A program made the translations under genes and the position numbers. This document shows, in pieces, positions 1 to 64,000 of a DNA stretch of 64,000 nucleotides. The notes beneath the pieces are model-generated. The model was not told the DNA's origin and made no database searches. It saw only the letters and a list, made by a program, of their open reading frames with translations. The stretch is from Sphingobium sp. HWE2-09 (lineage in GTDB: Bacteria > Pseudomonadota > Alphaproteobacteria > Sphingomonadales > Sphingomonadaceae): assembly GCF_035989265.1 (NCBI RefSeq), contig NZ_JAYKZX010000003.1, positions 2,790,001 through 2,854,000 on the forward strand, written 5' to 3'. Every line of letters starts with the position of its first letter. Position 1 is the stretch's first letter.

Positions 1-1099
1 GCATGAGGAAGCCGGGCGGGTGGCGCAGGCGGGCGCCCATGCGCTGGTCGCCGAAGCGGCGCATCTTGAGGAACTGATCGGCGCGGTGCTGGACCGCAAG
101 AGCGACATCGCGCGCGCCGCCGACGCGCTGGCGCGGCTGGATGTCGCCGCATCGCTCGCCGAACGGGCGGCCGAGGGTGGCTGGCAGCGGCCGCATTTCG
201 TCGCGGCCGATGGCGCGGGCCAGTGTTTGGATATCGTAGGCGGGCGGCATCCGGTGGTGGAGGATGCGCTGCGCAAGGAGGGGCAACCCTTCGTCGCGAA
301 CGACTGCCGTTTGAGCGAGAGCGACCGGCTGTGGCTGGTCACCGGCCCGAACATGGGCGGTAAATCGACCTTCCTGCGGCAGAATGCGCTGATCGTCATA
401 TTGGCGCAGGCGGGCGGCTATGTGCCCGCGCAGGCGGCGACGCTGACTTTGGTCGATCGCTTGTTCAGCCGGGTGGGCGCGTCCGACAATCTCGCCAAGG
501 GGCGGTCGACCTTCATGGTCGAGATGGTCGAGACGGCCGCGATCCTTGCCCAAGCGACCGAGCGCAGCTTCGTGATCCTGGACGAGGTCGGGCGCGGCAC
601 GTCCACCTATGACGGGCTGGCGCTCGCCTGGGCCGTGGTGGAGGCGGTGCATGAGGTCAATCGCTGCCGTTGCCTGTTCGCGACCCACTATCATGAACTG
701 ACGCGACTGGCCGAGACGTTGACGTCGCTATCGCTGCATCATGTGCGGGCGCGGGAGTGGAAGGGCGACCTCATCCTGCTGCACGAATTGGCGCAGGGTC
801 CGGCCGATCGCAGCTATGGCCTGGCGGTGGCGCGTCTGGCGGGGCTGCCGCAAGCGGTGTTGAAGCGCGCCAAGGATGTGCTGGCGCGGCTGGAAGCGGG
901 GAAGGCGAAGACCGGCGGGATCGCGGCGGGGCTGGACGATTTGCCGCTGTTCGCGGCGGTGGCGGCGCAGGAAGAGGCCGCGCCCGACCCGCTGCTGGCG
1001 GCGATCGCGGCGATCGATGCCGACGCCCTGTCCCCGCGTGAGGCGCTCGATCACATATATCGATTGAAACAACTGGCCGCCGACATGCGGCGCGATTAG
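1..1099 (+). CDS. mutS: DNA mismatch repair protein MutS, C-terminal part (5' end outside window)
   Basis: MutS binds mismatched DNA and uses ATP to start methyl-independent or MutL-dependent repair. Only the C-terminal part, about 365 codons, is present; the frame is open from base 2, so the gene begins upstream of the window. The ABC-type ATPase domain is intact. The Walker A motif [10 protein letters not shown] is encoded at 341-370, followed by [12 protein letters not shown] (Walker B and signature) and ATHYHEL. The C-terminal helix-turn-helix dimerisation tail follows and ends at a TAG stop. glnD starts 9 bases later on the same strand, a pairing common in alphaproteobacteria. Identification is very secure. 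Confidence 0.96.
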
Positions 1100-1108
1100 A
1101 TAGCGGCC

Positions 1109-3871
1109 ATGGTCATGCAGTTCCCCGCCCTTGGATCGCGTCGTGCGATCATCGATAGGCGCGCCATTTCCGACACGATCAACGCCCTGGCGATAGAGCA
1201 TCGGGGCGATGGCACGCGGCTGCGTGGCGCCATCGTGAAGGAGTTGAAGGCGGCGCTGGAGCAAGGCCGGGCCGAAATCGCCAAGCGGCTGGAGGCCAAG
1301 CCCACGCGCGGGCGGGAGTCGGTCACGGCCTTCGCCTTCCTGATCGACCAGATTTTGCGGCTGCTCTACGACGCGACGACGCATCACCTCTACCCGGCGG
1401 GCAATCGCAGCACCGGCGAGCGGATCGCGCTGATCGCCGTGGGTGGCTATGGCCGGGGCGAAATGGCGCCGCATAGCGATGTCGACATCGGCTTCATCAC
1501 CCCTTGGAAGCCTACAGGCTGGACCGAGCAGGTGATCGAATCCATGCTCTATTCGCTGTGGGATCTGGGGTTGAAGGTCGGGCATTCGAGCCGATCGATC
1601 GACGAGACGATGCGGATGGCGAAGGCCGACCTGACCGTGCGCACCGCCCTGCTGGAGGCGCGTTATGTCTGGGGCGACCGGGCGCTCTATGAAGAAACGT
1701 CGGTCCGCTTCGACGCGGAAGTGATGCAGGGCAATGCCCGCGCTTTCGTGACCGAGAAGCTGGAGGAACGCGACGAGCGGCACCGTCGCATGGGCGACAG
1801 CCGCTATGTCGTCGAACCCAATGTGAAGGAAGGCAAAGGGGGTCTGCGCGACCTGCACACGCTGTTCTGGATCGGCAAATATGTGAACCGGGTGAAGTCG
1901 GTCGCCGAACTGGTCGATGTCGGCCTGTTGACGCAGGTCGAGCTGCGCCAGTTCCAGAAGGCCGAGGATTTCCTGTGGGCGGTGCGATGCCACCTGCACA
2001 CCATCACCGGGCGGGCCGAGGACCGGCTGACCTTCGACCTGCAGCTGGAAACCGCGACGCGGATGCGCTTCACCGGGCGGGCGGGCCGATCGGGCGTCGA
2101 GCGCTTCATGCGCTATTATTTCCTGAACGCGAAGACGGTGGGCGACCTGACCGCGGTGTTCCTGGCCCATCTGGACGACCAGATGGCCGAGAAGGGGCGA
2201 CGCTATATCCCGGCCATGTTCCGTCGGCCCAAGAAGCTGGACGGGTTCGTGCTGGAACGTGGGCGCCTTAGCCTGCCGAGCGACGATTTCTTTCAGGCGG
2301 ACCCGGTGCGGCTGCTGGAAATCTTTGCGGTCGCGGACAAGCATGGGTTGCAGATTCACCCCAGTGCGATCCGCGCGGCCAGCCGCGACGCGGGCCTGAT
2401 CACCGCGAAGGTGCGGAAAGACCCGCGCGCCAACGCCGCTTTCCTGGAGGTGCTGACATCCCCGCGCGACCCGGAAACGGTGCTGCGCTGGATGAACGAA
2501 TTGTCGGTGTTCGGTCGATTCGTGCCAGATTTCCGCCGCGTCGTGGCGCAGATGCAATTCGACATGTATCATCATTACACGGTCGATGAGCATACCATCC
2601 GCGCCGTTGGCCTGCTGTCGCGAATCGAGAAGGGCGAGCTGGGCGCGGATCATCCGCTGGCGACCGACCTGATGGGCAAATTGCTGTCGCGCCGGGCGCT
2701 ATATGTGTCGGTCCTGCTGCACGATATCGCCAAGGGGCGTGGCGGCGACCACAGCCTGCTGGGCGCGGAAGTGGCCGAGCATCTGTGTCCGCGCCTGGGG
2801 CTGACCCCGGCAGAGACGGAGACGGTCGCCTGGCTGGTGCGCTATCATCTGCTGATGTCGGCCACCGCCTTCAAGCGCGACCTGTCCGATTACAAGACGA
2901 TCCTGGATTTCGTGGATGTGGTGCAAAGTCCGGAGCGGCTGCGGTTGCTGCTGTGCCTGACGGTGGTGGATATCCGCGCCGTGGGACCGGGGGTGTGGAA
3001 CAGTTGGAAGCGGCAGTTGCTGGGCGACTTGTATGAGAGCGCCGAGGAAGTGCTGCGGCTGGGCCACAAGCAGAAGGGGCGCAGCGAACGGGTCATCGTG
3101 AAGCAGGAAACGTTGCAACGTGCGCTGGGCATCGATGACGCCGCCTTCGCCACGTTCAGCAAGCGGCTGCCCGAATCCTACTGGATCGCCGAGCCGGACG
3201 ATATCCTGTTCCACAATGCGCAGCATATATTGGCGTCGGGCGAATCGCCGCTGTCGATCGCCGCGCAATATTATCCGCAGCGCGGGGCGACGTTGGTCAC
3301 GGTTTATGCCGCCGATCATCCCGGCCTGTTCTACCGGATCGCAGGCGCCATCCATCTGGCGGGCGGCAACATCATCGACGCGCGCATCCATACGACGCGC
3401 GATGGCGTGGCGATCGACAATTTCCTGGTGCAGGATCCGTTTGGCGGCGCGTTCCACAGTCCCGATCAGTTGAAGCGGATTCGCGGCGCGATCGAGGATT
3501 CGCTGTCCAACCGGCACCGGATGATCACCAAGCTGTCGGCGCGCCCGCTTACCCGGACCCGCGCGGAGGCGTTTCGCATCGAACCCAATGTGCTGATCGA
3601 CAACAAGGCGTCGAACCGCTTCACGGTGGTGGAGGTCAATGGGCGTGATCGGCCCGCGCTGCTGTTCAGCCTCGCTAATGCGCTGTTCCAGTCGAAGGTG
3701 ACGGTGCACAGCGCCCATGTCGCCACCTATGGCGAGCGGGCGGTGGATACGTTCTACGTCACCGACCTGCTGGGCGGGAAGATCGAGAGCAAGGCGCGGT
3801 TGCAGACGCTGGAGCGGCGCTTGCTGGAAGCGGCGGGCGGCGAAGTGGGCGAGGCGCTGGAGCGGGCTTGA
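1109..3871 (+). CDS. glnD: Bifunctional uridylyltransferase/uridylyl-removing enzyme GlnD
   Basis: GlnD senses glutamine and adds or removes UMP on PII proteins, so it controls nitrogen assimilation. The 920-residue length fits the family. The nucleotidyltransferase motif GGYGRGEMAPHSDVDIGF is at about residues 112-129, with the two metal-binding aspartates in SDVD. The HD phosphohydrolase domain shows LLHDIAKGRGGDHS near residue 535. Two ACT domains close the protein, at about 730-800 (HPGLFYRIAGAIHLAGG) and 835-910 (DRPALLFSLANAL). The ATG at 1109 has no strong Shine-Dalgarno sequence, so the start could be a few codons off. The gene lies directly behind mutS. Confidence 0.95.
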   Translation: MVMQFPALGSRRAIIDRRAISDTINALAIEHRGDGTRLRGAIVKELKAALEQGRAEIAKRLEAKPTRGRESVTAFAFLIDQILRLLYDATTHHLYPAGNRSTGERIALIAVGGYGRGEMAPHSDVDIGFITPWKPTGWTEQVIESMLYSLWDLGLKVGHSSRSIDETMRMAKADLTVRTALLEARYVWGDRALYEETSVRFDAEVMQGNARAFVTEKLEERDERHRRMGDSRYVVEPNVKEGKGGLRDLHTLFWIGKYVNRVKSVAELVDVGLLTQVELRQFQKAEDFLWAVRCHLHTITGRAEDRLTFDLQLETATRMRFTGRAGRSGVERFMRYYFLNAKTVGDLTAVFLAHLDDQMAEKGRRYIPAMFRRPKKLDGFVLERGRLSLPSDDFFQADPVRLLEIFAVADKHGLQIHPSAIRAASRDAGLITAKVRKDPRANAAFLEVLTSPRDPETVLRWMNELSVFGRFVPDFRRVVAQMQFDMYHHYTVDEHTIRAVGLLSRIEKGELGADHPLATDLMGKLLSRRALYVSVLLHDIAKGRGGDHSLLGAEVAEHLCPRLGLTPAETETVAWLVRYHLLMSATAFKRDLSDYKTILDFVDVVQSPERLRLLLCLTVVDIRAVGPGVWNSWKRQLLGDLYESAEEVLRLGHKQKGRSERVIVKQETLQRALGIDDAAFATFSKRLPESYWIAEPDDILFHNAQHILASGESPLSIAAQYYPQRGATLVTVYAADHPGLFYRIAGAIHLAGGNIIDARIHTTRDGVAIDNFLVQDPFGGAFHSPDQLKRIRGAIEDSLSNRHRMITKLSARPLTRTRAEAFRIEPNVLIDNKASNRFTVVEVNGRDRPALLFSLANALFQSKVTVHSAHVATYGERAVDTFYVTDLLGGKIESKARLQTLERRLLEAAGGEVGEALERA

Positions 3872-3880
3872 GCAGGTCCG

Positions 3881-3947
3881 GTGTTCCCGCGCAGGCGGGA
3901 ACCAAGTTCATAGAGCGGTACTGGGTTCCCGCCTGCGCGGGAACACG
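3881..3947. repeat. Intergenic palindromic repeat, family 1
   Basis: Two near-perfect inverted arms of 23 bases (3881-3903 and 3925-3947; core TTCCCGCGCAGGCGGGAA) flank a spacer of about 20 bases. Each arm is itself a small palindrome, so the element can fold as one long hairpin or two short ones. It sits between the convergent ends of glnD and the L,D-transpeptidase gene. Related copies lie at 18111-18135 (half), 18276, 30219, 36333, 57452 (half) and 59529. It looks like a REP/BIME-type non-coding element. Confidence 0.85.
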
Positions 3948-3952
3948 GTGCG

Positions 3953-4453
3953 CTAAAGGATCTCCATCGCATCGCCCGGTGCGAGCAGTGGGAGCAGGCG
4001 CAGCATGTCGGCGCGGTCCACCGCGACGCAGCCTGCGGTCGGGCGGTCTTCCGACAAATGGAAGAAGATGGCGCTCCCCTGCCCCGGCACCGGCGGCGCG
4101 TCGTTATGGCCGAGGACGATGATGATATCATAGGCGTCGTCGGCGCGGATCAGGCTTTCGGCGGAGAAGACGCGCGGCAGGCGGACCGGGCGGTTATAGG
4201 CCGGGTCGGCGATGTCGTCGGACCAGCCGTCGTTCGGGCGGACCCAGCGCCAGGGCAGGCGCAGGCCGGTCGGGTCGACCTTGCCGGGGCGCAGCAGCAC
4301 GCCGCGGATCGGCCAGACGCCCAGCGGCGTGCAGCCATCGCCTTCCCGCTTCGCGTCGGCAGGACAGGCGCCGCTGCGGCCGATGGTGCAGGCCATGCGG
4401 ATAGCGCCGAAGGTCAGGCGGCCCGCGCCGCTATCGACGCGGATCGCCGTCAC
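3953..4453 (-). CDS. L,D-transpeptidase (YkuD) family protein
   Basis: The 166-residue product carries the YkuD-type catalytic motif: HND at mid-protein, then GSAIFFH and PTAGCVAV, where the cysteine would be the nucleophile. Members of the family cross-link peptidoglycan or attach lipoproteins to it. No clear signal peptide is visible, so export is uncertain; many short alphaproteobacterial members look like this. The start is a GTG at 4453 that overlaps the ribA stop codon by four bases (GTGA), which suggests translational coupling at the end of the xthA-ribA operon. Its substrate cannot be told from the sequence. Confidence 0.85.
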
Positions 4454-5533
4454 AGCTGGTGGCCGGTCCGGTCCCGCTTCGTGGCGAGATAGCGTTCGTT
4501 ATGCGGGTTGGCGGGCAGGATGATCGGCAGGCGTTCGGTGACGCGGATGCCTGCCGCTTCCAGGCCTGCGACCTTGTTGGGATTGTTGGTGAGCAGCCGC
4601 ACGGCGCCTACGCCCAGCAGATCGAGCATCCTTGCGGCGACCGAGAAATCGCGCGCGTCGATGGCGAAGCCGAGGCGGACATTGGCGTCGACTGTGTCGA
4701 ACCCCTGGTCCTGCATCGCATAGGCGCGCAATTTGTTGACGAGGCCGATGCCGCGCCCTTCCTGGCGGAGGTAGAGCAATATGCCCCAGGGCGCGTCGGC
4801 TATTCTGTGCAATGCTTCGTGCAGTTGCGGGCCGCAATCGCATTTCAGGCTGCCCAGCACGTCACCGGTCAGGCATTCGCTGTGCAGGCGGATGACCGGG
4901 GGAGGCATCCCGCTTGCCCACGACCAGCGCGATATGTTCGCGCGGTTCGTCCGGGCTGCGGAAGGCGATGATTTCGCCATGTTCGCTGGCCGATACCGGC
5001 AGGCGCGCGCGGGTGGCGATGGCGAGGCGGGTGGCGTCGTCATAGGCGGCGATAGCGTCGGCGCCGAGCGTCGCTTCGACCGGGCCGTCGCCTTCCACCA
5101 GGAAATAGGCAGGGAGGATGCCTGCCAGGCGCGCGAGGCGCAGGGCGGCCTTGGCGGCTTGGGGTGCAGGCAGCGCGCGGGCGCGGAACGGCCCCTTGAG
5201 CGGCGAGGCGAGGTCGAGCACCGGGTCGGATATGGCGGTGGCGACATCGGCGTCGATCCAGGGCGCACGCTCGACCAGCACCGGCAGGTCGGGATCGGCG
5301 GCGGCCAGCTGGTTCGCGAGTTTCAACGTTTCGGCGCGGGCGGCGGAGATGAGGATATCGGCCTGACCCTGCGGATCGAAGTCGGCGAGCGTCACCGCGT
5401 CCGCGCCCTCGATCGCCATCAGCCGGATCGCGCCATCGGGCGCGGACAGGCGGATCGCCCAGCCGCGGCGCAGCGCGTCGATCGCGCGCGCGGCGTCCCG
5501 TCCATTGGCGCGACCGTTGCCGGATCCCGGCAT
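4450..5533 (-). pseudogene. ribA: GTP cyclohydrolase II RibA, broken by one extra base
   Basis: GTP cyclohydrolase II opens GTP in the first step of riboflavin synthesis. The first part (from ATG at 5533) encodes the N-terminal half through HIALVVGK. The frame then shifts, and the second part encodes the cyclohydrolase core: [14 protein letters not shown] and KCDCGPQ supply the zinc cysteines, and RQEGRGIGL the active site. The span is 1084 bases; removing one base gives a clean 360-residue protein. The likely site is the run of five G at 4898-4902 (C on the coding strand), where four would keep the frame. The ATG overlaps the xthA stop (TGATG). This may be a sequencing error rather than a dead gene. 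Confidence 0.85.
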
Positions 5534-6330
5534 CAGAAGGCGAATTCGGTGATGATGGGGATATGGTCGGACGGCTTGATCCAGCTGCGCGCCGGTTCGA
5601 CCACGCGATGGCTGATCGCCTTTTCCGCGACATCCTTCGTCATCCACATATGGTCGAGCCGACGGCCGCGATCCGATTCCGCCCAGTCCTTCGCGCGATA
5701 GCTCCACCAGGTATAGAGCCGGGCTGGCGCGGGATGGAAATGGCGGCCGATATCGACCCAGTCGTTCGACGCCTGGAGCCGGGCGAGGATTTCGCATTCG
5801 CCCGGCGTGTGGCTGACGACGTTAAGCAACTGCTTGTGACTCCACACATCGCATTCCAGCGGGGCGATGTTGAAGTCGCCGGTCAGGATGGCGGGCTGTT
5901 TGTCCAGCGCCGACGACCATTGGATCATCCGTTCGAGGAAATCCATCTTCTGGCCGAATTTGGGATTGAGTTCACGGTCGGGAATGTCGCCGCCGGCGGG
6001 CACATAGACATTTTCGATCCGCACGCCATTGTCGAGCCGGACGCCGACATGGCGCGCTTCGCCATTGGCCTGCCAGTCGAACCGGTCATCCTCATGCACC
6101 GGCACCTTGCTCATGATCGCGACGCCATGATGCATCCGCTGGCCGTTCAGCACCTGATGGACATAACCCATGCGGCGGAACATTTCGGTGGGAAAAGTCT
6201 CGTTCACCACCTTGGTTTCCTGCAGGCACAATATGTCGGGCGCTTCGAGCCGCAGCAATTGCTCGACGATGTCGATGCGCGCGCGGACGGAGTTGATGTT
6301 CCAGGAGCAGATGGAGAGGGTGTCGGCCAT
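5533..6330 (-). CDS. xthA: Exodeoxyribonuclease III (AP endonuclease family)
   Basis: This 265-residue enzyme of the exonuclease-endonuclease-phosphatase superfamily would remove 3' blocks and cut abasic sites in base excision repair. Visible motifs are WNINSVRAR at the N terminus, LQETK (catalytic glutamate), GDFNIAP and the C-terminal SDHIPI with the catalytic histidine. The ATG at 6330 is chosen over a longer frame upstream because the family starts with MADTLSICSWNINS and a purine-rich AGGTGG precedes it. It heads a leftward operon with ribA and the L,D-transpeptidase gene. Confidence 0.92.
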   Translation of the reverse strand: MADTLSICSWNINSVRARIDIVEQLLRLEAPDILCLQETKVVNETFPTEMFRRMGYVHQVLNGQRMHHGVAIMSKVPVHEDDRFDWQANGEARHVGVRLDNGVRIENVYVPAGGDIPDRELNPKFGQKMDFLERMIQWSSALDKQPAILTGDFNIAPLECDVWSHKQLLNVVSHTPGECEILARLQASNDWVDIGRHFHPAPARLYTWWSYRAKDWAESDRGRRLDHMWMTKDVAEKAISHRVVEPARSWIKPSDHIPIITEFAF

Positions 6331-6393
6331 GCGATTCCACCTAGGAGGCCATGGGCGGACACGCAAGCGGCTGCAAAGACGCCGCACAAAGTA

Positions 6394-6427
6394 AGACCCC
6401 CGCTCCGGGGGCGTGGAACGGGGGTCT
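6394..6427 (-). terminator. Probable intrinsic terminator hairpin
   Basis: Inverted arms of 13 bases with one mismatch (AGACCCCCGCTCC against GGAACGGGGGTCT) flank an 8-base loop. On the minus strand the hairpin is followed by CTTACTTT, a weak T tract. It lies between the end of lolA (6609) and the start of xthA (6330), so it probably ends lolA transcription. Confidence 0.6.
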
Positions 6428-6608
6428 CGATCGCGCCCTTGAAGCGCTTCGCGGCGAGAGGGGGGACCGGGTAACAGGGGGGAAATCCCGGTTTGTCTCT
6501 CGCCTTGGGCCTTGATTAGCGCTCGCCATATGAGCGGCAGATGAACGAAGATGTAAGTTTTTCCGTCCGTCCCGCGTGGCGCTCAGGCCGTCTTATCCCA
6601 TCCGACGA

Positions 6609-7259
6609 TCAGCCGCCCGCCGACCGCCCCTTGGGTCGCGGATCGGTCCAGCGGAACGCGGAATCGGCGACTGGCGCGCCATAGACATGGTTGCTCAACC
6701 GCACCGCCGTGCGATTATTCTGCGAATCGAGCGCGACCCAGCCATAAAGCTGCAAGCCTGCGGGACCGGACGTGTTGCGTTTGAAGATCATGGTGATGGT
6801 ACCATATTCGGGATGCTTGGGATCGCGCGCCTCGACGCTCAGGATCGAGGAGTCGCCGGTCGGCACGACCTTGCCGAATTTCGACAGATCCTTGTTGGGG
6901 TCCAGCAGCGCGGCCAAGGGCGAATTGCCGATCGGCCAGCGTTGCACCTGGCGCACGTCATAGTCGATGACCGTCAACGCCTTGCCATCGCTGACCACCA
7001 GCAGCGACACGCCCTTTTGATATTGGAAACGGATCTTGCCCGGCTGCTTCAAGGTCAGCTTGCCGGTCAGCGTCTGGCCGCTGCGGTCGGTCTGGCTGAA
7101 ATCGGCGGTCAGCGTGGTGACGCCGCGGATATAGGCGTTGACCTGCGTCAGGTCCGAGGACGCGGTTTGCGCTTGAAGCGGCGCAGTCGGGACGATCGCC
7201 GACAGGGCGACCGGCGCGGTGGCGAGGGCCAGGATCAGGGGCGCGAGGCTGCGCTGCAT
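6609..7259 (-). CDS. lolA: Outer-membrane lipoprotein carrier protein LolA family
   Basis: The 216-residue product has a signal peptide ending near QAQ (about residue 31) and the LolA/LolB-like fold sequence: TTLTADFSQTDRSG, LTLKQPGKIRFQY and a C-terminal region with FRWTDPRP. LolA ferries lipoproteins through the periplasm from LolCDE to the outer membrane. The gene lies downstream of ftsK, as in many Gammaproteobacteria and Alphaproteobacteria. The small-RNA candidate 7408-7545 lies between the two. The start ATG is preceded by CCGGAG. Its identity as LolA, rather than a LolA-like paralogue, rests on this context. Confidence 0.85.
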   Translation of the reverse strand: MQRSLAPLILALATAPVALSAIVPTAPLQAQTASSDLTQVNAYIRGVTTLTADFSQTDRSGQTLTGKLTLKQPGKIRFQYQKGVSLLVVSDGKALTVIDYDVRQVQRWPIGNSPLAALLDPNKDLSKFGKVVPTGDSSILSVEARDPKHPEYGTITMIFKRNTSGPAGLQLYGWVALDSQNNRTAVRLSNHVYGAPVADSAFRWTDPRPKGRSAGG

Positions 7260-7407
7260 CGTTCAACTCCGGTTTGTTCAAAGGGATGAGGTAGAGGCGC
7301 GGGTTTGAACCCGTTGTGAACCCGGCTGTTCCGAAATAGCAAGCATTGGCGGATGGCGGGGGGACGCGATCGTATCGCTTGGCTGACAGATCCGATTTTA
7401 AACGGAC

Positions 7408-7545
7408 AAAAAAAGGGCCGATCCGAAGACCAGCCCGTAAAGTTTTAGGAGAGGATGCCTGAAAGGCCTGATCCTATTGGCCGATCCCGCTTCATGCCGC
7501 AAATGCGAAGGAAAGCAGAGCGATTGCAGGTTATGCAATCATGGG
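7408..7545 (-). ncRNA. Small RNA candidate 1 with anti-Shine-Dalgarno motif
   Basis: On the minus strand this segment shows, 5' to 3': a hairpin of seven perfect base pairs (7522-7540), a short palindrome CGCATTTGCG (near 7498-7507), a 29-base block at 7440-7468 identical to candidate 2 that contains ATCCTCTCCT, and a GC hairpin (7415-7436) followed by seven T. It starts just after the ftsK stop codon, so it could be a 3'-UTR-derived or independent transcript. The ends are inferred from the hairpins. Homology with 14253-14390 covers structure while the spacer differs. It may belong to the suhB-like alphaproteobacterial sRNAs, which I could not test. Confidence 0.7.
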
Positions 7546-7558
7546 CCGTTTCAGCGCG

Positions 7559-9922
7559 TCACAGCGGATTGCCATTTTCGTCGCGCAACACTTCGCGGCG
7601 GCCGACATGGTTGGGGGCGCCGACCAGGCCTTCTTCCTCCATGCGTTCGATCAGGCGGGCGGCGCTGTTGTAGCCGACGCGCAGTTGCCGTTGTAGCCAG
7701 CTGGTCGAGGCCTTCTGATTTTCGAATACGAGCTGGCACGCCTTGCGGAACAGCTGGGCATCCGGGCTGTCGTCGCCCAGGTCCACGCCGTCGAGGGCGA
7801 AGCTGCCTTCTTCGGGTTCTTCGGTCACGGCCTGGATATAGTCGGGCTGGCCCTGCGCGCGCCAATGGTCGGCGACGACGCGGACTTCATCGTCCGAGAC
7901 GAAGGGACCATGGACGCGGGTCAACCCCTTGCCGCCGTGCATGTAGAGCATGTCGCCCTTGCCCAGCAATTGTTCGGCGCCCTGCTCGCCCAGGATGGTG
8001 CGGCTGTCGATCTTCGACGTCACGAAGAAGCTGATGCGGGTCGGCAGGTTTGCCTTGATGACGCCGGTGATGACGTCGACCGAGGGGCGCTGGGTCGCGA
8101 GGATGAGGTGGATGCCCGCCGCGCGTGCCTTTTGCGCCAGGCGCTGGATCAGAAATTCGACTTCCTTGCCCGCCGTCATCATCAGGTCGGCGAGTTCGTC
8201 CACCACGACCACGATCTGGGGCAGCGGCTGAAAATCGAGCTGTTCTTCCTCATAGATGGGCTTGCCGGTTTCGGGGTCGTAGCCGGTCTGGACGCGGCGG
8301 CCCAAAGGCTTGCCCTTGGCTTTGGCGGCACGGACCTTCTCATTATAGTTGGCGAGGTTGCGGACGGAGATGGACGCCATCATGCGATAGCGGTCCTCCA
8401 TCTGCTCGACCGCCCATTTGAGCGCGCGGATCGCCTTGGCCGGTTCGGTCACGACCGGGGAAAGCAGATGGGGAATGTCGTCATAGGTCGACAGTTCCAG
8501 CATCTTGGGATCGATCATGATCAGGCGCAGCTGGTCCGGCGTCATGCGGTAGAGCAGCGACAGGATCATCGCGTTCAAACCGACCGACTTGCCCGACCCG
8601 GTAGTGCCCGCGATCAGCAGATGGGGCATGGGGGCGAGGTCGGCGATGATCGGTTCGCCCGAGATATTCTTGCCCAGGATGATCGGCAGAGTCGCTTCCT
8701 GCATGAACTGTTCGGATGTGATGAGTTCGCGGAAGGACACGCCTTCGCGATGGGCGTTGGGCAGTTCGATGCCGATGACGGTACGCCCGGGAATCGTCGC
8801 GACGCGGGCGGACAGCGCCGACATATTGCGGGCGATGTCGTCGGCCAGCGCGATCACGCGGCTCGCCTTGATGCCCGGCGCGGGTTCCAGTTCGTACATG
8901 GTGACGACCGGACCGGGGCGGACTTCGGTGATGTTGCCCTTCACATGGAAATCGTCGAGCACCGATTCGAGCAGGCGGGCGTTGCGTTCCAGCGCCGCCT
9001 TGTCGATCTTGCCGCCCTGGTTGGCGGGAATGGGGTTGAGCAGATCGGGCGACGGCAGCGAGCTGTGGCCGAACAGATCGTCCTGGCTGATCGGGGCCAT
9101 GGCGCGCTGCACCGGCGCGGGCTTGGGCGACTGGATGGTGATGGGCGGCTTGGGTTCGTTCGACACCTGTTTGCGCGGGGCGATGACGCGCTCGGCCGGT
9201 TCGTCGTCGTCCTCATCTTCGGCATCGATGGTGTTGCTGCTACCGGGAAAGCCCAGCGTCGGGCGTGGCAGGTTGAGCTTAGGCAGTGAGGGGCGGCGCA
9301 AAGCGATGATCGGCTTTTCCAGCGCAAGGCTGCGGTAGCAGGCGAACAGGCCCGCGATCAGCGTGCCGACCACCAGCGCGCCCTTGATCCAGGGCGCGGC
9401 GGCAGGCGCCTGCGCGGTCAGGCTGGCGACGCCCTTGGCCACGACCAGGCCGATGACCCCGCCCCAGCCGGCGGGCAGGCCGACCAGCGGCGCATCCTGG
9501 AACAGAGCGAGCGCGATGCCGATCAGGACGATGCCGAACAGGCATTTGCCGAACTGCCCCTTCCACTCGCTCATATCCTGGTCGCCCCACATGCGCCGCG
9601 CCGTGATCGCCATCAGCGGCAGGATCAGCGCGACGGGAACGCCCAGCAGCCAGAGCAGGAAGTCGGCGGCCCAGGCGCCGGGCGCCTGCATGATGTTGGC
9701 CACATGATCGCCCGCAACGGTGTTCATCGAAGGGTCGCTGGGGGCATAGCTGAGCAAGGCGAGGGCGAGGAACAGCGTCGCCAATATGAGCAGGATCGCG
9801 CCGATCAGCGCGCCACTGCGCAACAGGCTGCGCTTGAGCATTTCGCGCCATTCCGGCGTGCGTTTCACGGTGCGGCCGACGGCCATATTGCTGTGTGTCC
9901 CCCAAATGTTCCGTTTCGGCAC
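7559..9922 (-). CDS. ftsK: DNA translocase FtsK
   Basis: FtsK is a septal motor that pumps the chromosome terminus through the closing division site and activates XerCD. The 787-residue product has about four membrane segments within the first 190 residues, a short Pro/Ser-rich linker, and a RecA-like motor with Walker A GTTGSGKSVG near residue 440 and Walker B VVVVDELADLMM. A C-terminal winged-helix gamma domain (STSWLQRQLRVGYNSAARLIE) would read KOPS sites. An alternative start at 9886 (MAVGRTV) is possible. lolA and a small-RNA candidate follow it. Confidence 0.95.
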   Translation of the reverse strand: MPKRNIWGTHSNMAVGRTVKRTPEWREMLKRSLLRSGALIGAILLILATLFLALALLSYAPSDPSMNTVAGDHVANIMQAPGAWAADFLLWLLGVPVALILPLMAITARRMWGDQDMSEWKGQFGKCLFGIVLIGIALALFQDAPLVGLPAGWGGVIGLVVAKGVASLTAQAPAAAPWIKGALVVGTLIAGLFACYRSLALEKPIIALRRPSLPKLNLPRPTLGFPGSSNTIDAEDEDDDEPAERVIAPRKQVSNEPKPPITIQSPKPAPVQRAMAPISQDDLFGHSSLPSPDLLNPIPANQGGKIDKAALERNARLLESVLDDFHVKGNITEVRPGPVVTMYELEPAPGIKASRVIALADDIARNMSALSARVATIPGRTVIGIELPNAHREGVSFRELITSEQFMQEATLPIILGKNISGEPIIADLAPMPHLLIAGTTGSGKSVGLNAMILSLLYRMTPDQLRLIMIDPKMLELSTYDDIPHLLSPVVTEPAKAIRALKWAVEQMEDRYRMMASISVRNLANYNEKVRAAKAKGKPLGRRVQTGYDPETGKPIYEEEQLDFQPLPQIVVVVDELADLMMTAGKEVEFLIQRLAQKARAAGIHLILATQRPSVDVITGVIKANLPTRISFFVTSKIDSRTILGEQGAEQLLGKGDMLYMHGGKGLTRVHGPFVSDDEVRVVADHWRAQGQPDYIQAVTEEPEEGSFALDGVDLGDDSPDAQLFRKACQLVFENQKASTSWLQRQLRVGYNSAARLIERMEEEGLVGAPNHVGRREVLRDENGNPL

Positions 9923-10023
9923 AATGCCTCCGACGGCGAGTCCGCGTCAAGGGTGCGGCGGATCGGCTCGTCCCGCCGTTATATGATAGCCCGATGGGTG
10001 GGCGTTCCCCAGCACATGGAGCG

Positions 10024-10506
10024 TCAGTTGTCGGCGAGTGCCGCCAGCGCGGCCCCGTCCAGCCGCTGCACCGTCCAGCCGTCCATCGGCGTCGCGCCGA
10101 TCGCGCGATAGACGGCGATGGCGGGTGCGTTCCAGTCGAGCACCGACCATTCGAGCCGGGCGCAATCGCGCGCGATCGCCAGTTGCGCCAGACGCGCAAG
10201 CAGCGCCTTGCCCGCGCCAAGGCCGCGGGCCTGCGGCAGGACGAACAAATCCTCCAGGTAAATGCCCGGCCGTCCTTCGAAGGTCGAGAAATTGTGGAAG
10301 AACAGCGCGAAGCCGACGGCCGTGCCGTCATGGTCAGCGATCAGCACTTCGGCCATCGGCCGTTCGCCGAACAGATAGCGGGCGAGCGTGGCGCGGTCGG
10401 CCTTTACGGCATGGGCAAGCCGTTCATAGTCCGCCAGCGCCAGGATGAAATCGTGGATTGTGCCGATATCGTCGGCGCGGGCCGGACGAATGATGATGTC
10501 GGTCAT
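10024..10506 (-). CDS. GNAT family N-acetyltransferase
   Basis: The product is about 160 residues and shows the GNAT acetyl-CoA loop in the segment VLPQARGLGAGKALL, preceded by EDLF. The overall pattern (RPARADDIGTIHDFI, then LADYERL, then a C-terminal AIAVYRAIGA) resembles the diamine/spermidine acetyltransferase branch, but the substrate is not certain. The start at ATG 10506 is chosen because MTDIIIRPA is the usual family N terminus; it overlaps the stop of the upstream exporter gene by four bases, so the two are probably co-translated. Confidence 0.85.
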   Translation of the reverse strand: MTDIIIRPARADDIGTIHDFILALADYERLAHAVKADRATLARYLFGERPMAEVLIADHDGTAVGFALFFHNFSTFEGRPGIYLEDLFVLPQARGLGAGKALLARLAQLAIARDCARLEWSVLDWNAPAIAVYRAIGATPMDGWTVQRLDGAALAALADN

Positions 10507-11405
10507 GCTGCGCCCGCCTCCACATGGGCAACCGCTGCCCCTTTGCTGCGCGCCGCGATAAGGCAGCCCGCGACGATGAGCAATGCGCCTGCCACGGTCG
10601 TGAGCGTCAGCCGCTCGCCAAAGGCCAGCCAGCCCATGATCGCTGCCCATAGGAAGGCGCTATATTCGACCGGGATCAGCCGCTGAGCCTCCGCCCGGGC
10701 ATAGGCCCAGGACAGGGCGGCGAGCGAGGTGAAGGCGAGGCAGGCGGCCAGCAGTACCAGTGGCGCGGCATGTAGCGGAGGCAGCGTTAGCAGAAAGGGC
10801 GCGCCGAACGCGAAAACACCGAGCATGACGAGGTGCTGGAAGAAGGCGACCTCGATCGGCGACGCGACCTGCGCCTGTTGCCGCTGGATGATGAGGTTCC
10901 AGGCGAAAAGGATGGCGGACGCCAGCACCGCGCCAGCGCCCAGCAGCGCGTCGGCATTATAGACGCCCGCAATCCGGCCCGACAGGATGACCCCTACCCC
11001 CACCAGCCCCAGCAGCGACGCCATGATCGCCTGTCGCCCGACGCTTTCCTTGAGCAGCAGCGCGGCGAGGTACAGGGCGATCAGCGGCGCGATGAAGGAC
11101 AGCGCGATCGCTTCGGCGAGCGGCATCCGCATGAGCGCCCAGAAGAAGAGCGCGGCCATCAGCGCCACCACCGTCCCGCGCAGCAGATGGATGCGCAGCA
11201 CTGCGCGCGAGGGCCAGCGCTGGCGGGTGAGCAGCATCAGGGCGAGGCCCAGCAGCGTGCCGGTGACCGCGCGCCAGAACAGGGCGTTGTAAAGGCCGAT
11301 GGAGAGACTCAGCCCTTTCATCGCCGCGTCCATCACGGAAAACAGCGCGACACCGGCGCAGCAGACGGCGAACGGGACGGCAAAGCCGCCGGGCGAGGAA
11401 CGCAC
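10503..11405 (-). CDS. DMT (EamA) family transporter
   Basis: The 300-residue product is almost entirely hydrophobic, with about ten predicted membrane helices in two EamA repeats (roughly residues 10-140 and 150-285). This is typical of drug/metabolite exporters of the inner membrane. No substrate can be read from the sequence. It overlaps the downstream acetyltransferase gene (ATGA) and lies just downstream of ispG, 14 bases away, so the three may share a transcript. Confidence 0.87.
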   Translation of the reverse strand: MRSSPGGFAVPFAVCCAGVALFSVMDAAMKGLSLSIGLYNALFWRAVTGTLLGLALMLLTRQRWPSRAVLRIHLLRGTVVALMAALFFWALMRMPLAEAIALSFIAPLIALYLAALLLKESVGRQAIMASLLGLVGVGVILSGRIAGVYNADALLGAGAVLASAILFAWNLIIQRQQAQVASPIEVAFFQHLVMLGVFAFGAPFLLTLPPLHAAPLVLLAACLAFTSLAALSWAYARAEAQRLIPVEYSAFLWAAIMGWLAFGERLTLTTVAGALLIVAGCLIAARSKGAAVAHVEAGAA

Positions 11406-11418
11406 CGGATCGCTCCGC

Positions 11419-12579
11419 TTATTCCGCCGCCTGCGCCTTGCCCGCGTCGGTCATGTCGGCTTCGGCACTGGCCGCTTCGATTTCCGCCGCCTTGGCTTCG
11501 ACCAGGCGGACGATATGATCGACCATGCCTTCATCCTGCACGACATGGTCGGTGACGCCCGAGAGATAGACCATATGCTTGCCCGCGCCGCCGCCGGTCA
11601 GGCCGATATCGGTCTCGCGCGCTTCGCCGGGGCCGTTGACGACGCAGCCCAGTACCGAGAGCGAGAGCGGCGTGTGGATATGCTGGAGCCGTTCTTCCAG
11701 CGCCTGCACGGTGCGGATGACGTCGAAGCCCTGACGCGCGCAGGACGGGCAGGAGATGACTTTCACGCCGCGGGTACGGATGCCGAGCGATTTGAGGATT
11801 TCATAGCCGACGCGCACTTCCTCTTCCGGTTCGGCGGAGAGGGAGACGCGGATCGTGTCGCCGATCCCGGCCCAGAGCAGGTTGCCGATGCCGATCGCGC
11901 TTTTCACCGTGCCGCCGATCAGGCCGCCCGCTTCGGTGATGCCCAGATGCAGCGGGCAATCGACCGCGTCGGCCAGCTGCATATAGGCGGCGACGGCGAG
12001 GAAGACGTCGCTGGCCTTCACCGCGACCTTATATTCGTGGAAATCCTGGTCCTGCAGCAGCTTGATATGGTCGAGCGCGGATTCGACCAGCGCTTCGGGG
12101 CAAGGTTCGCCATATTTTTCGAGCAAGTCCTTCTCAAGCGACCCGGCGTTGACGCCGATGCGGATCGAGCAGCCATTGGCTTTGGCCGCGTCCACCACTT
12201 CCTTCACCCGGGCTTCGCTGCCGATATTGCCGGGGTTGATGCGCAGACAGGCCGCGCCTGCGTCGGCCGCTTCCAATGCGCGCTTATAGTGGAAATGGAT
12301 GTCGGCGACGATCGGGACGCGGACAGCGCGGACGATCTGTTTCAGCGCCGCGGTCGACTCTTCGTCGGGGCAGGAGACGCGGATGATGTCCACGCCCGCT
12401 TCCTCGCAGCGGCGAATCTGGTCGATCGTGCCCTTCACGTCGTGCGTCAATGTATTGGTCATGGTCTGGACCGTGACGGGCGCGCCGCCACCGACGGGCA
12501 CGTTGCCGACCATGATCTGGCGCGATTGCCGCCGCGCTATGTCGCGCCAGGGGCGCAGGCCGGGATTATGGTCGGACAT
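11419..12579 (-). CDS. ispG: 4-hydroxy-3-methylbut-2-enyl diphosphate synthase (flavodoxin/ferredoxin) IspG
   Basis: IspG (GcpE) performs the penultimate step of the MEP isoprenoid pathway using a [4Fe-4S] cluster. The 386-residue protein has the cluster cysteines in [10 protein letters not shown] (about residues 275 and 278) and [10 protein letters not shown] (near 310). Other family motifs are VQTMTNT at the N terminus and LRINPGNIG. The ATG at 12579 lies directly beside an unusual leader hairpin that contains the apparent Shine-Dalgarno sequence, listed separately. Confidence 0.95.
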
Positions 12580-12580
12580 G

Positions 12581-12611
12581 AAAAGAGGCTCCGTAAGCTA
12601 CGGAGCCTCCT
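12581..12611 (-). promoter_or_regulatory. ispG leader hairpin covering the Shine-Dalgarno sequence
   Basis: On the minus strand AGGAGG (12606-12611) overlaps the 5' arm of a perfect 11-bp hairpin (arms 12599-12609 and 12585-12595, 3-base loop). The hairpin is followed by TTTT, one C and the ispG ATG. It has the shape of an intrinsic terminator placed between ribosome binding site and start codon. It could attenuate ispG, hide the binding site, or bring it close to the start when folded. Confidence 0.6.
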
Positions 12612-12659
12612 ATAGGGATATTTGGTGACGGTTAGAAGCGGGAGTCCTTATTGTTTCTA

Positions 12660-12739
12660 CCGCACCAGCCCGCACCCCCACCCGACCGCCCACAGAGTAT
12701 CCTGGTTGGGCGGTCGGGTGGGGGTGCGGGCCGGTGCGG
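12660..12739. terminator. Long hairpin between fadL-like gene and ispG
   Basis: Two 33-base arms pair with one mismatch around a 14-base loop, starting 7 bases downstream of the fadL-like stop codon. It would form a very stable structure. No T run follows on either strand, so it is not a textbook intrinsic terminator, but blocking transcription or 3' exonucleases is the likely role. Confidence 0.65.
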
Positions 12740-12745
12740 CGAGAG

Positions 12746-14047
12746 TCAGAAGCGTAGCGTGAGCGATGCGGCGACCTGGTCCGCATTGCCGCTGGTCTGG
12801 GCCAGCGTCGTCGCTGTCACCGTCGCGGGCGCGGGGAAGTAGCTGTCGGGGCGGATGATGTTCGCCTTTTCCACGAAGGTGTGGGCGTAGCTGACATTGA
12901 GCGCCATCGCGTCCGACATGTTCCAGGTCGCGCCGCCGGTCAGCCAGACGCGGTCGCCATCGGGCACGCGGGTGGTCAGATATTGGGGATTGGTTGGCGA
13001 CCGGTCGAACATCGTGCCTGCGCGCACGGTGAAGGCCGGGCTGAGATCATATTCGCCGCCAACGCTGACCGAATAGCTGTCCTTATAATCCAGTTCCTTG
13101 TTGGTCGTGCCGGTGGCCGAAGTGACGGCAATGGCCTTGAACCGCGACCAATTATACCATTTGCCGGTGATCATCGCGCGCAGTTGCGGGGTCAGCTTGT
13201 GCATCATGCTGAGCGTGACGATGTCGGGCAGGTCGAGGGGGGCGGTGGCGGCAAAGGAGCCGTTGCCCGCGGCGATCGGGCCGAGCAGCCCGGATATGGT
13301 CTGGGTGCCCGCCAGCTTGTGGCTGATCCCCGAGCGATAATGAGCGCCCCAATTGGTGTCGCCGGTCGTGTAAAAAATGCCCGCGTTCCAGCCGACCGAC
13401 CAGTCGTCACCCTTGAGGCTGGCGAAGCCGTCGGTGGCGGCGAGCGGGGAAAGTTGGGGCAGCGCGTTGGTCAGCGTCGCCTTCACATATTGCACGTCGA
13501 CCCCGCCGCCGATCGACAGATTATCCGTCACCTTATAGGCGGCCGAGGGCTGGATATTATAGGTTTTGAGGTTGGTGTAGAGCGAATCATAGCGGCCGAA
13601 GAAGCCGTCATCATATTCCAGTTTCAGGCCGAAAGGCGCGTTGACGCCCAGGCCGACCCAAAGCCGGTCGCTGACCTGTGCGCTGGCGTAGAAGCTGGGG
13701 ATGGGGATGACGCTTTCGAACGGATTGCCGCCATCATTGCCGGTGACGGGCGTGGTGACGGGCAGGCCCGGAATGGAGCGGCGCGATCCGCGATTGGTCT
13801 GGTGCGCCGAGGCGAACAGCGCGACGCCGCCGACCGAGGTCTGGATGCCGTCCAACTGCGTCATCGCGGCGGGGTTGAAATAGATGGTCGATGGGTCGTC
13901 CCCCGCCGCCGCGCCGCCGGACAGCGCGCGGCCGGTTTCCTTGGGTGATTGTTCCTGCAGGTAGAAGCCGCCGGCAAAGGCTGGCGTCGACGCCAGCATG
14001 ACGCCGGACAGGCAAAGGGCGGAAATATGGCGACCGCGAAGCAACAT
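12746..14047 (-). CDS. FadL/OmpP1/TodX family outer-membrane transporter
   Basis: FadL-type barrels take up long-chain fatty acids or aromatic hydrocarbons through the outer membrane. The 433-residue product has a signal peptide ending in TPAFA and then GGFYLQEQSPKETGRALSG, the plug-like N terminus of the family. The NPA motif of FadL proteins (YFNPAAMTQL) follows. It ends in the C-terminal aromatic residue usual for barrels (SLTLRF). The start at 14047 is preferred because AGAGGA lies seven bases upstream; a start seven codons earlier (14068) is also possible. Promoter elements should lie in 14048-14250. Confidence 0.9.
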   Translation of the reverse strand: MLLRGRHISALCLSGVMLASTPAFAGGFYLQEQSPKETGRALSGGAAAGDDPSTIYFNPAAMTQLDGIQTSVGGVALFASAHQTNRGSRRSIPGLPVTTPVTGNDGGNPFESVIPIPSFYASAQVSDRLWVGLGVNAPFGLKLEYDDGFFGRYDSLYTNLKTYNIQPSAAYKVTDNLSIGGGVDVQYVKATLTNALPQLSPLAATDGFASLKGDDWSVGWNAGIFYTTGDTNWGAHYRSGISHKLAGTQTISGLLGPIAAGNGSFAATAPLDLPDIVTLSMMHKLTPQLRAMITGKWYNWSRFKAIAVTSATGTTNKELDYKDSYSVSVGGEYDLSPAFTVRAGTMFDRSPTNPQYLTTRVPDGDRVWLTGGATWNMSDAMALNVSYAHTFVEKANIIRPDSYFPAPATVTATTLAQTSGNADQVAASLTLRF

Positions 14048-14469
14048 GGCAGATCCTCTACTGAACATGATATTTGGCCTTGATCGATGGCATTCGACCT
14101 AATGAGTGGCGCATGAACGGGTCGGCGATATCAGGATTGTGGTTAAATTCCAGTAAGCGCGCCACGCTTTTGCGCGCATATCGGCGCGTCCGGCCGTCGT
14201 CGGGATCGCAGGACGTTACGGCAACTGGGACAGAGGCCAGCCCGATCGAGACAAAAAAAAGCCGCCCAGGAGGACGGCCTTGAAGTTTTAGGAGAGGATG
14301 CCTGAAAGGCCCGTTCCTTTTGCGGTGCAGCAGGGATTGTCGCAAATGCGAAACATGGCGGCGCGATTGCATTTCATGCAATCATCATGTTTAGGCCCGG
14401 TTTCCGTAAGGGAAGATGGCGGGAAAAATGTGACAAGGCTGTCATTCGGCCGCTGCGAAAAAGCGATTT
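14048..14469. other. Intergenic region with promoter space for fadL and small-RNA candidate 2
   Basis: This 422-base gap holds no convincing gene. The part next to the fadL-like gene (14048-14252) must carry its promoter, but I cannot name clear -35 and -10 boxes. The part 14253-14390 is the small-RNA candidate. The remaining 80 bases up to the phosphomannomutase stop codon contain TTGTCA on the minus strand, a possible -35 element for the small RNA. Confidence 0.5.
14253..14390 (-). ncRNA. Small RNA candidate 2, homologue of the one at 7408
   Basis: On the minus strand it has the same order as candidate 1: a seven-bp hairpin (14365-14383, GATTGCA against TGCAATC with a different loop), the motif TTCGCATTTGCG (14341-14352), the 29-base block identical to candidate 1 (14283-14311, containing ATCCTCTCCT), and a terminator hairpin GCCGTCC/GGGCGGC (14261-14278) followed by eight T. 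The terminator differs in sequence yet keeps its structure, which points to selection on RNA folding. The spacer between the motifs is not conserved. It lies downstream of the phosphomannomutase gene. Confidence 0.7.
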
Positions 14470-15846
14470 TCACGGTGCGTGAGCGCGACTTACCCCCGAA
14501 TCAGCCAGTTGTTCGTCCATCTGGGCGATCAGGCGCGTCAGGCCGGGATGGTCGCTCAATTCGGCGCGGGCCACCAGCGCGGCTTCGGTATTGGAGGCTC
14601 GGAGCAGCCACCAGCCGTCGGGCGTCTGCACCCGCACGCCATCGATCGCGCAAACATCCGCGTCGGCTGCTTGCAGGCGAAGGCGTATCTCCTCCACCAC
14701 GGCGAATTTGCGCGCTTCATCGATAGGGAAGCGCCATTCCGGGGTGATGACGCTGACGGGCATCGCGTCATGCAGCGCGGTGACGCTTTGCCCAAGCGAT
14801 CCCACGGCGCGGATCAGGCGGACGGCGGCGTAGAGACCATCGTCATAGCCGGGATAATCGTCGGCGAAAAAGAGATGGCCGGTGGTTTCCCCGCCCAGAA
14901 TGCCACCAATCTGCTTCATTCTGGACTTGATATGGCTGTGGCCGGTCTTCCACATGTCGGGCCTGCCGCCCAGCGCGGCGATGCGGTCGAACACGGTCCG
15001 GCTGGTCTTCACATCCGCCACGATGTGCGCACCGGGGTGGTTTTTCAGCACCGGTTCGGCCAAGAGCGCCAGCAGCGCGTCGCCCGCGATCGTCCGGCCC
15101 TGCCCGTCGATCACGCCGATGCGGTCGCCATCGCCGTCGAAAGCCACACCGAAATCGAGCTGCTTGGCCAGGACGAGCGTGCGCAGGTCGGCCAGATTGG
15201 CGTCGACGGAAGGATCGGGATGATGATGGGGAAAATGACCGTCTATATCGGTGAAGAGCAGATGATGCTCACCGGGGAGCAGTTGCGTAAGTTGCTCGAC
15301 CACCGGACCGGCGGCGCCATTGCCCGCGTCCCAGCCGATGCGGCAGGCCGGGCCGTCGAACCCCTGCATCAGGCGCGCGACATAGGCGTCCATGATGGCG
15401 ATCGTTTCGACCACGCCCGCGCCCCGTTCCCAATCGCCCGCCGCCGCCATCACGCCCAGCCGCTGGATGTCCGGGCCGAAAAAGGGCGCATGGCCGTGCA
15501 CCAGCTTGAAGCCATTCTGGTCGCCGGGATTATGGCTGCCGGTTATCTGAATGCCGCCATCCACATCGCACGCCGTTTCGGCATGATATAGCATGGGCGT
15601 GGGGCCAAGGCCGATACGCAGCACGTCGATGCCGGTGTCGACAAGGCCCGCCACCAGCGCGGATTCCAGCATCGGTGAACTCAATCGCCCATCATAGCCG
15701 ACCGCGATGCGACGCCCCCCGGCGCGGGCGACGATGGTGCCGAAGCTGCGGCCCAGCGCCCAGGCGTCGGCTTCGTGGAGCGTGTCCCCCACCCGGCCGC
15801 GCAGATCATAGTCGCGCAGCAGCGTCGGGGCGAAGCGGTGGGTCAC
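14470..15846 (-). CDS. Phosphomannomutase/phosphoglucomutase
   Basis: This enzyme of the alpha-D-phosphohexomutase family would interconvert hexose 6- and 1-phosphates, supplying sugar nucleotides for LPS, exopolysaccharide or glycosphingolipid synthesis. The 458-residue length fits AlgC/ManB types. The phosphoserine loop is TGSHNPGDQNG, the metal loop DGDGDRIG, the sugar loop GGETTGHLFF, and the phosphate-binding RASNTEAAL lies near the C terminus. The GTG start at 15846 follows four bases after the J-domain gene, so it probably belongs to the mipZ operon. Mannose versus glucose preference is not decided by sequence. Confidence 0.92.
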   Translation of the reverse strand: MTHRFAPTLLRDYDLRGRVGDTLHEADAWALGRSFGTIVARAGGRRIAVGYDGRLSSPMLESALVAGLVDTGIDVLRIGLGPTPMLYHAETACDVDGGIQITGSHNPGDQNGFKLVHGHAPFFGPDIQRLGVMAAAGDWERGAGVVETIAIMDAYVARLMQGFDGPACRIGWDAGNGAAGPVVEQLTQLLPGEHHLLFTDIDGHFPHHHPDPSVDANLADLRTLVLAKQLDFGVAFDGDGDRIGVIDGQGRTIAGDALLALLAEPVLKNHPGAHIVADVKTSRTVFDRIAALGGRPDMWKTGHSHIKSRMKQIGGILGGETTGHLFFADDYPGYDDGLYAAVRLIRAVGSLGQSVTALHDAMPVSVITPEWRFPIDEARKFAVVEEIRLRLQAADADVCAIDGVRVQTPDGWWLLRASNTEAALVARAELSDHPGLTRLIAQMDEQLADSGVSRAHAP

Positions 15847-15849
15847 CCG

Positions 15850-16287
15850 TCAGGGCTGCTCGTCGAGCAACAGGTCGCGCGCGGCGTTGATCTGGGCGGC
15901 CAGCGCTTCGGTGCCGCCCTTGTCGGGATGGACCGACGCGATCAGGCGGCGATGGGCGGCGCGGATGGTGGGGGCGTCGGCATCGGCCCCCACGCCCAGC
16001 AGCGCACGCGCCTTCGCCACGTCGGCGTCCACCTGCGGCGGCGGGGCGGGCATTGCGGGGCGTTTGCGCGCCTTCGCCTTTGCCTTGGCGTTACCCTGCT
16101 TGGCGAAGAAGAGCGCCGCGCCGATCAGCAAGGGCGCGCCGATCACCGGCTTTCCCTTCGCCGCCAGCACCGCGCCTACCAGCGCTGCGCCCAATGCCAT
16201 GCCATCCTTTGCCGTCATGCGTTGCAGCTTTCCCGTCCAGATCAGCCAGATCGCCACGGCGGCCAGCACAAGAGCGAAAATGCCCAT
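15850..16287 (-). CDS. Membrane-anchored J-domain protein
   Basis: The 145-residue product begins with hydrophobic segments (about residues 3-17, 30-44 and 48-62), then a Lys/Ala/Pro-rich linker, then a C-terminal J domain (about 88-140) with the essential HPD in SVHPDKGG. This layout, membrane anchor first and J domain last, resembles TIM14/Pam18-like bacterial proteins that recruit DnaK to the membrane. It overlaps the mipZ stop by one base (TGATG). Its partner is unknown. Confidence 0.85.
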   Translation of the reverse strand: MGIFALVLAAVAIWLIWTGKLQRMTAKDGMALGAALVGAVLAAKGKPVIGAPLLIGAALFFAKQGNAKAKAKARKRPAMPAPPPQVDADVAKARALLGVGADADAPTIRAAHRRLIASVHPDKGGTEALAAQINAARDLLLDEQP

Positions 16288-17093
16288 CAGGCCGCGCCAA
16301 GCAGATCCACGGATGTCATGCCATCGCGCGTCGGCAGGGCGAGGCCCGCCACCATCTCACGCAATTCCTGGCGCGCGGCGATGTGGCTGACGCCCAGTTC
16401 GCCCAGATGCCCCTTGTCAAGCAGGGTCAGGCCCGAGGGGAAGAGTTCGCGGAAGATGACGCGTTCCGACAGGCCGGGAATCACGCGAAAGCCGACGCGG
16501 CGGGACAATTCCATCAGCGCGTCGCCGACCCGCTTCTTGTTGCGGGCGTCATGATGCTGGACGCGGTTGCGCAGCACCACCCAGTCGATCGACACGCCAT
16601 CGACCTTCGCCCGCGCCTTGCGCGCTTCGAAAATGAGTTCGGAATAGAAGGACAGACGACGGACCTTGAAGGTTTCGGGATCGACCTGGCCGATCAGGTC
16701 GAAATCCACGAAACTGTCGTTCATCGGCGTGACCAAAGTCTTGGCATGGGGGGCCAGATGGCGCGCAAAGACATCGTCGCGGCCGGGCGTGTCGACCACC
16801 AGGAAATCCTTGTCTGCCGCCAATGTAACGACCTGATCGTCCAGCGCGTCGATGCTGTCGCCGGTGAAGACGGCGAAATCGGGCGTGGGCAGGTCGATGC
16901 CGCGACGACGCGCGGTATCCAGGCGATTTTCCATATAGCGCGTAACGGTGCGCTGGCGCGGATCGAGGTCGATCATGCCGACGCGGTGGCCCAGCGCGCT
17001 CAAGGCGATGGCGGTGTGGACCGCCGTGGTCGACTTGCCGGTGCCGCCCTTTTCATTGGCGAAGACGATGAGATGCGGCTGCGGATTGCCCAT
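16287..17093 (-). CDS. mipZ: Division plane positioning ATPase MipZ
   Basis: MipZ is a ParA-like ATPase of alphaproteobacteria that forms a gradient from ParB-bound origins and blocks FtsZ away from midcell. The 268-residue protein has the deviant Walker A NEKGGTGKSTTAVH at about residues 13-26, IDLDPRQRTVTRYMENR (as in MipZ), and VVDTPGRDD. The match to MipZ is better than to plasmid ParA: it has PMNDSFVDFDLIGQVDPET in the middle. The gene lies about 3 kb from the presumed oriC, and parB is in the same window. Confidence 0.93.
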   Translation of the reverse strand: MGNPQPHLIVFANEKGGTGKSTTAVHTAIALSALGHRVGMIDLDPRQRTVTRYMENRLDTARRRGIDLPTPDFAVFTGDSIDALDDQVVTLAADKDFLVVDTPGRDDVFARHLAPHAKTLVTPMNDSFVDFDLIGQVDPETFKVRRLSFYSELIFEARKARAKVDGVSIDWVVLRNRVQHHDARNKKRVGDALMELSRRVGFRVIPGLSERVIFRELFPSGLTLLDKGHLGELGVSHIAARQELREMVAGLALPTRDGMTSVDLLGAA

Positions 17094-17202
17094 TTGCCCC
17101 GGTTGACCCCGTTGATTGTCGCAATGTGTGTTGACGGTCGCGCCGGCTCGAGCCTAGCTGGACTGCCCCTATGCTTTCGCCCTTATCGGAGCCGTTCCTT
17201 CC

Positions 17203-18051
17203 GTGCAAACGCTGCGTGATATCCCCGCCCTTCGTGCTGCCGTCGATGCGTTGAAAAGCGACGGAAAGCCGCTGGTATTGGTGCCGACCATGGGCGCCTT
17301 GCATGATGGGCATATGGCGCTGGTGGAGGAAGCGCGGCGGCATGGGCGGCATGTCGTCGTGTCGATCTTCGTCAATCCCAAACAGTTCGGGCCGAACGAA
17401 GATCTGGACGCCTATCCGCGGCGCGAGGCCAAGGACGCGCAGATGCTGGCGGCCGCTGGTGTCGATATCCTGTGGGCGCCCACCGTGGCGGTCATGTATC
17501 CCACAGGGTTTGCGACCAATATCGGCGTATCGGGGATCAGCGACGGGCTAGACGGCGCGGCGCGGCCGGGTCACTTCGATGGCGTGGCGACGGTGGTCAC
17601 GAAATTGTTCAACCAGGTGCGGCCCGACGTCGCGATCTTTGGTGAGAAAGATTATCAGCAGCTGGCCGTGATCCGCCGTTTCGTTGCGGATCTGGATCTG
17701 GGCGTCGAGATCGTCGGACTGCCGACGCAGCGGGCCGAGGATGGCCTGGCGCTGTCGTCGCGCAACGCCTATCTGAGCGATGAAGAACGCAAGGCGGCGC
17801 TCGCCCTGCCCCGCGCGCTGGGCGAGGCGAAGCGGCAGATGGAGCGGGGCGAGCCGGTCGCAGGCGCGCTGGCGCAGGCGATCGCGGCGCTGGCGGCCCA
17901 TGGCTTTGGGCCGATCGATTATGTGTCCCTGTGCGACGCGGCGACGCTGGAGCCGATGGCGGTGCTGGACCGGCCCGCGCGATTGCTGGGCGCGGCGCGG
18001 CTGGGGACAACCCGGCTGATCGACAATATCGCGGTCGATCCTGGGTTTTGA
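17203..18051 (+). CDS. panC: Pantothenate synthetase PanC
   Basis: PanC joins pantoate and beta-alanine using ATP, the last step of pantothenate synthesis. The 282-residue product shows VPTMGALHDGH (residues 28-37 region), SIFVNPKQFGPNEDL, GEKDYQQ (near 147) and LSSRNAYLS (near 184). The start is GTG at 17203, divergent from mipZ with 109 bases between. The last residues read DNIAVDPGF. A second copy of the DNA for DNIAVDP lies 125 bases downstream and is followed there by an Ala codon and a stop, suggesting that an inserted repeat replaced the original end (see 18022-18168). Confidence 0.94.
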   Translation: MQTLRDIPALRAAVDALKSDGKPLVLVPTMGALHDGHMALVEEARRHGRHVVVSIFVNPKQFGPNEDLDAYPRREAKDAQMLAAAGVDILWAPTVAVMYPTGFATNIGVSGISDGLDGAARPGHFDGVATVVTKLFNQVRPDVAIFGEKDYQQLAVIRRFVADLDLGVEIVGLPTQRAEDGLALSSRNAYLSDEERKAALALPRALGEAKRQMERGEPVAGALAQAIAALAAHGFGPIDYVSLCDAATLEPMAVLDRPARLLGAARLGTTRLIDNIAVDPGF

Positions 18052-18168
18052 CGAGTATTCGTAGGGTAGCATCTTGCCGCCAAGGCGACACCCGGTTGCG
18101 GGCTTTGAACTGGGCTCCCGCCTGCGCGGGAGCACGTTGGAAGGCGGACAATATCGCGGTCGATCCTG
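18022..18168. repeat. 22-bp direct repeat flanking an inserted palindromic fragment at the panC 3' end
   Basis: The 22 bases at 18022-18043 recur exactly at 18147-18168. Between them are 103 bases ending in half of a family 1 palindrome (18111-18135, GGCTCCCGCCTGCGCGGGAGC), preceded by a degenerate left arm. The first copy codes for the end of PanC; the second copy would give the end DNIAVDPA and a TAA stop. The layout is what a repeat insertion with target duplication would leave. Confidence 0.8.
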
Positions 18169-18275
18169 CTTAACTTCGCACTTTTCCCGCTGATTTTGAT
18201 ATTTTGTTGCGTCGGCATGATCCTATTTGGACATCGGCGTCAAAAAAATAGCAAAGAGACTGCGCGTAGGACAGA

Positions 18276-18341
18276 GTGTTCCCGCGCAGGCGGGAACCCA
18301 GTTCCACGGTCTGGACTGGGCTCCTGCCTGCGCAGGAGCAC
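18276..18341. repeat. Intergenic palindromic repeat, family 1
   Basis: Inverted arms (GTGTTCCCGCGCAGGCGGGA at the left; GCTCCTGCCTGCGCAGGAGC at the right) match the element at 3881, with compensating changes that keep each arm palindromic. It lies 8 bases beyond the hemJ stop codon in the panC-hemJ convergent gap. The AT-richer stretch 18174-18275 before it holds no recognisable gene. Confidence 0.8.
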
Positions 18342-18348
18342 GACCCGC

Positions 18349-18789
18349 CTAGAAGGGCTTCACGATTACGGCGATGACGATGACGGCAGCGGCGACGCCG
18401 GGGATTTCGTTCATCATGCGCAGTTGCTTGTCGCTGAGCGGGCGTTGGCCTTTCGCCAGCTTCTTCGTGTAGCCCGCGATCCAGCCATGATAGCCCGAAA
18501 GACCCAGGACGAAGAGCAGTTTCAAATGGAACCAGCCGAAGCTCCAAGCGCCGATTTCGACCATCAGCATCAGGCCGAACAGCCAGACCAGGGCGAGCGA
18601 GGGGTTGAGGATGATCTTGAGCAGGCGCGCCTCCCGCTCGATCCACTTCAGGTCTTCGGGCGATCCGGGCGCGGTTTCCTGATGATAGACGAAGAAGCGC
18701 GGCATCATGAACAGCCCCGCCATCAGGAAGATGACGAAGATGACATGGGCCGCTTTCACCCACAGATAGGCAGCGCCTAGAAAGGCCAT
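18349..18789 (-). CDS. hemJ: Protoporphyrinogen IX oxidase HemJ
   Basis: HemJ is the heme-containing membrane enzyme that oxidises protoporphyrinogen IX where HemG and HemY are absent. The 146-residue product has four hydrophobic segments and the family motifs WVKAAHVIFVIFLMAGLFMM (conserved histidine), LKLLFVLGLSGYHGW and a C-terminal MNEIPGVAA. It overlaps the hemE stop by one base (TAATG), so the two heme genes form one unit. This is stronger evidence than the older CopD-like label. Confidence 0.9.
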   Translation of the reverse strand: MAFLGAAYLWVKAAHVIFVIFLMAGLFMMPRFFVYHQETAPGSPEDLKWIEREARLLKIILNPSLALVWLFGLMLMVEIGAWSFGWFHLKLLFVLGLSGYHGWIAGYTKKLAKGQRPLSDKQLRMMNEIPGVAAAVIVIAVIVKPF

Positions 18790-19844
18790 TATTCCCGGTC
18801 TCCTTGTCGCACATAGCTAATGAGTGCTTCGACATGCGCAATGGGGGTGTCGGGCAAAATGCCATGGCCCAGATTCATGATATGCGGGCGATCTGCGAAG
18901 GCGGCGCGGATCGTGTCGACCGCCTCCTCCACGGCGCGGCCCCCGGCGATCAGCGCCAGCGGATCGAGATTGCCCTGTACCGGCATGCCGTGGGGCAGCG
19001 CTTGGTTCGCCCAGTGCGGATCGATGGTTTCGTCCACGCCGACCGCATCGACGCCGGTTTGCGCGGCATAATCGGCCAGCTTTGCGCCCGCGCCCTTGGG
19101 GAAGCCGATGATGGGGATGGTCGGGTGCAGCGCTTTCAGCTTTGCGACGATCCGCTTGTTCGGTTCGATCACCCAGCGCTGGAACTGGGCGGGCGACAGG
19201 CTGCCGGCCCAGCTGTCGAACAGTTGCACCGCCTCCACGCCCGCGTCGATCTGGCCGGAGAGATAGACGACGGTGGCGTCGATGATCGCGTCGATCAGCG
19301 CTGCGAAGCGATCGGGTTGGTTATAGGCCATGCGGCGGGCGAGGCCGTGATCCTTGCTGCCCTGCCCCGCCACCATATAGGTCGCGACCGTCCAAGGGCT
19401 GCCTGCAAAGCCCAGGAAGGTGACCGAGGGGTCCAGCGCCGCCTTCACCTGCCGCACCGTTTCATAGACAGCCTCAAACCGGGTGAAATCGGGTGTCAGC
19501 GTGGCAAGGTCGGTGTCGGCCAGGATCGGGGCGAGGCGTGGGCCTTCGCCTGCCTCGAACCACAAATTCTGTCCCATGGCATAGGGGACGATCAAGATGT
19601 CGGAAAAGAGGATCGCGCCGTCGAAGCCGAAACGGCGCAACGGCTGGAGCGTGACTTCGGCGGCGGCCGGGCTGTCATAGACGAGTTCGAGGAAGCCGCC
19701 CTTTTCCGCCCGGAGTGCGCGATATTCGGGCAGATAGCGGCCCGCCTGGCGCATCAGCCACATCGGCGGCACGGCGGGGCGTTCCCCCTGAAGGACGGCC
19801 ATGAGCGGTTTGGCTGGACGGTCGCTCGGCGCGTCGGGGGTCAT
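18789..19844 (-). CDS. hemE: Uroporphyrinogen decarboxylase HemE
   Basis: HemE removes four carboxyl groups from uroporphyrinogen III in heme synthesis. The product is about 351 residues and shows PPMWLMRQAGRYLPEYR at the N terminus, FSDILIVPYAMG, GFAGSPWTVATYM and a C-terminal FNLGHGI-like NLGHGILPDTP. The start at 19844 (MTPDAPSDRP) is preceded by a GAGAGAGAG purine run; a longer in-frame extension to 19940 is not credible because it would run into the origin region. Its promoter lies in the presumed oriC, as for Caulobacter hemE; TATAAAAT is visible at about 19875 on the minus strand. Confidence 0.95.
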   Translation of the reverse strand: MTPDAPSDRPAKPLMAVLQGERPAVPPMWLMRQAGRYLPEYRALRAEKGGFLELVYDSPAAAEVTLQPLRRFGFDGAILFSDILIVPYAMGQNLWFEAGEGPRLAPILADTDLATLTPDFTRFEAVYETVRQVKAALDPSVTFLGFAGSPWTVATYMVAGQGSKDHGLARRMAYNQPDRFAALIDAIIDATVVYLSGQIDAGVEAVQLFDSWAGSLSPAQFQRWVIEPNKRIVAKLKALHPTIPIIGFPKGAGAKLADYAAQTGVDAVGVDETIDPHWANQALPHGMPVQGNLDPLALIAGGRAVEEAVDTIRAAFADRPHIMNLGHGILPDTPIAHVEALISYVRQGDRE

Positions 19845-20138
19845 CGTGACTCTCTCTCTTATAATTAAGATTTTATAGGGATGATGGAGATAGTAGGTCG
19901 GTTGGCAGCGGGGTTTATGCGTTGCGCCCGGATTTGCCAACAGCTTGACTCAAGCGACCCACGCTTTGCGGTCCGAGTCAGTCCAGTCATCCCCATTATC
20001 CACAGGCTGTGGATGGAATTGGGGGTCTGTTGGGGGCGTGTGGATAAGTTTTCCGTCTATGGGGACGGCGGAAAGCGGGGTTTTTATCCCCCATTTCCTC
20101 CCTTGCTTTATCCACAGCCTACCCACAGAGATAGGCCC
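19845..20138. other. oriC: Probable chromosomal replication origin, oriC
   Basis: This gap lies between divergent hemE and the DUF299 gene, the location of the Caulobacter origin. It contains three perfect DnaA boxes (TTATCCACA) at 19996-20004 (+), 20039-20047 (-) and 20108-20116 (+), and a weaker one at 20008-20016 (-). A local AT-rich stretch near hemE (19858-19877) could be the unwinding element. GANTC sites, the CcrM methylation target, occur at 19848, 19947 and 19975, with another at 20169. No CtrA-type TTAA-N7-TTAA site is obvious. Gene orientation flips here. Confidence 0.85.
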
Positions 20139-20966
20139 ATGGCGCGCATCCACCTGCATCTTCTGTCTGACTCCACCGGCGAAACGCTGGAGAATATCGC
20201 CAAGGCGGCGATCGGCCTTTTCGAAAATGTCGAAGCGATCCGGCATTTCTGGCCGATGGTGCGGTCCGAAGTCCATCTCGACCGGATCATGGAGGAGATC
20301 AGCGCCAATCCGGGGCTGGTGCTGTTCACCCTGACCAACCATATGCTGCGGCGGCGGCTGGAGACGCGGTGCCGGGCGCTGGGCCTGCCCCATGTCGCCG
20401 CGCTCGACAGCGTGGCCGATGCGCTCTCCAACATATTGGGGCAGGAAACGCGGACGCGGCCCGGGCGCAAACATATATTGGACGAAGCCTATTTCGCCCG
20501 GATCGAGGCGATCCAGTTCACTATCGCCCATGACGATGGCGTGGGCCATGAAAATTGGGAAGAGGCCGATATATTGCTGGCGGGCGTATCGCGTGCATCC
20601 AAGACGCCGACGTCGATCTATCTTGCCAATCGCGGGTACAAGACCGCCAATATCCCGCTGGTGCCGGAATCGCCGCCGCCGCGCAGCCTCTATAGCTTGA
20701 AGCATCCCATGGTCGTGGGCCTGACGGTCAGCCCCGAACGGCTGATCCAGATCCGGCGCAACCGGTTGCTGTCGCTCAATCAGGCGCCCGAAACCGCCTA
20801 TGTCGATAATGAGAAGGTGCAGGAGGAATTGTCCTTCGCCCGGCGGATGTTCGCCGACAATGGCTGGCCGGTGATCGACATGACCAGGCGATCGATCGAG
20901 GAAGCGGCCGCCGCGATCATCAACCTGTTCAACGATCGCGAACTAGCCGAAGGGATCGAACCATGA
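20139..20966 (+). CDS. DUF299 kinase/pyrophosphorylase, PEP synthase or pyruvate phosphate dikinase regulator
   Basis: The 275-residue product belongs to the family of bifunctional regulators that phosphorylate and dephosphorylate PEP synthase or pyruvate phosphate dikinase. The family N terminus HLLSDSTGETLENIAKA is clear, and the P-loop-like GVSRASKTPTSIYLA lies near residue 150. The start ATG 20139 is chosen from this N terminus; an open frame reaching back to 19881 covers the DnaA boxes and is rejected. Its stop overlaps the maf start (ATGA). A DUF299 gene beside hemE is the classic alphaproteobacterial origin neighbour. Confidence 0.9.
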   Translation: MARIHLHLLSDSTGETLENIAKAAIGLFENVEAIRHFWPMVRSEVHLDRIMEEISANPGLVLFTLTNHMLRRRLETRCRALGLPHVAALDSVADALSNILGQETRTRPGRKHILDEAYFARIEAIQFTIAHDDGVGHENWEEADILLAGVSRASKTPTSIYLANRGYKTANIPLVPESPPPRSLYSLKHPMVVGLTVSPERLIQIRRNRLLSLNQAPETAYVDNEKVQEELSFARRMFADNGWPVIDMTRRSIEEAAAAIINLFNDRELAEGIEP

Positions 20967-21570
20967 TCGTGCTCGCATCGCAAAGCGCCAGCCGCAAGGC
21001 GATGCTGACGGCGGCGCAGGTGCCGTTCGAGACGCTGTCGCCGGGCGTGGATGAGGAGGCCGCGAAGGAAGCCTTGCGCGCCGACGGGCTGGACGCCCGC
21101 GCGCTGGCCGATGCGCTGGCGGAGTTGAAGGCGCTCAAAGTGTCGCGCCGGGTGCCGGGGGACTGGTGCTGGGATGCGACCAGACGCTGAGTCTGGGCGA
21201 TGGCGGTGAGGATCGCGGCGTGATGATCGACAAGGCGGTCGATCGGGCCGATGCGGCGCGGATTTTGCGCCTGCTGTCCGGCCGCGTCCATCATCTGCAC
21301 AGCGCGGCGGTGATCGTATTGAATGGCGAGCCGATCTGGCGCCATGTCGAGCGGGTACGGATGACGGTGCGGCCTTTGTCCGACGCGTTCATCGACGCCT
21401 ATCTCGATGCCGACTGGGCCGAACTGCGCTGGTGCGTGGGTTGTTACCGGATCGAGGGACCGGGCGCGCAGCTGTTCAGCAAGGTCGAGGGCAGCCAGTT
21501 TGCGATTCAGGGGCTGCCGCTGCTGCCGCTGCTTGACTTTCTGCGCGTGCGCGGCGTTTTGGCGGCATGA
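20963..21570 (+). pseudogene. maf: Maf-like nucleotide pyrophosphatase, broken by one missing base
   Basis: Maf proteins hydrolyse non-canonical or modified nucleoside triphosphates. The first frame gives MIVLASQSASRKAML (phosphate-binding SxSRK) up to VPGDW. The second frame, from about 21167, resumes with VLGCDQTLSLGDGG and IDKAVDRADA and runs to the C terminus. The span is 608 bases; adding one G in the TGGTG at 21164-21168 gives a continuous 202-residue protein reading GDWVLGCDQTL. The gene overlaps its neighbours at both ends (ATGA), so the operon is otherwise intact. A sequencing error is as likely as a true frameshift. Confidence 0.82.
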
Positions 21571-22391
21571 GCGACGCCCTCCCCTATGCCGAAGTGATCG
21601 GTGACCCGATCGCGCACAGCAAATCCCCGCTGATTCACAATTTCTGGCTGAACGCGCTGGATATCGAAGCGGAGTATCGCAAGACCCATGTGACGCCGCA
21701 GGGGCTGGCGGCCTATTTCCTGCAGCGACGGTCCGATCCTGACTGGCTGGGGTGCAACGTCACCCTGCCCCACAAGATCGCAGTGATGGACTATACCGAC
21801 GATCCGGGCGGCGTGCGGGAACGGATCGGCGCGATGAACACCATCGCCAGCGAAACCGGCGGGCCGCTCATCGGCACCAATACAGATGCGGGCGGCTTCC
21901 TCCAGCCATTGTTGCGCGACAAGTGGAAGGGTCGCAGCGCGGTCGTCATCGGATCGGGCGGGGCGGCGCGGGCGATCCTGTTCGCGCTCGACAGCCTGGG
22001 CGTAGCCGACATCACGATCATGGCGCGCGACGTGGACAAGGCGCAGGCGCTGTTCGCCCGTAGCGGCGCACCGGGCCGGGTGATCGGCATGACCGACGCA
22101 CTGCCCACTGCCGACCTGCTGGTCAATTCGACGTCGCTCGGCATGGCGGGGCAGCCGTTGCTGGAACTGGACCTCTCGCCTTTGGCGGACGGGGCGACGG
22201 TCTATGACATCGTCTATGCGCCGCTGGAGACGGACTTGCTCAAGGCCGCGAAGGCGCGGGGTTTGAAGACGCTGGACGGGCTGGAGATGCTGATCGGCCA
22301 GGCGGCGCTGGCGTTCGATATCTTTTTCGATGCGCAGGCACCCCGCGACCTGGATGAGGAATTGCGCGCGCTGCTGCTCGCTGCACCCTAA
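21567..22391 (+). CDS. aroE: Shikimate dehydrogenase AroE
   Basis: AroE reduces 3-dehydroshikimate to shikimate with NADPH in aromatic amino acid synthesis. The 274-residue protein shows the substrate motif GDPIAHSKSPLIHN at the N terminus, NVTLPHK with the catalytic lysine, NTDAGGF, and the nucleotide-binding GSGGAARAILFAL near residue 130. The ATG overlaps the maf stop and the TAA overlaps the coaE ATG (TAATG), so it sits inside a tightly packed operon just right of oriC. Confidence 0.94.
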   Translation: MSDALPYAEVIGDPIAHSKSPLIHNFWLNALDIEAEYRKTHVTPQGLAAYFLQRRSDPDWLGCNVTLPHKIAVMDYTDDPGGVRERIGAMNTIASETGGPLIGTNTDAGGFLQPLLRDKWKGRSAVVIGSGGAARAILFALDSLGVADITIMARDVDKAQALFARSGAPGRVIGMTDALPTADLLVNSTSLGMAGQPLLELDLSPLADGATVYDIVYAPLETDLLKAAKARGLKTLDGLEMLIGQAALAFDIFFDAQAPRDLDEELRALLLAAP

Positions 22392-22984
22392 TGAAAATCT
22401 ATGGGCTCACCGGATCGATCGGCATGGGCAAGTCGGCGGTGGCGGCGATGTTGCGGCGCGAAGGCGTGCCCGTGTTCGATGCCGATGCGCAGGTGCACGC
22501 GCTGCAGGGACCGGGCGGCGCGCTGCTGCCCGCGATCGAGGCGCGCTTTCCCGGCACGACCGGGCCGCGAGGCGTCGACCGGGCGAAGCTGGGCTCGGCG
22601 GTGTTCGGCCATCCGCAGGAACGCAAGGCGCTGGAGGCGATCGTCCATCCCGCCGTGCGGGCGGCGCGCGCGCGGTTCCTGCGTCGCCATCGATCGCGCG
22701 CGTTCGTGGTGCTGGATATTCCTTTATTGTTCGAAACCCATGGGCACCGGCGTCTGGACGGGGTGATCGTCGTCACCGCCCCGGCATGGAAGCAGCGCAA
22801 GCGGGTGCTGGCGCGGCCGGGCATGACGGCGGCGAAGTTCCGCCAGATTTTGGCGCTGCAGACGCCCGACTCGCAAAAGCGGCGACGGGCGGACCATATC
22901 ATCCACACCGGCACGACCTTTACCGCCACGCGTGCGCAGGTGCGCCGTCTGGTCGCTTGCCTTGGCGCGCAGACAGGTGGATAA
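22391..22984 (+). CDS. coaE: Dephospho-CoA kinase CoaE
   Basis: CoaE adds the 3' phosphate that completes coenzyme A. The 197-residue protein has the P-loop GLTGSIGMGKSAVA at residues 5-18, FDADAQVHAL with the catalytic aspartate, and the lid region KQRKRVLARPGMT. It is translationally coupled to aroE (TAATG), and dnaQ follows after about 30 bases. With panC also in the window, two steps of CoA supply lie close to the origin. Confidence 0.93.
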   Translation: MKIYGLTGSIGMGKSAVAAMLRREGVPVFDADAQVHALQGPGGALLPAIEARFPGTTGPRGVDRAKLGSAVFGHPQERKALEAIVHPAVRAARARFLRRHRSRAFVVLDIPLLFETHGHRRLDGVIVVTAPAWKQRKRVLARPGMTAAKFRQILALQTPDSQKRRRADHIIHTGTTFTATRAQVRRLVACLGAQTGG

Positions 22985-23017
22985 GGGTTGGCCCATAGAG
23001 TCGATATGAAGAGGGCG

Positions 23018-23710
23018 ATGCGCGAGATTATTTTCGATACCGAAACGACAGGGTTCGACCCGGCATCCGGTGACAGGATGGTCGAGATCGGCTGCATCGA
23101 GTTGATCAACCGCGTGCCCAGCGGCCGCACTTTCCACGCTTATTATAATCCCCAGCGCGACATGCCCGCCGCGGCCGAAGCGGTGCATGGCCTGTCGAGC
23201 CATTTCCTGTTGGACAAGCCGCTGTTCCACAGCGGAGTCGCCGACCTGCTCGCCTTTTTGGAGGACAGCCCGCTGGTCGCGCATAATGCGCGGTTCGATT
23301 TCGGATTCCTCAACCATGAATTGAAACTGTGCGGCCATCCCGACGTGTCGCTCGATCGGATGATCGATACCGTCGCGATCGCCCGCACCCTGCATCCCGG
23401 CGCCAAGCACAGCCTGGACGCACTGTGCACCCGATACGGCATCGACCGCAGCCATCGCATCAAGCATGGCGCGCTGCTGGACGCCGAATTGCTGGCGCAA
23501 CTCTATATCGAACTGACCGGCGGCCGTCAGATCGGCCTGGGTCTGGCACAGGAGGCGGACAAAGAGATCGTCGGGGTGGAACTGACGGCGAGCGCCGTGG
23601 TTCGCCCCTTGCGACCTGCGCGTATCTTCACACCCAGCGCGCAGGAGCTGGAGCGACATGCAGCGTTTATCGCGACGCTGACCAAGCCGCTCTGGCTGGA
23701 GGAGGCATAG
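23018..23710 (+). CDS. dnaQ: DNA polymerase III epsilon subunit DnaQ (3'-5' exonuclease)
   Basis: DnaQ is the proofreading exonuclease of the replicative polymerase. The roughly 230-residue protein has ExoI (FDTETTGFDP), ExoII (HNARFDFGFLNHEL) and ExoIII (KHGALLDAELLAQLY) motifs with the catalytic acidic residues. The C-terminal part (RPARIFTPSAQELERHAAFI) would bind the polymerase alpha subunit. The start is uncertain: the family N terminus MREIIFDTE favours 23018, though ATG 23006 is also in frame. It is the last gene of the packed run that begins at DUF299. Confidence 0.92.
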   Translation: MREIIFDTETTGFDPASGDRMVEIGCIELINRVPSGRTFHAYYNPQRDMPAAAEAVHGLSSHFLLDKPLFHSGVADLLAFLEDSPLVAHNARFDFGFLNHELKLCGHPDVSLDRMIDTVAIARTLHPGAKHSLDALCTRYGIDRSHRIKHGALLDAELLAQLYIELTGGRQIGLGLAQEADKEIVGVELTASAVVRPLRPARIFTPSAQELERHAAFIATLTKPLWLEEA

Positions 23711-23783
23711 ACCCTATCGGATCCATGCCTCCAGACAACCGGGCCGTCTTCCTGGCGATCCGGCAAGAATAAGGAGAAGACAT

Positions 23784-24380
23784 ATGGACATTCGCATTTC
23801 CGGGCATCAGGTCGAAACGGGTGAAGCGCTCAAGAGCCACGTCACCGACCGTTTGGAGGCGATGGCTGAGAAATATTTCTCCCGCACGATTTCCGCCCAG
23901 GTGACTTTTCGCAAAGCGCCGCATGGCGCCTTCCACTGCGACATCGTCTGCCATGTGATGACCGGCCTGATCCTGAAGGGGTCGGGCGAGGCGCAGGACG
24001 CGCATCCCGCCTTCGACCAGACGTCCGATCGTATCGAAAAGCAGTTGCGCCGCTATATGCGCCGTCTGAAGGACCGCAGCGGTCAGGCCGCCGCCGCTGA
24101 AGCGCAGCGGGCCAATGGCTATAGCATCGATGATATCGACGGCGCGGGCTATACCATCTTCGCAGGTGGCGGCGAAGGTGAGGAAGAGGCGGAGGACGCC
24201 CCGCTGATCGTCGCGGAGACCCGCGTCGATATTCCCGAAGCGAGCGTGTCGGACGCGGTGATGATGCTGGACCTGCGCAACACCAACGCGCTGCTGTTCA
24301 TGAATGCGGGAACGTCGGCCTATAATATGGTCTATCGCCGCCATGACGGGACCATTGGGTGGGTCGAACCGCGCGCCTGA
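23784..24380 (+). CDS. hpf: Ribosome hibernation promoting factor, long form
   Basis: Long HPF binds the decoding channel of idle ribosomes and dimerises them through its C-terminal domain. The 198-residue product has the N-terminal S30EA domain (MDIRISGHQVETGEALKSHV, residues 1-110) and the C-terminal dimerisation domain with DAVMMLDLRNTNALLFMN and a final DGTIGWVEPR. A good AAGGAG lies eight bases before the ATG. ptsN follows, a pairing typical of rpoN-linked regions, although rpoN itself is not here. The DNA of its last codons is duplicated just beyond the stop. Confidence 0.93.
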   Translation: MDIRISGHQVETGEALKSHVTDRLEAMAEKYFSRTISAQVTFRKAPHGAFHCDIVCHVMTGLILKGSGEAQDAHPAFDQTSDRIEKQLRRYMRRLKDRSGQAAAAEAQRANGYSIDDIDGAGYTIFAGGGEGEEEAEDAPLIVAETRVDIPEASVSDAVMMLDLRNTNALLFMNAGTSAYNMVYRRHDGTIGWVEPRA

Positions 24381-24419
24381 CGCCGCAGATGGTGGGCGGG
24401 TCCAACCGCGCGCCTGACG
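24361..24419. repeat. Direct duplication at the hpf stop codon
   Basis: The 22 bases 24361-24382, which end hpf and include its TGA, recur at 24398-24419 with one mismatch, 37 bases apart. Flanking bases are also similar, so this looks like a short tandem duplication. Confidence 0.7.
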
Positions 24420-24459
24420 AACCGGGTCGCGGCGGGGGAAGTCGCCCCGTCGCCCCCCG

Positions 24460-24514
24460 GCCCGGCCCCGGCCCCCTGTTGACCTGACGGTGCGGGGGGC
24501 TTATGGGGCCGGGC
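24460..24514 (+). terminator. Possible terminator of hpf
   Basis: GCCCGGCCCC (24460-24469) pairs perfectly with GGGGCCGGGC (24505-24514), with a 35-base loop, followed by TTTCAT. The long loop and short T run make this a weak candidate. Confidence 0.4.
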
Positions 24515-24577
24515 TTTCATAGTCCGAGGACTAGCGCGTAGATTGTGCCCGCGCGGCTCGGCCGTTTCGGATTTACC

Positions 24578-25048
24578 ATGGTTACTTTCAACGACATCGT
24601 CGCGCCCGAAGCGCTCGCTACGGGCCTGTCGGCGAACGGCAAGAAGCAGTTGTTCCAGAAGATCGCGGCGCTGGCCGCCTGCGCCTATGATCTGGACGCG
24701 GACGAGGTGGGCGACGCGCTGTTCGAGCGCGAGCGGCTGGGGTCGACCGGGTTCGGCGGCGGCGTCGCCATTCCCCATGCCAAGATTGCGGGCCTGAGCA
24801 AGATGTGCGGTGTTGTCGTCCTGCTCGATCCGGCGGTGCCGTTCGACGCGGTGGACGATGCGCCGGTCGATGTCGTCTTCGCCCTGCTGTCGCCGGTGGA
24901 CAGCGGCGCGGAACATTTGAAGACGCTTGCACGGGTGTCGCGCTATCTGCGTGACGAGGGCCAGGTGAGCCGGTTGCGCGGCGCACAGTCGACCGGCGCG
25001 CTGCACGCGCTGCTGGCGGGCGGCGACGGGGCGCGTGACGCTGCCTGA
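24578..25048 (+). CDS. ptsN: Nitrogen phosphotransferase IIA protein PtsN
   Basis: PtsN (EIIA-Ntr) is the terminal phosphoacceptor of the regulatory PTS and influences potassium, nitrogen and stress responses. The roughly 156-residue protein has the family pattern, with the phosphorylated histidine in GGGVAIPHAKI near residue 66 and the core VVLLDPAVPFDAVDDAPVDVVFALL. The ATG at 24578 (MVTFNDIV) is preferred over an upstream GTG-type start at 24545. Its 3' end overlaps the thioesterase gene by 14 bases. Confidence 0.9.
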   Translation: MVTFNDIVAPEALATGLSANGKKQLFQKIAALAACAYDLDADEVGDALFERERLGSTGFGGGVAIPHAKIAGLSKMCGVVVLLDPAVPFDAVDDAPVDVVFALLSPVDSGAEHLKTLARVSRYLRDEGQVSRLRGAQSTGALHALLAGGDGARDAA

Positions 25049-25517
25049 AACGACGCCTGAGCGGCCGCCCGTCGCCAGTGGCGAAGCGGCGCATTTCCGC
25101 GCGCTCGAAAATCTCTATCGCTCCGCGCCGATCAATCGCCTGTTCCGATCGGACCTGACGATCAGCGAGCCGGGCCGGTCGGTGATCGATTTCGAGGTCG
25201 ATGAAAGCCAGTTCCATGCGGCTGGCGCAGTCCATGGCACCGTTTATTTCAAGATGCTGGACGATGCGGCCTTCTATGCGGCCAACAGTCTGGTCAGCGA
25301 CCGTTTCCTGCTGACGACCGCCTTCAACCTGCTGTTCACCCGGCCGATCGGCCCCGGCCGAATCCGCGCCGAAGGCCGCTGGATCAGCGGCAAGCGCCGC
25401 GTCTATGTGGCGGAGGCCAGCCTGATCGACAGCGATGGCGAAGAGGTGGGACGGGGCACCGGCACCTTCATGCGATCGCAATTTCCGCTGTCGTCGCTGC
25501 CGGGCTATGGCCGCTGA
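25035..25517 (+). CDS. PaaI-like hotdog-fold thioesterase
   Basis: The 160-residue product has a hotdog fold pattern: AVHGTVYFKMLDDAAFYAAN carries the HG and acidic residue of PaaI-type thioesterases, followed by TAFNLLFTRPIGPGRIRAEG and a final strand with GRGTGTFMRS. Such enzymes hydrolyse acyl-CoA thioesters; the substrate is unknown. The GTG start lies inside the end of ptsN, and the stop overlaps the next gene, so the three are likely co-translated. Confidence 0.85.
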   Translation: MTLPETTPERPPVASGEAAHFRALENLYRSAPINRLFRSDLTISEPGRSVIDFEVDESQFHAAGAVHGTVYFKMLDDAAFYAANSLVSDRFLLTTAFNLLFTRPIGPGRIRAEGRWISGKRRVYVAEASLIDSDGEEVGRGTGTFMRSQFPLSSLPGYGR

Positions 25518-25848
25518 GGCGCGGCTCACCAGCGCGATGCTGGTGGGGGCATTGCGGCGGCGGGTGAACGCGGCCGGGGGCTTTGCCACGATCCTGGTCA
25601 AGGGCGACGAGATCAGCGGCGTGATTCTGGTGCAAACGCTGGAAAAGGGGCGCGAATCCGGCCTTTTCGAACGGGTATCGAACTTTGCCGGGGGTTACGC
25701 GTTGATGCGCTGTGGTCCTTCGCCTGAAGAAGGGCCGGATGCGCTGGCCGACTATGTCTCGCGCCGCCGCAGGTCGGACCCCGACCTGTGGATAATAGAA
25801 CTCGACATCCCGGAAGCGGAACGGTTCGCCGCTGAAACGATCTGCTGA
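25507..25848 (+). CDS. DUF1491 family protein
   Basis: The product of about 113 residues (from MAAEARLTSAML) matches the small alphaproteobacterial DUF1491 family: the start LTSAMLVGALRRRVNAAGGFATILVKG-type region, a central GRESGLFER, and a C-terminal DPDLWIIELD. Function is unknown. The start at 25507 lies inside the thioesterase gene end; a longer in-frame start at 25435 would overlap more and lacks family support. No signal peptide or membrane segment is visible. Confidence 0.8.
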   Translation: MAAEARLTSAMLVGALRRRVNAAGGFATILVKGDEISGVILVQTLEKGRESGLFERVSNFAGGYALMRCGPSPEEGPDALADYVSRRRRSDPDLWIIELDIPEAERFAAETIC

Positions 25849-26022
25849 TCGTTGACTCATCGATATGGTTTGGGCACAGGCCGCCCACGCCAACGCGCAG
25901 GTTGCCGACATCGTCCAATGGGGGGCGGGACCGGTAAACACGCAGACGGGGGGCGGCCGAACGTCATAGAATATCGGTGAAAACGACGTTTCCGGCCAAG
26001 AACCGCATGATTTTGAGCCGTA

Positions 26023-26688
26023 ATGAGTTTTCGTCTTAAAGCTGCGATCGTCGCAGCCTTTGCCTTATCCGCCGCCGCTGCCGTCTCGGCATCGGACATG
26101 TCGATCGCCGGCGAATCGATTGCCAGCGCCACCTCCCTCCCCCAGACGTTCCCGCAAACGTCCCCGACCGGCGCGCAGTCCGCCGTCATTTTCGCCGCGC
26201 CGCGTGAAGTCACGCAGCCGCTGGCATCGGCCAAGAAGGCCGACCCCGATTTTTCCACGCACAGCGACGCGCAGGCAACCAGCCTCGCTGCTCTGGTCGA
26301 CGCCCAAGGCGCGCCCGAGGAGCTGGACGGCGACATGAAGTGCCTGGCCGGTGCGGTCTATTTCGAATCCAAGGGTGAAAGCCTGGAAGGCCAGCTGGCC
26401 GTAGCGCGCGTGATCATCAATCGCGCCAAGTCCGGCCGCTTCGCAGACAGCCTGTGCGGCGTCGTCTATCAGCCGAGCCAGTTCAGCTTCGTGCGCGGCG
26501 GCGGCATGCCCCCGGTTCGCGCCGAAAGCCGCAGCTGGCGCGAAGCCGTCGCCATCGCCCAGATCGCGGCGAACGACAGCTGGGACAGCCGCGCGGAAGG
26601 CGCGCTCTTCTTCCACGCCCGCCGCGTGTCGCCGGGCTGGGGCAAGGCCAAGCTGGCGATGATCGACAATCATATCTTCTATCGGTGA
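26023..26688 (+). CDS. SleB-type cell wall hydrolase, secreted
   Basis: The 221-residue product starts with a signal peptide (about residues 1-23, AAAVSAS) and a low-complexity stretch, then carries the SleB/hydrolase_2 domain from about residue 105: CLAGAVYFESKGESLEGQ (catalytic glutamate), VARVIINRAKSGRF and FSFVRGG. These domains are lytic transglycosylase-like and remodel peptidoglycan. It stands alone, with a good terminator 46 bases after its stop. The 174 bases upstream hold its promoter but no clear motif. Confidence 0.88.
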   Translation: MSFRLKAAIVAAFALSAAAAVSASDMSIAGESIASATSLPQTFPQTSPTGAQSAVIFAAPREVTQPLASAKKADPDFSTHSDAQATSLAALVDAQGAPEELDGDMKCLAGAVYFESKGESLEGQLAVARVIINRAKSGRFADSLCGVVYQPSQFSFVRGGGMPPVRAESRSWREAVAIAQIAANDSWDSRAEGALFFHARRVSPGWGKAKLAMIDNHIFYR

Positions 26689-26733
26689 GGATCGGGCGCG
26701 CGACGCGCGCCGGTTCGTGTTGGCGAAACTTGC

Positions 26734-26766
26734 AAGGTCGGTTCGGTTCATCCGAATCGGCCTTTT
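26734..26766 (+). terminator. Intrinsic terminator after the SleB-type hydrolase gene
   Basis: GGTCGGTTCGG and CCGAATCGGCC pair over 11 bp (with two G-U pairs) around a short loop, and TTTTCATTT follows directly. Confidence 0.7.
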
Positions 26767-26798
26767 CATTTGTTCCCTTCCTGTTCTAAGATGGCGCG

Positions 26799-27298
26799 AT
26801 GAGTAGCGCCCCGATCGACGCCTGTTCCCCCTGACCGACGGCACCGCGCTGGCAGTGGCGCGGGGGACGTTGCGGCTTTTCTATCGCCACGACATGAGCG
26901 GCATATTGGAAGTGCCGCTGCCCAATGGCCGCCGCGCCGACATCATGGCGATCGACGGCGCCGGGCGGCTGACGATCGTGGAGATCAAGTGCAGCCGGGC
27001 GGATTTGTTGGGCGACATGAAATGGCCCGACTATTTCGATTATTGCGACCGCTTTTTCTGGGCGGTGCCGGCCGGGTTCGACCTGGCGCCGTTCGAGAGC
27101 GAGGCATTATGGCCCGCGCGCACCGGCCTGATCGTCGCCGACCAATATGACGCCGAACTGGTGCGCCCGGCTCCGGTCGAGCCGCTGGCCGCCGCCCGGC
27201 GCAAGGCGGAGACGCTGCGTTTCGCGCGCCGTGCTGCGCGGCGATTGACGGCGCTTAGTGATCCGGATCATGCCGCGGAACTGGGCTGGCCGCGTTGA
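26799..27298 (+). CDS. MmcB family DNA repair protein, N terminus frameshifted
   Basis: The main frame from GTG 26855 encodes 147 residues of the MmcB family (restriction-endonuclease-like fold): RRADIMAIDGAGRLTIVEIKCSRADLLGD holds the D...E-K nuclease-like signature, and WPDYFDYCDRFFWAV follows. MmcB proteins are tied to alphaproteobacterial DNA damage repair. The frame is open upstream to 26808 and reads RRLFPLTDGTALAVARG, as in family N termini, but with no start. One extra C in CCCC at 26809-26812 would join it to ATG 26799 as MSSAPDRRLF, giving 166 residues. A missing base call is likely; otherwise translation starts at 26855. Confidence 0.8.
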
Positions 27299-27329
27299 TG
27301 GCTGTGAAGGACTAAAAGCGGACAGTCTT

Positions 27330-27456
27330 TCTCCCCTCCCGTTTACAGGAGGGGCTGGGGGCAAGCGCAAGGTTGCGTTGGCCCACCCCGCTGCGACTAA
27401 ATTCGCTGCGCTCATTAAGTCTCGCTTCCCCTCCCGCAAGCGGGAGGGGAAGCGAA
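27330..27456. repeat. Composite palindromic element
   Basis: The stretch starts with a CCCCTCC/GGAGGGG hairpin, continues with small inverted pairs (CAAGCGCAAGGTTGCGTTGG), and ends in a perfect 15-bp hairpin (27422-27436 with 27441-27455, 4-base loop). It fills most of the convergent gap between mmcB and the ankyrin gene. It belongs to a different family from the TTCCCGC repeats. Confidence 0.65.
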
Positions 27457-27492
27457 AGCCGTCGTGCGCTCTCAACCCTTATCGCTACGCCC

Positions 27493-28104
27493 TCAAAATA
27501 CCGGACCCTGTACCGGTCCGGCGGGCTTGGCGGCGGCCTTCGCGGCGGCGAGGGCGTCGACCAGGCCGGGGGTGCGATCTTCGCGGGCGGCATAGTCGCG
27601 GGCGGACATGCCCGCGATGCTGTCGCGCTTTTCCGGGTTGGCGCCCTGCGCCACGAGCAGGCGGACGATGCCCACGTCGCGCAGCTGCACCGCGCGGATC
27701 AGCGGGGTTTCGCCGCTATTATTGCCCTTGTCGACCTGCGCCTTGTAGGTGAGCAGCGTGCGCACCCCTTCCTCGAACCGGCCCTGTACCGCGTCCATGA
27801 GCGGGGTGTTGCCGTCATTGTCGGTCAGGTTGGCATTGGCGCCCTTGGACAGCAGGAAGCTGAGCCAGGTAGCGTCGCGCCGTGCGACCACCAGATGCAG
27901 CGCGTTTTCGCCGGTGGACACGTCGCGGCTGTTGATGACGGTGGAGCCGGGTTTCTGGATCAGGTTGGTGACCTTTTCCCCGTCCTTGTCCTTCACCGCC
28001 TTGAGGAAATTATAATTGTCCGAAAATTGCGCTTGCGCCGGGCCGGGGACCAGCAGCGCCAGTGCGATCGAACCCAGGAAAGCGGAAAAAAGCTTCGTCT
28101 TCAT
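27493..28104 (-). CDS. Secreted ankyrin-repeat protein
   Basis: The 203-residue product has a signal peptide (cleavage near PAQAQ, residue 26) and about four ankyrin repeats between residues 30 and 180, e.g. TGENALHLVVARRDATWLSF, DNDGNTPLMDAVQGR and SGETPLIRAVQLRD. The end is Ala/Lys/Pro-rich. Periplasmic ankyrin proteins often bind partners such as catalases or peptidases; none is adjacent. It is divergent from the SCO gene with about 40 bases between, so their promoters are close together. Confidence 0.87.
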   Translation of the reverse strand: MKTKLFSAFLGSIALALLVPGPAQAQFSDNYNFLKAVKDKDGEKVTNLIQKPGSTVINSRDVSTGENALHLVVARRDATWLSFLLSKGANANLTDNDGNTPLMDAVQGRFEEGVRTLLTYKAQVDKGNNSGETPLIRAVQLRDVGIVRLLVAQGANPEKRDSIAGMSARDYAAREDRTPGLVDALAAAKAAAKPAGPVQGPVF

Positions 28105-28145
28105 GATGCGCCCCGTTGCATTTGCAAATCCCGTCCTAGCAGGGC

Positions 28146-28814
28146 ATGGCTAGCCATGCCATGACCAAAGACGCCGCGCGCCCCATCCTGCCTTCCATCG
28201 CCCTACCATTGCTGGCCCTGCTGGCTGCCTGCAATATGGGTCCGGGCGGCAATGCATCAAGCGGTGACAGCCAACAGGGCGAGTTGACCGGCGCGCGGAT
28301 CGGCGCGCCCTTCACCCTGACCAACCAGGATGGCAAGCCGACCAAGTGGGACGATTTCAAAGGCCAGTATCGCCTGGTCTATTTCGGCTATACCTATTGC
28401 CCGGACGTGTGCCCGGTCGATCTGCAACGGATCATGCAGGGCTTTGCGCTGTTCGAGAAAGCCAAGCCCGCCCTCGCCGCCAAGGTGCAGCCGATGCTGA
28501 TCAGCGTCGATCCGCAGCGTGATACGCCCGCGGTCCTGAAAACCTATGTCGCGGCCTTCCATCCGCGCCTGATCGGGCTGACGGGCACGAAGGACCAGAT
28601 CGCCAAGGTCGCCAAGGATTTCGTGGTGATCTACAACCCGGAGAAATCGACCGGGGCGAACGACTATCTGGTCAGCCACAGTCGCACCCCCTATCTGTTC
28701 GATGGCGACGGCAAGCCGGTGGCGCTGGTGCCGGTGGATGATCCGGGCACGTCGGACATGGACGAAGGCGCGCCGGACAAGGTGCTCGCCTTTCTAGAAA
28801 AATGGATCAAGTGA
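28146..28814 (+). CDS. SCO1/SenC family copper chaperone lipoprotein
   Basis: SCO proteins deliver copper to the CuA site of cytochrome c oxidase or act as thiol reductases. The 222-residue product has a lipobox (LLALLAAC, cysteine near residue 29), a thioredoxin fold with the metal-binding CPDVCP after YFGYTY, and the distal histidine in YLVSHSRTPYLFD. A later in-frame start (MTKDAARP, 28161) is possible. It overlaps the YcgN-like gene by 13 bases. No oxidase genes are in the window. Confidence 0.9.
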   Translation: MASHAMTKDAARPILPSIALPLLALLAACNMGPGGNASSGDSQQGELTGARIGAPFTLTNQDGKPTKWDDFKGQYRLVYFGYTYCPDVCPVDLQRIMQGFALFEKAKPALAAKVQPMLISVDPQRDTPAVLKTYVAAFHPRLIGLTGTKDQIAKVAKDFVVIYNPEKSTGANDYLVSHSRTPYLFDGDGKPVALVPVDDPGTSDMDEGAPDKVLAFLEKWIK

Positions 28815-29239
28815 CGCATTTCTGGGAAAAGCCGCTCGACAAACTCGACAAGGCCGAGTGGGAAGCGCTGTGCGACGGCTGCGGCAAATGTTGCCTGCAC
28901 AAGGCCGAGGATGAAGAGACCGGGCGGATCTATCCCACCAATGTCGCGTGCCGCCTGCTTGACCGGCAAAGCGGGCAATGCAGCAATTATAAGGACCGGC
29001 ACAGGTTCGTGCCCGATTGCGTGCGGTTGACCCCGACCAAGGTGAAGCAGATCGGCTGGCTGCCGCGCACCTGCGCCTATCGGCTGCGCGAAGAGGGGCT
29101 GCCCCTGCCCGACTGGCATTATCTGATCTGCGGCGATCGCGAAGCGGTGCATCGCGCGCAGGAATTGGTGCGCGGCTGGACGATCGCGGAGGCCGATGCG
29201 GGCGATTGGGAAAATCATCTTGTCGACCGCGAACTCTGA
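28802..29239 (+). CDS. YcgN/UPF0260 family cysteine-cluster protein
   Basis: The 145-residue product carries a CxxCxxC-type cluster (LCDGCGKCCLHK) and further conserved cysteines (NVACRLLD, GQCSNY, PDCVRLTP, RTCAYRL), matching the YcgN/YkgJ group thought to bind zinc or iron-sulfur. Function is not established. It begins inside the SCO gene and its end overlaps the following peptidase gene by 44 bases, so it belongs to the same operon. Confidence 0.88.
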   Translation: MDQVTHFWEKPLDKLDKAEWEALCDGCGKCCLHKAEDEETGRIYPTNVACRLLDRQSGQCSNYKDRHRFVPDCVRLTPTKVKQIGWLPRTCAYRLREEGLPLPDWHYLICGDREAVHRAQELVRGWTIAEADAGDWENHLVDREL

Positions 29240-29936
29240 TCCGGACGTCGCAATCCTGATCGACGGGGTGGCGATGCCGGTGCTGGTGCGCCGGTCGGCG
29301 CGGGCGCGGGCCTATCGGTTGACGATCGACAGCGCGCGGGGCGCGTTGCGCCTGTCGCTGCCGGTGCGCGCGAACCTTAAAAAAGCGCTGGGCTGGGCGC
29401 AGGACCATGAAGGCTGGGTGCGCGCGCAGATGGCGAAGCAGCCTGCCGTCGCGCGGCTGGACCATGGCGCGACCTTTCCGCTGGAGGGGCGCGACGTGAC
29501 GATCGAATGGGTCGCGGGGGCGACGCGCACGATTCGCTTGGAGGGCGACCGGCTGCTGCTGGGCGGCGCGGCGGAATTGGTGGGCGCGCGGGTGCAGCGC
29601 TGGCTGGTCGCACGGGCGCGGGCGGTGCTGGAGACGGAAAGTCACGCCATGGCGCAGGACCATGGGTTGATCGTCGCGTCGGTCGGCGTGGGCGACACGC
29701 GCAGCCGCTGGGGCAGTTGCGCCTCGTCCGGGGCGATCCGCTATAGCTGGCGGTTGATTCTGGCCCCGCCGGAGGTGCGCCGCGCGACCGTGGCGCACGA
29801 ACTGGCGCATCTGCTGCACATGGATCACAGCCCGGCCTTTCACGCAGCGCACAAGCGGATCTATGGCGCGGACCCCAGGCCCGCGCGGGCGTGGCTGCGC
29901 GCGCATGGCGCTGGCCTGCATCGCTATCAGGCTTGA
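29196..29936 (+). CDS. YgjP-like (M48/DUF45) metallopeptidase
   Basis: The product of up to 246 residues has the zinc motif HELAHLLHMDHSPAFH near residue 208 and the SRWGSCASSGAIRYSWRLILAPP region of the WLM/YgjP-like DUF45 family. No signal peptide is seen, so it is likely cytoplasmic. Substrates are unknown. The ATG at 29196 gives a 44-base overlap with the upstream gene; a TTG at 29217 is an alternative start. Confidence 0.85.
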   Translation: MRAIGKIILSTANSDPDVAILIDGVAMPVLVRRSARARAYRLTIDSARGALRLSLPVRANLKKALGWAQDHEGWVRAQMAKQPAVARLDHGATFPLEGRDVTIEWVAGATRTIRLEGDRLLLGGAAELVGARVQRWLVARARAVLETESHAMAQDHGLIVASVGVGDTRSRWGSCASSGAIRYSWRLILAPPEVRRATVAHELAHLLHMDHSPAFHAAHKRIYGADPRPARAWLRAHGAGLHRYQA

Positions 29937-29941
29937 AGGAC

Positions 29942-30202
29942 GTGGCGCGGCGCAAACGCTATCTGACCGCGACCATGGCGGACGGTTATGTCAAGACGAT
30001 CGGGCCGACCGCGGACCCCTTCACCCATTATTGGCGAATCGTCGCAGTGCTGGACAATGGCAAGACCGAGGTGTTCTGGGGCCATGTCCGTTCGCTGGCC
30101 GAGGCGAAGAAGAAGCGCGCTGCCGCGGCGGACGGCGCGAAGATGCGCGGGTGGAAGCGGTATGATTTCGAGATTGCGGAACTGGTGGAGACTAACGGTT
30201 GA
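29942..30202 (+). CDS. Small protein of unknown function
   Basis: The product of about 86 residues (from GTG 29942, after GAAGGAC) is basic and soluble: RRKRYLTATMADGYVKTIG, then FTHYWRIVAVLDNGKTEVFWGHVRSLAEA and an acidic tail. ATG 29975 is an alternative start. I do not recognise the family. It follows the peptidase gene by five bases and probably shares its transcript. Confidence 0.65.
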   Translation: MARRKRYLTATMADGYVKTIGPTADPFTHYWRIVAVLDNGKTEVFWGHVRSLAEAKKKRAAAADGAKMRGWKRYDFEIAELVETNG

Positions 30203-30218
30203 TGCGCTTTAGCACAGC

Positions 30219-30284
30219 GTGTTCCCGCGCGGGCGGGAACCCAGTCCAGCCGTTTCAACTGGGTTCCCGCCTGCGCGGGAACAT
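30219..30284. repeat. Intergenic palindromic repeat, family 1
   Basis: Inverted arms around TTCCCGCGCGGGCGGGAA (left) and GGTTCCCGCCTGCGCGGGAA (right) match the element at 3881. It lies between the convergent small-protein and trhO genes and ends 10 bases from the trhO stop codon. Confidence 0.82.
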
Positions 30285-30293
30285 GGTGAGCTT

Positions 30294-31133
30294 CTAGCCC
30301 CGGTGCGGCCAAACGCCGGACTCGTCGCCTGCGCATTCGTGCGCGGCGTCGCGCAGATGCGGCAGGCCGCAGCCCTTGCAGGTGACATAGTCGCCCACTG
30401 TCAGCCCATGACCAACCGCGACCCGCTCATCGAAGACATAGCAGTCGCCCTGCCAGCGGCTCTCGGCCTCCGGCATTTCCTCCAGATAGCGCAAGATGCC
30501 GCCCTTGAGGTGATAGACGTCGTCGAACCCGCGCGCCTTGACCAGCGCAGTCGATTTTTCGCAGCGTATGCCGCCGGTGCAGAACATTGCGATCTTGGGG
30601 CTGCGGCCCTGCGCCTTCAGGTCGGCGGCGAAGGTGTCGAACCAGGCGGGAAATTCGCGGAAGGAGCGGGTTGCGGGGTCGATCGCGCCTTCGAACGTGC
30701 CGACCGCCACTTCATAGGCATTGCGGGTGTCGATGATGACCGTGTCGGGATCGGCGATCAGGGCGTTCCAGTCGATGGGGTCGAGATGCGTGCCCGCCTG
30801 CGTCGCAGGGTCGAGATCGCCCACGCCCAGCGTCACGATTTCCGTCTTCACCTTCACCTTCATCCGGGCGAAGGGTGCAGCGTCGGCCCAGGAATATTTG
30901 ACATCGACATCGGCGCAGCCCGGCAGCGCACGGATATGGGCGATGAGCGTGGCGATGGCGTCCGCGTCGCCCGCAACGGTGCCGTTGATCCCCTCCCCCG
31001 CCAGGATCAGCGTGCCGCAGGTGCCAAGCGCGGCGCAGTGCGCGCGCAGATCGGCCGCCAGCGCCTGCGGATCGGGAAAGCGGGCGAAGCAATAGAGGGC
31101 GGCGACGGTATAGGCGGTGGAACAAGCGGACAT
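30294..31133 (-). CDS. trhO: tRNA uridine(34) hydroxylase TrhO (rhodanese-like)
   Basis: TrhO (YceA) hydroxylates wobble uridine 34 of several tRNAs. The 279-residue product has the N-terminal acylphosphatase-like domain (LILAGEGINGTVAG) and a rhodanese domain with the active cysteine in MFCTGGIRCEKS. A final segment, CKGCGLPH, adds conserved cysteines. The middle motif VKYSWADAAPFARMKVKVK is family-typical. It is divergent from pdeM. With mnmE and mnmG in the same window, two wobble-uridine modification routes are encoded here. Confidence 0.92.
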   Translation of the reverse strand: MSACSTAYTVAALYCFARFPDPQALAADLRAHCAALGTCGTLILAGEGINGTVAGDADAIATLIAHIRALPGCADVDVKYSWADAAPFARMKVKVKTEIVTLGVGDLDPATQAGTHLDPIDWNALIADPDTVIIDTRNAYEVAVGTFEGAIDPATRSFREFPAWFDTFAADLKAQGRSPKIAMFCTGGIRCEKSTALVKARGFDDVYHLKGGILRYLEEMPEAESRWQGDCYVFDERVAVGHGLTVGDYVTCKGCGLPHLRDAAHECAGDESGVWPHRG

Positions 31134-31198
31134 GGCTGCGCCTATAGGCCTTTGCCGCGCCTCTTGAAAGCCGGGGCGTAGAGGCGCATAGGCGGGCG

Positions 31199-31858
31199 AT
31201 GGTTCCCCTTTCGTTCGCAGGCCAGGCCTTTATGGCGATGCCCGAGGCCGCGCTTTACTGGCCGGCGCAGCGGGCACTGCTGGTCGCCGACCTGCATTTC
31301 GAGAAGGCGAGCTGGTATGCGCGCTTCGGCCAGTTCCTGCCCCCGCATGACAGCCAGGCGACGCTGGACGTGATCGAAGGGCTGGTGGAGCGGACCGACG
31401 CGCAGGCGGTCTGGTCGTTGGGCGACAGCTTCCACGATGCCGACGGTGCGGCCCGGCTCGATCCGCGCGCGCGCGATCGGCTGCACGCATTGACGCAGCG
31501 CGTGGACTGGCTGTGGATCACCGGCAATCACGATGTCGGCGTGGCGACGATGCCGGGCGGACGACGGGTGGCGGAGGCGCAGGTCGCGGGCATATGGTTG
31601 CGGCATGAGGCGGAGGCGGACGATCCGGCCCCCGAAATCTCCGGCCATTTCCATCCCAAGCTGCGCCTGTCGCTGCGCGGGCGGCATGTGTCGCGGCGCT
31701 GCTTCGTGGGATCGGCGACCAAACTGATTCTCCCCGCACTCGGCGCGCTGACCGGGGGGCTGGATGCGGGCCATGGCGAGATTCGCCGGGCAGTGGGGCC
31801 GGGCGCGGCGGCTCTGGTGCCGGTCGCGGACCGGCTGCTGCGCTTTCCGTTATCGTAA
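31199..31858 (+). CDS. pdeM: Ligase-associated metallophosphoesterase PdeM
   Basis: The 219-residue calcineurin-like phosphoesterase shows LLVADLHFEKASWYARFG (metal ligands D and H), SLGDSFHD, TGNHD and SGHFHPKLRL. This matches the PdeM family found with DNA ligase and Lhr-type helicase genes in damage response. Here those partners are absent, so its role in ligase-associated repair is by family only. ATG 31199 is the start. Confidence 0.88.
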   Translation: MVPLSFAGQAFMAMPEAALYWPAQRALLVADLHFEKASWYARFGQFLPPHDSQATLDVIEGLVERTDAQAVWSLGDSFHDADGAARLDPRARDRLHALTQRVDWLWITGNHDVGVATMPGGRRVAEAQVAGIWLRHEAEADDPAPEISGHFHPKLRLSLRGRHVSRRCFVGSATKLILPALGALTGGLDAGHGEIRRAVGPGAAALVPVADRLLRFPLS

Positions 31859-32028
31859 GGTGACGTAGCGGAAAGCTATTGTTAAGCCGTTGCCGATAAG
31901 CAACAGCGCAGGATCATTCGCCTGTCATCCTGACCAAAAGGCACGGAAAAGCTGGGGTCACTTGCCTTCGCCTGACTGTGTCCGCATAATCGACGGGCGT
32001 TCCGACGGGACAAAAAGTCGCGCGGACC

Positions 32029-32038
32029 AGGAGAGGAT
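32029..32038 (+). promoter_or_regulatory. Ribosome binding site of the TonB receptor, complementary to the small-RNA motif
   Basis: AGGAGAGGAT lies eight bases before the receptor ATG (32047). It is the exact complement of the motif ATCCTCTCCT in both small-RNA candidates, so an antisense block of translation is possible. Complementarity alone is not proof, because a C-rich motif will match many strong ribosome binding sites. Confidence 0.6.
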
Positions 32039-32046
32039 AGACCATC

Positions 32047-34863
32047 ATGACAGACAAGAGTCTCTGGACGTCGGCCGCCATCATCGCCTTGGCCCTTGGC
32101 GCATCTGCGGCCCATGCGCAGGAGGATGCGACGCCGCAACCGGTCGTGGATGACGGCAGCGCCAACATCATCGTCACCGCCACCCGCCGCGCCAGCCCCC
32201 TGTCCGACGTGCCGATCGCGGTATCGGCGGTGGGCGCGCAGGCGATGCAGAATAGCGGCGCGAGCGATATTCGCACGCTCAATCAACTGGCCCCGTCGCT
32301 GCTGGTGTCCTCCACCGGCTCCGAAGCCAATGCGTCGGCGCGTATTCGCGGCATCGGCACGGTCGGCGACAATCCCGGCCTCGAAAGCTCGGTCGCGGTG
32401 TTCATCGACGGCGTCTATCGATCGCGCACCGGGTCGGGCCTCAACGAACTGGGCGAGATCGAGCGGGTCGAGGTACTGCGCGGGCCGCAGGGGACGCTGT
32501 TCGGCCGCAATGCGTCGGCGGGCCTGATCAACATCATCAGCAAGGCGCCGGAAAACACATTCCATGCCAAGGGTGAGATCACCTATGGCAATTATGATTA
32601 TTGGCGGCTGTCGGGCCGCGTCACCGGGCCGATCGCCGATGGTATTGCGCTCAGCCTCGACGGGGTGTGGAGCAAGCGCGACGGCTTCTACAAGCTGGTC
32701 GACGGCGCGGGCAATAAAGTCGGCGATACCAACGACCGCAACCGCTATTTCCTGCGCGGCCAGGCGCTGATCGAACCCACCGACGCGCTCTCCATCCGCC
32801 TGATCGGCGATTACACCAATCGCGACGAAAGCTGCTGCGGCGCGGCCTATATCGAGGCGCGCGAGCGGCGGCCGGCGGGCGGCGGCTATAGCACCGCGCC
32901 GTTCAATCGCATCGCCGCGATCCTGGCGGGCCAGGGCAGCGTGATCCCCGCCGATCCCTATGACCGCGAACTGCATGTGACGCCGGGCCGCGACTATGTC
33001 AGCAAGCTCAAGGATTGGGGCGTGTCTGGCGAGATCAATTATGATTTCGGTGGCGCGAAGCTGACCAGCATCACCGCCTATCGCGATTATAAATCCCGCG
33101 ATTATGGCGATTACGACTATAATCGCGCCGACCTGCTCTACCGCGACCCCAACACCTATCGCCAGTTCAAGACCTTTACGCAGGAATTGCGGCTGCAAGG
33201 GTCGGCCTTTGCCGACAAGCTCGACTGGCTGGTCGGCGGCTATTACGCCAATGAACGGCTGACCTTGCAGGACAATATCCGCTTCGGCGCGGATTATGGG
33301 CGCTTTGCGGCCTGTCGTTTGATGGCGGGCGCCGGGGTCAACAGCAATTTCACCGCGCAGCAACTGGCCGCGTGCGGCAGCGGCGCGGCGACCGGTGCAC
33401 TGATCACCGGCACGCAGGCGCAGCTGAATGCGGGCCTGACCGCCGCGCTGATCGGCAACGGCGTGCCTGCGCCGATCGCTGCGGCGCAGGCGGGGGCGAT
33501 TTCCACCGGGCTTGGCAACGGATTGCGCGCGTTGGCGGCGATCCCGTCCGGCACCGGCGACGTAGCGTCGCTCTACCGCCAAAAGAGCGAGAATTGGGCG
33601 CTGTTCACGCACAATATCTTTCACATCACCAACCGGCTCGATCTGACCGTTGGCGTGCGCTACACGCACGAAAGCAAGCGTTTCTCGTCCGATTTCAACA
33701 ATAATAATGCGACCTGCGCGGCGTTGCAGTCGTCCGCCCTCCCCGGCCTTGCGACCAATCCGGCGCTGGGCAGCGCGGCGACGCTGGCGGGAGGTATCCT
33801 GACTTTGGGCTGCCTGGGCAATGGCTCGACCAGCCTCAATGCACTGAACCTCAACGACAAGATCAGCGAAGGACAGTTTTCGGGGACCGCGGTGCTGTCG
33901 TGGAAGCCGATCGACGATCTGCTGCTCTATGGCAGCTATTCGAAGGGCTATAAGGCGGGCGGCTATAATCTCGATCGCTTCCAGTTGGGATCGACCGGCC
34001 TGAACGCGGTGCCTGCGGTATTTTCGCCGCGCACCAATGCCGATGTCAGCAGCCTGCGCTTCGCGTCGGAAAAGGTGGATGCGTTCGAAGTGGGCATCAA
34101 ATATGTCCAGCCCAAATGGAGCGTGAACGTCGCCGCCTTCCGTCAGGAGTTCAAGAATTTCCAGCTGAACACCTTCAACGGCACCAGCTTCGTTGTGCAG
34201 AATATCAATGGCTGCGACAGCGCGCTGTCGGCGGCGCGGACGTGCGACGATGACGATGTCGGCCCCGGCCTGATCAGCCAAGGCGTGGAACTGGAAGCGT
34301 CGGTCAGCCCGGCGCGCAATTTCCGCGTATCGGGCGGCGCGACTTATGCGCGCGCGAAATTCGCCAACCGGCTGGTGGGTAGCGGCAATGGCGCGGTGCC
34401 GCTGGACCCGGCGCTGTTCCTGTTGCCCGGATCGATCAACAGCAACGCGCCACAGATCGTCACTACCGCCAGCATGGCCTGGACGCCGGACATCGGTTCA
34501 TCGGGCCTGTCGGCGCTCTTCTACGTCGATGGGCGCATGACCAGCGACTTCAACACCGGGTCCGACCTGTTCCCCGAAAAGCGGCAGGACGGCTTTGCGG
34601 TGGTCAACGCGCGCGTCGGCCTGCGCGGGCGGGACCAGCGCTGGGCGATCGAATTGTGGGGGCAGAATATATTCAACCAGAATTATACCCAGGTCGCCTT
34701 CTCCAGCCCGCTCCAGTCGAGCAGCCCGTGTACGTCATCTACGGGCCAGTTCGGGGGACTGTGCGGGACGCCCCCGGCCGCAGTACCGATGGCGAACCAG
34801 CTGATCTCCGCCTATCTGGCCGAACCGCGCACCTATGGCATCACGTTGCGCGGGAGTTTCTAG
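32047..34863 (+). CDS. TonB-dependent outer-membrane receptor
   Basis: The 938-residue product has a signal peptide (cleavage after AAHAQ, residue 25). A plug domain follows, with IIVTATRRASPLSDVP (TonB-box-like region), ARIRGIGT and VEVLRGPQGTLFGRNASAG. The rest is a long 22-strand type barrel ending YGITLRGSF with a terminal Phe. Such receptors import siderophores, vitamins, glycans or aromatic compounds using TonB energy. The absence of adjacent transport or degradation genes leaves the substrate open. It carries a Gly/Ala-rich insertion near residues 420-500. Expression may be controlled by the small-RNA candidates. Confidence 0.93.
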   Translation: MTDKSLWTSAAIIALALGASAAHAQEDATPQPVVDDGSANIIVTATRRASPLSDVPIAVSAVGAQAMQNSGASDIRTLNQLAPSLLVSSTGSEANASARIRGIGTVGDNPGLESSVAVFIDGVYRSRTGSGLNELGEIERVEVLRGPQGTLFGRNASAGLINIISKAPENTFHAKGEITYGNYDYWRLSGRVTGPIADGIALSLDGVWSKRDGFYKLVDGAGNKVGDTNDRNRYFLRGQALIEPTDALSIRLIGDYTNRDESCCGAAYIEARERRPAGGGYSTAPFNRIAAILAGQGSVIPADPYDRELHVTPGRDYVSKLKDWGVSGEINYDFGGAKLTSITAYRDYKSRDYGDYDYNRADLLYRDPNTYRQFKTFTQELRLQGSAFADKLDWLVGGYYANERLTLQDNIRFGADYGRFAACRLMAGAGVNSNFTAQQLAACGSGAATGALITGTQAQLNAGLTAALIGNGVPAPIAAAQAGAISTGLGNGLRALAAIPSGTGDVASLYRQKSENWALFTHNIFHITNRLDLTVGVRYTHESKRFSSDFNNNNATCAALQSSALPGLATNPALGSAATLAGGILTLGCLGNGSTSLNALNLNDKISEGQFSGTAVLSWKPIDDLLLYGSYSKGYKAGGYNLDRFQLGSTGLNAVPAVFSPRTNADVSSLRFASEKVDAFEVGIKYVQPKWSVNVAAFRQEFKNFQLNTFNGTSFVVQNINGCDSALSAARTCDDDDVGPGLISQGVELEASVSPARNFRVSGGATYARAKFANRLVGSGNGAVPLDPALFLLPGSINSNAPQIVTTASMAWTPDIGSSGLSALFYVDGRMTSDFNTGSDLFPEKRQDGFAVVNARVGLRGRDQRWAIELWGQNIFNQNYTQVAFSSPLQSSSPCTSSTGQFGGLCGTPPAAVPMANQLISAYLAEPRTYGITLRGSF

Positions 34864-35005
34864 GACGGTCGCCATTCAGTTCTGGCGGCCTGCAAATGGT
34901 GACTTGCCGCGCTTCCGGTGCTCACGACCTTAAAGGTCGCTCCGCTCCGGGTCACGACAAGTCACCATTTTCGTCACGCCATCTCCTGAATGGCAATCCG
35001 TCCTA
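34861..35005. repeat. Nested palindrome between the convergent TonB receptor and yggS genes
   Basis: The outer arms (34863-34879 and 34986-35003) are near-perfect inverted copies and include parts of both stop codons. Inside are perfect 13-bp arms AAATGGTGACTTG (34894-34906) and CAAGTCACCATTT (34958-34970). The centre holds a further CGACCTTAAAGGTCG palindrome. The whole forms a long cruciform or hairpin of about 145 bases. It is unlike the other repeats here and would serve at least as a bidirectional terminator. Confidence 0.75.
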
Positions 35006-35736
35006 GCGCGATGAGTTGCGGATCATCCCTCTCCCGCTCGCCGGTACGGGGCGAGCGGGGGACGGCCTCTCACCGAAGAGCGCCGTGCCGACGCGGATGT
35101 CGGTCGCGCCCAGCATGATCGCGGTTTCATAATCGCCCGACATGCCCATGGAGAGGCGGTCCAGCCCCTCCTCGTGCGCGATCTTCGCCAATAGCGCAAA
35201 GAAAGGCGCAGCCTCGATGTCGGCGGGGGGACGCACATCAGGCCAGCGATCGGAATGTCGGCGGCGCGTGCGGCGGCGATCAGCGCGGGCGTGTCGGCAA
35301 TGGCGCAGCCGCCCTTCTGCTCCTCCGCACCGATATTGACCTGAATGAAGCAGGGCACCTGTTTGCCTGCCGCATCCATCGCCCTGGCGAGCGCGGTGAG
35401 CAGCGATAAGCGGTCGAGGCTGTGGATCACATCGAACAGGGCGACGGCGTCGGTGGCCTTGTTCGATTGCAACTGGCCGACCAGATGCAGGTCCACGCCA
35501 GAAAATTCCTCCCGCAGCGCGGGCCATTTGTCCTGTGCTTCCTGCACGCGATTTTCGCCGAACGCGCGCTGCCCGGCTTGGAGCAGCGGACGGATCGCGT
35601 CGGCGTCGTGCGTCTTGGACACGGCGATCAGATTGATATCAGCGGCGCTGCGATCGGTCAGGCGGGCGGCGCGGTCGATACTGTCGCGCAAAGTGGCAAG
35701 GCGTTCCGCCGCGTCGATAATTCTGTCTGTGGTCAT
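35003..35736 (-). pseudogene. yggS: YggS family PLP homeostasis protein, broken by one missing base
   Basis: YggS/PROSC proteins bind pyridoxal phosphate and balance its pool. The first frame, from ATG 35736, gives AVSKTHDADAIRPLL (PLP lysine), FGENRVQEAQDKW, HLVGQLQSNK and ends at LMCVPP. The other frame then gives DIEAAPFFALLAKIAHEEG, LSMGMSGDYETAIMLGATDIRVG and FGERP. Adding one base to the run of six G at 35225-35230 (C on the coding strand) joins them into about 244 residues. The divergent thiE-like gene starts only 17 bases away. A base-calling error is likely. Confidence 0.85.
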
Positions 35737-35753
35737 GCGCGCTGCTATAGGCG

Positions 35754-36326
35754 ATGGTCATGCGCCATCGCCACCGCAAAAATCCGACCGGCCCCCTGCC
35801 CTCGCTTTGGCTGATGACCGATGAGCGAGTGGGGGCTGCGGCGCTGCTGGCGGCGGCGGCGCGCTTGCCCAAGGGGCGCGGCGGGATCGCGTTTCGGCAT
35901 TATCGGACCGATCCGGTGGCGCGACGGGCGTTGTTCGAAGCGTTGCGCGCTGTGGCGCGGCGGCGGCGGCTGGTGCTGCTGCTGGCCGGGTCGGCGCGGG
36001 AGGCGGCGGCGTGGCGGGCCGATGGCGTGCATGGGCGGGATGCGCGCGCCGCTGTGCGCCCGTTGCTGCGCAGCCGGGCGGTGCATGACGCACGGGAGGC
36101 GGTGGCGGCGCGGCGGGCTGGGGCCGATCTGTGTTTCGTGTCGCCCCTCTTCCCGACCCGCTCGCACCCGGGCGCTGATGCGTTGGGGCGCGTGCGCTTT
36201 GCGGCGTTGGCGCGGCAGGTCGACATGCCGGTGATGGCGTTAGGCGGCGTGCGTCGGGGGCATCGGCCTATGCTGCGCGCGATCGGCGCGGACGGCTTGG
36301 CCGCGATCGATGGGTTGTCGGGGTGA
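35754..36326 (+). CDS. Thiamine phosphate synthase (ThiE/TenI-like) family protein
   Basis: The 190-residue product (start 35754 or 35760) looks like the ThiE/TenI barrel: LWLMTDERVG at the start, GIAFRHYRTD, a mid DGVHGRDAR in place of the usual HLGQ-type motif, LCFVSPLFPTRSHPGADALG and the final MALGGVRRGHRPMLRAIGADGLAAI. The SPLFPTRSHP segment with its phosphate-binding end supports the family. Some catalytic residues differ from canonical ThiE, so it may be a divergent paralogue with another role. No other thiamine gene or TPP riboswitch is nearby. Confidence 0.75.
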   Translation: MVMRHRHRKNPTGPLPSLWLMTDERVGAAALLAAAARLPKGRGGIAFRHYRTDPVARRALFEALRAVARRRRLVLLLAGSAREAAAWRADGVHGRDARAAVRPLLRSRAVHDAREAVAARRAGADLCFVSPLFPTRSHPGADALGRVRFAALARQVDMPVMALGGVRRGHRPMLRAIGADGLAAIDGLSG

Positions 36327-36332
36327 AGCACC

Positions 36333-36416
36333 GTGCTCCCGCGAAGGCGGGAGCCTAGTTCCGATGATGCGGTTAATCGCAACGGCGGGACTGGGTTCCC
36401 GCCTGCGCGGGAACAC
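36333..36416. repeat. Intergenic palindromic repeat, family 1
   Basis: The left arm GTGCTCCCGCGAAGGCGGGAG (36333 onward) and the right arm GGTTCCCGCCTGCGCGGGAA (ending 36416) match the elements at 3881 and 59529, with a longer spacer of about 40 bases. It fills the gap between the convergent thiE-like and HAD phosphatase genes. Confidence 0.8.
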
Positions 36417-36421
36417 CTGGT

Positions 36422-37099
36422 CTATTTCCAGTCGATCCGCGTCCAGCCTCGCTGCGCCGCCAGTTTTGCCAGCGGCCGGTGCGGGTTGGATGCGAAGGGG
36501 ATGTCGGCGAATTCCAGCATCGGCGCGTCCGATACATGGTCGGAATAGGCGCGGATATGCGCTTGGCTGCGGTCGATCGCTTCGGCGGCCATCCACGCCT
36601 TGATCATGCGCAGCTTGCCGGTGTCGTAGCAATTTTCGCCCGCGATCTTTGCGCGGACATAGCGCAAATCCTGGCTCAGATGATCGGTGGCGATGACCGC
36701 GTCGAAGCCCAGCCGCCGCGCGATCGGTTCGACGTACAGGCGGTAGGAGGCGGTGGCGAGCACCAGCCGATAGCCGTCGGCCCGATCCTGCGCGATCTGC
36801 GCCACCGCGCCCGCGCGCAGGTTACTGGCGATCACCCGGTCGGCATAGCTTTCGACATGCGGCATCAATTTCGCGCGCTCGACGTTCCAGCCGATCATCA
36901 GCGCCTGATTGACTTCCTTCAACCGCTGTCGGCTGACCAGCTTGAGGATATAGGCCAGCATCAACAGGATGACGCAGGGGAAAAGCACCAGCCGCCATGG
37001 TGCCATCCGCCGCGCCACATGGATCAGGAAACCGGTATAGGTGCCGGTGAAGGTCACGGTGCGGTCCATGTCGTAAATGGCCAGCCTGTGGGTCGTCAT
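36422..37099 (-). CDS. HAD-IB family phosphatase, membrane associated
   Basis: The 225-residue product has HAD motif I IYDMDRTV (catalytic Asp near residue 9), motif II LATAS, and motif III/IV region SDHVSDAPMLEFADIPFASNP, as in phosphoserine-phosphatase-like HAD-IB enzymes. A hydrophobic segment (about 35-55, LVLFPCVILLMLAYIL) suggests a membrane anchor in the cap region. The substrate is unknown. It is divergent from the Mla operon, with 98 bases between. Confidence 0.83.
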   Translation of the reverse strand: MTTHRLAIYDMDRTVTFTGTYTGFLIHVARRMAPWRLVLFPCVILLMLAYILKLVSRQRLKEVNQALMIGWNVERAKLMPHVESYADRVIASNLRAGAVAQIAQDRADGYRLVLATASYRLYVEPIARRLGFDAVIATDHLSQDLRYVRAKIAGENCYDTGKLRMIKAWMAAEAIDRSQAHIRAYSDHVSDAPMLEFADIPFASNPHRPLAKLAAQRGWTRIDWK

Positions 37100-37197
37100 G
37101 TCGTGTCCGAAACTTTTGCCGTTGCCCTTCGTTCTGGCTTGCGGATGGGCCGTTTCGGCTTGCCGTGCAACCGATAATGGATCACTAATCCCATCGC

Positions 37198-38307
37198 ATG
37201 AACAAAGCCGCCGAACTTGCAGAGGAAAAGCGCGACGGCGGAACCGTGGTCCGGCTTTCAGGATCGCTAGCGATTGCCTGTCTGGGCGACCTGCCGACGC
37301 GGTTGGAAGCGGTGCACGAACCGGTCAGCGCGATCGACCTGTCCGATGTCGAGCATATGGACACGATCGGTGCCTGGACCGTGCATCGCACCGCCAGGCG
37401 GCTGGGTTGCGAGATTAAAGGCGCGAGCGAAGAGCAGCAGCGCCTGATCGACGCGATCTGCGATCTGGACGAACCGATGCCGATCCGGCCGGAGCCCGTG
37501 CCCGCACTTACGCGCGTCGTCGGCCAGATCGGCGAAGCGGTGGTCGCGTCGGGCACGACGTTGATGGGGCTGCTCGGTTTCTTTGGTGCGACGCTGATCG
37601 CGACCTGGAATGTCATCCGCCATCCCCATCGGTTCCGCGTCAACGCCGTGGTGCAGCGGTTCGAGGTGGTCGGCGTGTCCGCGCTGGGCATTGTGGGCCT
37701 CATGAGTTTCCTGATCGGCATCGTCATCGCGCAGCAGGGATCGGTGCAGTTGCGCCAGTTCGGCATGGAGATGCTGACGATCAACCTGGTCGGCCGCCTG
37801 ACGTTCCGCGAACTGGGCGTGCTGATGACCGCGATCATGGTGGCTGGACGCTCCGGCTCCGCCTTTGCGGCGCAATTGGGCACGATGAAGCTGACCGAAG
37901 AGGTCGACGCGATGCGGACCATCGGCGTATCGCCGATGGAGGCGCTGGTGTTGCCGCGTACGTTGGCGGTCGTCATCATGATGCCGCTGCTGGGCTTTTA
38001 CGCGTCGGTAATGGCGGTGATCGGCGGCGGGTTCCTCTGCGCGATCGCGCTGGAAATTCCGCCCATCACCTTCCTGCAGCGTCTGCGCGAAGTCGTGCCG
38101 ATCACCGACCTGTGGGTCGGCCTGATCAAGGCGCCGGTGTTCGGCATCATCATCGCGCTGTCGGGTTGTTTCCAGGGGATGCAGGTCAAGGGCAATGCCG
38201 AGGAAGTCGGGCTGCGCACCACCGCGGCGGTCGTCCAGGCGATCTTCCTGGTGATCGTGATCGACGCTTTCTTCGCGGTCTTCTTCACCTGGGTAGGCTG
38301 GAACTGA
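37198..38307 (+). CDS. MlaE family ABC permease with N-terminal STAS-like domain
   Basis: The 369-residue product combines an N-terminal STAS-like domain (about 1-100, LSGSLAIACLGDLPTRLEAV and IDLSDVEHMDTIGAW) with a MlaE permease of five to six membrane segments (FRVNAVVQRFEVVGVSALGIVGLMSF onward; LTFRELGVLMTAIMVAGRSGSA). In the E. coli Mla system the STAS protein MlaB is separate; the fusion is common in other Proteobacteria. It moves phospholipids between membranes with MlaF and MlaD. The downstream gene overlaps its stop (TGATG). Confidence 0.9.
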   Translation: MNKAAELAEEKRDGGTVVRLSGSLAIACLGDLPTRLEAVHEPVSAIDLSDVEHMDTIGAWTVHRTARRLGCEIKGASEEQQRLIDAICDLDEPMPIRPEPVPALTRVVGQIGEAVVASGTTLMGLLGFFGATLIATWNVIRHPHRFRVNAVVQRFEVVGVSALGIVGLMSFLIGIVIAQQGSVQLRQFGMEMLTINLVGRLTFRELGVLMTAIMVAGRSGSAFAAQLGTMKLTEEVDAMRTIGVSPMEALVLPRTLAVVIMMPLLGFYASVMAVIGGGFLCAIALEIPPITFLQRLREVVPITDLWVGLIKAPVFGIIIALSGCFQGMQVKGNAEEVGLRTTAAVVQAIFLVIVIDAFFAVFFTWVGWN

Positions 38308-39191
38308 TGAGCGAAGAGGATATCAGCCAAGCCGAGGAAGAGCGGATCGAGCAGGCGCTGCAAACGTCCGATATCGCCATTTCCGTGCGTGGCCTGCGCA
38401 ACAGTTTCGGCGACCAGCTGGTGCATGACGGGCTGGACCTGGACGTGCGCCGGGGCGAGATATTGGGCGTGGTCGGCGGATCGGGCACCGGCAAGTCGGT
38501 GCTGATGCGCGCGATCATCGGCCTGCAGACGCCGGACGAAGGCGAGGTCCATGTCTTCGGCGAATCCATGGTCGGGCGGTCGGATGATGAGGCGCTGGCT
38601 ATCCGCAAGCGCTGGGGCGTGCTGTTTCAGGGCGGCGCGCTGTTTTCGACGCTGACGGTGGCCGAGAATGTCGAAGTGCCGATCCGCGAATATTATCCCA
38701 ATATCGGTGCGCAGTTGCGCGACGAGATCGCCGCCTACAAGATCCGCATGACCGGCCTGCCGACCGAAGCCGGTCCCAAATATCCGTCCGAACTGTCCGG
38801 CGGCATGAAGAAGCGCGCCGGACTGGCCCGCGCGCTGGCGCTGGACCCGGACCTCTTGTTTCTGGACGAGCCGACCGCGGGCCTGGACCCGATCGGCGCG
38901 GCGGCGTTCGATGACCAAACGCGCAAGTTGCAGCAGACGCTGGGCCTCACCGTCTTCCTCATCACCCACGATCTTGATACGCTCTATTCCATCTGCGATC
39001 GGGTGGCGGTGCTGGCGGACAAGAAGGTGACGGCGGTCGGGACGATCGACGAGTTGCTGGCAACCGATCACCCCTGGATTCAGGAATATTTCAACGGTCC
39101 GCGCGGCCGGGCCGCCACGGCGGCGGTGTCGCGGGAAAAGGATCGGGCACAGACCAAGGCGGCGCTCAGCCCGTCGGACGGAAGGCGATAG
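38307..39191 (+). CDS. MlaF family ABC transporter ATP-binding protein
   Basis: The 294-residue ATPase has Walker A GGSGTGKSVLM at residues 57-67, signature LSGGMKKRAGLARAL, Walker B LLFLDEPTAGLDP and the switch histidine in LITHDLD. An acidic N-terminal extension and a basic C-terminal tail are added to the core. It would energise the lipid transporter formed with the MlaE and MlaD genes on each side. The start codon overlaps the mlaE stop. Confidence 0.93.
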   Translation: MSEEDISQAEEERIEQALQTSDIAISVRGLRNSFGDQLVHDGLDLDVRRGEILGVVGGSGTGKSVLMRAIIGLQTPDEGEVHVFGESMVGRSDDEALAIRKRWGVLFQGGALFSTLTVAENVEVPIREYYPNIGAQLRDEIAAYKIRMTGLPTEAGPKYPSELSGGMKKRAGLARALALDPDLLFLDEPTAGLDPIGAAAFDDQTRKLQQTLGLTVFLITHDLDTLYSICDRVAVLADKKVTAVGTIDELLATDHPWIQEYFNGPRGRAATAAVSREKDRAQTKAALSPSDGRR

Positions 39192-39194
39192 GAT

Positions 39195-40157
39195 ATGGAA
39201 ACCCGCTCCAACCATGTGCTGGTGGGCACGGTCACGCTGTTGCTGCTGGCCGCGATCATGGCCGCCGCCTTCTGGTTCTCGCGCCTCTCCGATGGCGAGA
39301 ACAGGGAGTTTGACATCTTCTTCAAACAATCGGTCAGCGGCCTCGCCAAGGGGTCCAGCGTCAATTACGCCGGTGTCCCATCGGGCAAGGTCGAGAATAT
39401 CGAATTGTGGAAGCAGGATCCCAGCTTTGTGAAGGTCCGCATTTCGGTGAAGGACGGCACGCCGGTGCTGCAGGGCACGACCGCGACGATCGCGGGCGTC
39501 GGCTTTACCGGCGTCAGCGAAGTGGTGCTGGACGGCGCGGTCAAGGGCGCGCCGCCGATCGCCTGCCCCGCCAATAACGTGCCGTCGGCTTGCCCCGATG
39601 GCGTGCCGGTGATCCCGACCAAGCCGGGCGCGCTGGGCGAATTGCTCAACAACGCGCCGCAGCTGCTGGAGCGGATATCGACGCTGACCGAGCGGCTGAC
39701 CGAATTGCTGGACGACAAGAATCAACGCTCGATCGCGGGCATCCTTGCCAATGTCGAGCGCGTGTCGGGCGCCCTGGCCGATCGCAGCCCGGAAATCGCC
39801 GCCACCCTGGCCGAAGCGCGGATCGCGGTGCAGCGCACCGGCATCGCCGTCGAACAGATCGGCAAGCTGGCCGCGACCACCGATTCGATGCTGACCGACG
39901 AAGGCAAGCCGTTGATGGCCGATCTGCGCAAGAGCGTACAGGCCGCGACCCACAGCATCGAGACGCTGGACAAGACCATTGGCGAGGCGCAGCCGGGCGT
40001 GAAGGCGTTCAGCACCCAGACCATGCCGGAGGTCAACCAGCTGGTCCGCGACCTGCGCGAAATGTCGCGCTCCTTCCGCGGCGTTGCGGAAAAGCTGGAT
40101 CAGCAGGGTGCAGGTTCGCTGGTCGGATCGCCCAAGCTGCCGGACTATAAGCCATGA
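39195..40157 (+). CDS. MlaD/MCE family lipid-binding protein
   Basis: The 320-residue product has one N-terminal membrane helix (about 10-28, VGTVTLLLLAAIMAAAFWF). The MCE domain (about 40-125) follows with SVSGLAKGSSVNYAGVPSGKV and GTTATIAGVGFTGVSEVVL. A long helical C-terminal part (150-300) is predicted to form a coiled coil. Such proteins build periplasmic hexamers that carry lipids. It lies three bases after the ATPase gene, and its stop overlaps the lipoprotein gene (ATGA). Confidence 0.92.
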   Translation: METRSNHVLVGTVTLLLLAAIMAAAFWFSRLSDGENREFDIFFKQSVSGLAKGSSVNYAGVPSGKVENIELWKQDPSFVKVRISVKDGTPVLQGTTATIAGVGFTGVSEVVLDGAVKGAPPIACPANNVPSACPDGVPVIPTKPGALGELLNNAPQLLERISTLTERLTELLDDKNQRSIAGILANVERVSGALADRSPEIAATLAEARIAVQRTGIAVEQIGKLAATTDSMLTDEGKPLMADLRKSVQAATHSIETLDKTIGEAQPGVKAFSTQTMPEVNQLVRDLREMSRSFRGVAEKLDQQGAGSLVGSPKLPDYKP

Positions 40158-40801
40158 TGCCCGACACATTGATGAGAAAGACGCGGACTATGTTCCATGT
40201 GAAACACCAAAGCGCCTTTGCCGCGCTGACCGCTGCAATGCTGCTGTCGGGCTGCGTATCCTTCGGTCCCAAGCCGCCGGCGCAGCTGTTGACGCTGGAC
40301 GCTACGCAGAAGGTGCCAGCTGGGGCGTCGCGCGTGGCCGGTGGCGGACGGACGCTGATCGTGGCCGATCCCAATGCGCCCAAGATGCTGGATACGGTGC
40401 GGGTGCCGGTGGTGCTATCGCCGACGTCGGTCGCTTATGTGACCAAAGTGCAGTGGGCCGACACGCCGCGCCATCTGTTCCGCGGACTGCTGGCCGAAAC
40501 GATCTCCGCCACCACCGACCGCGTGGTGCTGGATGCCGGGCAGTTTTCCGGTGATGGCGGCCAGCGATTGAGCGGCGAACTGGTGGCGTTCGGGATCGAC
40601 TCGGCGAGCAATGCGGCCGTCGTCACCTATGACGCGGTGCTGACCACGCCCAATGGCGTCGCATTGGCGCGTCAGCGCTTTACGGCGAGCCAGCCGGTGG
40701 GCGGCAAGATCGAGGCGACGACGATCGGCATGCCGCTCAACATGGCGGCCAACAAGGTAGCGGCCGATGTGGCGGCCTGGGCGGCGGCGGTGAAGGACTG
40801 A
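40154..40801 (+). CDS. ABC-type transport auxiliary lipoprotein (PqiC-like)
   Basis: The 215-residue product has a lipobox (AMLLSGC, cysteine near residue 33) and the PqiC/YmbA-like ABC-transport auxiliary domain: LLTLDATQKVPAG, VPVVLSPTSVAYVTKVQWADTPRHLF and a final LAAWAAA-like helix. It is the fourth gene of the Mla/MCE operon and likely helps pass lipids at the outer membrane. A degenerate parS-like site (40191-40206) lies within its first codons, producing MFHVKH. Confidence 0.87.
   Translation: MMPDTLMRKTRTMFHVKHQSAFAALTAAMLLSGCVSFGPKPPAQLLTLDATQKVPAGASRVAGGGRTLIVADPNAPKMLDTVRVPVVLSPTSVAYVTKVQWADTPRHLFRGLLAETISATTDRVVLDAGQFSGDGGQRLSGELVAFGIDSASNAAVVTYDAVLTTPNGVALARQRFTASQPVGGKIEATTIGMPLNMAANKVAADVAAWAAAVKD
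40191..40206. promoter_or_regulatory. Degenerate parS-like site
   Basis: TGTTCCATGTGAAACA differs from the parS consensus TGTTTCACGTGAAACA at two of sixteen positions. It lies in the start of the PqiC-like gene, about 5 kb from the perfect site. Binding by ParB is plausible but weaker. Confidence 0.5.
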
Positions 40802-40823
40802 CGCTGCCCTAAGCGGGGAAACC

Positions 40824-43424
40824 TTAGTCCAGGCTCTTCCCTACTTGTTCCATGACGTCCTTGGACAGGCCGGGTTGCGCCAGGATGCGTTGCAGTTCCG
40901 CTCGCATCAGGGCCGCGCGCCCTTCCTCGAACCGCTTCCAACGGCCAAGCGGCGGCACCAGCCGTGCTGCCGTCTGTGGGTTGAGCCGGTCGAGCGCGAT
41001 AATGCAATCGGCAACCAGGCTGTAGCCGCGCCCCGATATATGGTGGAACGCCCACTGGTTCGCGGCGAAGGCGCCGAATAGCGATCGCACCCGATTCGGG
41101 TTCGCCAGCGTGAAGTCGCGATGCTGGGCCAGTTGCGCGATCTGCTCTACCGTATCGGGATGTAGCGCGAACGCCTGCGTCTGGAACCATTTGTCGAGCG
41201 TCAGCGCGTCGTCGCGATAGCGGTTGTAGAAGATGTCGAGCGCGGCTTCCCGCTCAGCGCTGTCGCCATTGGCGAGGGTCGCCAACGCCGCCTGCCGTTC
41301 CGTCATGTTGTCGGCGTCGCTGAACTGCGCGAAGGCGATGGCGGGGCCATCCTGCACGCCGGACGCCACCAGATAATGGAGCGCCATGCTACGCAGCTTG
41401 CGCGCGCCCTTGGCGGCGGGTGACAGGGCGAAGGCGTCGGCCTTGGTCCGGGCATGGATGTCGCGCCATAGCGGCTCCAGCGCCAGGCCGATCGTCTGTT
41501 GCAAGGCATCGCGCGCCGCGTGGATCGCATCGGGATCGACCACCTGCATCTGGTCGCCCAGATAGGCTTCACTTGGCAGGCGGATCGCTTCGGCGATGAA
41601 GGCGGGGTCGAGCAGCGGATCGGTGATGGTGTGGCGCACGGCCGCGACGACCGCTTCGGCATCCACGCTCTGCCCGGCGATCCGGCCGACCAGCACATTG
41701 ACCATCAATTGCTGCATCGCTTCATAGCGGGCGAAGGGATCGTCGTCACGGGCCGACAGGAAAGCAAGGTCGGCTTGGCTGCGGTTGGTTTCGACGATGA
41801 CGGGCGCGGAAAAGCCGCGGTTGATCGATAGGATTGGCGCATCGGTAAAGCCGGTGAAGGTGAAGCTCTGTTTGGCTTCGGTCAGCATCAGCAGGTCGTC
41901 GTCGCGATGGCCGCCGGTAGCGGCGTCGAAAAGCGCCGTGCGTAGCGGGATCGCCATCGGCAGCTTGTCGGTCTGGCCGGGGGTCGGCGCTATCGACTGC
42001 TCCAGCGTCAATTCGACAGTCTGTGCTGCAGGATCATGGGTGATGAGGGCGCGGACATGCGGGGTGCCCGCCTGCTCATACCAGCGGCGGAATTGGATGA
42101 GGTCGATCGCCCCTCCCTCCTCCATCGCCTGTACGAAATCCTCGCAGGTGGCGGCGTCGCCGTCATGCCGGTCGAAATAGAGGTCGGTGCCTGCGCGGAA
42201 CCGCTCCGGCCCCATCATCAGCGCCATCATGCGGATCAGTTCGGCACCCTTATTATAGATGGTCGCCGTGTAGAAGTTACTGATTTCCATATAGGATTCA
42301 GGCCGCACCGGATGGGCGAGCGGGCCGCTATCCTCCTGAAACTGACCGGCGCGCAAAATGCGGACATCCTCGATCCGCTTCACCGCATGCGACCCCATGT
42401 CGGCGGAGAAATTCTGGTCGCGAAAGACGGTGAAGCCTTCCTTCAGGGAAAGCTGGAACCAGTCGCGACAGGTGACGCGATTGCCCGACCAGTTGTGGAA
42501 ATATTCATGCGCGACAACGCCTTCGACGCCGTCATAATCGATATCGGTCGCGGTTTCGGGATCGGCCAATATGTAGCGCGAATTGAAGATGTTGAGACCC
42601 TTATTCTCCATCGCGCCGAAATTGAAATCGGCCACCGCCACGATGTTGAAGACGTCCAGATCATATTCGCGGCCATAGACGCGCTCGTCCCAGGCCATGC
42701 TGTTCTTGAGCGCCTGCATCGCGTGATCGGTGCGGGGGAGGTCAGCCTCCCGCACCCAGATGCCAAGCGCCACCTCACGCCCGCTCATCTTTACGAACCG
42801 GTCGGCGTTGCAGGACAGTTCACCCGCCACCAGCGCGAACAAATAGCAGGGCTTGGGGAAGGGATCGTCCCACCGCGCATAATGACGACCGTCGTCAAGG
42901 TTGCCCTGCTCGATCGGATCGCCGTTGGCGAGCAGGATGGGGAAGCGCGCCTTGTCTGCCGCCATGCGCACGCTGTAGCGCGAGAGGACATCGGGGCGAT
43001 CCGGGAAGAAGGTGATGCGCCGAAAGCCTTCCGCTTCGCATTGGGTGCAGAGCAGCCCGCCGCTGGCATAGAGACCCATCAGCTTGCTATTGCCCTCGGG
43101 CGTCAGCTCCACCAGCGTCTCGACGTCATGGGCTTCCCCCGGCAGCGCGATGATGAGCGCGCCCGCTTCGAGATGCCATTCGTCCTGCGCGAGCGAACGG
43201 CCATCGACGCAGACCGCCAGCGGCACGATGCCTTCGCCATCCAGGCGCAATGGCCGGTCATGATCGCCGTTGCGCGTGACGGACAGCGTCGCCTTTACCC
43301 GGGTCATGGCTGGGTCGAGATCGAAGTCGAGCGCGATGGTCGGGACCAGCCAGTCGGGCGGACGATAGTCCAGGCGGCGAATGACGGCAGGCGCCGCGGC
43401 GTTAGTGGAGAGCATGTCGGCCAT
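40824..43424 (-). CDS. pepN: Aminopeptidase N PepN
   Basis: PepN is a zinc M1 aminopeptidase that trims N-terminal residues in the cytoplasm. The 866-residue product has the exopeptidase motif GAMENKGLNIFNSRY and the zinc site HEYFHNWSGNRVT with the downstream glutamate in SLKEGFTVFRD (near residues 308-335). The C-terminal helical domain completes the family length. It stands convergent with the Mla operon and has its own start 96 bases from parB. Confidence 0.95.
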   Translation of the reverse strand: MADMLSTNAAAPAVIRRLDYRPPDWLVPTIALDFDLDPAMTRVKATLSVTRNGDHDRPLRLDGEGIVPLAVCVDGRSLAQDEWHLEAGALIIALPGEAHDVETLVELTPEGNSKLMGLYASGGLLCTQCEAEGFRRITFFPDRPDVLSRYSVRMAADKARFPILLANGDPIEQGNLDDGRHYARWDDPFPKPCYLFALVAGELSCNADRFVKMSGREVALGIWVREADLPRTDHAMQALKNSMAWDERVYGREYDLDVFNIVAVADFNFGAMENKGLNIFNSRYILADPETATDIDYDGVEGVVAHEYFHNWSGNRVTCRDWFQLSLKEGFTVFRDQNFSADMGSHAVKRIEDVRILRAGQFQEDSGPLAHPVRPESYMEISNFYTATIYNKGAELIRMMALMMGPERFRAGTDLYFDRHDGDAATCEDFVQAMEEGGAIDLIQFRRWYEQAGTPHVRALITHDPAAQTVELTLEQSIAPTPGQTDKLPMAIPLRTALFDAATGGHRDDDLLMLTEAKQSFTFTGFTDAPILSINRGFSAPVIVETNRSQADLAFLSARDDDPFARYEAMQQLMVNVLVGRIAGQSVDAEAVVAAVRHTITDPLLDPAFIAEAIRLPSEAYLGDQMQVVDPDAIHAARDALQQTIGLALEPLWRDIHARTKADAFALSPAAKGARKLRSMALHYLVASGVQDGPAIAFAQFSDADNMTERQAALATLANGDSAEREAALDIFYNRYRDDALTLDKWFQTQAFALHPDTVEQIAQLAQHRDFTLANPNRVRSLFGAFAANQWAFHHISGRGYSLVADCIIALDRLNPQTAARLVPPLGRWKRFEEGRAALMRAELQRILAQPGLSKDVMEQVGKSLD

Positions 43425-43520
43425 GCGATCAACCTAGGGAGCAGGGTCGCAAAAGACCAGTGCGCTTTACGTCAGCCCTGTCTCGAACCCATCGAACTTC
43501 GCGCTTAGCGGCGTTCAGAC

Positions 43521-44447
43521 TTAGATGCGCTCGCCCGACAGGCGCTGGCACAGCATATCAAGCTGGTCGAGATTGGAATAGCGCAGCGACAGCGTACCAC
43601 CGGCCGATCCGCCCTCATGCACGATATCGACCTTCAAACCCAATATGTCGGCCAGATGCTGTTCCAACGCGGCGATATCCGGGTCTTTGTCTCGTGCGCC
43701 GCTGTTTCGTTTCACTGTCGTCGCTTCGGCACCGGTCTTCACGCGGCGGACCAACTGTTCGGTGTCGCGAACGGACAGGCCTTTATCTTCCACCTGCCGG
43801 GCCAGCGCTTCGCAATCCGGCACGCCGATCAGCGCACGGGCATGACCCATGCTGATCTTGCTCTCCATCACCTGCTGCTGCACGCTTTGTGGCAGTTCCA
43901 GCAGGCGCATGAGATTGGCAACATGGCTGCGCGATTTGCCGACGATCCGGCCTAGCGCTTCCTGGCTATGGTGAAATTCGGCAATCAGCTTGCGATAGGC
44001 CTCGGCCTCTTCGATCGGGTTCAGATCCTCGCGCTGGATATTTTCGATCAGCGCGATTTCGAGCGTTTCCTGCTCGTCGAAATCGCGGACGATTGCCGGA
44101 ATACGGTGGAGCTGCGCCCGTTGCGCGGCGCGCCAGCGGCGTTCGCCCGCGATGATCTGAAACCCGCCGCCATGGGGGCGTACGATGATCGGTTGAATGA
44201 TGCCGCGCTTGGCGATGCTGTCGGCCAGTTCCTGCAACGCGCCGTCATCGAAATGACGGCGCGGCTGTTCAGGATGCGGCTGGATGAGCGAGACTTCGAT
44301 GCTCTGCACCGATTTGCCATTGGCGGGGATGGCGCTCGGTGCGACCGGTTCTTCGCGCGCGACGTCGCCCAGCAGGGCGGACAGCCCGCGGCCCAGGCCA
44401 TGAGGACGCTTGGCAATCTTGGGCTTGTCGGTCGTTTCGTCGCTCAA
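43521..44447 (-). CDS. parB: Chromosome partitioning protein ParB
   Basis: ParB binds parS, spreads as a CTP-dependent clamp and segregates origins with ParA; it also sets the MipZ gradient. The 308-residue protein begins with KRPHGLGRGLSALLGD, has the CTPase region IIVRPHGGGFQIIAGERRWRAAQ, IALIENIQREDLN, and the HTH EALGRIVGKSRSHVANLMRLL. The start is taken as TTG 44447, which overlaps the parA stop (TTGA); an ATG at 44621 would lie inside parA and adds no family sequence. parS sites lie 1-4 kb away. Confidence 0.93.
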   Translation of the reverse strand: MSDETTDKPKIAKRPHGLGRGLSALLGDVAREEPVAPSAIPANGKSVQSIEVSLIQPHPEQPRRHFDDGALQELADSIAKRGIIQPIIVRPHGGGFQIIAGERRWRAAQRAQLHRIPAIVRDFDEQETLEIALIENIQREDLNPIEEAEAYRKLIAEFHHSQEALGRIVGKSRSHVANLMRLLELPQSVQQQVMESKISMGHARALIGVPDCEALARQVEDKGLSVRDTEQLVRRVKTGAEATTVKRNSGARDKDPDIAALEQHLADILGLKVDIVHEGGSAGGTLSLRYSNLDQLDMLCQRLSGERI

Positions 44448-45226
44448 GCGGCAACCTCCTGTCGGGGCAGGCGCGCGATCAGTTCGCGCGCCAGACGCAT
44501 ATAGGCTTCCGACCCCGAACAGCGGAAGTCGTAGATCAGCGCCGGGACGCCATGGCTGGGCGCTTCGGACAAGCGCACATTGCGGGGGATGACGGTCGAA
44601 AAGACGAGATCGCCAAGGCACGCGCGTACATCGTCGGCGACCTGATCCGTCAGCCGATTGCGGCGATCATACATGGTGAGCGCCACGCCCATGATCGACA
44701 GGCCAGGATTGAAACGACCGCGAATACGCTCGACTGTTTGCAGCAGTTGCGACAAGCCTTCGAGCGCAAAAAATTCGCATTGCAGCGGGACCAAGAGATA
44801 TTGCGCGCCGACCATGGCGTTGATGGTCAACAGGCCCAGCGACGGCGGACAATCGATCAGGCAGATGTCCCATCGCCCCGGCTGAGCTTCGGCGAGCACC
44901 CGCTCCAGCCGATGGGTGCGCTGCTCGTAATCGATCAGCTCGATTTCGCAGCCCGATAGATCCTGCGTTGCGGGCACCAGGTCGAGCTTCGGCACGCGGG
45001 TGGCGATGATGGTATCGTCGAGCGCGCAATTGCCGACCAGCAGGTCGTAGCTGGATTGCGCGCGGTCGGCATGGCCAACGCCAAGGCCGGTGGAAGCATT
45101 GCCCTGCGGATCGAGATCGACCAGCAATACGCGCAATCCCGTGGCCGCTAAGCCGGTAGCGAGATTGATCGCGGTGGTGGTCTTGCCCACGCCGCCCTTC
45201 TGATTGGCGATGGCGATGCGGATCAT
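44444..45226 (-). CDS. parA: Chromosome partitioning ATPase ParA
   Basis: ParA is the Walker ATPase that pulls ParB-bound origins. The 260-residue product has the deviant P-loop NQKGGVGKTTTAINLA at residues 8-23, VDLDPQGNASTGLG, and DICLIDCPPSLGLLTINAM. It overlaps rsmG upstream and parB downstream by four bases each. This gene order (mnmG-rsmG-parA-parB) is the conserved chromosomal locus. Confidence 0.96.
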   Translation of the reverse strand: MIRIAIANQKGGVGKTTTAINLATGLAATGLRVLLVDLDPQGNASTGLGVGHADRAQSSYDLLVGNCALDDTIIATRVPKLDLVPATQDLSGCEIELIDYEQRTHRLERVLAEAQPGRWDICLIDCPPSLGLLTINAMVGAQYLLVPLQCEFFALEGLSQLLQTVERIRGRFNPGLSIMGVALTMYDRRNRLTDQVADDVRACLGDLVFSTVIPRNVRLSEAPSHGVPALIYDFRCSGSEAYMRLARELIARLPRQEVAA

Positions 45227-45867
45227 CCTCGGCCTTTCCTCTTGGCGACGGGTGCTACGGCATGGGCAACAATGATGGCGCTATCGGCGTCCGTCACGCT
45301 GGGTTCCACGTGAAACACACCTTGCCATGTCGAACGCGCCGCCTCCAGTTCATTTTGCGCATTTCGTCCCTTGGGCAGCACCCAGAGGCTTTTTTTGTCA
45401 GAAAGGTGCAGCGCCAATTCCAACAATTTGGGTAGCGGCGCATAGGCGCGTGCGCTGATGATGGCAGCGCTGGTCGGCGGCACCATTTCGACACGACCGC
45501 CGAAGACACGGGCATGGGTGAGACGTAGGTCGGCGATGACGTCCTCAAGGAAGTCGATCCGCTTACGTCGGGATTCCACCATCATCACCGGTCGATCCGA
45601 TAGGCAGGCGATTACAATGCCGGGCAGCCCTGCTCCCGATCCCAGGTCGAGCCATTCGCCTTCGCCAGCGCTTTTCGTGTGGAGGAGCAACTGCGCGGAA
45701 TCGACGATGTGGCGCGCCCAGATATGCGGCCGGGTCGATACCGCGATCAGATTTTGCTCGTCCATCGCGGATAGCAGGATGGCGACATAGCGTTCCAGCC
45801 GATCCCATGTTTCACGTGAAACATCGCATTGCGCCGTCAGCCAAGCGCGGGCTTCGTCTTCGGTCAC
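45223..45867 (-). CDS. rsmG: 16S rRNA (guanine(527)-N7)-methyltransferase RsmG
   Basis: RsmG (GidB) methylates G527 of 16S rRNA. The 214-residue product has the SAM motif [13 protein letters not shown] near residue 75 and the family N terminus with [21 protein letters not shown]. Two parS-like sites fall in it: the perfect one (encoding VSRET near residue 17) and a degenerate one (encoding FHVEP near the C terminus), so these residues may be set by ParB binding rather than by methyltransferase function. Confidence 0.94.
45302..45317. promoter_or_regulatory. parS-like site inside rsmG
   Basis: GGTTCCACGTGAAACA matches the parS consensus at fourteen of sixteen positions and keeps the CACGTG core. 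It lies about 500 bases from the perfect site. Confidence 0.65.
45808..45823. promoter_or_regulatory. parS: Perfect parS site inside rsmG
   Basis: TGTTTCACGTGAAACA is identical to the universal parS consensus. It is in the first codons of rsmG, next to the mnmG-rsmG junction, and within 1.5 kb of parA and parB. Confidence 0.92.
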
Positions 45868-47714
45868 GCGGCCACCCGGCGGATATGGACGAGAATGGCG
45901 GCCAGCGCGGCGGGGGTGATGCCGCGGATTCGCCCGGCAGCTGCCAGCGTATCCGGGCGGGCCGCGTCTAGCCGCTCGATCATTTCGGTCGACAGACCGC
46001 CGATGGTGCGGAAGTCAAAATCGGCGGGGATGACGACGCGCTCGTTGCGCCGCAGTTCAGCAATCTCGGCGTCTTGGCGTTGGAGATAGGGGGCGTAGTG
46101 TGCGTCCTCCAATATCTCGTCGCGCAGATCAGCGGGGGCTTCGCGCAACACGGGCACCAGGTTGCAGAGCAGCGCTTTGTCGACTTCGGGAAAACGTGCC
46201 CACTCGAACAGGATGCGGCGCGCTCCGTCCTGGCGAACAGTAGCGCCCGCGCGCGCCATTTCGCTGGCGGTCATCTGTGTATTCAGCGCGGTTTCGATCA
46301 CCGCCCGCTGGCTTTGGCGCTGAGCCAATCGTTCCGCTCGCGCCGGACCGATGACGCCATGGCTCAGGCCGATTGGTCCCAACCGGGTTTCGGCGTTATC
46401 GGCGCGCAGCCGCAATCGATATTCGGCGCGTGCGGTCAACATTCGATAAGGTTCGGTCACGCCCTGCAACACCAGATCGTCGATCATGACGCCGATATAG
46501 CTGCTGGCGCGATCCAGAACCATGGGCGTTTCCCCACGCGCACGGGCGGCGGCGTTGACGCCGGCAACCAGTCCCTGGGCTGCAGCCTCTTCATAGCCGG
46601 TCGTGCCATTGATCTGGCCCGCGCAGAACAGGCCGGGGAGTTGCCGCACCTCCAATGTGGTGTCGAGCGCGCGCGGATCGATATGATCATATTCAACCGC
46701 ATAGCCCGGCACGGCGATCTCGACCTGCTCCAGTCCCGGCATCGACCGGACCATGGCGATCTGAACATCGGTGGGGAGAGAGGTGCTGATGCCATTGGGA
46801 TAGACGAGCGGATCGTCCAGCCCTTCAGGCTCCAGGAAAATCTGATGCCCATCGCGATCACCGAAGCGCAGCACCTTGTCCTCGATCGAAGGACAATAGC
46901 GCGGCCCCCGCCCCTCGATGGCACCACTGAACAAGGGGGAGCGATCCATGCCTTCGCGGATGATCGCATGCGTTGCGTCGTTGGTGCGCGTGATGGCGCA
47001 GGCGAGTTGCGGCAGGACGCGGCTGTCCGATAGCGGCGACATGGTCCAGCCTGCCGCATCAGACGGCTGGGTTTCCAGCCTGGCCCAATCGATGGTGCGG
47101 CCGTCCAGGCGGGGTGGCGTGCCGGTCTTCAGCCGGGCGATCGGCAGGTCGAGGGAGCGGAGTTGGACGCCCAGTGCGCTGGCGGCGCGTTCGCCGATCC
47201 GGCCACCAGTTTCGCGCTCGTCGCCGCGAAACAATTTCCCGCCCAGGAAGGTGCCGGTAGCCAGCACGACCGCGGCGGCGGTAAGCGCGCGGCCGTCCGC
47301 CAAAGCTATGCCAGTGACCGCGTCATTGCCGATCAGCAATGCAACGGCATCGCCCTCGACAATCTCAAGCTCGGCTTGCGCGTCGAGCATCTGGTGGATG
47401 GCGGCGCGATAGCGTTGGCGATCAGCCTGCACGCGTGGTCCCTGCACGGCGGCGCCCTTGCTGCTGTTGAGCATCCGATAATGGATCGCGGCGGCGTCGG
47501 CGGCGCGCGCGATCAGGCCGTCCAGCGCATCGACTTCGCGGACCAGGTGGCCCTTGCCCAATCCGCCAATCGCCGGATTGCAGGACATGGCGCCAACGGT
47601 CGCACGTTCGAATGTCAGCAGCGCGACGGACACGCCCTTGCGCGCTGCCGCGGCGGCCGCTTCGCAACCTGCATGGCCGCCACCGACCACGATCACATCA
47701 TAGCTTGTTCGCAT
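45864..47714 (-). CDS. mnmG: tRNA uridine-5-carboxymethylaminomethyl modification enzyme MnmG
   Basis: MnmG (GidA) works with MnmE to modify wobble uridine 34 of tRNAs, using FAD and folate. The 616-residue product has the FAD motif [14 protein letters not shown] at the N terminus, [23 protein letters not shown], and [21 protein letters not shown] in the middle, and the helical C-terminal domain. It overlaps rsmG by four bases. Its partner mnmE lies 60 bases upstream. Confidence 0.96.
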
Positions 47715-47753
47715 GGCCTGCCCTTATCAGAGTCAGGGGGGCCGGGTCAAAAG

Positions 47754-47769
47754 CGTTCCACGTGGAACA
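47754..47769. promoter_or_regulatory. Degenerate parS-like site between mnmE and mnmG
   Basis: CGTTCCACGTGGAACA contains the 14-bp palindrome GTTCCACGTGGAAC with the CACGTG core; three of sixteen positions differ from the consensus. It lies in the 59-base gap between mnmE and mnmG, where no coding constraint explains it. Confidence 0.6.
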
Positions 47770-47773
47770 GAGT

Positions 47774-49066
47774 CTATTTGCCGATACAGAAACCGGAAAA
47801 AAGACGATCTAGCATATTTTCCGTCCCAGCCTGGCCGGTCAGGGCATCGATCGTGCGGCGCGCCTGGCGAAGGTCTTCGGCGATAACGAGCAGGTCATGG
47901 CTGGCAGCGGCGGCGGTGAGATGGTCGTGCAATTGTCTCACTCCCTGTCGCTGTCGTGCATGTAGGGCATAGTCACCAGCCCTTGGGAGCAACGCAGCGG
48001 CGCGGTGTTGCAACGTTTCGACCAAAGCGTTCATACCCTCACCGCTCTGGGCGGACAGGCGCAGGCCGGGGCGCTCACTATTACCGCGATCGCACTGGGC
48101 GGCGATCAACATGGCGTCTTCGCACGGCATGTCCGCCGCATCGCCCAGCCACAGAATGATGTCGGCAGCGTCGAGCGCGGCGCGCGCGCGGTCGATGCCG
48201 ATCGCTTCGATGGCGTCGCGCGTTTCGCCACGCAGCCCGGCGGTATCGGTGAACAGGAAGGCGGTGCCACCGATCGCGGCGGGCACCTCTATCCGGTCGC
48301 GGGTCGTGCCGGCGATGTCGGACACAATCGCCGCCTCGCGCCCGACCAGCGCGTTGAGCAGCGTGGACTTGCCCGCATTGGGAGGACCGGCGAGCACCAC
48401 GCGGATGCCATCGCGCAACCGTTCGGCTGACGGCGCGGCAAGGATGGCGGCGACATCCTGGGCCAGGGCGAATATCCCCTCCCCGATCCGCATTTCGATC
48501 GCCGCTTCGGGGACGTCATCCTCGTCCGAAAAATCGAGCGCGGCTTCGGCCATTGCGGACAGGTCGAGCAGCATCCCACGCCAACCATCGATGCGGCGGG
48601 AAAAATGCCCCTCCGCCATCATCAGCGCGGCGCGGCGTTGCCCCTCGGTTTCGGCGGCGAGCAGATCGGACAGGCCTTCGACTGCGTTCAGGTCCATGCG
48701 GCCATGGGCGAAGGCGCGGCGGGTGAACTCGCCTGCTTCGGCGCGACGCAGGCCCGGCATTGCGGCCAGCGCCTCCTCAACCGCGGCGATGACCGCACGG
48801 CCGCCATGGCAATGGAATTCCGCCATATCCTCCCCGGTGACGGTGGCCGGGCCGGGCAGCCATAAGAGCAGTGCACGATCCAACGGCGCATTGTCGCGCG
48901 GGTCTTTCAGCAGAGCAAGGCTGGCGGTGCGGGGCGGCGGCAGTCGGCGCGCCAGGGCTTGCAGCGCCGATCCCGCCGCTGGGCCACTGACCCGGATGAC
49001 GGCAATCCCCGCCGGTGGCGCACCACTGGACAGGGCGAATATCGTATCGCCTTCGCGGTCGGGCAC
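47774..49066 (-). CDS. mnmE: tRNA modification GTPase MnmE
   Basis: MnmE is the GTPase partner of MnmG in wobble-uridine modification. The 430-residue product has an N-terminal folate-binding domain (IFALSSGAPPAGIAVIRVSG, EFHCHGG), a helical middle part, the G domain with P-loop GPPNAGKSTLLN near residue 232 and DTAGLR, and the conserved C-terminal FSGFCIGK with the active cysteine. The GTG start at 49066 is four bases from the DUF6489 stop. Confidence 0.95.
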   Translation of the reverse strand: MPDREGDTIFALSSGAPPAGIAVIRVSGPAAGSALQALARRLPPPRTASLALLKDPRDNAPLDRALLLWLPGPATVTGEDMAEFHCHGGRAVIAAVEEALAAMPGLRRAEAGEFTRRAFAHGRMDLNAVEGLSDLLAAETEGQRRAALMMAEGHFSRRIDGWRGMLLDLSAMAEAALDFSDEDDVPEAAIEMRIGEGIFALAQDVAAILAAPSAERLRDGIRVVLAGPPNAGKSTLLNALVGREAAIVSDIAGTTRDRIEVPAAIGGTAFLFTDTAGLRGETRDAIEAIGIDRARAALDAADIILWLGDAADMPCEDAMLIAAQCDRGNSERPGLRLSAQSGEGMNALVETLQHRAAALLPRAGDYALHARQRQGVRQLHDHLTAAAASHDLLVIAEDLRQARRTIDALTGQAGTENMLDRLFSGFCIGK

Positions 49067-49070
49067 AGGC

Positions 49071-49319
49071 TTATTTCTTGTCGCTGCCGCTCATGCCCGC
49101 CAGGCCCATGTTCATCATCTGCTGGAACAGGCGCATGCCTGCATCGCCCATGGGCGAGAAGCTTTTGAACAGGGTTTCCATCTGCTCGACATTGGCGACG
49201 CCATCGAAACCGTCGAGCATCGTCTTGATATATTTGTCATGAATGGGGGTCACGTCGGGCAGGCCCAGAAAGGCGCGCGCTTCGGCTGGGGTGCAGTCCA
49301 CATCTACGGTCACCTTCAT
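49071..49319 (-). CDS. DUF6489 family protein
   Basis: The 82-residue product (start MKVTVDVDCTPAEA at 49319) matches a small alphaproteobacterial family of unknown function found beside mnmE. It has VDCTPAEARAFLGLPDVTP at the start and a Met/Gly-rich end (QQMMNMGLAGM), which may be amphipathic; phasin-like character has been suggested for similar sequences, but I cannot confirm this. It is divergent from the dienelactone hydrolase gene. Confidence 0.78.
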   Translation of the reverse strand: MKVTVDVDCTPAEARAFLGLPDVTPIHDKYIKTMLDGFDGVANVEQMETLFKSFSPMGDAGMRLFQQMMNMGLAGMSGSDKK

Positions 49320-49482
49320 GTCGCTGCCCTTCCCTCTGGCCTTTCCTTCGGCCTGCCGATCGTTGCCGACCGTCATGCCGCAACTGGCCGCATCAACGCA
49401 AATTTTAAACGCGTCCTGTGGTTGCACGGCGGGGCCGATCGGCCAATATGCGCTGCATATTCCATAGGACAAGGATAGCGGC

Positions 49483-50184
49483 ATGGGCGACTTCACTCCG
49501 ATCAAGACGCTGGAAGGCGATGCGCAGTTCGACGCCTATGTGGCGAAGCCGGAAGAGGAGGCGAGCGCGGCGATCATCGTCATCCAGGAAATCTTTGGCG
49601 TGAATGAGGGCATCCGCGCCAAATGCGATAGCTGGGCCAAGGCCGGTTACCTCGCCTACGCGCCAGACCTGTTCTGGCGGATCGAACCGCATATCGAACT
49701 GGATGCCGATGTGCCGGAGCAGATGGAGGCCGCACTGGGCCTGATGCCCAAGTTCAACCAGGACCAGGGCATTCGCGATATCGAAGCGACGATCAAGGCG
49801 GCGCGCGCGGCGATGGGCGGCGATGGCAAGGTCGGCGTGGTTGGCTATTGTCTAGGCGGGCGATTGGCCTTCATGAGCGCCTGCCGCACAGATGGCGATG
49901 CCTTTGTCGGCTATTATGGCGTCGGCATCGATGGTCTGTTGGGTGAGCAACATGCGATCGGCAAGCCGGTGCTGCTGCACGTGCCGACCGCCGATCATTT
50001 CGTTTTGCCCGACGCGCAAAAGGCGATGCATGAAGGACTGGCAGACAATCGCCATGTCACGCTCTATGACTATGAAGGGTTGGACCATGGCTTTGCGGCT
50101 GAGCAGGGCCAGCGTCGCGACGAAGACGGCGCCGTGCTGGCCGATCGCCGCACTGCCGATTTCTTTGCCGAGCATCTCGCCTGA
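49483..50184 (+). CDS. Dienelactone hydrolase family protein
   Basis: The 233-residue alpha/beta hydrolase has IVIQEIFGVNEGIRAKCD (conserved Glu), the cysteine nucleophile in GVVGYCLGGRLAF near residue 122, an acid near 172 (ADHFVLPD), and a histidine in EGLDHGFA. This is the dienelactone hydrolase catalytic triad, normally part of aromatic ring degradation, but no such pathway lies beside it, so a general carboxylesterase role is possible. AAGGATAGC precedes the ATG. Its stop overlaps the next gene's start (TGATG). Confidence 0.9.
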   Translation: MGDFTPIKTLEGDAQFDAYVAKPEEEASAAIIVIQEIFGVNEGIRAKCDSWAKAGYLAYAPDLFWRIEPHIELDADVPEQMEAALGLMPKFNQDQGIRDIEATIKAARAAMGGDGKVGVVGYCLGGRLAFMSACRTDGDAFVGYYGVGIDGLLGEQHAIGKPVLLHVPTADHFVLPDAQKAMHEGLADNRHVTLYDYEGLDHGFAAEQGQRRDEDGAVLADRRTADFFAEHLA

Positions 50185-51151
50185 TGTCGGGCGCATGGCG
50201 GATGGTGGCCCGCAGCCATGGCGGGCCGGAGGTGATCGCGCGCGAGGATTTCGATCCGGGCGTGCCGGGTGAGGGCGAAATACTGATCGCGCAGGATGCG
50301 ATCGGCCTCAACTTCATCGACACCTATTATCGCACCGGACTTTATCCCGCCCCCCTCCCCACCCCCCTGGGGTCGGAAGGCGCGGGCCGGATCGCGGCGG
50401 TCGGCCTTGGCGTCACCGGCTTTGCAGTGGGCGATGCCGTGGGCTGCGCCAGCGGTCTGGGCTCTTATGCCACCCATCGGACCGTATCGGCCGATCGGGT
50501 CGTGCGCATTCCGGACGGCGTATCGACGCAGGACGCCGCCGCGATGATGCTTAAGGGCATGACTGCCTGCTATCTGGCGGAAGATATAGTGGCGTTGAAG
50601 CCGGGACAGGTCGCGCTGGTCCACGCAGCGGCGGGCGGGGTCGGTTCGGTCCTCGTCCCGTGGTTGCGCGACAAGGGTGTGATCGTGATCGCCCATTGCG
50701 GATCGGCGGAGAAAGCGGCGCTGGTCGATGCCGATCACAGCCTGCATGGGTCGTTCGACGATCTGGCGGCGACGGTGCGCAACTTGACCGGCGGTCAGGG
50801 CGTCGATGTGGTGTATGACGGCGTTGGCAAGGATAGCTGGGCCGCGTCGCTCGCCAGCCTCAAGCGGCGCGGGATGATGGTCAGCTATGGCAACGCATCC
50901 GGGGCGGTGCCGCCGGTGAGTTTGCTGGACTTGAGCCGGGGGGATCGCTCTATGTGACCCGGCCGACCCTGTTCGACTATATCGCAACGGCGGAAGAACT
51001 GGCGCATACCGCGGATCGGCTGTTCGACCGGATGCAGCGCGGCGTGGTGAAGGCAGTGATCGGCCAGCGGTTTGCACTGGCGGACGCGGCGCAGGCGCAT
51101 CGGGCGCTGGAGGCGCGGGAAACGACCGGTTCGACGGTTTTAGTGCCGTAG
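50184..51151 (+). pseudogene. NADPH:quinone oxidoreductase (zeta-crystallin type), broken by one missing base
   Basis: This medium-chain dehydrogenase without zinc would reduce quinones with NADPH. The first frame (from ATG 50184) reads NFIDTYYRTGLYP, GSEGAGRIAAVG, GMTACYL and the nucleotide motif HAAAGGVGSVL, and ends soon after LLDLSRG. The second frame resumes with YVTRPTLFDYIATAEEL and ends GSTVLVP. The span is 968 bases; one more G in the run at 50938-50943 (six G, seven needed) gives an intact 322-residue protein reading SRGGSLYVTRP. It is coupled to the dienelactone hydrolase gene. Confidence 0.85.
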
Positions 51152-51156
51152 CAACA

Positions 51157-51246
51157 CCCCTGTTCCCCGGCGAAAGCCGGGGTTCAGGGTTTTTTAGCGC
51201 AGCGGTTGGACGCTCTGGACCCCGGCTTTCGCCGGGGAACAAGGGG
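51157..51246. repeat. Intergenic palindromic repeat, family 2
   Basis: The left arm CCTGTTCCCCGGCGAAAGCC (and following GGGG) and the right arm GGCTTTCGCCGGGGAACA are inverted copies separated by about 38 bases. The sequence resembles the element at 63812 but not the TTCCCGCGC repeats. It starts just after the quinone oxidoreductase stop. Confidence 0.8.
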
Positions 51247-51290
51247 AATTTCGAGCCTTACTTAAAGCCAGCTCGAACGCATGCACAAAC

Positions 51291-51329
51291 AAAAAGGGGG
51301 CGGAACCACGCCGGTTCCGCCCCCTTTTT
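51291..51329. terminator. Bidirectional intrinsic terminator
   Basis: Perfect 16-base arms (51291-51306 and 51314-51329) begin with five A and end with five T, with a GGGGGCGGAAC stem and a 7-base loop. It works on both strands; on the minus strand it ends terC (stop at 51344). Confidence 0.9.
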
Positions 51330-51343
51330 GCGCGTACGACCAA

Positions 51344-52066
51344 TCAGCTAAACAGCGTCAGCACCCCGACATGCTGGTCCACGACACCTTCATAGATCAT
51401 CTTCACCGCAACATAAACGATGACGGCCAGGCCGATATAGGCAATCCAGCGGAAGCGTTCGATATATTTGGCGATGATGTTCGCGGCGATACCCATCAGT
51501 GCGACCGACAGGATCAGCCCGATGATGAGGATGCCGGGGTGATCCTTCGCGGCGCCCGCGACGGCCAGGACATTGTCCAGACTCATACTGACATCGGCGA
51601 CGGCCACGGCCCAGGCCGCGGCGGCGAAGCTCTTGGCGGGGCGCAGGCCCGATATGTCGTCGTCGCTGCTATCGCCGGGCGTTTCCGCGCCCCGCTTGGG
51701 ATGCAATTCGCGCCACATCTTGAAGCTGACCCACAACAGTAGAAGGCCGCCCGCCAGGATCAGGCCCACGACCTGCATCAACTGGCTGACCACCAGCGCA
51801 AAGCCGATCCGCAGCACCAGCGCGGCGATGATGCCGATCAGGATCACCTTTTTGCGCTGCGCGGCAGGCAGCCCTGCCGCCAACGCGCCAACGACGATCG
51901 CATTGTCGCCCGCCAGCAAGATGTCGATCATCAGTACCTGACCGAAGGCGGCAAGCGCACTGGGCGAAGTTATATTGCTGAAATCATTGATGATATGCTG
52001 CCAGATATCGGCAGGAGAGCCGAGGCCCGGAGCCGCGGAGGCGGCGGTGGCGATGAGGTCGATCAT
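51344..52066 (-). CDS. TerC family integral membrane protein
   Basis: The 240-residue product has about seven membrane segments with the two TerC motifs that hold acidic residues: MIDILLAGDNAIVVG and VADVSMSLDNVLAVAG. The family is linked to metal (often manganese) export or tellurium resistance. A charged loop (PKRGAETPGDSSDDD) separates the halves. I looked for a manganese riboswitch in its leader and saw none; a terminator separates it from rho. Confidence 0.9.
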   Translation of the reverse strand: MIDLIATAASAAPGLGSPADIWQHIINDFSNITSPSALAAFGQVLMIDILLAGDNAIVVGALAAGLPAAQRKKVILIGIIAALVLRIGFALVVSQLMQVVGLILAGGLLLLWVSFKMWRELHPKRGAETPGDSSDDDISGLRPAKSFAAAAWAVAVADVSMSLDNVLAVAGAAKDHPGILIIGLILSVALMGIAANIIAKYIERFRWIAYIGLAVIVYVAVKMIYEGVVDQHVGVLTLFS

Positions 52067-52104
52067 GGCGGCCTGCTAACGTCCCTGTCTGTAGGAAAGG
52101 AGAA

Positions 52105-52130
52105 AGCCGGACCATATACATGGCCCGGCT
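52105..52130 (-). terminator. Intrinsic terminator after rho
   Basis: On the minus strand AGCCGGGCCAT pairs with ATGGTCCGGCT (one G-U pair) around GTAT, followed by TTCTCCTTT. It lies between the rho stop and the terC start. Confidence 0.7.
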
Positions 52131-52186
52131 GTCGCGGCAAAATTTATGCTGGGCTGGTCCACGATCGGCAGGACCGCGGTCGCCCC

Positions 52187-53443
<1,257 letters not shown>

Positions 53444-53710
53444 TGCGAATCGGTCCGATGGCGAGAGGGTGAAATGGGTCGGAAAAGGGAAGGTTGGCGA
53501 ACCGGGCAGGACGCCGGTCGAGTCCCGTTCCGGATGGACGGGATGAATTGTCTGGCGTGTAGCGATCCGATGATGGGCAAGTCAAGATGCGAACAGAGGG
53601 CGCAGCAGCGGAAAAGCGGCTTTTTGCTGCCAATCCGCGCCCAATGGTGGCGCTGGCGCGACGATGGCCTTCCATGATAGGATCGATGCATAAAAGGAAA
53701 GGATGAGGAT

Positions 53711-54691
53711 ATGGGGCGGCGCGCTGTCTCATGGATGGCGTGGCTGGGGATCGGCCTTGCGATCGGCCGACCGCCCGTGTCTGCCCAGGACGCACCCGCG
53801 ATCCTCGATCCCGACACGCCGCCCGCAGTGGTGCGCACCGGCCCGGCGCTGGACGATCGCGTGACGATTCCCATTTCGATCGACGGCAAGGGGCCGTGGA
53901 ACTTCATCATCGATACCGGATCGCAGCGCACGGTCATCGCGCGCGACCTGGCGGAAAAGCTGGCGCTGCCGTCGCGGGCGAATGTGACGATCATCAGCAT
54001 GACCGGCCGGTCGGAGGCGAGCACCGTCGCGGTGCCGCGGCTGGGCTTTGGCGGCGGCACGATAGACGATATCGAAGCGCCGGTGCTGGAGGGCGAGGAT
54101 CTGGGCGGGCCGGGCCTGCTGGGGCTGGACAGCCTGCACGCCAAAAGGCTGACGCTCAATTTCCGCACCGGGCGGATGGAAATCGCCAATAGCGGGGCGA
54201 CGCGCGCCCGGTCGGTTGATCCGGACACCATCGTGGTGGAGGCGCGGCGCAAGCGCGGGCAACTGATCCTGCTCGATTCCGATGTGAATGGGATGCGCGT
54301 GTCCATCATGCTCGACACCGGCACCAATTTCAGCATCGGCAATCTGGCGTTGCGCGACAAATTGCTGGCGAAGAAGCGTGCACCCGCGATGCTGGAGGCG
54401 ACCTTGACCAGTGTGACCGGCGGTCTGCTGACCGGACAGGTCGGGCGGATCAAGTCGGTGCGGATGGGGCGTGTCAACCTGACCGAGGTGCCGGTGCTGT
54501 TCGCCGACGCCAGTCCCTTTGCTGAACTGGGGATGCAGGACAAACCGGCGCTGCTGCTGGGGATCAGCGCGCTGCGCATCTTCGATCGGGTGGCGATCGA
54601 CTTCGGGCGGGGAAAGGTCGATTTCCTGCTGCCCGACGCCAGCATTGCGGAGACGCTGCGACTGGCGGCCAACGATCAGGCCAAACGCTGA
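53711..54691 (+). CDS. Retropepsin-like aspartic protease, secreted
   Basis: The 326-residue product has a signal peptide (about 1-25, ending VSAQ) and two aspartic protease lobes, each with a DTG motif: FIIDTGSQRTVIA near residue 68 and IMLDTGTNFSIGN near 200, with LLGLD and LLGISAL flap-end strands. Single-chain double-DTG periplasmic retropepsins (clan AA) are known in bacteria but their targets are mostly unknown. AAAGGA precedes the ATG. It is divergent from rho. Confidence 0.85.
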   Translation: MGRRAVSWMAWLGIGLAIGRPPVSAQDAPAILDPDTPPAVVRTGPALDDRVTIPISIDGKGPWNFIIDTGSQRTVIARDLAEKLALPSRANVTIISMTGRSEASTVAVPRLGFGGGTIDDIEAPVLEGEDLGGPGLLGLDSLHAKRLTLNFRTGRMEIANSGATRARSVDPDTIVVEARRKRGQLILLDSDVNGMRVSIMLDTGTNFSIGNLALRDKLLAKKRAPAMLEATLTSVTGGLLTGQVGRIKSVRMGRVNLTEVPVLFADASPFAELGMQDKPALLLGISALRIFDRVAIDFGRGKVDFLLPDASIAETLRLAANDQAKR

Positions 54692-54737
54692 TTTCCACGC
54701 TGAACATGATAGGACATGAATGAATCCTTATAAATTG

Positions 54738-54769
54738 GGAATATTTCCCGATTTATCGGGAAATATTCC
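54738..54769. promoter_or_regulatory. Perfect 14-bp inverted repeat, possible activator site
   Basis: GGAATATTTCCCGA (54738-54751) and its exact reverse complement (54756-54769) are separated by TTTA. Its centre lies about 100 bases upstream of the start site predicted by the sigma-54-type promoter below, the usual place for an enhancer site. A hairpin in RNA is another reading, but no T run follows. Confidence 0.6.
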
Positions 54770-54825
54770 TGCATAGAAAAGTATGATGGGTGCAAAAGCC
54801 GTGATTTCCTGCGGTTTTTCAAAAC

Positions 54826-54841
54826 TGGCACGGCGCCTGCA
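54826..54841 (+). promoter_or_regulatory. Sigma-54-type (-24/-12) promoter
   Basis: TGGCACGGCGCCTGCA matches the RpoN consensus TGGCACG-N4-TTGCW with one mismatch and the right 12-base spacing between GG and GC doublets. The preceding AAAAC also fits the extended consensus. Transcription would start near 54853, some 46 bases before the small secreted protein gene. Confidence 0.65.
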
Positions 54842-54898
54842 ATGCTGTCGGCATGATCCACAACGGATCGCCACACATGTTCAGGAAGGACCATCACC

Positions 54899-55162
54899 AT
54901 GAAGACCATCGCTTTCGCCGCCGCTATTGTTGCCGCCAGCGTCGCCGTTTCGGCCGCCAGCACCCCCGCTTTCGCTCAGGCGCATGGCAGCTTCGGCGCC
55001 GCCAAGGTGACCTATGATGCCAAGACCGACCGCTATTGCTTCCGCGAAACCGTCACCGGCTCGCGCATTCCCGTCGCTCAGTGCCGCACGAAGGCCGAAT
55101 GGGCGCAGGACGGCCTGACCATCAGCCACAGCCAAACCCCGGTTCAGATGGCCCGCCGTTGA
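54899..55162 (+). CDS. Small secreted protein with CRxxxxTGSR-type motif
   Basis: The 87-residue product has a clear signal peptide (cleavage near TPAFAQ, residue 27), leaving a mature protein of about 60 residues with two cysteines. The segment YCFRETVTGSRIPVAQCRT and the following EWAQDGL resemble a motif recurrent in short sphingomonad periplasmic proteins; no function is known to me. AGGAAGGACC lies before the ATG. It stands alone behind a sigma-54-type promoter and an inverted repeat, which suggests stress- or nutrient-controlled expression. Confidence 0.8.
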   Translation: MKTIAFAAAIVAASVAVSAASTPAFAQAHGSFGAAKVTYDAKTDRYCFRETVTGSRIPVAQCRTKAEWAQDGLTISHSQTPVQMARR

Positions 55163-55205
55163 TGCGGGATGGCCCCGCCCATCCCGATCGGTCCGACCGG
55201 GCCGG

Positions 55206-57320
55206 TCAGGGATTGGGCGTCGGGCGTGTCGAGGGCGGTGGTTGCTGCCGCTGACGATCGCGACCCAGCACATTGTCGATCCATTGCTGGTCGATACGCG
55301 GCGGTTGCGGCCGATCCTGCTGCGGCCGATCTTCGGGATCGACCTCCATCTGCGGATCGTCATCCTGCCTGTCATAGGTGTCGGGGCGTCTGCGCTCGAT
55401 CGGCAGGCCGTTTTCGTCCACCATCATGCCGCTGTCGGCGCCATTGTCTGGATTGCCATAATAGGCTTCGTCGTCCGGTTCCAACTGCCATTCGGGCAGC
55501 GTGACCTGGGTCTCGAATTGCTCGACCGGTCGCTTGGCGACCGCCACCTTCATATAATCGGCAAAGGCGCGCGCGGGCGCACGGCCGCCCTGCAATCCGC
55601 CGACCGCTCTGGCATCGTCCCGGCCCATCCACACGCCGGTGGTGATGCCGCTGGAAAAGCCCAGGAAATAGCCATCCTTGTTGCTGGTCGTGGTGCCGGT
55701 CTTGCCCGCGACCGGGCGACCGATCTGCGCCGCCTTGCCCGTACCGGTGCTGACCGCCGTCTGCATCAGGTCGGTCATGCCCGCCGCGACCCAGGGGGCG
55801 ACCAGTACGCGGCTGGTATCGTCCTGATGGCTGTAGAGCAGGCGGCCGTCGGCGGTCGTCACCTTGGTGATGCCATAGGGCGTCACGGCAATGCCCTTGC
55901 GCGCGATCGAGGCGGCAGCGCGGGTCATGTCGATCAGGCGCACGTCCGATGTACCCAGCACCATGGATGGGTGGGTGTTGACTGGCGTCGTGATGCCGAA
56001 CCGGCGCGCCATGTCGGCGACGGTCGGGAAGCCGACCTCCACGCCCAGCTTCGCCGCGACCGTGTTGATCGAATAGGCAAAGGCGGTGCGGATATCGATA
56101 TCGCCGGAAAAGCGCCCCGAACTGTTGCGCGGCGACCAGCCGTTGATCGTCACCGGCTCGTCGGTCACGCCGGTGTCGGGGGTATAGCCCGCCTCCAGCG
56201 CCGCCATATAGACGAAGATCTTCCACGCCGATCCCGGCTGCCGCGTCGCGGTGGTGGCGCGATTATAGTTGGACGTCACATAATCCAGGCCGCCGACCAT
56301 CGCCCGCACCGCGCCGTCGCGGTCCAGGCTGACCATCGCGCCCTGCGTACCGGCAGGCACATTGGCCTTGATCGCCGCCGTTGCGGCATTCTGCATGCCC
56401 AGGTCGATGGTGGTGTAGACTTCCAGCGGCTCGTTAGGCTCGTCGATCAGCAGGTCGAGCTGGGGCAGCGCCCAGTCGGTGAAATAGCGCACGCTGTTCT
56501 GCGGCGGTTCGGGCGCCATCTTGACGCTGTCGAGATTGGCGTCCGCCCGCTGCGACGCTGTAATGACGTCATTTTGCTGCATCAGGTCCAGCACCACGCC
56601 CGCGCGGCCGATCGCGGCGTCGGCGTCGGCGGTGGGGGAATAGCTGGACGGCGCTTTCACGAGGCCAGCGATGATCGCGGCTTCGGGCAGGTCCAGGCTG
56701 GTGGCAGGATGGCCGAAGAATTTGCGGCTGGCCGCATCGATGCCATAGGCGCCGCCGCCGAAATAGACCTTGTTGAGGTAGAGTTCCAGAATCTGGCGCT
56801 TGGAGAATTTGCGCTCCAACGCGAGCGCCAGCACCATTTCGCGAATCTTGCGGCCGAAACTATAGCTGTTGTTGAGGAAGATGTTGCGCGTCACCTGCTG
56901 GGTGATGGTCGATGCGCCCTGCAACCGCCTGCCCTTGCCGCGATTTTCGATCGCGACCCAGGCGGCGCGCGCCATGCCGACGGGATCGACGCCGGGATGC
57001 AGGTAGAAACGCTTGTCTTCGGTGGACACCATCGCATCGACCATGACTTGCGGAATCTGGTCGTAGCGCATCCATTGGCCGAAACTCGGCCCGAGTGAGA
57101 CGATCACGCTGCCATCGGCGGCATGAACGCGGATCATCTGGCCGTTGGGGGAGGATTTCAGGCTGTCATAGCTGGGTAGCGACTGCATCGCGATCACCAC
57201 CGCGATCACCACCGCCAGCAGCCCGGCCACCGCCGCCGCGAGGCCGATCTTCAGCCCGCGCAGCATCCATGTTTTCGCGCGGCCACGCGGCGCGCCCTTG
57301 CTCTTGCCTGATCCTGCCAT
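55206..57320 (-). CDS. Class A penicillin-binding protein (PBP1A type)
   Basis: This bifunctional enzyme polymerises and cross-links peptidoglycan. The 704-residue product has one N-terminal membrane helix (about 24-46). The GT51 glycosyltransferase follows, with EDKRFYLHPGVD (catalytic Glu near residue 103) and QGASTITQQVTRN. The transpeptidase has QPGSAWKIF (active Ser near 361), SIN (SYSINTVA) and KTGTTTS near 539. A Pro/Asp/Gln-rich tail ends it. Whether it is PBP1a or PBP1c type is not fixed by sequence, but it lacks the C-terminal PBP1c domain. Confidence 0.93.
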   Translation of the reverse strand: MAGSGKSKGAPRGRAKTWMLRGLKIGLAAAVAGLLAVVIAVVIAMQSLPSYDSLKSSPNGQMIRVHAADGSVIVSLGPSFGQWMRYDQIPQVMVDAMVSTEDKRFYLHPGVDPVGMARAAWVAIENRGKGRRLQGASTITQQVTRNIFLNNSYSFGRKIREMVLALALERKFSKRQILELYLNKVYFGGGAYGIDAASRKFFGHPATSLDLPEAAIIAGLVKAPSSYSPTADADAAIGRAGVVLDLMQQNDVITASQRADANLDSVKMAPEPPQNSVRYFTDWALPQLDLLIDEPNEPLEVYTTIDLGMQNAATAAIKANVPAGTQGAMVSLDRDGAVRAMVGGLDYVTSNYNRATTATRQPGSAWKIFVYMAALEAGYTPDTGVTDEPVTINGWSPRNSSGRFSGDIDIRTAFAYSINTVAAKLGVEVGFPTVADMARRFGITTPVNTHPSMVLGTSDVRLIDMTRAAASIARKGIAVTPYGITKVTTADGRLLYSHQDDTSRVLVAPWVAAGMTDLMQTAVSTGTGKAAQIGRPVAGKTGTTTSNKDGYFLGFSSGITTGVWMGRDDARAVGGLQGGRAPARAFADYMKVAVAKRPVEQFETQVTLPEWQLEPDDEAYYGNPDNGADSGMMVDENGLPIERRRPDTYDRQDDDPQMEVDPEDRPQQDRPQPPRIDQQWIDNVLGRDRQRQQPPPSTRPTPNP

Positions 57321-57451
57321 CTGTGCCGCCCCGGATACGCGCTAATCCCGGCCCCTGCCAGCGCAAATCATGCGTCCGGCGCGGAAAAAGACCGTCGCGC
57401 TCTCCATGGGGACCGGCGCTTTACCGGGGATGAATGGGTTCAAGCAATGCC

Positions 57452-57474
57452 GTGTCCCTGCTCAGGCGGGAACC
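57452..57474. repeat. Half of a family 1 palindromic repeat
   Basis: GTGTCCCTGCTCAGGCGGGAA resembles one arm of the repeat at 3881; no partner arm follows. It may be a decayed copy between msrB and the PBP gene. Confidence 0.5.
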
Positions 57475-57503
57475 CCAGCGGACAAATACCGCGCGGTTAA
57501 GGC

Positions 57504-57908
57504 CTACTCCGCCTCGTCGCGCGGTTTGAAGTCCAGGCTGGCGCTGTTCATGCAGTAACGCAGGCCGTTGACGCCGGGACCATCGGGGAAGACATGGCCC
57601 AGATGCCCTTCGCAGGTGGCGCAGCGCACTTCGGTGCGGACCATGCCATGACTGGCGTCGCGAATCTCCTCGACCGCATCGCCATCGACCGGCGCGGTGA
57701 AGCTGGGCCAGCCCGACCCGCTGTCATACTTCTCGTCCGCGTCGAACAATTCCGCGCCGCACCCGGCGCAATAATAGACGCCGTCGGCCTTGTTGCCATT
57801 ATAGGGACCGGTAAAGGCCCGCTCCGTGCCCGCTTCGCGCAGCACATGATATTGTTCGGGGGAAAGGCGTTTCCGCCATTCGGCTTCGCTCAGGTTCAGC
57901 TTGTCCAT
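57504..57908 (-). CDS. msrB: Peptide-methionine (R)-S-oxide reductase MsrB
   Basis: MsrB repairs oxidised methionine in proteins. The 134-residue product has the zinc cysteine pairs CAGC and CATC, GSGWPSF, GHLGHVF and the catalytic cysteine in RYCMNSASL. No signal peptide is seen. It follows holA by 45 bases on the same strand and precedes the PBP gene region. Confidence 0.95.
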
Positions 57909-57953
57909 AGCCGCAATATGGTCTTGCCGTGCACAGGGTTCAAGTCTGCGGAG

Positions 57954-58994
57954 TCAGGCCCGCTCTCGCGCCGCCTGCCGCGCGATCGTCAGCAATTCGT
58001 GGCGGACCATCAGGTCGCCGGTGCCGCGGCCGGACCGGGTGGCGCGCTCCGCTTCCAGCAGGCGTTGCAGCACGCGGGCGATGCCGGGCGCATCCCATTG
58101 CCGCACCTGCCGCGTCACTAGCCCCTTTTCCTTCCAGAACACCGCCTTGCCCGCCGCCTCCACCGCACCGTCCAGGCGCCCGCTGGCGTCGAAATCGGTG
58201 CGGATAGTGGCGATCAGCATCGCCCGGTTGAGCAGCGGACGTATGACCGAAGCCATGGCGGTCCCGGTTTCGCTGAGGCTGGTAAGTTCGCGGTGCATGG
58301 CTTTCAGGTCGCCGCCCAGCACGGCGTTGACCAGCGGGCCGACCTCCGTATCGGGATTGTCGGCCGACAGGGCGTCCAGCGCCTCGGCCGTCGCCTCGCG
58401 CGGCCGGTCCGGCGCGGCGTCGAGATAGAGGATCAGCTTTTCGATCTCGCCGGTCATCAGCGCGCGATCGCCATTGGCGAGGGCGACGATCCGGCGCGCC
58501 AGGTCCGACGACAGCCGCAACCCGCCGTCGCGGGCGATGCCGACGGCGATCTGTTCCGATTCGCGCGCATCGGGCTGGTAGGAGATGCACGCCATTGCCG
58601 CCTTATGATCCAGCGCCAGCTTGACCAGTTTCGACGTGGCCTTGAGCGCACCGGCGACCGCGATCACCGGATTGCCGACCGCTTCGGCTTCCAGCAGGGC
58701 GCTCAGCGCAGGCACCGATTCCTCGCCCATGCCGCTGATGCGGACCCAGCGTTTGTCCCCGAACATGGAGAAGGCGGCGGCTTCGTCGGTCAGGCGGGCG
58801 GGATCGTCGCGCAGGGTCGGCCCATCCAGGTCGACGCGCTCGGCGCCCGGCCCCATAGCGCGCTCCAGCCGACGGCTAAGTGACTGGCTGCCCGCTTCGT
58901 CCGGGCCATAGAGCAGGAAGAAGCGGATGTCCGCTGCCGATGTCTGCCCCGCCGCGTCCAGTGCCCGTTCGATCTGGCCGCGATTGGCCTTCAA
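57954..58994 (-). CDS. holA: DNA polymerase III delta subunit HolA
   Basis: HolA opens the beta clamp in the clamp loader. The 346-residue product has the delta N terminus (FFLLYGPDEAGSQSLSRRL, IRISGMGEESVP), the helical middle (LARRIVALANGDRALMTGEIEKLILYLD) and a C-terminal collar region. It overlaps lptE by four bases, a pairing found in most Proteobacteria. With dnaQ, two replicase subunits are in this window. Confidence 0.92.
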   Translation of the reverse strand: MKANRGQIERALDAAGQTSAADIRFFLLYGPDEAGSQSLSRRLERAMGPGAERVDLDGPTLRDDPARLTDEAAAFSMFGDKRWVRISGMGEESVPALSALLEAEAVGNPVIAVAGALKATSKLVKLALDHKAAMACISYQPDARESEQIAVGIARDGGLRLSSDLARRIVALANGDRALMTGEIEKLILYLDAAPDRPREATAEALDALSADNPDTEVGPLVNAVLGGDLKAMHRELTSLSETGTAMASVIRPLLNRAMLIATIRTDFDASGRLDGAVEAAGKAVFWKEKGLVTRQVRQWDAPGIARVLQRLLEAERATRSGRGTGDLMVRHELLTIARQAARERA

Positions 58995-59491
58995 GGGGTC
59001 GCGGCCTTGCGCGAATAGAGCGCCAGCCGGGTGACGATCTGGTCCGCCACCGTCTGCGACAGCCGTTCCAGCGCCGTGTCTTCGGCCGCGATCGTGGCAT
59101 ATTCGCTCGACGTGACGTCGATGCCCGCGTCCGACCCGGCGGTATCGTCCAGCAGCTGCGCGCCAGTGGTTTCATCGATCAGCTGATAGCGCGCGCGCAG
59201 GGTGCGGCGTTCCCGCGTGATGGCGGCGTCGGCGCGCAGGCCGAAACCGCTGATGTCGTCGTCCAGCTTCACCACCAGCTTGTAGCGCGGACCCGACCCG
59301 CTCTGCATCGCGGCCAGCCGATCGTTGAGCGCGTTGCGCACCAGCCAACCGCCCTTGCCCTCGATCGCGTCGACCGTGACATTGCCCAGTCCCCGCGCCA
59401 CCGGACCCTGCCCGCCCCCGCCATAAACGGGGCGCAACCCGCAGGCGGTCAGGAGCAGCGGAATGGCGAGCAAGGGGAGGATGCGCTTCAT
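58991..59491 (-). CDS. lptE: LPS assembly lipoprotein LptE
   Basis: LptE plugs the LptD barrel that inserts LPS or, in sphingomonads, other outer-membrane lipids where present. The 166-residue product has a lipobox (IPLLLTAC, cysteine at residue 17) then GLRPVYGGGG, the family motif. The middle YKLVVKLDDDISGFGLRADAAITRE and the C-terminal helix complete the fold. The start 59491 (MKRILPLLAIP) is chosen over a longer frame that would run into the repeat at 59529. It overlaps holA. Confidence 0.9.
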   Translation of the reverse strand: MKRILPLLAIPLLLTACGLRPVYGGGGQGPVARGLGNVTVDAIEGKGGWLVRNALNDRLAAMQSGSGPRYKLVVKLDDDISGFGLRADAAITRERRTLRARYQLIDETTGAQLLDDTAGSDAGIDVTSSEYATIAAEDTALERLSQTVADQIVTRLALYSRKAATP

Positions 59492-59528
59492 GGATCGGAC
59501 CTTAGCATTGTCGGCGCAAAATTGAACC

Positions 59529-59612
59529 GTGCTCCTGCGAAGGCAGGAGCCTGGTCCCACGGCATCGTCAAGACGCATATGCGGGACTAGGCTCCCGCCT
59601 GCGCGGGAGCAC
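59529..59612. repeat. Intergenic palindromic repeat, family 1
   Basis: The left arm GTGCTCCTGCGAAGGCAGGAG and the right arm GGCTCCCGCCTGCGCGGGAG are inverted copies with a 40-base spacer, as at 36333. It lies between leuS and lptE, inside what would otherwise be one operon. Confidence 0.8.
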
Positions 59613-59621
59613 GTTAGAGCG

Positions 59622-62150
59622 TTAAATCACCAGATTCACCAGACGATCCGGCACCACGATCACCTTCTTGGGCGTCGCGCCGTCCAGGATGCGCACGACG
59701 TTGGGCGCGGCCAGGGCCAGGCGTTCCAGTTCGTCCTTCGCCGTCCCCTTGGGCACGGTGATGGTGTCGCGCAGCTTGCCCATCACCTGGCAGGCGATGG
59801 TGACTTCATCATCGACCAGCAGCGCCGGATCGACCGGCGGCCAGGCGGCGTCGGCGATTAAGCCTTCGCCGCCCATATCGGCCCAGCCCTCTTCAGCCAG
59901 ATGCGGCGTCATCGGCGCGATCAGCAGGGCGAGCGCGCGAATCGCGGCGGTGCGCGATGCGGACGGCTTGGCCTTCTCGATCGCGTTGGCCAGTTCGTAG
60001 ATTTTGGCGACCGCCTTGTTGAAGCCCAGCGCTTCGATATCCCGGGCGATGCCATCGACACTCTGGTGCAGCTTGCGGTCGAGCGCCTTGTCCTGCCCCT
60101 CGGCGGCGGAGTCATATTCCCCGAACAGCCGCCAGACGCGATTGACGAAGCGCCACGATCCCTCGATCCCGGCCTCGGTCCAGGGCAGGTCGCGCTCTGG
60201 CGGGCTGTCGGACAGCATGAACCAGCGCACCGCGTCCGCGCCATATTGGGCGATGATGTCGTCGGGATCGACGACATTCTTCTTGGACTTGGACATTTTG
60301 ATCACCCGGCCGACTTCGACCGGCGCCGCGTCGGCGATCAGCGTCGCGCCCTCGGACGTGCGATCAATCTCGCCGGGCGCGAAATAGATAGGGGGCAGCC
60401 CCTCGCCCTGTTCGCGGCTATAGGTTTCATGCGTCACCATCCCCTGCGTGAACAGGCCGGTGAACGGCTCGGCAAAGCCCAGCTGCCCCATATGCTGGAG
60501 CGCGCGGGTCCAGAAGCGGGCGTAGAGCAGATGCAGGATCGCATGTTCCACGCCGCCAATATATTGGCCCACCGGCAACCATTGTTCGACCGTCGCCCGA
60601 TCAAACGGCTTATCCGACGGCTGGCTGGCGAAGCGAATGAAATACCAGCTGGAATCGGCGAACGTGTCGAGCGTATCAGTTTCGCGCACCGCGGGCTGGC
60701 CGCAGCTGGGGCATGTCACATGCTTCCAGGTCGGATGGCGGTCGAGCGGATTGCCCGGCACGTCGAAGCTGACATCTTCTGGCAGCACGACCGGCAACTG
60801 GTCCTTGGGCACGCCCACCGGGCCGCACGTTTCGCAATGGATGACCGGAATCGGCGTGCCCCAGTAACGCTGGCGCGACACGCCCCAGTCGCGCAGGCGG
60901 AACACGGTCTTGCCCGCGCCCCAGCCTTCCGATTCGGCGCGACGGATGACTTCGGCCTTCGCCTCGTCCACGGTCATCCCGTCCAGGAGGCGCGAGTTCA
61001 CCAGCGCGCCGGGGCCGGTATAGGCCTCATTCTGGATCGGCGTGTCGGCTTCCCCCTCGGGCGCGACCACGCGTTCGACCGGCAGCATATATTTGCGGGC
61101 GAAGTCCAGGTCGCGCTGGTCGTGCGCAGGCACCCCCATGACCGCGCCGGTGCCATAGTCCATCAGCACGAAATTGGCGATGAAGACGGGCAGCTGCCAG
61201 TCGGGATCGAAGGGATGCACGACGCTAAGCCCGGTGTCGAAGCCCATCTTCTCTGCGGTTTCGAGTTCGGCCGCGGTAGTGCCGCCCGCCTTGCACTGTT
61301 CGATGAAGGCGACCGCATCGGGATTGGTCGCCGCGACGGCCTGCGCCACCGGATGGTCCGCCGCGATCGCGACGAAGCTGGCGCCGAAGATGGTGTCGGG
61401 GCGCGTCGAATAAACCTCTATCCGGCTATCGAAGGGCGCGACCGGTTCGAAATGGAACTGCAGGCCGACCGACTTGCCGATCCAGTTTTCCTGCATCGTG
61501 CGCACCTTGTCCGGCCATTGGTCCAGGCTCTTCAACCCTTCCAGCAGGTCGTCGGCGAACTGGGTGATTTTCAGGAACCACTGGGACAGCTTGCGCTTCT
61601 CGACCAGCGCGCCCGAACGCCAGCCGCGCCCGTCGATCACCTGCTCGTTCGCCAGCACGGTCATGTCGACCGGATCCCAATTGACCGCCAATTCCTTGCG
61701 ATAGACCAGGCCCGCTTCCAGCATGTCCAGGAACAGCGCCTGTTCATGGCCATAATAGTCCGGCTCGCAGGTGGCGAGTTCGCGCGACCAGTCGATCGCG
61801 AAGCCCAGCTTCTTCAACTGCGCGCGCATGTTGGCGATGTTGGAGCGGGTCCATGTCCCCGGATGGACCTTCTTTTCCATCGCGGCATTTTCGGCGGGCA
61901 TGCCGAACGCGTCCCAACCCATCGGATGCAGCACTTCATGCCCTGTCATCCGGCGGAATCGCGCCAGCACATCGCCCATCGAATAGTTGCGCACATGGCC
62001 GATATGGATGCGGCCCGATGGATAGGGGAACATTTCCAGCACGTAGCTGCGCGGCTTGGTGGACGCGTCGTCCGCCTTGAAACTCTGCCGGTCGTACCAG
62101 GTCGCCTGCCAGCGGGCGTCGGCCTCCAGCGGGTTGAAGCGCCTTTGCAT
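59622..62150 (-). CDS. leuS: Leucyl-tRNA synthetase LeuS
   Basis: LeuS charges tRNA-Leu. The 842-residue class I synthetase has the HIGH-type motif [16 protein letters not shown] near residue 42, a zinc-like CPSCG ([11 protein letters not shown]), the CP1 editing domain (about 220-420) and KMSKSKKNV near 620. It lies 96 bases downstream of DUF3576, as in many alphaproteobacteria, and before lptE-holA. Confidence 0.97.
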
Positions 62151-62172
62151 GTCATGTCCTTACAAATGCGAG

Positions 62173-62201
62173 TGGGCTGGGCCTTTGCGAAGCCCAGCCC
62201 A
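62173..62201 (-). terminator. Hairpin between DUF3576 and leuS
   Basis: A perfect 10-bp stem (TGGGCTGGGC with GCCCAGCCCA) with a 9-base loop lies 23 bases before the leuS ATG. No T run follows on the minus strand, so it may be a leader structure rather than a terminator. Confidence 0.4.
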
Positions 62202-62246
62202 AAAGGATGGTAAACAGGGCGCCGATGACACCCAGAAAGGATGGGG

Positions 62247-62693
62247 TCAGCCGATCGCCGTGCGGCGCAGGTCGCGCGCCTTGGTCAGGATGACTTCTTC
62301 CAGCTTCTGCACGGTGGCTGCCGCAACCGGCGCGTCGACCCACTGGCCGCCCTGATTGACCTGGCGGCTGGCCGCGACGCGCAGTGCGTCGGCGCGCAGA
62401 TCCTGATCCAGGATCGACACGGTCAGCTTCATCCGCTCACCCGGCGTGTTGGGATTGGCGTACCAGTCGGTGACGATCACGCCGCCGTTCGAATCGGTCT
62501 GCACCATCGGCATGAAGGACAGGGTGTCGAGCGACGCGCGCCACAGATAGGCGTTGACGCCGATCGTCGTAACCTTCGACGCGGCGATATCGGCCTTGGG
62601 CCGGTCCTTGGCGCCGCCGCCGCAGGCAGCGAGCGGCATAAGCGCGGCCAGCAGCAGGCCGGTGGTTGCGAAGGCAGGAAGACGGCGGGCCAT
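62247..62693 (-). CDS. DUF3576 family lipoprotein
   Basis: The 148-residue product has a lipobox (LMPLAAC, cysteine near residue 24) and the DUF3576 core: IGVNAYLWRASLDTLSFMPM, IVTDWYANPNTPGERMKL and TVQKLEEVILTKARDLR. Family function is unknown; genomic linkage to leuS and lptE-holA hints at outer-membrane assembly, but this is inference. Confidence 0.88.
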   Translation of the reverse strand: MARRLPAFATTGLLLAALMPLAACGGGAKDRPKADIAASKVTTIGVNAYLWRASLDTLSFMPMVQTDSNGGVIVTDWYANPNTPGERMKLTVSILDQDLRADALRVAASRQVNQGGQWVDAPVAAATVQKLEEVILTKARDLRRTAIG

Positions 62694-62824
62694 CAGGCAT
62701 GTCCTAGCTTGAAAAAGACGAGAAACTCACCGCTTCTATAGTGGCCGTGCGGCGGGGGGCAAGAGGGCGCGACGCAGTGGCGCGACGGGGCGCACCATAG
62801 GGCGCAATGGTAACGCTCCCGCCT

Positions 62825-62873
62825 ACGCCTTTTTACCTGTGTGTTCCGTGCAACAGCTACGATAAAAAGGCGT
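62825..62873. promoter_or_regulatory. Inverted repeat upstream of the outer-membrane-like gene
   Basis: ACGCCTTTTT (62825-62834) and AAAAAGGCGT (62864-62873) are perfect inverted arms 29 bases apart. The position, 77 bases before the next ATG, suits a regulator site or a leader hairpin. The rest of 62694-62949 shows nothing I can name. Confidence 0.45.
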
Positions 62874-62949
62874 TGTGCCTCTAGTCAGTGGAGGCTTTGC
62901 GGGTGTAGAGCGTTACGCAAGATATAACGTCGGGGAAAAGAATCGGGTC

Positions 62950-63690
62950 ATGCGTGGAACTTGGGGACATTTAGCTGGAACGGGCGCGGTATTGGCCGTT
63001 GCCGGGTTCATGCTGTCTCCGGCGTTCGGCGCCGCGACCGATTTTGTCCGCGCACGGGCCGACGCGCCGGTTTCGCTGGGCGCTTTGGGTAGCATTTCTT
63101 CCTTTACCCCCACGATCAAGGATCCGCGCCTGGCCGCCGCCTATGCGAAGGTCGCTGCGTCGGCGGGTCGCCAGGGCTTTCGTTTCACGCCGACCAGCGG
63201 CTCGCTGAGCGGCCAGCGCTCGGTTACCGTGATGGTGCGTGCGGCGGGTGAAGACCGGATGGCGGTCAGCCGCAGCTTCGATACGATCGATATCAAGCCC
63301 GTCGCGTTCAGCCTGAACGGTGCGCATAACTGGCGCAAGTTCGCCCTGCCCGACGCGGTCGGCCGCAAGGCGCTGGACCCGGTGCCGGTCGAAACGATGG
63401 TCGATGCCAAGAATTTCTCGCTGGATGACGGCAAGAAGGATCGCTTCAGCACCAAGGTGCTGATCGAAAGCCGTCGTGAACCGAGCGCCGGTGGGGCCGC
63501 GACCGTACGCAACCCGTCGGGCGACAAGGATTATTCGCTGGATCTCGCCAGCTCCTATTCGCTGACGCGCAACCTGAACGTCACGGCCGGCGTGCGCTAC
63601 AATAACGGCATGGCGGGTCGCCTGACCCCGATGACCGACGAGCGCCAGGACAGCCAGGCCGTCTATCTGGGCACCATCTTCAAATTCTGA
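62950..63690 (+). CDS. Probable outer-membrane beta-barrel protein, unknown function
   Basis: The 246-residue product (ATG 62950, after GGGGAAAAG) has an N-terminal hydrophobic signal (about 10-31, ending AFGAA) and a C-terminal half with alternating barrel-like strands (YSLDLASSYSLTRNLNVTAGVRYN). It ends VYLGTIFKF, the aromatic terminus of Bam substrates. I recognise no named family. A longer frame back to 62875 is open, but the signal peptide favours 62950. Confidence 0.7.
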   Translation: MRGTWGHLAGTGAVLAVAGFMLSPAFGAATDFVRARADAPVSLGALGSISSFTPTIKDPRLAAAYAKVAASAGRQGFRFTPTSGSLSGQRSVTVMVRAAGEDRMAVSRSFDTIDIKPVAFSLNGAHNWRKFALPDAVGRKALDPVPVETMVDAKNFSLDDGKKDRFSTKVLIESRREPSAGGAATVRNPSGDKDYSLDLASSYSLTRNLNVTAGVRYNNGMAGRLTPMTDERQDSQAVYLGTIFKF

Positions 63691-63811
63691 TCGATTGATG
63701 CCGTCGCATCGTCTTGATCGACGGAACGGAATCTGATCGCTCGTAAATCGACTCGCCTTATACCAAAGCGAGATGATGATGACTCATCAGAACCGCCGGG
63801 CCGTTCCACGG

Positions 63812-63859
63812 CGAAGGTCGGGATCCAGCCCATAGTGCGGAACTGGACCCCGGCCTTCG
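63812..63859. repeat. Intergenic palindromic repeat, family 2
   Basis: CGAAGGTCGGGATCCAG (63812-63828) pairs with CTGGACCCCGGCCTTCG (63843-63859) with two mismatches. The sequence resembles the arms of the element at 51157. Confidence 0.6.
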
Positions 63860-63914
63860 GCTGTTGGTTGAAGACTTCGCCCGAACCGAGCGGCCAAGGC
63901 AAAGTCTTCCTGCG

Positions 63915-64000
63915 CTAACCGTCCATCGGCACCGGTGACGGCAAAGGCTCTCCGGCAAAATGCGCCGCCAGATTTGCCAACAGCGTCTGCGCCATCCGCC
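63915..64000 (-). CDS. C-terminal end of a probable 2-hydroxyacid dehydrogenase (rest outside window)
   Basis: The minus strand is open from the window edge to a TAG at 63915 and reads RMAQTLLANLAAHFAGEP then LPSPVPMDG. The pattern N-L-x-A-H-F-x-G-x-P-L-P-x-P-V is typical of the end of D-isomer-specific 2-hydroxyacid dehydrogenases. Only 27 residues are visible, so the assignment is tentative. Confidence 0.45.
   Translation of the reverse strand, partial: RMAQTLLANLAAHFAGEPLPSPVPMDG

Follow-up and report, generated by a model that had tools for sequence, protein, structure and literature searches.

The RNAs considered here have described relatives in the alpha-r8 family of small RNAs. Sinorhizobium meliloti has a single alpha-r8 copy, the 10-mer UUUCCUCCCU has been called common to alpha-R8 RNAs, and in most single-copy species the sRNA gene adjoins an N-formylglutamate amidohydrolase gene (PMC12559287). 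In S. meliloti, mmgR is repressed by PhaR via a site in its promoter (excerpts of PMC12542648 and PMC8401924), while the promoter of another sRNA, NfeR1, carries the LsrB site TGCA-N6-GCAT at -72 to -60 (PMC10746234). SuhB of Sphingopyxis has been mapped as an RNA of 61 nt and represses thnR with Hfq; its expression in Sphingopyxis granuli TFA rises with growth rate, and PHB acts positively on suhB (all from excerpts of PMC6563040). In Caulobacter, SisA represses the mRNA of a TonB-dependent receptor, pairing via its 10-mer (PMC12559287), and Hfq dependence is reported for relatives (excerpts of PMC6563040; PMC12559287). In the open-access literature that was searched, no account was found of a shared promoter or a LysR regulator for the siblings described below.

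The window, that is, the whole stretch of 64,000 nucleotides that was analyzed, contains two minus-strand loci which the initial annotation had taken for homologous sibling sRNAs with an anti-Shine-Dalgarno block, possibly of the suhB family. Both exceed the RF00519 gathering cut-off of 41 bits in the Rfam check, copy 1 with 50.7 bits (at 7474-7400) and copy 2 with 46.6 bits (at 14317-14244), and both contain the anti-Shine-Dalgarno core AUCCUCUCCU. The common block is indeed exactly 29 bases long and reads GGCCTTTCAGGCATCCTCTCCTAAAACTT, at 7468-7440 and 14311-14283 (minus strand), and both copies end, as described, in a GC hairpin with a T run, the sequences of which are unlike. The predicted RNAs are as follows.

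7408..7468, minus strand: sRNA copy 1, predicted transcript of about 61 nt (start placed from the -10), with a 5' hairpin GCCUUUCAGGC, a single-stranded core and a terminator
7447..7456, minus strand: anti-Shine-Dalgarno core AUCCUCUCCU of copy 1
14253..14311, minus strand: sRNA copy 2, predicted transcript of about 59 nt, with the same plan as copy 1
14290..14299, minus strand: anti-Shine-Dalgarno core AUCCUCUCCU of copy 2

Copy 1 is flanked by an FtsK gene and a LolA gene and copy 2 by a phosphomannomutase-type gene and a FadL/TodX-type gene, and the ispG/gcpE gene is located between the two copies; these genes, instead of the N-formylglutamate amidohydrolase gene, are the neighbors of the window copies.

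The two loci are part of a larger set. The genome has nine RF00519 matches, six of them above the cut-off, and these six copies form one subtype: they score 72.7-85.4 bits (85.4 for copy 1 and 72.7 for copy 2) with the subtype model R2, which was made from 46 copies with these six included, against at most 34.8 bits for the canonical-type loci tested. In the subtype, the core is AUCCUCUCCU or AUCCUCUCCC where canonical alpha-r8 RNAs have UUUCCUCCCU. The assignment to the alpha-r8 family stands, because all 13 other subtype loci tested (13/13) exceed the RF00519 cut-off. Judged by sequence and model scores, the window copies are therefore homologous and inside the Rfam family, but they carry a variant of its core. 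The word AUCCUCUCC is unchanged across the 46 copies of alignment A2, partly by construction, since these copies were picked by a pattern holding GGCATCCTCTCC.

Conservation outside this genome, to which the initial annotation had tied its reading of both loci as sRNAs, is seen in RF00519 and core 15-mer matches in relatives and in subtype copies in other named genera. RF00519 matches number 3 to 11 per genome in 37 genomes of the genus (the present one included), and 0 to 3, with a single case of 5, in 24 genomes from the order's other families. The closest named relatives of the window locus are Sphingobium species, and at least 21 of 31 genomes of the genus also have the 7-kb window pair, by reading of the listed promoter matches. 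Among 75 named ispG loci, R2 matches occur solely in L039-L042 and L088, with both copies at L039, L041 and L042 and one copy each at L040 and L088; the Sphingobium ispG loci L043 and L044 have no R2 match. Genome-wide, the named genomes contain 2, 2 and 2 subtype copies in Sphingopyxis, 4, 6 (one weak), 3 and 2 in Sphingobium, 4 and 5 in Novosphingobium, 2, 3 and 2 in Sphingomonas, 1 in Tsuneonella and 0 in Hankyongella. With one mismatch allowed, the core 15-mer was found in 198 of 296 genomes of the order, by reading of the list 190/213 in the same family and 8/83 in other families, and inspection of the eight other-family matches (L126-L133) revealed no sRNA. In the genome under study, six of the seven core 15-mer matches are the sRNAs, among the matches listed. 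Across 240 genomes of the class, R2 gave at least 72.7 bits in this genome and in two of its own family, and at most 37.5 bits in ten others. The subtype is apparently confined to one family, which we call Sphingomonadaceae because of its named relatives.

Apparent tandem copies, with two core matches 182-400 bases apart, were observed in genus g37 (G181, G221, G256 and G247). A gene resembling a CDC48-type AAA ATPase lies downstream of the sRNA in 14 of 31 subtype loci (L134-L141, L143, L144, L146, L153, L154 and L280), by reading, with two checked by Pfam; the site beside this gene may be where the sRNA was ancestrally located.

The similarity of the siblings is not restricted to the RNA. 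An alignment (A1) of the 80 nt upstream of 46 copies is almost gap-free and contains a module with, from 5' to 3', a dyad TTGCR-N5-YGCAA, a spacer, the element TTYGCAxTTGCx, 17 nt, a -10-like hexamer (CAYATA or CAAWAG) and the common block, which begins about 6 nt further. The TTGCxx within TTYGCAxTTGCx fits a -35, and the distance from the dyad to this element is 14 nt in 39 of 45 copies and 13 nt in 4, the dyad being unplaced in the remaining 2. The 7-bp hairpin with a changed loop (GATTGCA...TGCAATC) and the short palindrome CGCATTTGCG (7507-7498 and 14350-14341, minus strand) that had been described for the window copies were both found again in each of them; the former looks like the predicted operator dyad of this module, and the latter appears to overlap the predicted -35.

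7524..7538, minus strand: predicted operator dyad TTGCATAACCTGCAA of copy 1, of the T-N11-A form, identical with the 7-bp hairpin
14367..14381, minus strand: predicted operator dyad TTGCATGAAATGCAA of copy 2
7497..7509, minus strand: TTCGCATTTGCGG, the conserved TTCGCA plus predicted -35 TTGCGG (7502-7497) of copy 1; includes CGCATTTGCG
14340..14352, minus strand: TTCGCATTTGCGA, the conserved TTCGCA plus predicted -35 TTGCGA (14345-14340) of copy 2
7474..7479, minus strand: predicted -10 CAATAG of copy 1, placed by its spacing of 17 nt from the -35
14317..14322, minus strand: predicted -10 CAAAAG of copy 2, a weak hexamer, likewise placed by its spacing of 17 nt from the -35

The promoter model R1 matches upstream of all six copies of the genome (E 1.1e-13 to 3.7e-5), as it must by construction, since these six are among its 46 rows. 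The weakest match belongs to the copy on contig C1, a plasmid or second replicon (L006), in which the dyad is degenerate, with 7/10 positions. No R1 match at E <= 1 was found in 17 canonical-suhB loci, of which three come from this genome. The dyad seems to behave like a protein site: positions 2 to 4 of its arms are invariant in 45/45 copies, and the fifth position is purine/pyrimidine, with the non-pairs A-C in 7/45 and A-G in 1/45. Furthermore, the module also occurs without an sRNA, in this genome at C3:910326 (E 3.1e-5), before the gene of a 98-aa secreted protein, and at C3:3104797 (E 0.012), before that of a 27-aa peptide, and in relatives before the 98-aa protein, the 27-aa peptide or a 49-62-aa protein in 5 of 20 inspected regions, which had been chosen as likely to lack the sRNA; two of these five match only the later part of R1.

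As for the small proteins themselves, the 98-aa secreted protein (L120 1627-1923; L228 in a relative) has no Pfam match above cut-off and no relative in the PDB. The 27-aa peptide is conserved as MRxxFQG..VAVGxQMLTFYSVLxA (L125; L221 and L224 in relatives), and the 49-62-aa protein, MFSLLSLYFAYRRDVV..., was seen in two relatives (L222, L223), where only part of the module precedes it.

A gene for a LysR-type regulator is divergent from the sRNA in several genera. The orthologue in this genome (G000:C3:2468889-2469764) has the Pfam domains HTH_1 and LysR_substrate, and its start at C3:2468889 faces an sRNA ending at 2468632, with the predicted operator between them. A divergent gene with a T-N11-A dyad in between is the usual layout for LysR-type regulators. 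Both marks of a LysR-type promoter were found: a LysR gene in divergent orientation and, upstream of the -35, a T-N11-A dyad, which here precedes the predicted start by about 63 bp. With a profile of four regulator proteins, searched in 66 genomes and with at least 400 bits taken as orthology, an orthologue was detected in 41 of 42 genomes with the sRNA (16/16 of Sphingobium type and 25/26 others with a core match) and in none of 24 without it. The latter comprise 12 genomes of the same family without a core match (0/12, G295 having a 201-bit relative) and 12 of other families (0/12, best 138.8 bits); the single miss of the 42 is G139, the core match of which is putative. The Fisher p of 4e-17 for this co-occurrence ignores relatedness and overstates the evidence, because the genomes are related and sRNA presence was scored by 15-mer, RF00519, R1 or R2, not by a uniform test. 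In 22 of the 30 best orthologue loci, two of them from genomes supplying profile rows, the sRNA is divergent beside the regulator with the promoter and predicted operator between, and in the other 8 no sRNA lies inside the 1.5 kb fetched. It is probable, on this genomic evidence, that the shared promoter is read by a dedicated regulator protein.

It could also be imagined that the siblings share an operator which is read by some other factor, and that the LysR gene is an ancient neighbor kept by linkage. The separation of regulator and sRNA in those 8 of 30 loci would suit such an arrangement, as would the fact that the dyad resembles what other factors bind, such as the TGCA-N6-GCAT site of LsrB (PMC10746234). 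We regard it as unlikely in view of the divergent layout with the T-N11-A dyad between the genes, of the presence of the regulator with the sRNA even where they are unlinked and its absence where there is no sRNA, and of the absence of LsrB from the 10 family genomes tested. LsrB/VtlR was itself tried as the regulator and rejected: the dyad fits the published site (PMC10746234), but the gene was not found in the family genomes tested. A LysR gene adjoins trxB in 17 of 30 loci of the class, and no LysR gene lies beside trxB at the locus of this genome. The trxB-linked LysR, which from its place and from general knowledge we take to be LsrB/VtlR, gave no match at E <= 1e-40 in 10/10 genomes of the family, the present one included, and was positive in 8/8 genomes of other families of the order and in 3/3 class controls. 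The sRNA-linked LysR has 24.6-28.5% identity to it.

The mRNA leader of the dedicated regulator may itself be addressed by the RNAs. AGGATG is found 82-87 nt before the start in 11 of 14 regulator leaders of the genus; three leaders (L325, L329, L330) have an 11-nt match to the sRNA core, GGAGAGGATGC, and the one in this genome (L327) a match of 7 nt (shuffle p 0.04). Regulator leaders outside the genus have no AGGATG at 82-87 nt. A feedback of the siblings on the regulator mRNA is therefore possible, as far as complementarity can indicate it.

At another group of loci (L136, L141, L148, L150 and L153), the gene divergent from the sRNA resembles succinyl-CoA:3-ketoacid CoA transferase subunit A, and the one at L141 is CoA_trans by Pfam. 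This enzyme belongs to ketone-body and PHB-related metabolism. The gene is a possible partner of the sRNA operator.

The existence of a promoter module has consequences for the extent of the RNA. The initial annotation had proposed two transcripts of 130-140 nt with the upstream hairpin and CGCATTTGCG within the RNA, which is probably wrong; the 5' half of these segments would instead be promoter. In the predicted folds, the window copies have a weak hairpin, a single-stranded core and then a Rho-independent terminator, and both predicted transcripts (-20.8 kcal/mol, z -3.44 for copy 1; -20.9 kcal/mol, z -3.24 for copy 2) fold better than 200/200 dinucleotide shuffles. The upstream dyad is able to fold as RNA as well, and most shuffles of the whole 138-nt segments fold less well than the originals (z -2.74 and -2.11), so that folding alone cannot fix the start of the RNA. 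What makes the long transcripts very improbable is that the dyad and CGCATTTGCG keep a fixed spacing to -35/-10-like hexamers, that the module also precedes protein genes without an sRNA, and that SuhB of Sphingopyxis has 61 nt (excerpts of PMC6563040). In addition, the dyad, with its invariant arm positions 2-4 (45/45) and a mismatched fifth one (8/45), is unlike the covarying terminator: 10 of 13 predicted pairs are changed on both sides among the 46 related copies, and all ten are in the terminator. The case also serves as a warning that a palindrome preceding an sRNA may be an operator and need not belong to the RNA.

The promoters may receive further inputs besides the common one. The PhaR/AniA consensus is YGCRNYGCR (excerpts of PMC12542648), and the promoter of copy 2 contains a sequence that fits it.

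14321..14329, minus strand: TGCACCGCA, fits PhaR/AniA YGCRNYGCR, between the -35 and -10 of copy 2

The consensus is not present in the copy 1 promoter. It was found in the spacer of 12/46 promoters against 0.2 expected by shuffling, the sequences being related and not independent. As common regulator, PhaR/AniA was rejected, having a site in 12/46 promoters only and none in copy 1; to judge from these motifs, PhaR may act additionally on some copies. Siblings with independent control, sharing the core alone as do SisA-D of Caulobacter, would belong to the same RNA family, and the stretches between the conserved promoter elements do differ among copies, while the PhaR-like site is restricted to some of them (12/46). 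These two observations make extra, copy-specific inputs likely; with 6/6 copies of this genome matching one promoter model, independent control seems very improbable. Finally, the notion that the hairpins are mere terminators of the upstream ftsK-like and phosphomannomutase-like genes, each indeed lying just downstream of a same-strand gene, without an RNA of their own, can practically be dismissed, given that core and promoter are conserved beside unrelated neighbors and that family members are proven sRNAs (excerpts of PMC6563040; PMC12559287).

With respect to targets, a scan of 1102 genes in about 1.28 Mb of the genome, window included, revealed start regions complementary to the core over at least 8 nt in 33 cases, at least 9 nt in 9 and at least 10 nt in 4. 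Shuffled cores averaged 5.7, 1.2 and 0.3, with a maximum of 20 at 8 nt or more in 300 shuffles; part of the excess is trivial, because shuffling loses the anti-Shine-Dalgarno word, and ordinary Shine-Dalgarno sequences are a confounder of complementarity to the core. The canonical core gave 10, 2 and 1 start regions. TonB-dependent receptors account for two of the four best matches, 2/12 against 2/1090 of the other genes (p 6e-4), a small enrichment in a post hoc test that arose partly after part of the data had been seen, with a receptor set of 12 genes defined by a simple pattern. The effect is not clearly specific, because matches to the canonical core are likewise more frequent among receptors (p 0.0045), with a similar but non-significant tendency for the 16S anti-Shine-Dalgarno sequence (p 0.07). 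One of the candidates is located in the window.

32022..32054, plus strand: ribosome-binding region of the gene 32047-34863 (TonB-dependent receptor), predicted candidate target

The sequence AGGAGAGGAU before this gene is complementary to the core over 10 nt. On such complementarity, TonB-dependent receptor mRNAs are the best guess for targets, and it is plausible that the two window siblings have mRNA targets in common, as had been suggested.

Taken together, we consider it likely that the genome encodes six suhB/alpha-r8 paralogues of about 60 nt, belonging to one subtype, with a common promoter, under the joint control of a LysR-type regulator, and silencing mRNAs at their ribosome-binding sites. 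Directly backed by the sequence are the RF00519 homology, the altered core, the common promoter with fixed spacing at six copies and the divergent LysR gene at one, with the predicted operator between; the linkage and co-occurrence of regulator and sRNA in relatives are also supported by sequence. Because all of them carry one promoter, the siblings look like a coordinated silencer set and not like unrelated duplicates. The LysR-type regulator would bind TTGCR-N5-YGCAA, at about 63 bp ahead of the start, and would set the transcription of all siblings together, plus that of a few small-protein genes. The sRNAs, presumably with Hfq, would pair via AUCCUCUCCU with ribosome-binding sites and block translation, with TonB-dependent receptor mRNAs as leading candidates. 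The RF00519 family was already known; the six copies, the common promoter and the linked regulator, as predicted here, would be new.

More tentatively, and with less than even confidence, one could envisage that one family has swapped the ancestral suhB wiring for a self-contained LysR/operator circuit, including two to three tiny proteins and a leader feedback, which in a Qrr-like manner retunes outer-membrane receptors. It is similarly speculative that this circuit consists of several sRNAs with identical cores across the genome, the gene dose of which has grown in some genera. Such a rewiring of sRNA control would agree with LsrB having been lost in this family.

These siblings bear on the question of why bacteria keep several near-identical sRNAs: the alpha-r8 siblings of Caulobacter have unrelated promoters, whereas here the siblings appear to be controlled jointly, with one protein as candidate master regulator. 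With one candidate regulator and a changed core, redundancy, dosage and target choice therefore become testable via a single LysR gene or its operator. Sphingobium and related bacteria are degraders of many pollutants, and the one studied member of the RNA family, Sphingopyxis SuhB, controls a pollutant-degradation pathway.

Among known systems, the Qrr sRNAs of Vibrio likewise are several co-regulated, dispersed siblings (according to excerpts of PMC12559287), an analogy only, with no relation of sequence or regulator claimed. NfeR1/AbcR1/VrsA of rhizobia, which LsrB/VtlR activates, are also anti-Shine-Dalgarno sRNAs with a LysR-type T-N11-A site, and the dyad described here, TGCA-N6-GCA with its center at about -63 by prediction, matches the position of the LsrB site at NfeR1; in contrast to the LsrB/VtlR sRNAs, a different LysR protein and an unrelated sRNA family are involved. 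The RF00519 suhB/MmgR RNAs (alpha-r8, with MmgR of Sinorhizobium meliloti) have the same weak 5' hairpin, C-rich single-stranded core and terminator, whereas here AUCCUCUCCU or AUCCUCUCCC replaces UUUCCUCCCU, and there are a separate promoter module and several copies. SuhB of Sphingopyxis granuli TFA shares the order and the family name and is a 61-nt, Hfq-dependent repressor acting on an mRNA leader (excerpts of PMC6563040); it is likened to the present RNAs by description and not by sequence, and three other Sphingopyxis genomes have 2 subtype copies each. SisA-D of Caulobacter crescentus, finally, are sibling alpha-r8 sRNAs with an anti-Shine-Dalgarno core too, but they have no conserved promoter motif and display individual expression patterns (PMC12559287), whereas the siblings described here have one promoter in common.
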